From a virus: DNA of 32,333 bases. This document shows, piece after piece, positions 1 through 32,333 of this stretch (the first letter of the stretch is position 1; each line of letters begins with the position of its first letter). Location of the stretch: positions 1 to 32,333 of IMG/VR virus record IMGVR_UViG_3300005548_000026, one strand, 5' to 3'. Both the position numbers and the translations under genes were made by a program. The notes under the pieces were generated by a model. That model ran no database searches, had not been told where the DNA came from, and worked only from the letters and a program-made list of their open reading frames with translations.

Positions 1-1
1 A

Positions 2-190
2 GCACTCGTTACAAGCTCTAGGCACGAAGTCTACCTGAAGATTCCGCTCGACGCACCTAACTGGCGTATCGACTGGAATAGCGAACAGGCGTGTTGGACG
101 TTTTACGGCTATTCGCAGGAAAGTATCGAAGACGCGAAGGGTAAGCTCATGGGCCTCGCAACTACGATCATTCAGGAATTGAACAAGTGA
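2..190 (+). CDS. C-terminal end of an unknown protein (partial)
   Basis: The frame is open from the left edge of the window to TGA at 188-190, giving the last 62 residues of a protein whose start lies outside. The visible part is soluble and mixed charged, with a Trp-rich stretch (NWRIDW, then CWTFYGY) and an amphipathic C-terminal helix. I recognise no family. It is in phase with the operon: its TGA overlaps the GTG start of the next gene (GTGA at 187-190), the same coupling used by the genes that follow. That coupling is the main reason to believe it is coding. Confidence 0.7.
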   Translation, partial: ALVTSSRHEVYLKIPLDAPNWRIDWNSEQACWTFYGYSQESIEDAKGKLMGLATTIIQELNK

Positions 191-372
191 TCCGTAAGCT
201 GTTTAAGTACCAAATTTGGTACGTAGTGTTTAGCGTATACTTCGTGTTTATGTCGTACTATAACCACAGTGTTACGTTCGGGATTCTAACAGGCGGTTAT
301 CTATCTATGGTTGGGCACCACGCTTGGATGACTTATAAGGAAAGGAAAGTCAATGCCGCAAACGATGTTTGA
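187..372 (+). CDS. Small membrane protein, two predicted helices
   Basis: This 61-residue protein starts at GTG (187), with AGGA at 174-177 as a reasonable ribosome site and a GTGA overlap with the previous stop. Two hydrophobic stretches, about residues 8-26 (aromatic-rich, YVVFSVYFVF) and 29-47 (FGILTGGYLSMVG), suggest a hairpin in the membrane with a basic N-terminus (IRKLFK) on the cytoplasmic side. The end overlaps the next gene by 20 bases. I do not recognise a family and would not assign a function. Small membrane proteins of this type are common among phage early genes. Confidence 0.6.
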   Translation: MIRKLFKYQIWYVVFSVYFVFMSYYNHSVTFGILTGGYLSMVGHHAWMTYKERKVNAANDV

Positions 373-763
373 AATGGTTAAAGAGTTCCATGAGAAGTTC
401 GGGCTAGCGGTCGGACATGGGCCTATCCCGTTTCTGCACGAAGACCTCGATAACGAAGAACTGTACACGCTTAGAGATCGTCTACACAAAGAAGAATGGA
501 AAGAGCTGCAAGACGCATGGGAAGACGAGAACCTCGTAGAGTACGCCGATGCGCTTTGTGACCTTATCTACGTGCTGTGTGGTACAGCAGTGTCGTTCGG
601 TATTGACCTCGACAAGTGCTTCCGCGAGGTTCACCTTAGCAACATGAGCAAGCTAGACGAGGACGGTACCGTTCACAAGGACGAGTACGGTAAGGTCATT
701 AAGGGCGACGGTTTCTTCCAGCCCAACCTACGCGATATCATCTACCCACAGCCTGCACCGTGA
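353..763 (+). CDS. MazG-like nucleotide pyrophosphohydrolase
   Basis: This 136-residue protein belongs by motif to the all-alpha NTP pyrophosphohydrolase superfamily (MazG / PRA-PH / dUTPase-2 type). The metal-binding signature is visible: KEEWKEL at residues 46-52 (E47, E48, E51), followed by EYADALCDLIYVLCG at 63-77 (E63, D66, D70), matching the family pattern ExxE then ExxD. Family members cleave NTPs or dNTPs to the monophosphate plus pyrophosphate, and phages use them to clean or rebalance the nucleotide pool. The substrate cannot be read from the sequence. The C-terminal tail (KDEYGKVIKG, then FFQPNL) is typical of phage versions. The ATG at 353 lies inside the previous gene, and the stop overlaps the next start (GTGA). 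The DNA polymerase nearby fits a role in DNA synthesis. Confidence 0.85.
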   Translation: MPQTMFEMVKEFHEKFGLAVGHGPIPFLHEDLDNEELYTLRDRLHKEEWKELQDAWEDENLVEYADALCDLIYVLCGTAVSFGIDLDKCFREVHLSNMSKLDEDGTVHKDEYGKVIKGDGFFQPNLRDIIYPQPAP

Positions 764-1062
764 TTGTCAAGATCATACATAGGCCCGAAGCACTACGTTA
801 CGACGTTTACCTTTACAACGACGACCATAGCTATTCCGGTTACGTTAACACGGATGGTATAGTCATTTGGGAACGCTATGAACCTGGCACTGCTCCAAAG
901 GCTTTCAACGTGTTTGACGAACAAGTGTTCAACGCTCTCAGACAGGCCATGATCGGTGAAGCTATTGATAAGGACGATGCTCTCCATGATGCACGTAACA
1001 TTCGTGATCGGTTGCTAACGATGGTCGAGAAAGAATGGGATGCGAAGGTGCAACATGGCTGA
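760..1062 (+). CDS. Unknown 100-residue phage protein
   Basis: It starts at GTG (760) in a GTGA overlap with the stop of the MazG-like gene. The first 50 residues look like a beta-rich fold with a conserved-looking tyrosine pattern (YDVYLYNDD, then YSGYVNTDG). The second half is an alpha-helical charged segment with many Asp, Arg and Glu. No signal peptide, membrane segment or known motif is visible. It is probably translated with its neighbours between nucleotide metabolism and replication. I do not recognise the family. Confidence 0.65.
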   Translation: MIVKIIHRPEALRYDVYLYNDDHSYSGYVNTDGIVIWERYEPGTAPKAFNVFDEQVFNALRQAMIGEAIDKDDALHDARNIRDRLLTMVEKEWDAKVQHG

Positions 1063-1282
1063 GACAGTAGAAGCCGTACAGTGCTACCTAGAAGGTGTAG
1101 GGTGGGTACTGTGGCCTACGCCAACAGGCAGACCTGCACCGCGAATTACCGATTACGAGGTTCAGGATCTTAAGCCGCGTATCTTCGAGAAGCCAAACGC
1201 GAAAGGCCAGAAGTTTTGGTACAAGCGAAATCCGTCTATGTACTGTTGGGACGTGACGTATGAAGAAGCACCCTTTAGCTGA
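1055..1282 (+). CDS. Unknown 75-residue protein
   Basis: I chose ATG 1055 over the in-frame ATG 1040 because GAAGG at 1044-1048 lies six bases upstream of it and the 1040 start has no such site. The product is aromatic and proline-rich (GVGWVLWPTPTGRPAP) and has a basic middle (KPNAKGQKFWYKRN). No family is recognised. It overlaps the previous gene by eight bases and the DNA polymerase gene by 23 bases, so it is probably co-translated with the polymerase. Confidence 0.6.
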   Translation: MAETVEAVQCYLEGVGWVLWPTPTGRPAPRITDYEVQDLKPRIFEKPNAKGQKFWYKRNPSMYCWDVTYEEAPFS

Positions 1283-3593
1283 TTGTGACGGTTGCCCGTT
1301 GCAGAAACGGGACGCCGCTTACACCACCGGCCCGGAGAACGCTTCGGTTGTGCTGGTTAGCCGTAGTCCAGGGCGTAAGGATGCCGAGAAAGGTAAGCCC
1401 TTTGCTGGCATGAGCGGCAAGGTTGTTGACTACCTACTGGAAGAGAACGGCTACAAGCGTGAACAGATCAAAACGACAAACATCGTCCTCTGCGAAACGG
1501 AAGACCCGCCGAAAGAAGCGATCCGACGGTGTAAGGCACGGTTGGATGCCGACATGGATAGCGCCGATACGATCATTGCTGCGGGTGCGGAACCGGCGCG
1601 AGAGATAGCGAAGACAAGTCTGCAAAAAGGACGGGGTATCGTACATGAGCGTGTTAGCTCTGATTTCAGGATTCAGCGAGTCATCGTCACCAACAATCCT
1701 GCTGCTGTCATTCGTGATAGCGACAACTTCCCTAACTTGGTCAGTGATTTTCGTCTTGCACTCAATCCTCCTGCGAATCCAGTCCTCCCTACTGTTGACG
1801 TTTGTGATAGTCGAAAGTCTGTACTGGCTGCTATCCGTGATATTGGTAGTAGAGGGTTTGTTGCTGCTGACCTTGAAGGTCACAGGCCACACATAGAGTG
1901 TGCTGGTTTCTCGTTTAACGAAGACCACGCTTACGTCTTCACGCGCAAGGGTATTGAGTCTACATGGCAGGAGTTCAACGATCTACTAGTTAGACGAGAT
2001 ATCGAATGGCTGTGGCACAACGGCATCTACGATGTTAAGCTGCTTAAGGACAATGATATCAATGGGCACATCGACCACGACACCTTTGCTATGTCGTACG
2101 TTCTCGATGAAAGACCAGGTACACATTCTTTGGGCTACTTACTTAGGCTTCATTGTGGTTGGCCGAATTATGAGCCTGAAGCGGTTGAAAAGTACAAGGA
2201 AACAGGAGTGCTACCTGATGATCCTTACGAACTTTACACGTACAACGGTAAAGACACAGGAGGAACGTTCCAGCTATATAATCTGCTGAAGTCGCGGGTA
2301 GTCGAAGAAGAAATGGATGACCTCGTTAAGAAGCACTACATTCCGTTCTTCAACAAACTGACGGATATCGAGCGACGGGGATTCGTTTACGATATCGAAC
2401 GTGCTTGTGATCTTAACGAGGAAGTAGTCATTCCGCTGATTCGTGACCTTACAGATGAGCTAGGGAGTATCGCCGGTGCAGAACTATACAACCCTATGTC
2501 CACTAAGCAGACAAGAGCTATTGTCTACGATACGTGGGGACTTAAACACAAACTTCGTGATAGTGGTAAGAAGAAACGGCAGACCGGTTTCGATAAAGAT
2601 GTGCGGCGCGAGATTAGAGAAGGACGATTTGACAGCAATCCACGCGCGAGAGATAAGCTCGTTGAGTTCGCTACCGTATATGATCGTTTCAGAACTATTG
2701 AGACACAGCGGGGCACCTTTATCGAGGGACTCATTAAACGAGTTCAAACCGATGGAAGACTGTACTGTGAGTTTAACCCTTGTGGTACCGTCACAGGACG
2801 GACTTCATCCCGTAACCCAAACTTTCAGAATATCACCCGAGAAGCGCGGGACGTGGTTCCGGGGATTAGAACTCTATTCCTTCCTACCCCTGGAAACGTA
2901 CTAGTTTCGGCAGACTTTTCTCAGGCAGAGCTACGAGCCATTGCAGTGCTGTCTGACTGTTCACCTCTTAAGAGCATATATACTGATAGCAGCCGTTCTC
3001 TGCACAAAGAGACAGCAGCACGGTTCTACGGTGAGAACTACACCAAAGAGGAATACGTCAAGTCTAAGAACATTAACTTCGGTGTCTGCTATCTACAGTC
3101 GGCGGAAGCGTTCTCACAGATGTACACGATGCCAGTGCAGGAAGCGAGGGATTACATTGGAACGTGGTTTAACACTTTTCCTGAGATTGCTGAATGGATT
3201 GCTGAGGTTTCTGATCGGGTAGAGAAGGAGAACGAGCTAAGGAGTCCATTCGGTGCTAAGCGACGGTTCCACCTAATCACGCCTGAGAACCTTAAGGAGT
3301 GCATCCGTGAAGGTGTCAACTTCCTACCGCAGAATACAGCCGGTCTGCTCACTATGGCGGCTATCATCGAAATCGAGGACGCCGGTATCCCGGTCATTAA
3401 CTCGGTTCACGATTCTATTGTGGTTGACGTACCTGAAGACGAGGTAAACGACGTTGCCGCCACCATGAAGACTATCATGGAACGACAGGCTTACGACAAG
3501 CTAGGGTGGGAACTGCCCTTTAAGGTCGATATCAGCGTTGGCGAGAATTGGGGCGAACTTGAAGAAATGGAGGTTATCCCTCTTGCCGCGTGA
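1260..3593 (+). CDS. Family A DNA polymerase with N-terminal uracil-DNA-glycosylase-like domain
   Basis: This is the phage replicative polymerase, 777 residues. Residues 1-165 resemble a family 4/5 uracil-DNA glycosylase: Fe-S type cysteines C9 and C12 (CDGCP), C78 and C91, a KGKPFAGMSG segment at 44-53, and TNNPAAVIRD at 144-153. The usual catalytic GE(A/G)PG is SRSPG here (34-38), and the usual His-Pro of motif 2 is Asn-Pro (146-147). The 3'-5' exonuclease domain (about 195-345) keeps its acidic set: DLE at 204-206, HNGIYD with N254 and D258, and Y328/D332. The polymerase domain shows TGRTSSRNPNFQNI (512-525), motif A DFSQAELR (552-559), motif B KNINFG (603-608) and motif C VHDS (716-719). 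There is no 5' nuclease domain. ATG 1260 is chosen because it retains the CxxC; GGGA lies about nine bases upstream. UDG-like plus PolA fusions occur in other phages, I believe including SPO1. Confidence 0.93.
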   Translation: MKKHPLADCDGCPLQKRDAAYTTGPENASVVLVSRSPGRKDAEKGKPFAGMSGKVVDYLLEENGYKREQIKTTNIVLCETEDPPKEAIRRCKARLDADMDSADTIIAAGAEPAREIAKTSLQKGRGIVHERVSSDFRIQRVIVTNNPAAVIRDSDNFPNLVSDFRLALNPPANPVLPTVDVCDSRKSVLAAIRDIGSRGFVAADLEGHRPHIECAGFSFNEDHAYVFTRKGIESTWQEFNDLLVRRDIEWLWHNGIYDVKLLKDNDINGHIDHDTFAMSYVLDERPGTHSLGYLLRLHCGWPNYEPEAVEKYKETGVLPDDPYELYTYNGKDTGGTFQLYNLLKSRVVEEEMDDLVKKHYIPFFNKLTDIERRGFVYDIERACDLNEEVVIPLIRDLTDELGSIAGAELYNPMSTKQTRAIVYDTWGLKHKLRDSGKKKRQTGFDKDVRREIREGRFDSNPRARDKLVEFATVYDRFRTIETQRGTFIEGLIKRVQTDGRLYCEFNPCGTVTGRTSSRNPNFQNITREARDVVPGIRTLFLPTPGNVLVSADFSQAELRAIAVLSDCSPLKSIYTDSSRSLHKETAARFYGENYTKEEYVKSKNINFGVCYLQSAEAFSQMYTMPVQEARDYIGTWFNTFPEIAEWIAEVSDRVEKENELRSPFGAKRRFHLITPENLKECIREGVNFLPQNTAGLLTMAAIIEIEDAGIPVINSVHDSIVVDVPEDEVNDVAATMKTIMERQAYDKLGWELPFKVDISVGENWGELEEMEVIPLAA

Positions 3594-3808
3594 AACTGCG
3601 ATACGCGGGAGGCTGATCCTGGGTAGGCTGTGGGGGTCTTGGGAACGGTACTGCGCTCACACCGCGATTCCCTGCACTGGTGGCTACGTGCGAGGCAGAG
3701 CCGGTCTACCCTTACCGACGACATGGCCGAAACCGCAGATCGCCGCACAGCGCCTCGATACTTCACTTTGTAAAGTAATGCTAAGCACGAAAAGGAGGTA
3801 AGACAGGT
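3594..3808 (+). other. Gap between replication and lysis genes, with hairpin and palindrome
   Basis: No convincing gene fills these 215 bases. A plus-strand frame runs through most of it, but it begins inside the polymerase gene and its product is arginine- and proline-rich with no family resemblance. A hairpin can form at 3641-3672 (GGGAACGGT pairing with ACCG and TTCCC across a three-base bulge). A short palindrome ACTTTGTAAAGT lies at 3765-3776, and a strong ribosome site (AAAAGGAGGT) at 3790-3799 serves the next gene. This is the largest gap in the plus-strand genes, so it is the natural place for a promoter or processing site. I found no canonical -35/-10 pair. Confidence 0.4.
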
Positions 3809-4156
3809 ATGGCCGACGAAAAGACCTTTAAGCCCAAGCAGCCGCCTACCAGCTTTTCGGCGTCTGCACTCGACAACGCGGTTAGGGATCTCTACGTCAA
3901 GGTGTTCGGTAAGCAGCCTCCGACCGGTGTGTCCATTGCCGATTGGAAGCGGTACGTGGAGTCTAGTGGTCGTTGGGATGGTGCCGAAGCTGGCGGTCTT
4001 AGGGACACCTTCAACGCTGACATGTACTTTGTGGATCAGGTGAAGGAACACCTCGATAACGTCGATGGACGCGAGAAGATTCATTACGAGGAACTTACGG
4101 ACGAAATCGCTGTGCTGAGGTCGCAGATCACCACAGCCCCTTTCCCCACGCAATGA
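3809..4156 (+). CDS. Unknown 115-residue protein, first gene of the lysis run
   Basis: It starts at ATG 3809 behind the strong AAGGAGGT site at 3792-3799. The product is soluble. It has a Lys/Pro-rich N-terminus, then a helical domain (LDNAVRDLYVKVFGKQPPTG, then ADWKRYVESSGRW), and ends in a Thr/Pro tail (TTAPFPTQ). I do not recognise it. Its stop overlaps the ATG of the hydrolase-like gene (ATGA, 4153-4156), which suggests a co-translated pair. Confidence 0.65.
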   Translation: MADEKTFKPKQPPTSFSASALDNAVRDLYVKVFGKQPPTGVSIADWKRYVESSGRWDGAEAGGLRDTFNADMYFVDQVKEHLDNVDGREKIHYEELTDEIAVLRSQITTAPFPTQ

Positions 4157-4731
4157 CCGCTTGGGGCTTTAGTAACGGTAGCCTCGGTGGAGTCGCTACA
4201 TTCGCTACTAGAGCCGCCGCTCGCGGTTATAAGTGCGCGAGCCTAGAGTACGACGATTACGGCAATGACGCTCGTTGGCCTGCCTTCCGCGATGCTTGCC
4301 ATCAACAGCAGCTTTGGGCAGGTGTTTGGTTCACTAACTCGATGAACCTGCAAGCGTGTCCTTTCGACGCCGACTTCGTTGTAGCAGAGCTAGAGGATGA
4401 AGACGACTATCGGGGTATCATTCAACACACCGATACCCTGCCTAGTGTGTCAAGGGCGGTTATTACCAACTTCGTTCCGCTCGTTGACAGTACGGGCTAT
4501 AGGCCGGATAAGGCCAAGCCGATCATCGACATGGGCTACGCATGTCTGACCGAATGTTACATGGGAGTGAGTGAAAACTTCTCTCCCCCGCGTATGGACT
4601 TTACCGCCAGAGTACAGCTCGGTTGGCCTCATACGCAGCCTGTCTTCGGTACATACGGTAAGCCACTAGCTGAATACGCTCAGTGGCAGAAAGGTGGATG
4701 GGGGGTTTATCTTGCAGAGTACGAGTATTGA
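4153..4731 (+). CDS. Possible TIM-barrel glycoside-hydrolase-like protein
   Basis: This 192-residue protein has repeated beta-strand/helix units of the TIM-barrel type: WGFSNG at 4-9, YKCASLEYDDYG at 26-37, LWAGVWFT at 54-61, FVVAELED at 75-82, RAVITNF at 101-107, YACLTECYMG at 129-138 and PVFGTYG at 163-169. Acidic residues sit at strand ends (LEYDD, VAELED, LTECY), as in GH25-like and DUF1906-like barrels. No signal peptide is seen. At 192 residues it is shorter than most complete barrels. Position next to the endolysin suggests a role in cell-wall degradation, but this is inference and the catalytic acid cannot be named. A tail-associated or structural role is possible. Confidence 0.5.
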   Translation: MTAWGFSNGSLGGVATFATRAAARGYKCASLEYDDYGNDARWPAFRDACHQQQLWAGVWFTNSMNLQACPFDADFVVAELEDEDDYRGIIQHTDTLPSVSRAVITNFVPLVDSTGYRPDKAKPIIDMGYACLTECYMGVSENFSPPRMDFTARVQLGWPHTQPVFGTYGKPLAEYAQWQKGGWGVYLAEYEY

Positions 4732-4882
4732 TAAGCGCGACCAGCGTGATCCTGAAAAACTGTATCAGCGCATTAAGCAGGTGCAGGAGAACAACAAGGA
4801 CATGACGTTCTTGCAAGCCTGCGATGCAGTGCAAGAGATGTATAACGCTCATACAAAGGGTAATGGTCATGCCACTCACTGA
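4694..4882 (+). CDS. Small helical protein, start uncertain
   Basis: The frame overlaps the end of the hydrolase-like gene. GTG 4694 gives 62 residues but has no ribosome site. TTG 4712 gives 56 residues and has a G-run at 4700-4705 at proper spacing, so the shorter form may be the real one. The product is charged and helical (DPEKLYQRIKQVQENNKD, then LQACDAVQEMYNAH) and looks like a small helical bundle. Its stop lies just inside the endolysin gene. Family unknown. Confidence 0.45.
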   Translation: MDGGFILQSTSIDKRDQRDPEKLYQRIKQVQENNKDMTFLQACDAVQEMYNAHTKGNGHATH

Positions 4883-5720
4883 AGGGCAGTTTCCGTACAC
4901 AGGGCCATATGGTTTGGCCGACGGGCCTCTTAAGTCCAAAGGCCCCACAGCAGAGGCACTCAAGCGTTACTTCGGTAGAGTAGGTCTACTCGATTGGGCA
5001 GACTACGACCAGCATTACAACAAGAAACTGTGGGAGCTGGTTGCCGACCTTAAGATCGCTCACAAGATCAGAAGCAAGAGCGATCCGCGAGATGGAAGTT
5101 ACGGAAAAGAAGTGTGGGAAGTCGTTAGGAACCGTAGAGTTCCTGAAGGCCCGCATAAGGGTGAATGGGCACTAGACGAGTACAGCCGAAAGATCGTGCA
5201 GGACGAGGCTAAGCTAACTGCAACATCGCAGGAAGTACAGAAGGTTCAGTTCTATATCCGCGAGTTCTGGATTAAGGCCATTAACGTGAACTATGCGTGG
5301 CACTACTCACAGAACCGTCCGTTCGATCCGACTGTTAACCCGAGTAGCGGAGGATTCAGCGATTGCTCCGCTATGGTCGTACAGTCGTTCAAGTACGCTG
5401 CCGACAAGTCCGGCTTCGCAGTACCCGATCCTGCTAAGTGGCTATATCGTGGTTACGGCAACACCGACTACTACGAGGACGACTGGCATCATATCGGCGC
5501 TCCGTTCCGTATCGGTGATCTTGCACACTTCCACAGTGAAAGGCATGTGGTGGTCTGCATCAAGCCCGGTAACTTCAATACGGCGCAGTGGGGTTCTAAC
5601 GGGTCTGAACGGGCACCTGAGCTTATTAACCCAATGAGCAGTTACTACCGGTTCCCGAACGAGTACATGTTCACAGTGCGACCCCCGCTAACCGCACAGG
5701 AGTTGAAGGATGGAGTGTAA
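4869..5720 (+). CDS. Endolysin with C-terminal NlpC/P60-like peptidase
   Basis: I place the start at ATG 4869, which has AAGGG (4856-4860) eight bases upstream; ATG 4863 is too close to that site and the 4824 start has none. The product is 283 residues. Residues 25-90 look like a peptidoglycan-binding helical domain (AEALKRYFG, then LWELVADLK and SYGKEVWEVV). The C-terminal half has an NlpC/P60-type cysteine peptidase pattern: GGFSDCSAMVVQSF with candidate catalytic C166, then IGDLAHF and RHVVVCIKPG with candidate H226, then WGSNGS (240-245). Such enzymes cut peptide bonds of bacterial cell wall, commonly near D-Glu. There is no signal peptide, so release probably depends on the holin genes on the opposite strand. 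The match is by motif only; a CHAP-like assignment is an alternative. Confidence 0.8.
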   Translation: MPLTEGQFPYTGPYGLADGPLKSKGPTAEALKRYFGRVGLLDWADYDQHYNKKLWELVADLKIAHKIRSKSDPRDGSYGKEVWEVVRNRRVPEGPHKGEWALDEYSRKIVQDEAKLTATSQEVQKVQFYIREFWIKAINVNYAWHYSQNRPFDPTVNPSSGGFSDCSAMVVQSFKYAADKSGFAVPDPAKWLYRGYGNTDYYEDDWHHIGAPFRIGDLAHFHSERHVVVCIKPGNFNTAQWGSNGSERAPELINPMSSYYRFPNEYMFTVRPPLTAQELKDGV

Positions 5721-5904
5721 CATCGTATTGCACGAAGGCAGAGATGTGGTCGATGTGTTCGTTAAGAACGAAGCAGAGCATTGGTTGCTTCCCGATGGTT
5801 TCTGGAATTTAGAGCCTAGACCCCTTCTTAGTGTTCCTAGAGAGATATGGGAACTCATGGTCGGTAGTGCGATAGAGCTTTCCTTCGACGAAAGGAAGGA
5901 ATAG
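5710..5904 (+). CDS. Unknown 64-residue protein
   Basis: It starts at ATG 5710 inside the end of the endolysin gene, with AGGAG at 5698-5702 as ribosome site. The product is acidic, with a beta-like first half (CNIVLHEGRDVVDVFVKN) and a Trp/Pro-rich middle (WLLPDGFWNLEPRP). There is no membrane segment. The stop shares one base with the GTG of the next gene. Family unknown. Confidence 0.55.
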   Translation: MECNIVLHEGRDVVDVFVKNEAEHWLLPDGFWNLEPRPLLSVPREIWELMVGSAIELSFDERKE

Positions 5905-6143
5905 TGGGATTTGAGAAGCGAGATACCACAGAGATTGATAACATGCTTCAGCGCGAATTGCCTGACGAAGAGGGTGGTATTGTAGTGGGGTGGGTTATCG
6001 CGTATGAAGTTGCTGGCGTCGATGGTCAGCGAGCAGCGGGGTTCCTCCGCGAAGGTAGCGCGTCAACGCCGTGGCAGGCTGTAGGGCTGCTACAGTGGGC
6101 CGGTGCCGCTATCATGTCTAACGCTATGGGTAGGGGCGAATGA
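5904..6143 (+). CDS. Unknown 79-residue protein
   Basis: It starts at GTG 5904, behind the purine run AGGAAGGA at 5893-5900, and overlaps the previous TAG by one base. Visible features are an acidic N-terminal helix (TTEIDNMLQRELPDEEGG), a strand-like segment (IVVGWVIAYEVAG) and a C-terminal helix (PWQAVGLLQWAGAAIMSNAMG). No motif is recognised. It ends in an ATGA overlap with the next small gene. Confidence 0.55.
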   Translation: MGFEKRDTTEIDNMLQRELPDEEGGIVVGWVIAYEVAGVDGQRAAGFLREGSASTPWQAVGLLQWAGAAIMSNAMGRGE

Positions 6144-6304
6144 AAGACGATAACGATTACTACTACAGGCAGACCATGCGTAGAGATGAAAACGACATAA
6201 TCTTTAACACTCGCAACATGGTACCTAAGTGGACAAGATTGTGTTGGTGGTTGTCGCGTAAGCTAGGTGGAATCAAAGTGTTCGGTAAGCAGGACTTGAC
6301 GTAA
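6140..6304 (+). CDS. Unknown 54-residue basic protein
   Basis: This short frame is supported by context. Its ATG overlaps the previous stop (ATGA, 6140-6143), GGGG at 6130s lies in ribosome-site range, and its TAA overlaps the ATG of the resolvase gene (TAATG, 6302-6306). It exactly fills the gap between two genes. The product starts with an Asp/Tyr run (KDDNDYYYRQTMRRDEND) and ends with a Trp-rich basic segment (KWTRLCWWLSRKLGG). It has no family I recognise. Confidence 0.6.
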   Translation: MKDDNDYYYRQTMRRDENDIIFNTRNMVPKWTRLCWWLSRKLGGIKVFGKQDLT

Positions 6305-6756
6305 TGACGACCGTTGCATGCTTTGACCCTGGAATCACCACAGGGCATGCTGTCGGCGTAATGGAAGACGGTCTAATGAAGGTTAGGTGTGGTCAGACCG
6401 CTTTCGACCATATCATGCTGTACGACCAGCTACAGCTACTTAAGCCGGACATGATCGTAGCAGAGGAATTCGAGTTTAGAGGCAGAGCGCGGAAAGGGCT
6501 AGAGCTATACCCGCGTGAGCTATTAGGCGTGTTAGAGCTGTACTGCCAGCAAAACAAGATACGGCTGTTCAGACAAAAAGCCGCTACTGGCATGGCGTAC
6601 TACTCTAACGAGAAGTTGCAGCGTGACGGGCTGTACATTCGCGGTAAGCCTCACGCGATGGATGCTCTACGTCACCTGCTCCACTGGTACACCTACGGTT
6701 ATGGGTTCCAGTTCAATACTAGTGGTTACGAAGCTGAGAACAGGAGGAAGAAGTGA
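6304..6756 (+). CDS. RuvC-like Holliday-junction resolvase
   Basis: This 150-residue protein has the RNase H-like fold pattern of phage RuvC-type nucleases: FDPGITTGHAVG at 7-18 with the first catalytic Asp (D8), DMIVAEEFEF at 49-58 with the acidic pair E54/E55, and GKPHAMDALRHLLHW at 114-128 with H117 and D120 as the C-terminal acidic set. Such enzymes cut four-way or branched DNA using two metal ions, acting in recombination or in resolving branches before packaging. The length agrees with phage versions. It overlaps its neighbours at both ends (TAATG and GTGA). Its place after the lysis genes fits a late DNA-processing role, though this is inference. Confidence 0.82.
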   Translation: MTTVACFDPGITTGHAVGVMEDGLMKVRCGQTAFDHIMLYDQLQLLKPDMIVAEEFEFRGRARKGLELYPRELLGVLELYCQQNKIRLFRQKAATGMAYYSNEKLQRDGLYIRGKPHAMDALRHLLHWYTYGYGFQFNTSGYEAENRRKK

Positions 6757-6929
6757 TTATCGAGATTGTCGCACAAGAGGGTCTGTTTGCTGTTAAGCTT
6801 CCCGACGGTTGGGAAAACAACGACATGCCGGATACGTTTGATACGCGAGGCGACGCGATTAACTGGGTTCTCGCCAACTACCCCGACGCAGTGATTGAGC
6901 ACGTTCACGCTGACTACGAGCTAGAGTAA
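6753..6929 (+). CDS. Unknown 58-residue acidic protein
   Basis: It starts at GTG 6753 directly behind AGGAGGAAGAA (6742-6752), overlapping the resolvase stop (GTGA). It reads MIIEIVAQEGLFAVKLPDGW, then a short acidic alpha/beta segment (TRGDAINWVLANYPDAVIEH). It is the last full-size gene before the convergent hairpins. No family is recognised; the strong ribosome site and exact coupling support it. Confidence 0.6.
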   Translation: MIIEIVAQEGLFAVKLPDGWENNDMPDTFDTRGDAINWVLANYPDAVIEHVHADYELE

Positions 6930-6932
6930 GTT

Positions 6933-6942
6933 AGGAGGTGAT
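6933..6942 (+). promoter_or_regulatory. Very strong Shine-Dalgarno sequence before a nine-codon frame
   Basis: AGGAGGTGAT matches ten consecutive bases of the complement of the conserved 16S rRNA 3' end. No gene of normal size follows. A start at TTG 6946 gives a nine-residue frame ending at TAG 6973-6975, immediately before the hairpin cluster. ATG 6941 gives an eleven-residue frame but is only two bases from AGGAGG. It may be a minigene, a remnant of a deleted gene or a ribosome-loading device. Confidence 0.45.
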
Positions 6943-6976
6943 GCCTTGTCTACTCCTGATACGGAGAACTCATAGC

Positions 6977-7006
6977 TAAGCCCCCTGCCTTACGGTAGGG
7001 GGCTTA
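6977..7006. terminator. GC-rich hairpin, first of three in the convergent zone
   Basis: TAAGCCCCCT (6977-6986) pairs perfectly with AGGGGGCTTA (6997-7006). Three more pairs, including one G-T, leave a four-base loop. No T-run follows on either strand, so alone it is not a classical intrinsic terminator. It may block decay or antisense reading between the two converging gene sets. Confidence 0.6.
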
Positions 7007-7013
7007 ACAAGGT

Positions 7014-7064
7014 AGAAGGGCCGGTAACGCCCGCAGGAGAGGTAACGGTACCGGCCCTTCTTTT
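7014..7064 (+). terminator. Rho-independent terminator of the plus-strand genes
   Basis: AGAAGGGCCGGTA (7014-7026) pairs perfectly with TACCGGCCCTTCT (7049-7061), and the stem runs into TTTT at 7061-7064. The loop is about 22 bases. It follows the last plus-strand gene and faces the end of the minus-strand holin gene, the expected place for a stop between converging operons. There is no T-run in the minus direction. Confidence 0.8.
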
Positions 7065-7092
7065 GTGCCCTAGACCCTGTAGCTAGGGCACA
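7064..7092. terminator. Hairpin covering the holin stop codon
   Basis: TGTGCCCTA (7064-7072) pairs perfectly with TAGGGCACA (7084-7092), with an 11-base loop. It includes the stop codon of the minus-strand holin gene. It lacks a T-run in either direction; on the minus strand an A-run follows. It may act together with the two neighbouring hairpins. Confidence 0.5.
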
Positions 7093-7472
7093 GGTGTTGG
7101 CACGACAACAGGTGGTTCAGTCGTCGGCGGGTCTGGAATCTGATAGACCAGGGCCAACGCCGCGAAGAACGCACCAATTGCCGTAACCAATTCAAGCTGT
7201 GAAACAACGCGATCATCGAATGCTGGCACAAGCGCCGCAATGAACGCTCCTGCCGCTCCGATCAGTGACTTGATTGCTCCACCGTAAACACCCGGAACGT
7301 TGTCAACAAACGCTGTCAACGCGCCCGATGCAAGTACGGCCCCTAGAGCGATAAGCCACGTCTGCGTGTCAATATCGCCGAAGTCCGTATGACCGGTGAG
7401 AGCAGTAGTCAACGCTGCAATGACCGCCATGATGAGAGCGATCAGTGCTTTGACGTTACCACTAGCTGTCAA
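7083..7472 (-). CDS. Putative holin
   Basis: This 129-residue protein starts at TTG 7472, fixed by a perfect AAGGAGG six bases upstream; no ATG fits. It has three or four hydrophobic stretches: about 9-26 (ALIALIMAVIAALTTALT), 38-56 (TWLIALGAVLASGALTAFV), 63-84 (YGGAIKSLIGAAGAFIAALVPA) and 94-112 (VTAIGAFFAALALVYQI). The tail is rich in Pro, Thr and Val (PDPPTTEPPVVVPTP). Size and layout fit phage holins that make the membrane lesion releasing the endolysin, which here is coded on the other strand. The call rests on topology and position and not on a family motif. Confidence 0.65.
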   Translation of the reverse strand: MTASGNVKALIALIMAVIAALTTALTGHTDFGDIDTQTWLIALGAVLASGALTAFVDNVPGVYGGAIKSLIGAAGAFIAALVPAFDDRVVSQLELVTAIGAFFAALALVYQIPDPPTTEPPVVVPTPVP

Positions 7473-7478
7473 CTCTAA

Positions 7479-7485
7479 CCTCCTT
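7479..7485 (-). promoter_or_regulatory. Shine-Dalgarno site setting the TTG start of the holin
   Basis: On the minus strand this is AAGGAGG, six bases before TTG 7472-7470. The optimal match explains how a weak TTG start can be used, and rules out later starts inside the first membrane helix. Confidence 0.7.
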
Positions 7486-7517
7486 GTAGGGTGGATAACA
7501 GACTAACCCTGCGGTTG

Positions 7518-7898
7518 TCAGTCTGTACTGGTAGCCGCCTTTACGACCTCGCGGCAATTCTGTAGCGGAGCTAGCTTGTCAATGAACACGTAAACGTCGG
7601 GTCTTGCGTCCGGCGGAATACCTTGCTTTCGCAGGAAACGTGCAAGGTTCAGATGACGCTCGTTTTGTGATCTACAGGTAGTGTAGATTGTTTCGCGTCT
7701 TTGCTGCTGAATCTCCATGCTCAGCTTTAGACTCTGTGCAGCGAGTACTTGTGTTTGCTCAGCGACTTTCTGTGTATCATCGGCCTGTTGTTTATACAGG
7801 AAAAGCAGTACTCCAATCGCTAGCGCCATAGCGAAGACGATTACGATGTACGCACCGGCAAGGTGGTTACCAATGTACCTCGGTATTCTCTGCGGCAT
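7518..7898 (-). CDS. Membrane-anchored coiled-coil protein of the lysis cluster
   Basis: This 126-residue protein has a basic N-terminus (PQRIPRYIGN), one strong membrane segment at about 13-35 (AGAYIVIVFAMALAIGVLLFLY), and then a Gln/Ala-rich coiled-coil-like stretch (about 36-70). The C-terminal domain has two cysteines (TTCRSQNE and LQNCREVV) that could form a disulfide outside the cell. The layout (N-terminal anchor, extracytoplasmic coiled coil) resembles i-spanins. The host is probably Gram-positive and no partner lipoprotein is clear, so a holin accessory or cell-envelope protein is equally likely. It sits between two holin-like genes. Confidence 0.6.
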   Translation of the reverse strand: MPQRIPRYIGNHLAGAYIVIVFAMALAIGVLLFLYKQQADDTQKVAEQTQVLAAQSLKLSMEIQQQRRETIYTTCRSQNERHLNLARFLRKQGIPPDARPDVYVFIDKLAPLQNCREVVKAATSTD

Positions 7899-7901
7899 TA
7901 G

Positions 7902-8120
7902 TTACGATCCTCCGTTTCCGTTCTTTTTGAAACCGAACAAGAAGCCTGCGACAATCACCATCACCGGTGTAACTATCGTCAATCCGGTATAGTCCTTAAG
8001 AAACAAACTAACCAGTGACACGATTGCCCACACCCCGGCGACGACGAGGGCAATGATGTAAACTAGCTCATCTCTGTTCACGACGCTTATGGTATCCATT
8101 TCTTTTATGACAGGACGCAT
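7902..8120 (-). CDS. Small holin-like protein, two membrane helices
   Basis: This 72-residue protein has two hydrophobic segments (LVYIIALVVAGVWAIVSLVSLF and TIVTPVMVIVAGFLFGF) joined by a short KDYTG turn, with a basic Gly/Asn tail (KKNGNGGS). This is class II holin topology. Start choice is uncertain. ATG 8120 has AGGG only one base away; ATG 8099 (65 residues) would skip an overlap with the small frame upstream. With the neighbouring genes it may form a holin/antiholin set; which is which cannot be told. Confidence 0.6.
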   Translation of the reverse strand: MRPVIKEMDTISVVNRDELVYIIALVVAGVWAIVSLVSLFLKDYTGLTIVTPVMVIVAGFLFGFKKNGNGGS

Positions 8121-8181
8121 ACCCTAAACTATATCCGACAGCAAACAGCAACACACACGTTAGTACGAACGAAATAGTCAA
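8068..8181 (-). CDS. Possible 37-residue membrane peptide overlapping the holin-like gene
   Basis: The TTG start at 8181 overlaps the stop of the upstream tail gene (TTGA), a coupling typical of this genome. The frame reads into the holin-like gene for 53 bases. The product has an N-terminal hydrophobic helix (TISFVLTCVLLFAVGYSLGY), a Cys, and a basic tail (CHKRNGYHKRREQR), a plausible small membrane protein. It fills what is otherwise a 57-base gap. It may be a lysis regulator or chance. Confidence 0.4.
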   Translation of the reverse strand: MTISFVLTCVLLFAVGYSLGYASCHKRNGYHKRREQR

Positions 8182-8861
8182 ACCAACTCACCGGCTTTCA
8201 ATGAAGGCAACCATCGGTAGAACTGTGTCCGTCTGATTACTTGCGCTCCAAAACAAGTCCAACCAACTTCATTGACTCCCCCTTGTTCTTCGGTTTCAAG
8301 ACCGATATAGAACGTACCCCTGATAGAAGTGTCATTGGAGTATTGGACGAGATGCCAGTCTTCGGTTGTGTCTCCGACAGCGGTATAGAAACCCCACTGC
8401 TCGACTGTTGAAGGTGTAATCCTGATACCGAGTTTAGAAGGTCTTTGAGGATCAAAGTCAACAATCACATCACCAGCTATATCATCCCACGTACCAGTCG
8501 AGCCACTGTACTTGCGAAAGAAGTATGACTCAGTGATACCGCCACCAAAGCCTGACGAGTAGCCAACGTAGCTAACCGGATCGGTCAGTGCAACGATCCT
8601 GTGGGATTCTAGCGCGGCACCTAGTCCCGACTCAGGCCGACAACCGTAAGCTTCGATAATGTTGCCATTGAACGTTTCAGCGACATACATGCTGCCATTG
8701 ACGGCAAACTCCACAGTACCGATAATCGCTGACCCGTCGCCTTTACTCTGCAATGGGAACCTCGCCCACGAATACCACTTGCCTCCATCGCTAAGAGGGT
8801 TCTCGCCAGGAGGGAAGTCATTATCCGGGTAAATCTCGGTAGTGTTGTCGAAAGCAGCCAT
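8178..8861 (-). CDS. Lectin-like (ConA-type jelly roll) virion protein
   Basis: This 227-residue protein has a beta-sandwich composition with the pattern of concanavalin-A-like jelly rolls: FAVNGSMYVAETF near 52-64, YFFRKYSGSTGTWDDI near 112-127, KLGIRITPSTVEQWGFYTAV near 143-162 and FYIGLETEEQGG near 184-195. There is no signal peptide or membrane segment. It overlaps the previous gene by one base (TAATG) and is the last of the tail gene run, so it is probably a tail-tip or fiber part that binds host sugars. Family assignment is by fold pattern only. Confidence 0.55.
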   Translation of the reverse strand: MAAFDNTTEIYPDNDFPPGENPLSDGGKWYSWARFPLQSKGDGSAIIGTVEFAVNGSMYVAETFNGNIIEAYGCRPESGLGAALESHRIVALTDPVSYVGYSSGFGGGITESYFFRKYSGSTGTWDDIAGDVIVDFDPQRPSKLGIRITPSTVEQWGFYTAVGDTTEDWHLVQYSNDTSIRGTFYIGLETEEQGGVNEVGWTCFGAQVIRRTQFYRWLPSLKAGELV

Positions 8862-9784
8862 TACCAGATAAGGTCGATATCTACTTCTTCACGAATGTTA
8901 GAGATAGCAACTTCGACTGGCATCTGAGTGACTCTCAGCTTGCCGTCAATCTTACGAGCAACGTCAATAGGCTCTTGCGTGACACGCAGCTTAGGGAACG
9001 TTTCGTGGAAAGCAGCATCGACAGGCAGTTGAGTGAGCCTAAAGTTCGGAGCGCCCTTGTAACCAACGTCAGCGGTTTCTGAGGTAATTCTCGCTGCTGG
9101 CGCACCACTGTAAGCGGTGTCAACCGGTACTTGTGTGACACGGTATGGATTGATGGATACATCGGTTAGAACGAGTGTCCATGAGATAGTGGCAAACACG
9201 CTCCCTGTGAAAGAGAACGCTGGCGGGTCTTCGGACGTAACCGCGCTGATCTGCTTGGTAGCACCCATGACAGTACAGCTAGTACCATCTGTGGTGTTAC
9301 CTGGCGTGATCGCGCTAACAGCGTTGGAATAGCCACTAGGCCCGGACGTGAGGGTGAGAGCGTTAGAACCACCCACAGCACTGAAAGCAAGAATGTCCCT
9401 GGTTCCTGTCCAAGATAGGTTAGGGCTGTCGAGGGCTGTAGTGCTGATAGCGTCCGTAGATATGACATAGCTACCGGCACCAGTGACACGCCAGCAGATA
9501 GCGGCAAGCCGTCTTGACGCCGCCATAGTGAAAGTGACGGTTGAACCCTCAGAACCTGTGGCGGTCTTAAGCCACATTTCCTGATGATCGTCGTCAGCGT
9601 CGGCCTGACTGGTAATGATCTTAGACCAGCCAGCAGGCATAGACGTAGTGCCCATGTTGTTAGGCGCACGTACCAAAAGCACAAGTAGATCGTCAGCCGC
9701 AATCGAACCCGGCAACGTGATGTTGTGAGGGTTAGTTGATGCTGAAGCATAAGTGGCTCTGCCTGCGTCTACTGGTGAGGACAT
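8861..9784 (-). CDS. Minor tail protein with beta-sandwich and five C-terminal repeats
   Basis: In this 307-residue protein, residues 1-210 match a beta-sandwich domain often found in phage tail and bacterial surface proteins: SIAADDLLVLLVRAPNN at 27-43, MPAGWSKI at 49-56, MWLKTATGSEGSTVTFTM at 70-87 and ATISWTLVL at 198-206. Residues 214-296 hold five copies of an approximately 18-residue repeat centred on RVTQxPVDVA. Such repeats often form an extended stalk in fibers. The neighbours are also lectin-like tail genes, so a receptor-binding role is likely. Confidence 0.65.
   Translation of the reverse strand: MSSPVDAGRATYASASTNPHNITLPGSIAADDLLVLLVRAPNNMGTTSMPAGWSKIITSQADADDDHQEMWLKTATGSEGSTVTFTMAASRRLAAICWRVTGAGSYVISTDAISTTALDSPNLSWTGTRDILAFSAVGGSNALTLTSGPSGYSNAVSAITPGNTTDGTSCTVMGATKQISAVTSEDPPAFSFTGSVFATISWTLVLTDVSINPYRVTQVPVDTAYSGAPAARITSETADVGYKGAPNFRLTQLPVDAAFHETFPKLRVTQEPIDVARKIDGKLRVTQMPVEVAISNIREEVDIDLIW
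8897..9145 (-). repeat. Five coding repeats of about 18 residues (RVTQxPVDVA)
   Basis: The copies begin at YRVTQVPVDTAY, ARITSETADVGY, FRLTQLPVDAAF, LRVTQEPIDVAR and LRVTQMPVEVAI. The second copy has diverged most. The repeat lies at the C-terminus of a tail protein and is in frame throughout. Confidence 0.7.
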
Positions 9785-9785
9785 A

Positions 9786-10814
9786 TTACGTGGTTAGCTT
9801 AGCTCCGGCTTCCATCGCGTTCACAGAACTGATATCCCACGGATTACCGCTAGGATCAGCTTCACGGATATCGTAGAAGTTCTGATACGAAAGCGAGAGA
9901 ATCTTCTCAGGGCCAGTTTCGATTTCAGTACCGCTGAACCTACTCAGCAGTTTAAACTTGCGAGTACCTGCATCCGTCTTACGCGCTCTAGCGTTGATCT
10001 GGATGCCGTAGACAAGTCCCGTACCAGCAGAGAGCGAACCGTAGTTATAGGTGTCCTTGTTGCCGACGGTGAGAGTCTCGACGTAATCGGTATCGTCGTT
10101 CGGAGTAGCTTCGTCAACCAGCAGATAGTTGCTGGTGCTGTTACCGTCAGAACCAACCATCTGACTCGTAGTACCGTCAGCATTCGGGTAGAGCGCCTGA
10201 ACGCGGATATCGCCGATGAAATCGTTGTTCGGGAAACCAGTGACACCCGAGTCAACGCCGTCCATAAGGATAAAGTCGGTGATTCGCACGTCCCTGGTTC
10301 CACCGGCGTTATGCCCGAGTCGGAACATATTGGCGGTAGCGTTAGAAGTGTTCTTGGTATCGAGGCCAGAGAGGTTCAGATCGGTCACGCCGTCAATCCG
10401 TGTAACAGCAATACCTGTGGAATCGTGGATCGTTACCTTGAATTCGACGTAATACCAAATAGCCGTAGTCATTACGATAGAACCGGTACCGAGCGTCGTG
10501 CCGTTCCTAGTGACATACAGCTTGATAGTCGAACCAACGATCACAGGCCGTATATCTACCTGCGACGATGCTCCGTCGAATAGTGAGAACAACGGTGCAT
10601 CACCGCTGTACGAGTTAAACTTCATACGACAGCCCATGATGAAGGTAGGCCCGTAACTGGTAGGAAGGTTCTTCTGTGCGTTGTGGTCGGTATTGGTAAG
10701 AGCCAGCGCGCTATCACCGAAAGGCCCATCAGTGGTGATAGACGTGTTGAAGTTGAAATCGTACTTCTGCGCCATAGTTGAGATAGCGTCAAAAGAGTCC
10801 ATCCACAGGATCAT
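9786..10814 (-). CDS. LamG-like lectin tail protein
   Basis: This 342-residue protein has an N-terminal half that fits a laminin-G/ConA-type sandwich: WMDSFDAIS at 4-12, FIMGCRMKFNSYSGDAPLFS at 58-77, IKLYVTRNGTTLGTGS near 96-111, WYYVEFKVTIHDSTG near 119-133 and VRITDFILMDG near 175-185. The C-terminal part (about 220-342) has strands with SRFSGTEIETGP and FYDIREADPSGNPW, close to segments seen in phage tail-fiber proteins. It overlaps the upstream gene by four bases. It is probably a virion adhesin that binds surface sugar. Confidence 0.7.
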   Translation of the reverse strand: MILWMDSFDAISTMAQKYDFNFNTSITTDGPFGDSALALTNTDHNAQKNLPTSYGPTFIMGCRMKFNSYSGDAPLFSLFDGASSQVDIRPVIVGSTIKLYVTRNGTTLGTGSIVMTTAIWYYVEFKVTIHDSTGIAVTRIDGVTDLNLSGLDTKNTSNATANMFRLGHNAGGTRDVRITDFILMDGVDSGVTGFPNNDFIGDIRVQALYPNADGTTSQMVGSDGNSTSNYLLVDEATPNDDTDYVETLTVGNKDTYNYGSLSAGTGLVYGIQINARARKTDAGTRKFKLLSRFSGTEIETGPEKILSLSYQNFYDIREADPSGNPWDISSVNAMEAGAKLTT

Positions 10815-11992
10815 GTCCGGTCAACCTCCAAACTGACTGTAATACGGCTAATGATGTTGACACTGTTCAACTTGAAGATCAGGTAGTCGTCTTTAGCGAA
10901 TCCTGTAGTCCAGCCAGTAAGAGTGCTGTTGGTAGTCTTGATAGCACCGGAAAGCGTAAGAGGGTTACTACCGACTATACTCGTCATCGTAGGCCATGTC
11001 GAGTATGTAGACTTAAGGATTTCAACTTCGATATCGCCTGCGAAGTCTGCTACCAGCTCAGCCGATGTTATCTCGCCTGCGAAGGGCATTTTCTTTGCGC
11101 CCTTTATGCCTGGTATCAACGCATAACTGCCTGCATGAAGTGTCATGCTGACACTGCCAGTTTTGGTGTTACCTGCGATGAGCTGGTAAACTGCCTCCCA
11201 ACCGGGATCGACGCCAGGTTCGACGTTAGTGACATTGGTGATGACGATGTAAGACGAGCCACCATTGGTAACGATCTGTCCAGGCTCATAAGTCGTCCCA
11301 GGAGTGTAGTTACCGACAGGAACGCCTACAGGCCCAGGATCACCCTTATAGCCCTGAAGCAGTACACCACCGACACCGGCACCGACAGCAAGCACCCACA
11401 CTCCTAGACCCATACCGCTAGCAGCAATGGTATTGATGCTAAGCTGGTCACCACCCCAAGCCATTTCATGCTCAGCTTGTGGCGTTCTTCCGGCCCTGGA
11501 CGATTTCTCACCGGCAGGGATGGTAATGGTATTATCGAGGATTGATCCACCACCATCCACAGCAATGTCAATCTCCTGATCGCCGCCAGCGGTCGTAACG
11601 AAAGCACCGGCCTTCATAACGACAGCGCCGTCAAGGTCTTCAGGAAACTCCCACACGAAAGCACGGTCTTTGACGATGTTCTCTTCGTCATCCTCAAAAA
11701 CCTTGATTTCGTAGACAGCAGCGTTAGAGCCTAGAGCGCGCCACTTCTGATCGTGGAAGTAAACAGCAGGATCGTACCGTCTAGCCTCACGATGTACACC
11801 AGGCCAGTTAACGTTAACGTCACCGATATTGATGTTTGCGGGATCATCCTCGTAATCTTCAATGTCGATGAGTTGGAGCGAAACAGGGCCAGTCTTCTCT
11901 AGGGATGCTAGCCGAGCTTCGGCTGCCTCAAGCCGTCGTAGCAGCGCACTATCGGTAGTCTGCGGTTGTGGTCGTCTATCGCGCCAAGACAT
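10811..11992 (-). CDS. Minor tail protein with collagen-like linker and carbohydrate-binding-like domain
   Basis: In this 393-residue protein, residues 14-33 form a short helical coiled-coil-like segment (LLRRLEAAEARLASLEK). Residues 60-210 are beta-rich, including YDPAVYFHDQKWRALG. A short Gly-X-Y stretch (GYKGDPGPVG, 214-223) is followed by a CBM5/12-like module: NYTPGTTYEPGQIV at 228-241, SYIVITN at 247-253 and DPGWEAVY at 262-269. The C-terminal domain (280-393) is another beta-sandwich. Collagen-like linkers trimerise phage fibers, and the carbohydrate module would contact host glycan. It follows the hub gene directly, consistent with a tail-tip location. Confidence 0.7.
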   Translation of the reverse strand: MSWRDRRPQPQTTDSALLRRLEAAEARLASLEKTGPVSLQLIDIEDYEDDPANINIGDVNVNWPGVHREARRYDPAVYFHDQKWRALGSNAAVYEIKVFEDDEENIVKDRAFVWEFPEDLDGAVVMKAGAFVTTAGGDQEIDIAVDGGGSILDNTITIPAGEKSSRAGRTPQAEHEMAWGGDQLSINTIAASGMGLGVWVLAVGAGVGGVLLQGYKGDPGPVGVPVGNYTPGTTYEPGQIVTNGGSSYIVITNVTNVEPGVDPGWEAVYQLIAGNTKTGSVSMTLHAGSYALIPGIKGAKKMPFAGEITSAELVADFAGDIEVEILKSTYSTWPTMTSIVGSNPLTLSGAIKTTNSTLTGWTTGFAKDDYLIFKLNSVNIISRITVSLEVDRT

Positions 11993-13116
11993 TACGCCAA
12001 CCTCGGTGGGATCATTTCAAGCTCAAACTCTATTTCTTCGTTACCGCTGTTGTCGATGTTGAAGTTGAGAGCTTGCACAAGGAAGTAAGCATCGACGTGC
12101 CGGTACTCAAAGTCGTACTCAGCGTGGATACGGTCACCGATCATACCGCGTGGGCCAGCGCCCGAATAGAAGTTAGGCACCTGAAACTGTGGATTGAGTA
12201 CAGCGAGGCTAAGCGAGCGTTCCGGCCCAAGGTTCGTAGACCCCTGAAAGTCCGTCATCGCGTCAAGCGCCTTCTGATCCTGTACTGATCCAAAATCCTC
12301 CACAGTGTCCAAGCGGCTGAACTGCGCTTTGTTGTCAACGTCGGTCTTAGTGGCTCCCATCTTCTTACCGTTCAACTGACTGGTACCGAGGCCAAGTGTC
12401 CATGTACCCTTCGGGCCGATGTTATTCCAGTCAAAGTCGATTAGAGCGCCACCAGCTTCAGTCCAACGCGGAGCGTAGTCATACGGTGTAAAGCCAGAGT
12501 CCCTGCCGCCGGGGTACATAAAGAACTCAAGCGTGACAGGAGAGATAGCGAACTCAAAGCCGTCGTCCGGCCCCATCTCGCTAAGCGCCTTGATATGGTC
12601 GTAGATGGTAGTCGGGTCAGCAGGGTAAATCTTGTAGCTAGTGTGAAAGCCTGTGCCAACACCGCTATGAGGGAAGATAGGCCAGCTATACGCGGGATCG
12701 GCGTCGTACATCTTATTGATGAGCCGACGTGCAATCTCGCACGTATCGAGGTTGCGGTACCTAATAGGCCAATCTACCCAACCACCGTTAACGTACAGCT
12801 TAGGATCGAAAGGATATATACGGCGCTTAAGGTAATGAAGAAAGTCAGCACCACCAACAAGCAGACTATCCCTATCCTTGTTAAGGTTGATTGAGTTGAC
12901 AATCCCACCAGTAATGATAGTACCATTACGATATATAGTGTAACTGGTACGATAAGGCCCGATAAGGTTCGGAGTGAGGTCAGGATGCCCAAGCGGGATT
13001 TCACAGCTCATCGGCCCTTCGTCGCTATTGACGAGTGAGAACGTTAGATCATTAACGCGGAAAAACCCCGTAGGGTTTACCATGCTCTCTACAAAGGCAA
13101 CTTGCCAATCTGCCAT
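11992..13116 (-). CDS. Tail hub / baseplate protein
   Basis: This 374-residue protein is the second gene after the tape measure, where long-tailed phages code the hub (gp27/Tal N-terminal type). The sequence pattern agrees: an N-terminal strand-rich domain with LTFSLVNSDEGPMSCEIP at 24-41, YTIYRNGTIITGGIV near 58-72, then a middle domain with Trp/Tyr-rich strands (WPIRYRNLDTCEIARRLI) and a return to a beta-barrel at the C-terminus (NIDNSGNEEIEFELEMIP). The protein starts and ends with one-base overlaps to its neighbours. No lysozyme or peptidase motif is seen. Confidence 0.7.
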   Translation of the reverse strand: MADWQVAFVESMVNPTGFFRVNDLTFSLVNSDEGPMSCEIPLGHPDLTPNLIGPYRTSYTIYRNGTIITGGIVNSINLNKDRDSLLVGGADFLHYLKRRIYPFDPKLYVNGGWVDWPIRYRNLDTCEIARRLINKMYDADPAYSWPIFPHSGVGTGFHTSYKIYPADPTTIYDHIKALSEMGPDDGFEFAISPVTLEFFMYPGGRDSGFTPYDYAPRWTEAGGALIDFDWNNIGPKGTWTLGLGTSQLNGKKMGATKTDVDNKAQFSRLDTVEDFGSVQDQKALDAMTDFQGSTNLGPERSLSLAVLNPQFQVPNFYSGAGPRGMIGDRIHAEYDFEYRHVDAYFLVQALNFNIDNSGNEEIEFELEMIPPRLA

Positions 13117-13589
13117 TAGGCCAGGTAGTACCGAGTGCTTCCGTTCACGAAGTACGGGATCGGAAACTTCAGGGTTATATGGAACGAACTGACGCTAACG
13201 AAATCGGTTGTCATAGGAATGCTCTTAGACGTGACAACGTAATCCTGCGTAGCGACAGCAGCCCATCCGGTCAACTGCAAGGCGAGAGTACCGTGGTTGC
13301 GATTGACAGGCTTATCGTCTATGTCGTACAGAGGGGTAAGCGCCAACGTGAGAGCGTCGCGCTTACTAGTGTAATCGGCCCCCAGGTTCCCAACCACGTC
13401 GCCATTGATAGTGACGTACAGCGCACCTTCAGGATGGTACGCAGGCCACTCGCCCATAACAATGGCTTTCTTGTACTTATGCTCTTCAATCTCGATTTCA
13501 GGTTCAAACGAGTCAACGATAGGATAGCTCAGAGTATTGAGTTCCAGTGTCGATCGTCCGAACGGTCTTAGCTCGATAAAGTCGATCAT
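13116..13589 (-). CDS. Distal tail protein-like (Dit)
   Basis: This 157-residue, beta-rich protein is the first gene after the tape measure, the standard place for the distal tail protein that forms the ring between tube and hub. Visible segments are ELRPFGRSTLELNT at 6-19, EIEIEEHKYKKAIVMGEWP near 31-49, GALYVTINGDVVGNLG near 55-70 and HITLKFPIPYFVNGSTRYYL at the end. The assignment depends on position and fold pattern; the length is short for a full Dit with a galectin-like domain. Confidence 0.6.
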   Translation of the reverse strand: MIDFIELRPFGRSTLELNTLSYPIVDSFEPEIEIEEHKYKKAIVMGEWPAYHPEGALYVTINGDVVGNLGADYTSKRDALTLALTPLYDIDDKPVNRNHGTLALQLTGWAAVATQDYVVTSKSIPMTTDFVSVSSFHITLKFPIPYFVNGSTRYYLA

Positions 13590-16500
13590 ACCCGTTTACT
13601 CTTCTGCGCGATGATCCACGCTGCTTGACGAGCCTGCACGACAGTAGGCTCTCCCTTGCTATACAGGTTAACCTGAATCTGCTGTGGGCTAGAAGGCGTA
13701 TTCTGATAACTGCTCATTCCGGTGTTCTGAGTGGTGGTAGAAGTGCCCGAGTTAGCAGTAGCCGTAAGCTTCTTACGACGCCTACGCTCACGACGCACCC
13801 TACGCTCAAGCAGAGTACGCTTACGCATAAGTTCGCGGATATGCGCCTTTTCAGCGTCGGTCTGTCTAGTACCACCCGCGCTTTGTGGATTCGTCGTATA
13901 GGCAGCGTACGAAATCAGTTCGCTGTTAGCATCACGCAGGCGAGGAACGTCACGCTTGAGTGCCTTATTGACCTGAGCTAGCGTCATCTGGCTGATAGGC
14001 GTCGCAGTGCGTCTTGTGGTGGTTGTACCGCCTGTACGTGTACCAGTAGGACGTTCAGGTAGATCGTTGTTAGCCTTGAAATCGCGGATAGCCTCGGCTA
14101 CGATCTGACTCAGCAGATCACCGTTAAAGCTATTCTTGAGGATTTTCCGCATTGTATTCTCAAGAGCGCCGCCTTCCGACTCAAGACCGGCAATGATCTT
14201 AAGACCCATGTTCTTACCGTGGCTCTGCCATATCTTGAGTTGGTCGTTAAAGTCGCGCTTAGTCTCGCGCTCGATAGCAGCGTTCTTCTGCTTCCACAGA
14301 CGGATGAAGTTGTTGAACATCTTAGGCGAAGCTTTGCGGAGAACCTCGATCTTATCGGCGGCATCAGGGCCAAGATCGGTAAGCTCCTGAACGAGCTTCT
14401 TCGGAGCGCCACGACCGGCGATAGCGCGCAGATCACCTTGCCACTTGTTAAAGGCGTTGATCTGCTGCGACAGGTCTTTATTGATGATACCGATGGTAGG
14501 CGTGACACCCCATTCTTCAGCGGTCTGGAAGGATTCACCGGTAAGCAGTGGCCCTTGGAACAGACTACCGAAAGCAGCAGTATTGGCGTCACGAAGCTCG
14601 TTATACTTGGCGATCATGTTATCGACGGCCTGATCGACAATCTGCTCGTACTGAGTATGGGCGTTTTTAACCGCATCCATCATACCCTTGTTGTACTGCT
14701 TCATGTCTTCGTTGTACTGCTTCAGCTTAGCATCTGTACCGTCAAGCTGAGCGCCATACTTCTTCATAATGTCAGACATGAGGGTATTGGCCTTCAGGTT
14801 CTTAATGTAGGCTTGCGTGGCTTCGTTGACCTTCTTCGTTAGCGGGTCAACCTTGCGAGCGTTGGCATTTTTACTTTGGGTGCCATGCTCGTCAGGATCG
14901 CCACCGATACCAATGCTGTGGAGAAGGTCACGACCGCTAAAGCCAAGAACCTTCACAAGCCCACCGCCACCAGGAATATTCTTCTTCATCCAGTTACGGA
15001 GGTCTTCCAACTGCGAACTGTCCACAACTACTTTGACAGCAAGTAGGATCGTACCGAGTGCTGTAAGTCTACCGAGGATACCGAGTAGAAGTCCTAGACG
15101 ACCAATAACACCAGCAGTGCCGGTAGTACCGAGCGTGATACTCAGAAGCTTGAGCATTCCGATCAGGCTCAAAAGCGAGCCAGTGATGATACCGATGGGA
15201 GCGGCCAGAAGTGCGATGACGCCAGTGATTGCGGTAAAGTAAACAATGCTGTGACGTAGCTCAGGCGAGAGGCTATGCCACCTATCGACCAACCCTTTGA
15301 TAAACGCCTGAAGCCGGATGATCGCGGGTAGAGCGTCTTTACCGATTTCTAGTGCAAGCACTCTCATCTGATTGATGAAGATAGCCCACTGAGTACCAGG
15401 GCTTTTCAGCATAGCCTGGAAACGCTGGTTAAATTCGCCTTGCGAGTCGTTCACGTCAAGCTGCGCTCTATGCAACATCTGATAATGCCTGACAAGCTGC
15501 ACAAGCGCGCGACGTGCGTTAGCCTGACCAGTAATGCCCTGACCACGGCCACGGCCACTAGCGGTCATAATCTGAATGAAGTTCTGAAGCCCCTGACCCT
15601 CTGGATGCAGGCTAGCGATGCGACGGATGATTTCCTCAAAGCCAAGCAGATTACCCGAAACATCGGTGATAGAGACACCAGCCTTAGCCATACCCTTCTG
15701 GAAGTCTCTATTGCCGAAGATATCAATAAGGCGAGCAAGCCCTGTGGCGGCTCTTTCCTGAGAAGGAATCAAACGGGTGATAACAGCCATTGCTCCACCC
15801 ATCTGCTTAAGGTTGTAACCAGCGGCACCCGCAGCAGGAGCCACAGAGTTCATCATGGAGTCGAAGTCGCTAAGCTCCAATCTACCAATACGCACGATAG
15901 CCGCCAAGTCGTCAAGCGTTTGGTTAACACCACCAGCAGACGCTCCAAAGTTATTGAGCGTAGTGATAAGAACATTGGTAGCTGTAGGTAGATCGCTACC
16001 AAACGCGACAGACACCTTGTTGGTAGTAGCGAGCAGTTTAACACCCTGCTGCTCCGTAAGATCCATAGACGAATAAAGCTGATAGAGGGCATCAGCCATT
16101 TCGTTCTGCGACGCAGGAAATATCTTCATCTGACGCTGGATAGCCGGTTCAAGCCTGTTTACAGACGCAAGGATAGCGTCGATGCCTTTACCGGCGTTAT
16201 TAGCGATCTGCGTCGAAGCCTTGGTAACAAGGGTGCTGAAGTCTGCATAGTCCTTGCTAACGGCGGCGAAGCCTGCTGTGGCTAGCAAGCCTCCGAAGCC
16301 TGCCGCTCGGCTTACTTGCGATACTCCCCTGCCGACAGTAGTAAACCGATTCGCTCGCTGCATAGCAGCCATGAGCTTCTGTTCCTCAACCATACGAGCT
16401 AGTATGGCTTCCTGCCCTTTCATGGCAGCGGTATGTTCGGCAGTAGCCGCTACCATACCTTGCTCTAGCTTAAGTCCTCTCTGACGGAGGATATCGTCTT

Positions 16501-16846
16501 CCATCAGCGACTCGTTAATAGCCCGCTGAAGCATCAATCGCCGCGTAGGATCGGCAGTACGGTTTAATCGCTGATACAGACCGATACGCTTAGTAAGCTG
16601 TGCGCTGGTCTGCTTGTCGATCTGCGACATGTTAATCGCATGCTGACGCCTACGCTGATCGAACTGGTTTAGAAGGCGAGCGGAGCGAAGTCGCTGCGTA
16701 TCCATAGCAGCACTCATTTCGGCCATACGGTTAGCAGCTTTCGCTGCACCACCCATAGCCATGATATCGCGTGAGAGGCGTCGAGCCTGACCCGAAGCCT
16801 GGTTCGACAACCTAACCGCGATAATGATTTCAGACCCGCGAATCAC
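13586..16846 (-). CDS. Tail tape measure protein
   Basis: This is the largest protein of the window, 1086 residues, starting at GTG 16846. It has a long helical N-terminal region (1-170), rich in Gln, Ala, Arg and Met. A TP901-1-type core follows at about 195-460 (YADFSTLVTKASTQ, then LSDFDSMMNSVAPAAGAAGY and QMGGAMAVITRLI). A hydrophobic zone at about 534-608 could cross or insert in the membrane. The C-terminal 400 residues are helical and charged. Tape measures set tail length; by the usual rule of about 0.15 nm per residue the tail would be near 160 nm. There is no peptidase or transglycosylase motif. The start overlaps the end of the chaperone frameshift frame by 17 bases. Confidence 0.92.
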   Translation of the reverse strand: MIRGSEIIIAVRLSNQASGQARRLSRDIMAMGGAAKAANRMAEMSAAMDTQRLRSARLLNQFDQRRRQHAINMSQIDKQTSAQLTKRIGLYQRLNRTADPTRRLMLQRAINESLMEDDILRQRGLKLEQGMVAATAEHTAAMKGQEAILARMVEEQKLMAAMQRANRFTTVGRGVSQVSRAAGFGGLLATAGFAAVSKDYADFSTLVTKASTQIANNAGKGIDAILASVNRLEPAIQRQMKIFPASQNEMADALYQLYSSMDLTEQQGVKLLATTNKVSVAFGSDLPTATNVLITTLNNFGASAGGVNQTLDDLAAIVRIGRLELSDFDSMMNSVAPAAGAAGYNLKQMGGAMAVITRLIPSQERAATGLARLIDIFGNRDFQKGMAKAGVSITDVSGNLLGFEEIIRRIASLHPEGQGLQNFIQIMTASGRGRGQGITGQANARRALVQLVRHYQMLHRAQLDVNDSQGEFNQRFQAMLKSPGTQWAIFINQMRVLALEIGKDALPAIIRLQAFIKGLVDRWHSLSPELRHSIVYFTAITGVIALLAAPIGIITGSLLSLIGMLKLLSITLGTTGTAGVIGRLGLLLGILGRLTALGTILLAVKVVVDSSQLEDLRNWMKKNIPGGGGLVKVLGFSGRDLLHSIGIGGDPDEHGTQSKNANARKVDPLTKKVNEATQAYIKNLKANTLMSDIMKKYGAQLDGTDAKLKQYNEDMKQYNKGMMDAVKNAHTQYEQIVDQAVDNMIAKYNELRDANTAAFGSLFQGPLLTGESFQTAEEWGVTPTIGIINKDLSQQINAFNKWQGDLRAIAGRGAPKKLVQELTDLGPDAADKIEVLRKASPKMFNNFIRLWKQKNAAIERETKRDFNDQLKIWQSHGKNMGLKIIAGLESEGGALENTMRKILKNSFNGDLLSQIVAEAIRDFKANNDLPERPTGTRTGGTTTTRRTATPISQMTLAQVNKALKRDVPRLRDANSELISYAAYTTNPQSAGGTRQTDAEKAHIRELMRKRTLLERRVRRERRRRKKLTATANSGTSTTTQNTGMSSYQNTPSSPQQIQVNLYSKGEPTVVQARQAAWIIAQKSKRV

Positions 16847-17171
16847 GTCTAGCTCTCTGCTCTCTCTGCTCTCTCGCTTGCGGTGTCCTTAACTGTTCGC
16901 GCTCGTCCTTAAGCCTTTGTACTTCCGCCTCAGCTTCTAGCACGGCTTTTATGCGAGAAACGTATTGTCCCGGTTGTTGAAACAACCCGCCTGAAACCGG
17001 TAACACATGAAACTCTCGGCACAGGCGGGTCGTATCAATCCACTTGACAACTTCGGTTATTAAGTCTCTACCGAATGCCTTTATAGCTCGTTTGTGGTAT
17101 CCGGATCGCTGAGCGGGGTACTCGCTTCCAAGGAGGACAAGGACGGCGCAGGAGTAAAATCCTCGCTTTCC
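16830..17171 (-). CDS. Tail assembly chaperone extension (T part), read by -1 frameshift
   Basis: After the last in-frame stop at 17172-17174, the -1 frame relative to the chaperone is open for 113 codons to TGA at 16830-16832, with no ATG, GTG or TTG before codon 50 or so. The translation is gene-like: KRAIKAFGRDLITEVVKWID, then EFHVLPVSGGLFQQPGQYV, then a charged helix (VLEAEAEVQRLKDERE) with an Arg/Gln end. It fills the gap of 234 bases between chaperone and tape measure and overlaps the tape measure start. In lambda and many siphophages a G-T fusion is made this way and both forms are needed for tail assembly. The best slip point I see is U-UUU-ACU (TTTT at 17156-17159). Confidence 0.75.
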   Translation of the reverse strand, partial: GKRGFYSCAVLVLLGSEYPAQRSGYHKRAIKAFGRDLITEVVKWIDTTRLCREFHVLPVSGGLFQQPGQYVSRIKAVLEAEAEVQRLKDEREQLRTPQAREQREQRARRDSRV

Positions 17172-17530
17172 TCAGCTTCCCCGTTAAGCTCGTCAATGAG
17201 CATTTCGATTTCATGCCCAATAGACGGATTGAGCTTACGAAGTGTCTCAGGCTTAGTGAAGTCAAGAGGCGTACCATCCTTGTCGGTAAGGTTATGACCG
17301 ACAATACACTTCTTAAACTCAAAAGCGCGAGAGTGCTGTTGCATGGACTCCATGAACAGCTTACCGTCAGTTTCGCCGTCTTCAGTAGCCTGAGCGTAAA
17401 GACGCGAAGCACCGTCACGACGTTCAAGCATGTCGTAGTACGGCAGTTGGAGCAAAAGCACGTAACCGTCAGGGGGAGCACTTTTAAGCTCCCTCCTGAC
17501 GGGTTCGTGACTAACTGTTGCGTCGGGCAT
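17081..17530 (-). CDS. Tail assembly chaperone (G-type), unshifted form
   Basis: This 149-residue acidic protein lies between the tail tube gene and the tape measure, the standard place for the G protein. The core (about 10-125) includes LLLQLPYYDMLERRDGASRL, FEFKKCIVGHNLTDKDG and PSIGHEIEMLIDELNGE. It ends in a low-complexity Ser/Pro/Glu linker (SLSSLEASTPLSD) just before the stop, as is usual for G proteins that are extended by frameshifting. It binds the tape measure and tube proteins during tail assembly and is absent from the mature virion in known cases. Confidence 0.82.
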   Translation of the reverse strand: MPDATVSHEPVRRELKSAPPDGYVLLLQLPYYDMLERRDGASRLYAQATEDGETDGKLFMESMQQHSRAFEFKKCIVGHNLTDKDGTPLDFTKPETLRKLNPSIGHEIEMLIDELNGEAEESEDFTPAPSLSSLEASTPLSDPDTTNEL

Positions 17531-17558
17531 CTTAGCCTCTCCTTTCCCGACTTAGACG

Positions 17559-18554
17559 TTAACTGATGCTGGTCGGAGACTTGACGGAAATCGCGTAAGC
17601 ATCGCCACCGACGATATTGAGTCCGTGACCCGTAAAGCCTGCGGCCACGATATCGCCGATACCAGGGAGCGTAACGTCGTATGCGTCGTATGCTACGCGG
17701 TTAGCGTCAATCTGAACACCCTCTGTAGCGGCTGCAAGCGTCGAGCCACCATTGAGGGAAGTAAGGCGGAACGCCTTGGTAGTAGCGGCCTTGAAGTTAT
17801 CGTGTTCCGTCTTGTCAACGAAGTCAAGCTCGGACTCGATTTCAAAGTCGGTCTTACCGAACTTAACGTAGCTAGCAGACCTCTGCGGCCTAATGCGGTT
17901 CTGAGCCTCAGCATTGTGGTTGGCTCGGAACGTGTAGCCGTTGAAGTCGTTAACTGGGGTAGCGAACGTCGGAGCCGTACCAGCGGTATCGACGTAGATG
18001 GTATGAGCATCTGCACCGAGAAGGCTAGGTGCGACCCAGGCAGGAGTACCGCTACCAGTCTGCTCACCAAGACCGATGATGTTAAGCGTAACCATGAGAA
18101 CACCGTTGTCGATGGTGAACTCATAACCACCCACAGTGCATCCTGTGTAGCCGAACGTGCCAGTGCCCGGATTACGGATAACACTGAGAGACATGGTACG
18201 CTGCACAGCACCGCTAGCTGCCGTGGAGGTTCCCCCGACAGCGGTAGGCGTGTACTTATAGACGTACGGGCCAGCACCCGTCTTAGTGATAGCGTGACGG
18301 GAGCAGTACATGAAGTACGGAAGGAAGCGACAGTCAACCTCCATCCGAATGTCACCCTCGATATGGTAGTAAGAGGGCTTAACGTCTGAGTCAGTGGCCT
18401 GCTGCCTTAGCTGCTGCGAGTAGTATTTATCCTCGGTATAGGCCAAAGACTCCTCAAGGATGGGAACCCACGTAGTCGGAGCGACATAGGTGCCCATCGT
18501 GCTTTCAAGTGCAAGACCCAATGCACCGGAAGCACCAATAGCAAAGGTACTCAA
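17559..18554 (-). CDS. Major tail tube protein
   Basis: This 331-residue protein precedes the chaperone and tape measure. The N-terminus has the tail tube signature of Gram-positive siphophages (GALGLALESTMGTYVAPTTW at 10-29, then VPILEESLAYTEDKYY). The middle is a beta-barrel with YHIEGDIRMEVDCRFLPYF near 63-81 and NGVLMVTLNIIGLG near 151-164. A second barrel-like part has FGKTDFEIESELDFVDKTEHDN near 229-250. It forms hexameric rings stacked into the tube. Strong gene order supports the call. Confidence 0.85.
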   Translation of the reverse strand: MSTFAIGASGALGLALESTMGTYVAPTTWVPILEESLAYTEDKYYSQQLRQQATDSDVKPSYYHIEGDIRMEVDCRFLPYFMYCSRHAITKTGAGPYVYKYTPTAVGGTSTAASGAVQRTMSLSVIRNPGTGTFGYTGCTVGGYEFTIDNGVLMVTLNIIGLGEQTGSGTPAWVAPSLLGADAHTIYVDTAGTAPTFATPVNDFNGYTFRANHNAEAQNRIRPQRSASYVKFGKTDFEIESELDFVDKTEHDNFKAATTKAFRLTSLNGGSTLAAATEGVQIDANRVAYDAYDVTLPGIGDIVAAGFTGHGLNIVGGDAYAISVKSPTSIS

Positions 18555-18865
18555 CTATCGTCCTCCGTTTCTGCGATAGGCACGTCAACCTGTTCAGGGT
18601 CTTCCTGAACAGCGGGTTCTTCGCTAACCTTCGTGCCACTGTGGGCTTCCATCTGAGCCTTAGACAGTTCCGACTTGCCGCTGACCTTAACAAGCTTATC
18701 ATCGGCAAAGAAGTCACTAACGCTCATCTGCTTCTTGGCGAAGAAGTCCAGTTCGGCCTCTTCGTCTAGATCGACGCTATCCCCGTTAGGAATAGCAATA
18801 CCGCCAACATCAAAGATGATCCCATCTTCCATGTCAGGGTTGTGGTACGCAACGGTCTTAGCCAT
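18551..18865 (-). CDS. Unknown acidic protein between tail terminator and tail tube
   Basis: This 104-residue acidic protein has a beta-like N-terminus (VAYHNPDMEDGIIFDVGG and IAIPNGDSVDLD), a short helical region with FFAKKQMSVSDFF, and a disordered Glu/Asp/Pro tail (SEEPAVQEDPEQVD). Unknown genes of this size often sit here in actinophage tail clusters. It overlaps both neighbours by 4-8 bases, so it is clearly translated with them. Function unknown; a tail assembly factor is possible. Confidence 0.65.
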   Translation of the reverse strand: MAKTVAYHNPDMEDGIIFDVGGIAIPNGDSVDLDEEAELDFFAKKQMSVSDFFADDKLVKVSGKSELSKAQMEAHSGTKVSEEPAVQEDPEQVDVPIAETEDDS

Positions 18866-19304
18866 TCATCAACCTCCTAGACGTTCCTACCCATCGCATG
18901 AGCGTTCCGGCGATGATATCCTGGTTCTGGCTGCCACCGTGGAAACGACCGGGAGCATGCTCTGTGATGAATCCGAACACAACTTGGTTACCGAAAGTGT
19001 AGTCGGACTCTAGCAATGCTTCGATCTTATCTACGAGTAGCAGGTCTTCCCTGTTTCTCATGGCATGAGGAATTGTCATGTCGCCGTGGTACACGTAGAT
19101 ATCTACGAGAAAGTCGATAGCGAAGTAGCTAACGCCTGGTAGTGCTTTCGTGCGCGGCCCAGGTACAACCACCACAGCGGGGTATTGCGGCAAACGCTTC
19201 TCATCGTAGCTGCCAACGAACTGAAGACCTAACTCACCCTTAACCTCCTGTAGCTTCTCTACGATGATATCTGTTACTTCGACGATCTTAGAAGCGTAAG
19301 CCAT
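18858..19304 (-). CDS. Tail terminator-like protein
   Basis: This 148-residue protein sits between the tail completion gene and the tail tube gene, where gpU/gp17-type terminators are found. The fold pattern is alpha/beta: helix EVTDIIVEKLQEVKGEL at 9-25, strand YPAVVVVPGP near 41-50, strand FAIDFLVDIYVYHGD near 61-75, helix LLLVDKIEALLESD near 88-101 and a final strand (IIAGTLMRWVGTSRR). Such proteins cap the tube and join it to the head. The call depends on position and pattern. Confidence 0.65.
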   Translation of the reverse strand: MAYASKIVEVTDIIVEKLQEVKGELGLQFVGSYDEKRLPQYPAVVVVPGPRTKALPGVSYFAIDFLVDIYVYHGDMTIPHAMRNREDLLLVDKIEALLESDYTFGNQVVFGFITEHAPGRFHGGSQNQDIIAGTLMRWVGTSRRLMNG

Positions 19305-20011
19305 TATGCCCTCGGAAACAGTCTAGCACCAAACTTGCCACCGACCCGGCTCTGAGCGACACCGGTGCGAGGATGGATAAAGAGGTCAACACCCTCATCG
19401 TACCAAGCATCGAAGACTTCTACGACTTCAAGCTCAGCTTCGGCGTCAAGACCGATAAAGGCTCTTTGGGGCGTAGACTTGCCTCGCCCCTCTACATCGG
19501 CAAAGGTAGCTTTGCGGCCTGTATCTACAACCTCACCGTGTTCGTTGGCAGCGTGGATAGCCACGGAAGTACGAGTACCACTCCCGTACTGGTGGACTCC
19601 CCAATAAGAAGGCATGAACTCGCTAGACCACAAAAGCTGGTCACCAACGATAGTGAACGATTCGTCAGCAGTAGCCCTCTTTTCCATCGTACCACTCAGA
19701 GTGAGAATATCCTCTGGAAAGGTACGAAGCCTGGGATCGCGCGCTTTCCTCTGAACGGTAGTATCGGCTAGATCAAGCCAAGGCTCTCCATCAGGAGCGT
19801 CGTGATCCCTAAACCGTCTATGGATACTAGCCTTCGCAATCTCTTCAGACGCCTTAAGAGGCGGAGCAGAGTTTTCTAGGTAACCGGCTAGTTTGACGAA
19901 ACCTAGTGCAAGCTCGTCGTCACCAAGAACATTGATATGTAGAATACCGCCGCGAGCGCCGTAAGCGCCAGCGCCACGACCTTCAAAGGTCATCGGAGAT
20001 GGAATCGCCAC
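19304..20011 (-). CDS. Virion morphogenesis / tail completion protein
   Basis: This 235-residue protein matches the Mu gpG-like virion morphogenesis family in pattern: ASIHRRFRDHDAPDGEPW at 61-78 (the usual phrase is a helix followed by F-x-x-x-x-x-P-D-G-x-x-W), then VQRKARDPRLRTFPEDILTLSGTM near 86-109, WSSEFMPSYWGVHQYG near 128-143 and PQRAFIGLD near 180-188. These proteins act at the head-tail joint. The Mu-type portal and protease upstream agree with this relation. It overlaps both neighbours by one base. Confidence 0.72.
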   Translation of the reverse strand: MAIPSPMTFEGRGAGAYGARGGILHINVLGDDELALGFVKLAGYLENSAPPLKASEEIAKASIHRRFRDHDAPDGEPWLDLADTTVQRKARDPRLRTFPEDILTLSGTMEKRATADESFTIVGDQLLWSSEFMPSYWGVHQYGSGTRTSVAIHAANEHGEVVDTGRKATFADVEGRGKSTPQRAFIGLDAEAELEVVEVFDAWYDEGVDLFIHPRTGVAQSRVGGKFGARLFPRA

Positions 20012-20463
20012 TAAGCAAATTCCTTCCCCATTGTGAAGACAGGCGGTACAGTATCGTTCGGATAAAAGTCATCGCTGCTAAGTGAACTAGTGTCAACAAG
20101 CGGTTCGCCGGTATCGTCCGTAATCACGATGAGTCCCGCAGCAATCTGATTTAGCAAGTCCATCGCTTGCAGATACAGGTTGTTGGCAAAGGTCGCATCC
20201 GCGTCACTGTCTTCGGCATAAAGCTCGGCATACCACTTAGCAGCGATCACCATACCCGCAACGGTACGGATGATATCAGGTGTACTGTCTGGATCAGCCC
20301 ACGTATTGAGAGTGGTAGTGGCGAACGTTGTTGACAACTTAGCACGAATAAGACGCCAAGCCTCGACTTGAAGCAGGTCGTCATCAGCGTCACTGATAGC
20401 TGCCTTATTCTCAGGCAGATGTGCGTTGATATCGTCTACAGTTGCAAACAGTTCGTTCGCCAC
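20011..20463 (-). CDS. Head-tail connector/adaptor-like protein
   Basis: This 150-residue, mostly helical acidic protein sits two genes after the major capsid gene. It begins LFATVDDINAHLPENKAAIS, continues LLQVEAWRLIRAKLSTTF and TPDIIRTVAGMVIAAKWYAELYAED, and ends with a flexible tail. A short N-terminal segment followed by a four-helix bundle is the pattern of gp6-type adaptors and DUF1320-like proteins that join portal to tail. I would not choose between those families. Confidence 0.65.
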   Translation of the reverse strand: MANELFATVDDINAHLPENKAAISDADDDLLQVEAWRLIRAKLSTTFATTTLNTWADPDSTPDIIRTVAGMVIAAKWYAELYAEDSDADATFANNLYLQAMDLLNQIAAGLIVITDDTGEPLVDTSSLSSDDFYPNDTVPPVFTMGKEFA

Positions 20464-20480
20464 TACCAGTTATCTCCCTA

Positions 20481-20783
20481 CTACTTGACTTCCTCGACGG
20501 TAGCCTTGGGAGCCATGTCAGGCGACATAGCGAAGTCAGTCACGGCCTGATCGGTACCGGCCATAGCTTCCTCCATCTGCAACCTAAGCTCCCTAAGCCT
20601 GAAATCGACGGGAGAGTCAGGAGAACCGAGAGGCGCGGGATACTCCGAAGAACGGATAACACCCTCAGCCTTCAAACGCTCCAACTCATCCTTCCCACCA
20701 ACGTCAGCGGCAGTAACCGTATCGCCGAGCTTGATGACCTTACCCTCGTCACCGAGGATTTCAGTCCATGCGTAGTTAGCCAT
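20481..20783 (-). CDS. Unknown 100-residue head-region protein
   Basis: It follows the major capsid gene, with its own ribosome site (AAGGGAGG just upstream of ATG 20783). It has a small N-terminal beta segment (WTEILGDEGKVIKLGDTV), a helical part with DELERLKAEGVIRSSEYP, and a helical acidic C-terminus. The short LERLKAEGVIR helix-turn element is frequent in small phage head-joining proteins. No firm family assignment. Confidence 0.6.
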   Translation of the reverse strand: MANYAWTEILGDEGKVIKLGDTVTAADVGGKDELERLKAEGVIRSSEYPAPLGSPDSPVDFRLRELRLQMEEAMAGTDQAVTDFAMSPDMAPKATVEEVK

Positions 20784-20802
20784 TTGCTTCTATCCTCCCT
20801 TC

Positions 20803-21810
20803 TTAGACGAGAGCGTTAACAGCGGTCTTGATGATGTAACCGGCAGCAGCCGAAACGATCTTCACGTCGTAGCGGTAGCTGGTACGGACAACATCGGCCT
20901 TGCGCGGTTCCTCGCGCCACTTCTCCGTCGGACGCATGCCACCGGCGTAAGCCTTCGCAAACGTCTTAGCGAACGTCTTAGTGCGCTGACCAGGCTGAGG
21001 ATCGACAATACCGATCCACACGTCCTGACCCCAAAACGACGTAATTGCTTCCGTCGCGTTGATGTTCTGTGCAGCGTTATACACAGAGTCAACGATAAAG
21101 AAGTTCTCGGGAGCCGGAACGTTCAAGAGCTGCTTCCACGCCTCCGGGTTGGTAAGCGCGAAGTTCTTGAAACGATCCACAACACGCGGATGACCCTCAA
21201 CAACGCCAAGGGCGTCCATCGGGAAGATCACCGTGTTGGGCCAACGACCGGTATCGAGGCGAACCCGCATAACAGCGGTCTTGATATTCGCAACGGGATC
21301 GGACGTAGAAGAGGTACCACCGGTGTAGTCGTCCCACCGTGAAGCACCCGACAGCGTGACCGCGTGGTTACCGGCGTAGTTCGCCGTATTGCGGAACGTG
21401 TCGGCAACGAGCTTCTCATGCTTAAGGAGAATCGACCGGGTGATAAGCTCGGTAGCGTCACGCTCCGGGCTAATGTCCAGATCGCCTGCATTCTCGTCAG
21501 CGGTGAGAGCACCGTCAGAGGCGAGAACTTCCCTTTCCTCGTCAAAGATCGGAGACTGGAGAGCATGCTCGGCAACCTTGTAGGTGTCCTCACTCCACTT
21601 CCGACCAACGACCTCGTTAGCAACCGTTCCCGGTGCGCGAGTGTCGGGGAAGATCAGCCAGTTACTTCTATCGAACACCCGGTAACGACCACTAAGGGCG
21701 CTAACGGGAGTCTCAGGCGCAAGCCTGTGTCCGTACAACTGCTGGTCTTGATAACCGACGCTGAACCCTGAGAGGATAGGGTCAACGTATAGACCACTAG
21801 GATCATACAT
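20803..21810 (-). CDS. Major capsid protein
   Basis: This 335-residue protein lies behind the best ribosome site of the head genes (AAGGAGG at 21819-21825 on the minus strand). Segments fit HK97-fold capsid proteins of the E type: LYVDPILSGFSVGYQDQQLYG at the N-arm, DNIKT-like helix VANIKTAVMRVRLDTGRWPN near 171-190, TVIFPMDALGVVEGHPRVVDRFK near 191-213, VDSVYNAAQ and SFWGQDVWIGIVDPQPG near 259-275, and a final DVVRTSYRYDVKIVSA strand. Position after protease-scaffold and decoration genes is standard. It has no lengthy pro-domain, in line with a separate scaffold upstream. Confidence 0.85.
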   Translation of the reverse strand: MYDPSGLYVDPILSGFSVGYQDQQLYGHRLAPETPVSALSGRYRVFDRSNWLIFPDTRAPGTVANEVVGRKWSEDTYKVAEHALQSPIFDEEREVLASDGALTADENAGDLDISPERDATELITRSILLKHEKLVADTFRNTANYAGNHAVTLSGASRWDDYTGGTSSTSDPVANIKTAVMRVRLDTGRWPNTVIFPMDALGVVEGHPRVVDRFKNFALTNPEAWKQLLNVPAPENFFIVDSVYNAAQNINATEAITSFWGQDVWIGIVDPQPGQRTKTFAKTFAKAYAGGMRPTEKWREEPRKADVVRTSYRYDVKIVSAAAGYIIKTAVNALV

Positions 21811-21818
21811 CTATCTAC

Positions 21819-21825
21819 CCTCCTT
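21819..21825 (-). promoter_or_regulatory. Ribosome site of the major capsid gene
   Basis: On the minus strand this is AAGGAGG, eight bases before ATG 21810. It is a full match to the anti-Shine-Dalgarno core, as expected for the most abundant virion protein, and stands in contrast to the weak sites of the neighbouring overlapped genes. Confidence 0.6.
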
Positions 21826-22207
21826 AGACGATCTGCGCGTTACGCATGAGTTCAACACCGATTACGTCACCGCTTGCTCCGGCGGCGTAAAGGGCACGAC
21901 CATGAACACGCTTACCAGTCGTCGCAGCGATACAACGACCGCTAGCGTCGATAGTGAGAAGCGCGCCCTTTGTAACAGCCGCGCCAGCTTCCCAGGGGGT
22001 GATACCCTCCATACGGACGCTAGCGCGCTTACCCTTCGTCAACTCACCTGCGGAAACGCCAAACTGCACGACGCCTTCAAGCAGGTCAGTATCAGCCGTA
22101 ACAGCGGTAACACTTTCCTCAGCGGTACCGGCCTTCACTGCACGATAGATCGTAAGTGCAGACTCGGGAACACGGCCCTTATCGAGAACATAGTTACCGA
22201 CGGACAT
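21824..22207 (-). CDS. Capsid decoration protein-like (DUF2190 type)
   Basis: This 127-residue beta-rich protein lies between protease-scaffold and major capsid genes. The pattern agrees with small head-decoration or cement proteins: LTIYRAVKAGT near 18-28, GVVQFGVSAGELTKGKRASVRMEG near 45-68, AAVTKGALLTIDASGRCIAA near 75-94 and ALYAAGASGDVIGVELM near 104-120. The alternating recycled-value and kind-of-process phrase is typical of DUF2190. These proteins trimerise on the outside of heads and stabilise them. Confidence 0.75.
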   Translation of the reverse strand: MSVGNYVLDKGRVPESALTIYRAVKAGTAEESVTAVTADTDLLEGVVQFGVSAGELTKGKRASVRMEGITPWEAGAAVTKGALLTIDASGRCIAATTGKRVHGRALYAAGASGDVIGVELMRNAQIV

Positions 22208-22213
22208 GCTCTG

Positions 22214-23701
22214 CTAACCCTCCTTTCCGCTTCTATCACGATACAGCTTCGCAAGCTCGGGATTCTGATTAGAAGCCTGAGCAAGCGCATCGCCCCAACT
22301 CAGCTTATCGGGGCCACCAGCCTCGTTCTGAAGCTTGGTAGCAATCTCGCTAAGCTTGATTGCGGCCTCCTGCGGGTTAGCAGCCTGAGTCTCGTCCGTA
22401 TCCTCCGTACGAGAACCACGCTCGCCATACTCCACGATGCCGTCACCGGCAACGATCTTCTCAAGGATGGGCTTAAGATCGTCAGGGGTAGCCACACCCT
22501 CCGAGAACTTCTTATGAAGCTCAGTGAGCTGATCGCACACAAGCGCCGAAAAGCCCTTACGAACTTCAACCTCGTCGCCACCGTCGTCACCGTCATCGCC
22601 GTCAGTCTCGCCCTTGACCTTGATAACGAACTCGGAGAACGACTTACCGAACAACTCGGCATCCCGCTCAGCATCCTTCTTACGAAGCCTCTCAAGCTCA
22701 GTGGCCTGTTCGGTCATAATGCGGTGCTGCTCGGGGAAACGCTCGCTAAATAGCTTAGCTGCTTCCTCGTCGGCCTGAGTGGAGGTAAGCGCCGCAGCCG
22801 CCGTAGTAATGGCAGCCTCGACCTGCTCTTCCGTAGCATCTTCAGGCAAACCGAGTGCAGTAAGCATAGCAGCGGTAATCTCCACGCTAGCCTCCTGTTC
22901 TTCGTCTGCTTCCTTCTGCACCGGAAGGGGGTTAGGATGGAAACGATCATCCCCTCCTTGTGGGTCTTCCGGCTTAGGCTGCTGGTCAGGGTCTTGGTCA
23001 GGATCGTGGTGTTCCTGCCAAGCAACCTCACCAGTCTGTTCGTCCCTGTTAAGCACCCCCTTATCCACAAGCACTTCTGACAGGTTAATGGGCATCATGC
23101 CCTTGATCCACGGTTTATTGGTAAGAGCGCCGCCAGTAGCAACGTCGGCGTGAATCTCACCATTCATGTGGTTCTCGTAGACTTCGTAGTATTCGGGACT
23201 AAAGTAGTTCCACTCACCATCCTCGATTTCCTTGGTAGCGGTAGGAGTGAACTCAACGAGCCACCACATACCATCTTCCCTAACGTCCATATCGAGAATG
23301 TTACCCGAAGACTTCGTACCCTTCGAGATATCCATACCATGCTCAAAGTCAGTAGTAAGGATATCTTTACCGTGAACCCGCTCACTGAAGTTCATCTTCA
23401 TGGTTTCCGCGTTATGCTTACTAAAGTAGGTCATGCCCCAAATGGGGTGATCCCACTGTCCGTACGGAAACGCCTGAATCCACTTGACTAGCTTATCGCC
23501 CTTAACCTCAGCTTCCGAAAAGCGGAGAGGACGAAGCATAGTAAGCAGACCTTCAGCAACTTCAGAGAATTCTTTGCTGTTAGCGTACAAAGCACGCATC
23601 TGCTGCGTAGCTTCCTTGCGCGTCTTATGGCAGGCGACTTTGCCGCCACCCTTCTTAAACACGCAATACTCGCTACCTTCCTTTTTAACGATCCAGGGCA
23701 T
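22214..23701 (-). CDS. Head maturation protease fused to scaffold (Mu I-like)
   Basis: In this 495-residue protein, residues 1-45 are a small domain (PWIVKKEGSEYCVFKKGGGK with the CHKTRKEA helix) also found in other phage head proteases. Residues 65-215 match the Mu I-like protease: TDFEHGMD at 117-124 with candidate H121, WNYFSPEYYEVY at 164-175 with candidate catalytic S168, and GGALTNKPWIKGM at 190-202. A disordered Asp/Pro/Gln linker follows (230-268), then a helical acidic scaffold region (270-495) with LERLRKKDAERDAEL. In Mu, I gives the protease and its C-terminal part the scaffold Z. A separate internal start for the scaffold is possible but I did not identify one. Confidence 0.8.
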   Translation of the reverse strand: MPWIVKKEGSEYCVFKKGGGKVACHKTRKEATQQMRALYANSKEFSEVAEGLLTMLRPLRFSEAEVKGDKLVKWIQAFPYGQWDHPIWGMTYFSKHNAETMKMNFSERVHGKDILTTDFEHGMDISKGTKSSGNILDMDVREDGMWWLVEFTPTATKEIEDGEWNYFSPEYYEVYENHMNGEIHADVATGGALTNKPWIKGMMPINLSEVLVDKGVLNRDEQTGEVAWQEHHDPDQDPDQQPKPEDPQGGDDRFHPNPLPVQKEADEEQEASVEITAAMLTALGLPEDATEEQVEAAITTAAAALTSTQADEEAAKLFSERFPEQHRIMTEQATELERLRKKDAERDAELFGKSFSEFVIKVKGETDGDDGDDGGDEVEVRKGFSALVCDQLTELHKKFSEGVATPDDLKPILEKIVAGDGIVEYGERGSRTEDTDETQAANPQEAAIKLSEIATKLQNEAGGPDKLSWGDALAQASNQNPELAKLYRDRSGKEG

Positions 23702-25098
23702 TAAGTCGCTCCTGACGTATCGGACTTGCCCACGTTGCCACTAGTCTCTCCGCTGCCAGGGATATTACCTGTACCCTGGGTGATCGACAGTTCTTCGGCG
23801 CTAACGGGGCTAAGGCGAGCAGGCATGTCAGCCACACCGCGCACGTATTGCTCGGTTTCGTGGCTGTACGTGATAATGCCAGCATCCACGAGATTGCGGA
23901 TACCAGCACTCCACATCTGGAAGTCTTTAGTCTCGCCGATGTTCTTAACGGACAACTTCGGGAACTTATCGGTCTGGAAGTTATACGCGATAAGGCGAGG
24001 AATGAGATAAAGGTTGAGAGCCTGACACCAACTGTTCGCAATGTACGACATGGCCTTAAGGAAGATATCCGCCGCTGTGGCGCTTGTGGCTCTACCGCCT
24101 CCACCGCCGCCGAGTCCCATGTTGAGGAACTGAACGAGGATATTCTTCATAATCATGTCGTCGTGGTGTGAGACTGATTCCAGGGCGTTAACCAGGTTTC
24201 CTTCGGGCTTAGCGAATCCGACCTTAAGAGAAGGTGGACGCACAATGTAGCTGTACTCGTTGGTGCGGAGGTTACGCGCCATTTCATGTGCGAGCTTCTT
24301 ATCGGTCGTACTGGCTCCTGCCTGGATTTCAACGTCGGGGATACCGATACCGTGACGTTCTTTCTGAATAGCGTCAATCTTATAGAGAGTGGTCTTATAG
24401 AACCAGTTTTGGTAAGCAGAGCGAAGAATGCTCTCGCCCTCCAAACCAGTATCCTCACCGTCGAACGTAAAGATGACAAGCTTCTCAATTGGGATCTTAA
24501 CCTCTTTGACGTTACCAGTCTTGTTAATCGCATTCTGTGTGATACCAACTGGCCCACCATTGTCGTCATAGTCAAACGACTTGATGGTACTCGCTGGACG
24601 GAAACCGAGCTTACGAAGCATCGTGAACTTCTTGCGGTTAGCTGTGGGCTGTGTCTGCTTAGGTGCCCATTCCCGCAATTCGTACACAGGCTCGAAAACA
24701 CTGGCTCCGTATTCCAACGCTGTCAAAGCATTAGCGAGGTTAACGAGCCACGGAACTGTCGGAGCTTCAAACAGGTTAAACGCTGCGAACTCCGAAGCGA
24801 TCATTGCTTCCGGCGATTCATCGAACGGTTGGATAAAGAACTCGGCACCGAGGACAGGTGCCTTACCCGCTCTAAGAGATGAACGCACTGAAGCGTCGCT
24901 ACGCTTCATCTTCTTGTAAGTCTGAGTACGCTGAGTAGCGGTCGCTAGCTCAGGTACGATCTCTCTAATCGCTGAGGCGGTCTGCGATCCTATCTCGCTA
25001 TACGAATTAGGCGCAGGAGGAACAGCAGGCTTGCTTTCGTAGGAAGTACCCGTAACCTGCTTACGGGGTTCTTTTGAAAGTGTAGGTGTAAGCGCCAC
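23701..25098 (-). CDS. Portal protein (Mu gp29 / DUF935 type)
   Basis: This 465-residue protein starts at GTG 25098, sharing one base with the terminase stop. The pattern fits the gp29-like portals: KMKRSDASVRSSLRAGKAPV at 63-82, LTALEYGASVFEPVYE near 124-139, LVIFTFDGEDTGLEGESILR near 206-225, NWFYKTTLYKIDAIQKERHG near 230-249 and a C-terminal IPRLIAYNFQTD segment. A Gly-run (GLGGGGGGR) lies at about 337-345, before the crown-forming part. It forms the twelve-subunit DNA channel. Neighbours on both sides agree. Confidence 0.88.
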   Translation of the reverse strand: MALTPTLSKEPRKQVTGTSYESKPAVPPAPNSYSEIGSQTASAIREIVPELATATQRTQTYKKMKRSDASVRSSLRAGKAPVLGAEFFIQPFDESPEAMIASEFAAFNLFEAPTVPWLVNLANALTALEYGASVFEPVYELREWAPKQTQPTANRKKFTMLRKLGFRPASTIKSFDYDDNGGPVGITQNAINKTGNVKEVKIPIEKLVIFTFDGEDTGLEGESILRSAYQNWFYKTTLYKIDAIQKERHGIGIPDVEIQAGASTTDKKLAHEMARNLRTNEYSYIVRPPSLKVGFAKPEGNLVNALESVSHHDDMIMKNILVQFLNMGLGGGGGGRATSATAADIFLKAMSYIANSWCQALNLYLIPRLIAYNFQTDKFPKLSVKNIGETKDFQMWSAGIRNLVDAGIITYSHETEQYVRGVADMPARLSPVSAEELSITQGTGNIPGSGETSGNVGKSDTSGAT

Positions 25099-26480
25099 TA
25101 AAAGCCTATCCTGTTCCCGAGAGAGATACCGGTGTTATACGTGAAGAAGCCTGCGGCCTCTGTCTTCGCATACTCGCCAGAATATACGGACTCTAGTGTC
25201 ATACCTTGGCCCATCACGACAAAGTGGTTAAAGAAGTAACGCAGTGCATCAGGGCCGTGGTCGTCATAGTCGTGTTGACCCGGACGCTCGTTACGACCCT
25301 CGATCATTTCCTTAGCGCGAAGAGTGGTCATCTGCCGGATAAGGTGGATACAGCTCGGATCAATGAACAGTTTAGGCAATCCGCCGTCTTGTGGCTTAAG
25401 CCAACGCTTGATCGCTTCGACGCCTGCGCTCCATCCTCCCTCTACGTCCTGAGCGTAAAGATGACCGAGAACGAGCTTAAGCGTTTCGATCTGATCCTTA
25501 CCGCGAGGATCGGCAAACATGGCGTTAATGTGGTAGCCGTCAGGATTCTCTCTATTCTTGATAATCCAGCCATGCTCCCATGTACTCTTACCGCTGACTT
25601 GGTACTCACGCCACACGTACACGTTATCGGCAGGATCGACCATGATATCGAGTACGACTGTGGGGTCGTTGTATCCGAAGTCCCATGCCTGGTAGTTGCG
25701 CCAAGCTGGATTAAACTCGATAGGCCGGACATGCACCATTTCGTTGAATTCGGGGTAAATCTGTCCAGCAAACGTAGTGAACTCAGCAGCGTACTCTTGC
25801 AGCCAATACTGCTCAGAGACTTGCGAGTGAATACGGACGATTTCAGGGTCTTCCAGTCCGTCAGGGAAGACAGCCTTGTTAGACCAAGTAGGAAAGCGCC
25901 ACGACTGATACATCGGAAAGTCGGGATGCTGCCCCATGTCGTAAAGACCCTTGTACCAGTTGAACCCCTGTGGAGTACTTGGGAAGTCAGCACTGCCGCG
26001 CTTGTCTGCCAGCGCAGGCTCAATGTACATCTGCCAAGTACTCATCTTGTGCTTAGCAGCCTCAGACATGATTACGTGGGCCAGACCCTCACCAACCAGT
26101 GACTCCTGCTTCTCAGCAGATACGACCTCAAGCAGTGCGTTCCACGGAGTCCGAATGTACATGTTGCCTTGGACTTTGTTGTATGCCTTCTTGCACTTGT
26201 CAAGCAGCTTGAGCTTTTTAAAGTCGTCCCACACGACACGGAACTCTTTTTCTCCTAGTTTGTAGGTTGGCCCAACAATCCAGTTAACGGTATCAGGCAC
26301 AAACATCTTCTGAGTCATCTTATGACCAGCAGACTGGCTTTTACCCCAACGGCGTCCACAGCAGGGGATACAGAACCTAGCGGTAGTAGTGTGGATTTCC
26401 CACTGACCTTCGCTATGGGGTTCGTACCCGATACGCTCGAAAAGAACGTCCTGCTGGATTCCTGCGTCAAGAATGCTCAT
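25098..26480 (-). CDS. Terminase large subunit
   Basis: In this 460-residue packaging motor the ATPase part has a Walker A-like motif CGRRWGKS (41-48), a Walker B with catalytic Glu (AHVIMSE, E140) and a motif III-like FPSTPQG (166-172). The nuclease part keeps the acidic residues of the RNase H-like fold: AWDFGYND with D267, MFADPRGKD with D324, and DHGPDALRY with D411. The length is as usual. It starts at ATG 26480 in an ATGA overlap with the previous gene and shares one base with the portal. No small subunit is seen next to it. The preceding genes are tail adhesins, which is an unusual order. Confidence 0.93.
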   Translation of the reverse strand: MSILDAGIQQDVLFERIGYEPHSEGQWEIHTTTARFCIPCCGRRWGKSQSAGHKMTQKMFVPDTVNWIVGPTYKLGEKEFRVVWDDFKKLKLLDKCKKAYNKVQGNMYIRTPWNALLEVVSAEKQESLVGEGLAHVIMSEAAKHKMSTWQMYIEPALADKRGSADFPSTPQGFNWYKGLYDMGQHPDFPMYQSWRFPTWSNKAVFPDGLEDPEIVRIHSQVSEQYWLQEYAAEFTTFAGQIYPEFNEMVHVRPIEFNPAWRNYQAWDFGYNDPTVVLDIMVDPADNVYVWREYQVSGKSTWEHGWIIKNRENPDGYHINAMFADPRGKDQIETLKLVLGHLYAQDVEGGWSAGVEAIKRWLKPQDGGLPKLFIDPSCIHLIRQMTTLRAKEMIEGRNERPGQHDYDDHGPDALRYFFNHFVVMGQGMTLESVYSGEYAKTEAAGFFTYNTGISLGNRIGF

Positions 26481-26803
26481 GGGTTGACCGAGAACTCAAA
26501 CGGGCCGACGATCGGCGTGTCGAGGTTAGAGGTAAAACGCAAGCGAATCTCGTATCGACCTGTAGCCCAGTTACCAGGCATACTAGTATCAACAAGGCAA
26601 CCAGCTCTCATAGGCTTGTCAAGATAGGTCTGGATCGCAGACCAGTTCTGCATGAGAGTACCGGTGCGCTTCGCGTTCACTTTGAATTCAGCGCCAGCCA
26701 AACTAAGATCAGAGAGATTATTAAGAGCATCGTCCAGGTCAATTAGCAGTGTCTCCTTACTGCCGACGAGAACGTCGATGACCATTCCGGTGTTAACTGT
26801 CAT
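26477..26803 (-). CDS. Small beta-rich protein between repeat adhesin and terminase
   Basis: This 108-residue protein has an Ig-like or BppU-N-like pattern: strands VIDVLVGSKETLLIDL and GAEFKVNAKRTG, then MRAGCLVDT, a Pro/Gly turn (SMPGNWATG), YEIRLRFTSN and GPFEFSVNP. The phrase in which a small load or value range is given, then a W-x-x-G-x-Y strand, is common in domains at the base of phage fibers. It overlaps both neighbours by four bases. It may be an adaptor for the repeat adhesin; this is inference. Confidence 0.6.
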   Translation of the reverse strand: MTVNTGMVIDVLVGSKETLLIDLDDALNNLSDLSLAGAEFKVNAKRTGTLMQNWSAIQTYLDKPMRAGCLVDTSMPGNWATGRYEIRLRFTSNLDTPIVGPFEFSVNP

Positions 26804-29800
26804 ACGTGCATCAACTCCTCGTAAGGCATTGTGATGACACCTTCGTACCTGCCAAAGACACTAGCATACCAGCGGCGCGTCATACTAACCGTAGTCCACC
26901 GTTTGAACATAACGCCTGTGACCGAGAACAGGATGACCACTCGGATATCGACGTACACGGTAGCTGCGTCCTGTTGAAGCGAAGTTTGGTACTCGTCACC
27001 ACTAGGAATGATACCGAAGTTAACTGTACTTGCATCAGTCCAAACGGCGTTCTCGTTGCTAGTCGGCGTTAGAACAATACCAACTGTTCCAGTGTCTCCG
27101 ACGGCTGTTTGGATTTCTGTACCTGAAGGTACGATATCGACGTAGGCTGTGTCGCTGTCAACACTCGTTCTAGCCTCTGTAGCACTTGGGGCGATGAGAA
27201 CGCTAACAGTGTCGCTGTCGGTATACGCTGCGATATCCGTTGTTGTCGGAGTGATTCGTAGAACAACGGTAGCTGCATCAACTGCCTCCTGAACTTCTAT
27301 GGTGGTGATCGGAGTGATAAGGACACGTACCGTGTCGGAGTCGGTGTACCCGACAGCCGGAATATACACGTCACTTCCGCTTGGCTGGATATCGACGTAG
27401 ATGCTGTCGCTATCGTCACTTGTCCGTTGCTCAGTACCGCTAGGTGAGAGCGAGACTGTGACCGTAGCACTATCAACGAAGATAGCAACATCGGTTGCGC
27501 TAGGCGTAATAAGTACGTAGACTGTATTACTATCGACCCATTGCGCCGTGTCAGTTGCTGACGGAGTAAGAAGGATATAGACCTCTGCGTTGTCACCTGG
27601 CTGAGCCTGACTCTCCTGCGCCGATGCATCAATATCGACGTAAACAGTTGCAGAGTCAACAAACACCGCAACATCGCTGCTAGACGGTGTAATCAGTACG
27701 TACACGGTATTGCTGTCAACGTACTGAGCCGTGTCTGTACTAGATACAGTGATAAGCACAGGGACGGTCGCGCTCTCAGTGAAAGCTGCGATATCGCTGG
27801 TAGACGGGGAAATCCCAACGATAACCGTCCCTGTGTCTGTGTACTGAGCAATGTCTGACGTAGCCACACTGATATCGACATACACCGTGTTTGCGTCAGT
27901 ATGCTCAATGAACTCTGTACCGCTAGGGATGATATCAACGTAGACTGTCGCGCTCTCAACGGCGACGATGATATCGCTGCCGGAAGGCGTAATCAGCACG
28001 TACACCGTATTGGCTTCAACAGCTTGGATTGTGTCGGAGCCGGAAGGCGTGATATCGACGTAGGGTGTGTTGGCGTCAGTAAACTGTGCGGTGTCGCTGC
28101 CAGAAGGTGTAAGGGTAACCAGTACGGTAGCGGCGTCAACGAACTGAGCAATGTCGGAGCCGCTTGGTGTAATCAAAACCGCCACAGTGTTGCTATCTGT
28201 GATTTCGCGGTGTTCGTCGGTAGTGATCGGTTGAATGTCTACATACACCGTAGCACTCTCTACCGCCTGTATCGTGTCAGTAGCAGAGGGGGTCACCACG
28301 ACCGTCACAGTGCCGCTATCCGTGAATATCGCAACATCAGTGGATGACGTGGTGATATCCACATAGACGCTATTCGTATCGGATGACTCCCTCTGCTCTG
28401 TTCCAGACGGCGTAATCAACACAGGCACCGTAGCACTGTCAACGAACTGTGCTGTGTCAGTCGCCGAAGCAAGGATTAGCACTGTAATGGTTGCAGCGTC
28501 GAAACTCTCTCTAATGTCACTACCACTAACGTCGAGGTCAACGTACACAGTCGCGCTGTCTACAAACTGCGCGATATCTGTGCCGCTGGCCTGCAAGTCC
28601 ACCAAAACGGTGTCAGCGTCCGAAGACTCTCTATTCTCGGTACCGGAAGCCTGAAGATCGACATACACAGTATTACTGTCTACGAAGTCAGCAACGTCAG
28701 TACCACTAGGTGTGATATCGACGATTACTGTGGCGCTCTCGACCGCCTGGATGGTATCTGAGCCGCTTGGCTGGATATCGACGTAAACGGTACTACTGTC
28801 TACAAACTGTGCAATGTCGCTACCGCTCGGAGTGATATCAACAGTCACAGTGTCGCTATCGACGAACTGTGCGATATCACTGCTACTGACCTGAATATCA
28901 ATATATACAGTAGCACTGTCAGTGCTCTCACGCTGCTCAGTACCACTACCTTGCAAATCGACCAGCACTGTGGCTGAGTCGGTATAAGCGATACCACCAG
29001 CGGTGTAGGTGTCAGAGCCAGATGGAGTGATGAGAACATAGGGCGTATTACTGTCAACGAATTCCGCAGATTCGGTAAGCTCATCTATACGGAAGTTGTC
29101 GATTAGAGCAGAAAAGCCCTTATTCTCGATACCTGCATATCCTCCTGCATAGGTGCTATCTACAACGGTGCCTAGCAACGTAGGTGTGCCACTACGTACT
29201 CTCCATATTTGGAAAGTATTATCGTGGGCTACGACCCTAACAGTATCGCCAGAGGTATAGTCACCAGCACCACCACTGATAAGTGTATTAATGACGCTGT
29301 TGGTAACAGACCCGAATAGCCAACTACCGCCAGGACTGACTCTTAATCCGTAACCGTCCCATGAACCTGTGGGTGGGCCGCTACCACCTGTAGCTCTAGC
29401 TCTGACGTTAAGCCATGATTCATCAGTACCTGTTGGAACAGCGAAAAGAAGAAACTCAGAACTGTAGTCGTAGAGAAAACCAGGCGTATCCCAATAACCG
29501 CCTTCGTAACCAGAGATAGCACCAGCAATCTGTCCTGACGTGATAGAAAGCTGTGGATCACCAAAAGCTGCGGGCCACGTAGTACCAATCGGGTTACGGT
29601 TGAAATCGTCCGTGTATACGACCGTAGGTGTGACAACCGTAATGTCGATGGTAACCGTCGCAGCGTCGGTACTCTCTGCACCAGCAGGTGTCGGCGCGAT
29701 TTCAAAGTACGGAAGGAGTCGGTAGTCATCGCTGATAAACCGCAAACGCGGCTGTTCACGAGACAGACCAGTAAAACCACCACGAGGAAAGTCGCGGCGT

Positions 29801-29829
29801 TCTTCCGTTAGGACTAACCCTACTGGCAT
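26800..29829 (-). CDS. Giant repeat adhesin with internal lectin domain
   Basis: In this 1009-residue protein, residues 1-45 form a start region with many Arg and Pro. A first copy of the repeat lies at about 51-66 (AESTDAATVTIDITVV). A jelly-roll lectin domain follows at 72-250: FNRNPIGTTWPAAFGDPQ, ESWLNVRARATGG, GYGLRVSPGGSWLFGS, VRVVAHDNTFQIWRV, IENKGFSALIDNFRID. About 35 repeats of 20 residues (typical unit SGSDIAQFVDSATVYVDITP) occupy 252-964. The last 45 residues are basic and aromatic (VTGVMFKRWTTVSMTRRWYA). The repeats look like stacked short beta units making an extended stalk. There is no signal peptide or LPxTG. Its position among tail genes suggests a virion fiber. No exact family is recognised. 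Confidence 0.75.
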   Translation of the reverse strand: MPVGLVLTEERRDFPRGGFTGLSREQPRLRFISDDYRLLPYFEIAPTPAGAESTDAATVTIDITVVTPTVVYTDDFNRNPIGTTWPAAFGDPQLSITSGQIAGAISGYEGGYWDTPGFLYDYSSEFLLFAVPTGTDESWLNVRARATGGSGPPTGSWDGYGLRVSPGGSWLFGSVTNSVINTLISGGAGDYTSGDTVRVVAHDNTFQIWRVRSGTPTLLGTVVDSTYAGGYAGIENKGFSALIDNFRIDELTESAEFVDSNTPYVLITPSGSDTYTAGGIAYTDSATVLVDLQGSGTEQRESTDSATVYIDIQVSSSDIAQFVDSDTVTVDITPSGSDIAQFVDSSTVYVDIQPSGSDTIQAVESATVIVDITPSGTDVADFVDSNTVYVDLQASGTENRESSDADTVLVDLQASGTDIAQFVDSATVYVDLDVSGSDIRESFDAATITVLILASATDTAQFVDSATVPVLITPSGTEQRESSDTNSVYVDITTSSTDVAIFTDSGTVTVVVTPSATDTIQAVESATVYVDIQPITTDEHREITDSNTVAVLITPSGSDIAQFVDAATVLVTLTPSGSDTAQFTDANTPYVDITPSGSDTIQAVEANTVYVLITPSGSDIIVAVESATVYVDIIPSGTEFIEHTDANTVYVDISVATSDIAQYTDTGTVIVGISPSTSDIAAFTESATVPVLITVSSTDTAQYVDSNTVYVLITPSSSDVAVFVDSATVYVDIDASAQESQAQPGDNAEVYILLTPSATDTAQWVDSNTVYVLITPSATDVAIFVDSATVTVSLSPSGTEQRTSDDSDSIYVDIQPSGSDVYIPAVGYTDSDTVRVLITPITTIEVQEAVDAATVVLRITPTTTDIAAYTDSDTVSVLIAPSATEARTSVDSDTAYVDIVPSGTEIQTAVGDTGTVGIVLTPTSNENAVWTDASTVNFGIIPSGDEYQTSLQQDAATVYVDIRVVILFSVTGVMFKRWTTVSMTRRWYASVFGRYEGVITMPYEELMHV
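26938..29076 (-). repeat. About 35 tandem 60-base coding repeats
   Basis: The unit is 20 residues (60 bases): S-G-(S/T)-(D/E), five variable, (D/E)-(S/A)-x-T-V-x-V-x-I-x-P. Some copies have 21, 24 or 25 residues (for example SGSDVYIPAVGYTDSDTVRV), always in frame. Peptide similarity is high but the DNA is diversified by synonymous codons: IAQFVDS is coded differently at 28855-28875 and 28555-28575 in four of seven codons. Confidence 0.85.
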
Positions 29830-30689
29830 TAGTTAAGCGATTCCAACCTGTACATATGGCACTGAATGGAATACGCCGTAGCGAGCGACCACTGTGCTGT
29901 AAACTGGAAGTACTGGTCAACAGTCATATCCCAGGTAACAGCGGCAGGAGTGGCTGAGCCTGCTGACCCTGCAAATGCAAGAGCGACGTTCGCAGCGGTA
30001 AACGCTGAATGCCACGCAAGCCCCGCACGACCCATACCGAACACTGTACCAGCAGAACCGAAAGTACGGCTGTTAATACCCGAATCCCACTCCCACATCG
30101 TAGCGGTCTGAGCGGTAGCATCAGCAGCCATTGCACCAGTAGCCATGATCGCGGTACCAGTGATAACATCGGTCGTAGCGATCCTGTGGCGGAAGACCAT
30201 CGTAGCACCGGTAGTGAGTGTAGTGCCACGGCCTCTGGCCTTAGCGGTAATGAACCTTGAGTTACCGTAAGGCTGCATGTAGTTCGCAGGGATTAGAATG
30301 GCAGGCTGCAAACGTGTTTCTGACGACGAAGACGCGATAGCCGAACCATCGGTGATAGTCGCTGAAAGCAGCTCTTCAAAACCGAGTCCTGCCTTCATCA
30401 TCTGAATCTTGCCTTCACGCGCAAGACGAGCCTTCTCCAAGTTATTGACGATCTTGTCGGGAAGGATCTTAAGCAGCTCTGCGTAGCGAACCGTCTCGAT
30501 CATAGGATCAGGACTGTTAGCCGTCGTATCGTCACCGTCACGCACAAAGTTGGCAAGCACTCTAGGAGTGCCAATCGGATCAACTTCGTCCCTAGCAAGC
30601 TTAGGCGTGAACCACCGCTTGTCTTTCCAATCAACGGCAAGCATGTCGTTGATCCTAATAGTGCTTTTACGTGTACGTGCTGTAATCAC
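29829..30689 (-). CDS. Virion fiber protein with C-terminal jelly-roll domain
   Basis: It starts at GTG 30689 behind AAGGAGG; 286 residues. The N-terminal part (1-105) is alpha/beta and charged (VDWKDKRWFTPKLARDE, then VRYAELLKILPDKIVNNLEK). The C-terminal part (115-286) resembles the TNF-like or jelly-roll domain that ends many phage fibers: RFITAKARGRGTTLTTGAT, VITGTAIMATGAMAADATAQ, SGINSRTFGSAGTVFGMG and AVTWDMTVDQYFQFTAQW. It is followed (TAATG) by the repeat adhesin gene. It probably forms the tip or collar of a fiber. Confidence 0.65.
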   Translation of the reverse strand: MITARTRKSTIRINDMLAVDWKDKRWFTPKLARDEVDPIGTPRVLANFVRDGDDTTANSPDPMIETVRYAELLKILPDKIVNNLEKARLAREGKIQMMKAGLGFEELLSATITDGSAIASSSSETRLQPAILIPANYMQPYGNSRFITAKARGRGTTLTTGATMVFRHRIATTDVITGTAIMATGAMAADATAQTATMWEWDSGINSRTFGSAGTVFGMGRAGLAWHSAFTAANVALAFAGSAGSATPAAVTWDMTVDQYFQFTAQWSLATAYSIQCHMYRLESLN

Positions 30690-30701
30690 TACACTTCCTC
30701 C

Positions 30702-31469
30702 TTAATACGGGCCAATCCGTCTACGTGTCTCAAAGCGCGCGTCTGCCGGTACTAGCCCGCTAGAGTAGTTCGGAGTACTCCACGATATACCAGCTTGGTA
30801 GTGAGCGAGGATACGTGCATCAGATAGCAACCCGTCGTATACTGCTACCTCGTCTATCCATCCTGCAAAGTTGTCTCCACCTGGCGAAGCCCTCGCAATC
30901 CTCAAGTTCGCAGAGAATGACACTATCGCTGTTGTATCTGCAAGAGCTGGCATTGCTTCCAAACCATTTAGAAAGAGGCGAAGCTGAGTCCCGTCGTACT
31001 TGCCTACCAAGTGGTACGTCGTGTTGTAGCGTGGGGCAGGCACAAGGTGCTGAAGCTGGAAAGCACCGCTCCTAAGCCTGCCAAAACCTATCCCGTCTGT
31101 AATCTGCGCGTAGAGCAACCATCCGTCTGTGGCTGATTCGTGCGATAGCAACCTAACGAAGTCGGTATCGCTGTACACCATACGAAACCACAATTCTGCG
31201 GTAAACGATGCTGTGCCTGTGTAGTTGAAATCGTCTGCTGCACCCGCACCCGCTGCTAACGTATAGAAGTTGGTTGAACCCGCTACCTGTGGATCAATGA
31301 ATTGAACCGATGGATCGGTGTCTTCCACGATCAACGGCATTGCGTTGGTGACAGGACTACCGCTTACAGTGAGCGTGTACCCGTTACCTGACGAATCAAC
31401 AGTAGGCGATGCCCCTAGACGCCAGTAACCTCTAGGGGCATCCGCCAGTACTTCAGAGCTATACGACAC
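30702..31469 (-). CDS. LamG-type lectin virion protein
   Basis: This 255-residue protein starts at GTG 31469. The sequence is a classic LamG/ConA-type jelly roll: VLADAPRGYWRLGASPTVDSS-type opening at 7-27, SFTAELWFRMVYSD near 88-101, TYHLVGKYDGTQLRLFLNG near 150-168, LRIARASPGGDNFAGWIDEV near 189-208 and VAVYDGLLSDARILAHYQAG near 208-227. This arrangement is frequent in tail proteins of actinobacteriophages. It would bind host surface glycans. The C-terminal 25 residues are a basic tail (ARFETRRRIGPY). Confidence 0.82.
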   Translation of the reverse strand: MSYSSEVLADAPRGYWRLGASPTVDSSGNGYTLTVSGSPVTNAMPLIVEDTDPSVQFIDPQVAGSTNFYTLAAGAGAADDFNYTGTASFTAELWFRMVYSDTDFVRLLSHESATDGWLLYAQITDGIGFGRLRSGAFQLQHLVPAPRYNTTYHLVGKYDGTQLRLFLNGLEAMPALADTTAIVSFSANLRIARASPGGDNFAGWIDEVAVYDGLLSDARILAHYQAGISWSTPNYSSGLVPADARFETRRRIGPY

Positions 31470-31572
31470 TAATGCCGATCCAGCTCAGTATGACTAGTAG
31501 TATCAGACCTGTCTCCACTACCAGCGTACATAGCAATACGATGATAGTTCTCGATGTATGCGCTCTACGCAT
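31459..31572 (-). CDS. Possible 37-residue membrane peptide upstream of the LamG gene
   Basis: This frame fills the 109-base gap between the beta-helix and LamG genes. It starts at ATG 31572, ends at TAG 31459-31461, and overlaps the LamG start by 11 bases. It has a basic N-terminus (MRRAHTSR) and one long hydrophobic segment (IIVLLCTLV, then LILLVILSWIGISVV). No good ribosome site is seen. It may be a small membrane protein or a chance frame. Confidence 0.35.
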   Translation of the reverse strand: MRRAHTSRTIIVLLCTLVVETGLILLVILSWIGISVV

Positions 31573-31578
31573 AGCATA

Positions 31579-32331
31579 CTAGGCGTAGCCAGGACTCACA
31601 TAACTAAGGCCGGGATTGTTTGCTGCACCGACGTAAGGCGGAACATCGGCCAGAGAGTTGTAAAGCCAGATACCACCATCGCCCCGAACACCACAGTCAC
31701 CTGCTGCCTGACCGCTATACACGCCAGTCGGGATAACATCGCTCGGCGTAGAGAACTTGACGAACTGGTACGTCTTACCGTTGTAAGGATGCACCTTGTT
31801 GATAAGGTAGTTACCCTGCTTGATGTTGCTTCCGTCCCAACCCTTCCAGCTTGCAGACGGGAACACCTTGTACTGCGGAGCAACAGCAGCAGGCATCCAA
31901 ACGTCGTACATGTCCACTTGACCGATAAGCTGCGCTGTCGGCCTTGGCGGGAACGCCTTGAAGAAGTACGTGGCCGGAGCACCGTGAGCGCCTGGAAGGA
32001 ACAGAACGCGCTTAATGATTACGTGGCTGACTCTGCTGTCTTCCGGGCCTTGATTACGAGGTTCGTTGCTAAGGAAGATACCCTGATAGTCGGTCTTGAT
32101 CGTACACTTATCGAACCGAAGCTCGTCGTGGATAGCTTCCTGCGTTTGGTAACCGTCAGAGTGGTGAGTCGTTCCAGCGGTCGTAACCTCGATGTAGCAG
32201 TTCTGAAGCTGAAGGATTTTAGTGCGCCAGCGAGCAGTGAAGGCGTCAGCAGCGCCATTAAGCTGAACCTTCCAACCTTCGATATGGACGGTAGCGCCAA
32301 CGTTCTCTCTCGGAATGATGTGACCCTCGTT
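31579..32331 (-). CDS. Parallel beta-helix tail spike-like protein (C-terminal part)
   Basis: The frame runs from the right edge of the window to TAG at 31579-31581, giving the last 250 residues. Its start lies outside the window. Repeating short strands with small turns are visible: ILQLQNCYIEVTTAGTTHHS-type, LRFDKCTIKTDYQGIFLSN, SRVSHVIIKRVLFLPG and GQVDMYDVWMPAA. This is the pattern of right-handed beta-helices (pectate lyase-like spikes), in which strand-turn units of 20-30 residues place Asn, Cys and Ile inside. After about residue 150 the helix gives way to a beta-rich cap with YSGQAAGDCGVRGDGG. It is probably a receptor-binding or glycan-cutting spike. No catalytic residue can be named. 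Confidence 0.7.
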   Translation of the reverse strand, partial: NEGHIIPRENVGATVHIEGWKVQLNGAADAFTARWRTKILQLQNCYIEVTTAGTTHHSDGYQTQEAIHDELRFDKCTIKTDYQGIFLSNEPRNQGPEDSRVSHVIIKRVLFLPGAHGAPATYFFKAFPPRPTAQLIGQVDMYDVWMPAAVAPQYKVFPSASWKGWDGSNIKQGNYLINKVHPYNGKTYQFVKFSTPSDVIPTGVYSGQAAGDCGVRGDGGIWLYNSLADVPPYVGAANNPGLSYVSPGYA

Positions 32332-32333
32332 CT

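Follow-up and report, generated by a model that had tools for sequence, protein, structure and literature searches.

Many phage family A DNA polymerases carry a UDG-like domain, and UDG-PolA fusions as such are already known, both from Pfam annotation and from the Thermus phage phiLo (9QHS); what is new here is a variant characterised by Arg35, Glu111 and Asn146 (R/E/N). In the literature searched, we found neither a paper explaining UDG-like domains on phage family A polymerases nor one on 9QHS or on phage UDG-polymerases. The fusions of phiLo, StAshley, vir526, LysYB1, RHph and SM1 resemble the protein described here in having an N-terminal UDG-like domain on a PolA-type polymerase, but those examined keep Glu/Asp in motif 1 and, with the exception of SM1, which lacks it, His in motif 2. 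Archaeal family B polymerases have a uracil read-ahead pocket, in which uracil is recognised without being cut. The likeness to that system is confined to the role proposed here, in which a replicative polymerase would recognise uracil and leave it uncut; the polymerase family and the pocket are unrelated, and stalling is a property of the archaeal enzyme. A UDG fold also forms part of a viral replication machine in the case of vaccinia D4 (PMC10253040), a likeness of role and not of sequence, as D4 is a family 1 UDG, a separate protein and catalytically active.

Family-4 UDGs (UDGa; 1UI0, 4ZBX, 1VK2) combine four Cys for a 4Fe-4S cluster with a catalytic Glu in motif 1 (GE(A/G)PG), a His-Pro in motif 2, and a motif 3 Asn and a Phe that read and stack on the base. 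In family-2 Mug, the natural motif 2 residue is Asn, which is compatible with catalysis there. In UdgX of Mycobacterium smegmatis (6AIL, 6AJO), E52 activates the nucleophile, R184 touches the DNA backbone, F65 stacks on the uracil, and N91 and H178 hydrogen-bond the base (PMC10359453, PMC10776899). The UdgX variant E52A is weak, not dead; H178A, N91A and F65A are dead, and F65A is also unfolded (PMC10776899).

The polymerase gene and its surroundings

The window, by which we mean the whole stretch of DNA analysed, is a 32.3-kb virus record originating from a soil phage. The 57,462-base record IMGVR_UViG_3300005466_000007 (G001) shares the gene order of the window and encodes a polymerase identical to the one described here. 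The polymerase, its domains and its upstream neighbour are located as follows:

353..763, + strand: MazG/PRA-PH-like nucleotide pyrophosphohydrolase (PF01503, phrog_671), a replication-module neighbour just upstream of the polymerase
1260..3593, + strand: family A DNA polymerase with N-terminal UDG-like domain, 777 aa (ORF, Pfam, full-length model with pLDDT 93.3 and pTM 0.89)
1260..1769, + strand: UDG-like domain, residues 1-170 (PF03167, domain model, Foldseek matches to UdgX and family-4 UDG)
1791..2309, + strand: 3'-5' exonuclease domain, D204, E206, D258, Y328 and D332 all kept (PF01612 just under cut-off)
2397..3569, + strand: polymerase domain, D552, E557, K603 and H717-D718 kept (PF00476, 203.9 bits)

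UDG, exonuclease and polymerase thus follow each other within one ORF, both by Pfam and in the full-length model, which is the layout of a UDG-PolA fusion. The five exonuclease residues are invariant in the 42 aligned relatives (42/42), as are D552, E557, K603 and D718 of the polymerase, with H717 present in 39/42. Because these catalytic residues are kept, both the exonuclease and the polymerase look intact, and the 777-aa ORF has the catalytic Asp/Glu and the exonuclease acids of a proofreading phage family A polymerase. The start codon of the polymerase (1260) overlaps an upstream ORF (1040-1282) by 23 bases (1260-1282), so that the two may be translationally coupled. Elsewhere in the window, a gene on the minus strand (26800-29829) that adjoins the terminase gene encodes a 1009-aa protein whose best PHROG match, at E 4e-4, is not meaningful.

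A predicted family-4 fold with an altered catalytic pair

The original prediction had placed a UDG-like domain on the DNA polymerase, and this assignment is borne out by PF03167, which covers residues 23-155 with 59.5 bits against a cut-off of 24.3, by a profile search in which solved family-4 UDGs and UdgX were matched down to E 2.8e-21, and by Foldseek. The predicted model of residues 1-170, with a pLDDT of 92 and a pTM of 0.88, has the UDG alpha/beta fold, and UdgX (TM about 0.8) and family-4 UDGs rank as its best matches (E about 1e-13, TM 0.74-0.83 overall); the expectation that the domain still folds therefore agrees with the modelling. The family-4 model TIGR00758 scores 74.9 bits (E 6e-21), below its curated cut-off of 125.3, which fits a diverged family-4 member. 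The phiLo protein 9QHS is matched by the fold of the domain and weakly by sequence; when the full-length model was used, the best 50 matches listed comprised only Klenow-type and Pol theta chains, without 9QHS. The full-length model is confident throughout, and its confidence points to a fixed position of the UDG-like domain on the polymerase, not a loose tether.

The cysteines, SRSPG and N146-P147 named in the original prediction are all found exactly in the ORF translation, and the residues that define the domain are the following:

1284..1295, + strand: C9 and C12 (CDGC), Fe-S ligands, in 84/85 non-redundant relatives, which are all those covering the stretch
1359..1373, + strand: motif 1, S34-R35-S36-P37-G38 where GE(A/G)PG is expected, with R35 at the catalytic Glu site (UdgX E52)
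1401..1403, + strand: F48, uracil-stacking position (UdgX F65), kept, 55/56 in the clade
1479..1481, + strand: N74, uracil-reading Asn of motif 3 (UdgX N91), kept, 85/85
1491..1493, + strand: C78, Fe-S ligand, 85/85 relatives
1530..1532, + strand: C91, Fe-S ligand, 85/85 relatives
1590..1592, + strand: E111, a clade-specific new acid, 56/56 in the clade; Thr, Ser, Phe and others in the sister clade
1695..1700, + strand: motif 2, N146-P147 (NNP) in place of His-Pro (UdgX H178), Asn in 55/56 and Thr in 1/56
1713..1715, + strand: R152, aligning with UdgX R184 (DNA-phosphate contact), R/K in 46/56, Tyr in 9 and His in 1

The domain thus shares with family-4 UDGs the fold, the four Cys of the 4Fe-4S cluster, the stacking Phe and reading Asn, and a G(R/K)PF segment. 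It differs from them in the replacement of the motif 1 Glu by Arg and of the motif 2 His by Asn, in having Leu77 where cellular enzymes have a Lys after the motif 3 Asn, in the new Glu at 111, and in being fused to PolA. Although UdgX is a top structural match alongside family 4, the domain has neither GEQPG nor the KRRIH R-loop nor the crosslinking His109, and the profile alignment places no insertion and no His there. E111 lies two positions past the invariant G109 and aligns with Thr, Arg or Val of cellular UDGs; UdgX A141, which our analysis places beside it, is among the DNA backbone contacts (PMC10359453). The original prediction did not include E111, an acid that occurs solely in combination with R35 and N146. 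It had named a predicted structure in which other acidic and His residues occupy the active site as an outcome that would speak against it, and the new E111 accompanying R35 and N146 touches on this in part.

Distribution of the R/E/N set among phages

Scans of viral contigs yielded 94 distinct domains covering most of the UDG-like domain; in an earlier set of 66 distinct frames, most were of PolA length, and the shorter ones were mainly cut by contig or locus ends. R35/E111/N146 is present in 63 of the 94, one has R and E with Thr146, one has E and N but is truncated at 35, and 29 combine Glu35 or Gln35 with His146 and lack Glu111; no intermediates (R with H, or E with N) were found among these 94 distinct domains. 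In the non-redundant R class (n=56, lowest pairwise identity 38%), R35, E111 and N74 are present in 56/56, N146 and F48 in 55/56, and position 41 is always Asp or Glu (56/56). The sister clade has Glu at 35 (Gln in two) and His146 in 28/28. The columns that switch between the two clades include 34-36, 108, 111, 145 and 146; F48, N74, G109, R125, D163 and the four Cys are common to both.

In a tree built from the polymerase part alone, without the UDG, the R class, with 27 rows, falls on one side of a single branch supported at 99/99; the E/H class is grouped in the same manner. As the R class forms one clade in this tree, the swap to R/E/N is most simply explained as having happened once, in the ancestor of the phage clade. 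Two observations on the O-helix of the polymerase domain may be added (window 3054-3092, residues 599-611). At residue 599, the counterpart of Klenow R754, 19/27 R/E/N sequences have Tyr and 13/15 sister-clade sequences have Arg. At residue 607 (Klenow F762), Phe is present in 27/27 R/E/N sequences, and Tyr predominates in the sister clade.

The dN/dS of the domain ranges from 0.03 to 0.30 in close pairs, similar to that of the exonuclease, a rough estimate in which several dS values are high. The active-site-loop columns, picked by the analyst from known UDG motifs, have a mean majority fraction of 0.90 versus 0.61 for the rest of the domain, and 0 of 20,000 random column sets were as conserved. 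Judged from the sequences, the R/E/N set is real, selected and clade-specific, and not a sign of decay. The original prediction had raised the question of whether the substitutions are general among phage UDG-PolA fusions; the alignment confines them to one clade, and a general trait was rejected, since the acid persists in the sister clade and in the named phages checked, as does the His in all of these but SM1. A short-peptide-pattern scan of 84,980 species genomes, which may miss relatives, found none in bacteria or prophages.

In SP-15, the N-terminus of PolA (L311:554-1303) is UDG-like and contains GESPG and HPG but no Fe-S cysteines, the opposite of the clade of the window, and SP-15 also encodes a stand-alone family-4-like UDG. 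Base-modification genes adjoin the polymerase in several of the named UDG-PolA phages: genes annotated as 'pyrimidine hmase synthase', together with thymidylate synthase, are present in the Manatee isolate ctfzr933 and in Yersinia P744, and 7-deazaguanine synthesis in StAshley and BSTP12. In those named phages, the fused UDG-like domain may be linked to modified DNA. For the R/E/N clade, a link with thymine or uracil modification was rejected, as neither thymidylate synthase nor dUTPase was found in 21 clade records; genes that put uracil or a modified base into DNA were likewise not found in the sampled genomes and early genes. A deoxynucleoside monophosphate kinase gene lies further upstream in G001 (L106:16809-17393), and the neighbours are patchy in the clade, this kinase being present in 7 records and the MazG-like protein in 4.

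Possible roles of the fused domain

It seems to us an even call that a single remodelling, in the ancestor of the clade, turned an N-terminal family-4 UDG into a non-excising reader of bases or DNA that stays firmly attached to the proofreading replicative polymerase of family A. The catalytic Glu and His would have given way to Arg and Asn, coupled to the new Glu at 111, while F48 for stacking, N74 for reading, the acid at 41 and most DNA-phosphate contacts (R152) would have been retained. Since both residues that drive cleavage are replaced and those that recognise uracil are kept, the domain has likely lost glycosidic cleavage. As the single-stranded template moves past the domain, a base that is unpaired or flipped out, whether uracil or something like it, would be held there but not excised; an abasic template site just in front of the polymerase, a dangerous lesion, would thus be avoided. 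The charge of E111, or of a backbone phosphate at the mouth of the pocket, could be balanced by R35; the strict R35/E111 pairing suggests that the two form a salt bridge or act jointly at that position. The binding of a base and any signal to the polymerase are what we infer from this arrangement, and the analogy with the read-ahead pocket, a uracil sensor that stalls the polymerase, is possible. Each of 20 related records has one UDG domain only and no second one was found in them, so in those 20 the fused domain is not backed up by a second family-4-like UDG.

The original prediction of a folded, non-cutting binder is therefore supported in part, as regards the predicted fold, the Cys, the retained uracil-binding Phe and Asn and the fixed replacement of both catalytic side chains; loss of cleavage is a likely consequence. 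The change of His to Asn alone is no proof of it, as Mug works with Asn at motif 2. The same applies to the other replacement, as UdgX E52A is partly active (PMC10776899). It should also be noted that R152 is Tyr in 9/56, so that the holding of DNA may differ in part of the clade.

Unlikely, though deserving serious weight, is a purely architectural or clamp role, in which the domain would bind the template backbone or pack on the exonuclease and polymerase, and the pocket would be shut by an R35-E111 salt bridge with no base being read. The confidence of the full-length model (pTM 0.89) would agree with this, the perfect R35/E111 pairing is what a buried salt bridge would produce, and the UDG D4 of vaccinia doubles as a processivity factor (PMC10253040); however, a plugged pocket needs no fixed F48 (55/56), N74 (56/56) or acid at 41.

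Improbable in our judgement is that the domain is still a working glycosylase whose chemistry or substrate has changed, so that it would act on uracil or on a modified base; N146 would then serve as in Mug, and E111 or another residue would stand in for the motif 1 acid. E111 is indeed a new fixed acid, Mug has its Asn at motif 2, and base-modification genes occur in some named UDG-PolA phages. Against this, an Arg facing the cationic sugar should disfavour cleavage, and the clade genomes tested yielded no thymidylate synthase or dUTPase genes. The UdgX mutants bear on both sides, since E52A is not dead but H178A is (PMC10776899).

That the domain is a relic kept for polymerase folding alone, its pocket having no selected function, is very hard to credit: other phage fusions do show decayed features (SP-15 PolA without Fe-S cysteines, SM1 without the motif 2 His), but here drift was rejected because the new pocket residues are fixed across the 56 sequences, down to 38% identity, and the pocket loops are the most conserved part.

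A bolder form of the non-excising reader, which we put forward tentatively and consider doubtful, is that a family A polymerase disarmed its fused uracil glycosylase into a non-cutting base-reading pocket of its own. This pocket would parallel the read-ahead sensor of archaeal family B with an independent origin, and an Arg-Glu switch might tune it to a signal or a base that is not simply uracil. The R/E/N clade, in which the pocket and the Fe-S Cys are kept and the catalytic pair is swapped, and its sister clade with the old set form a testable pair, by which it can be asked whether the contribution of the domain to replication lies in the reading or holding of DNA, and not in repair. If uracil is sensed without being cut, a check for uracil in the template would have been invented in family A independently of archaeal family B.
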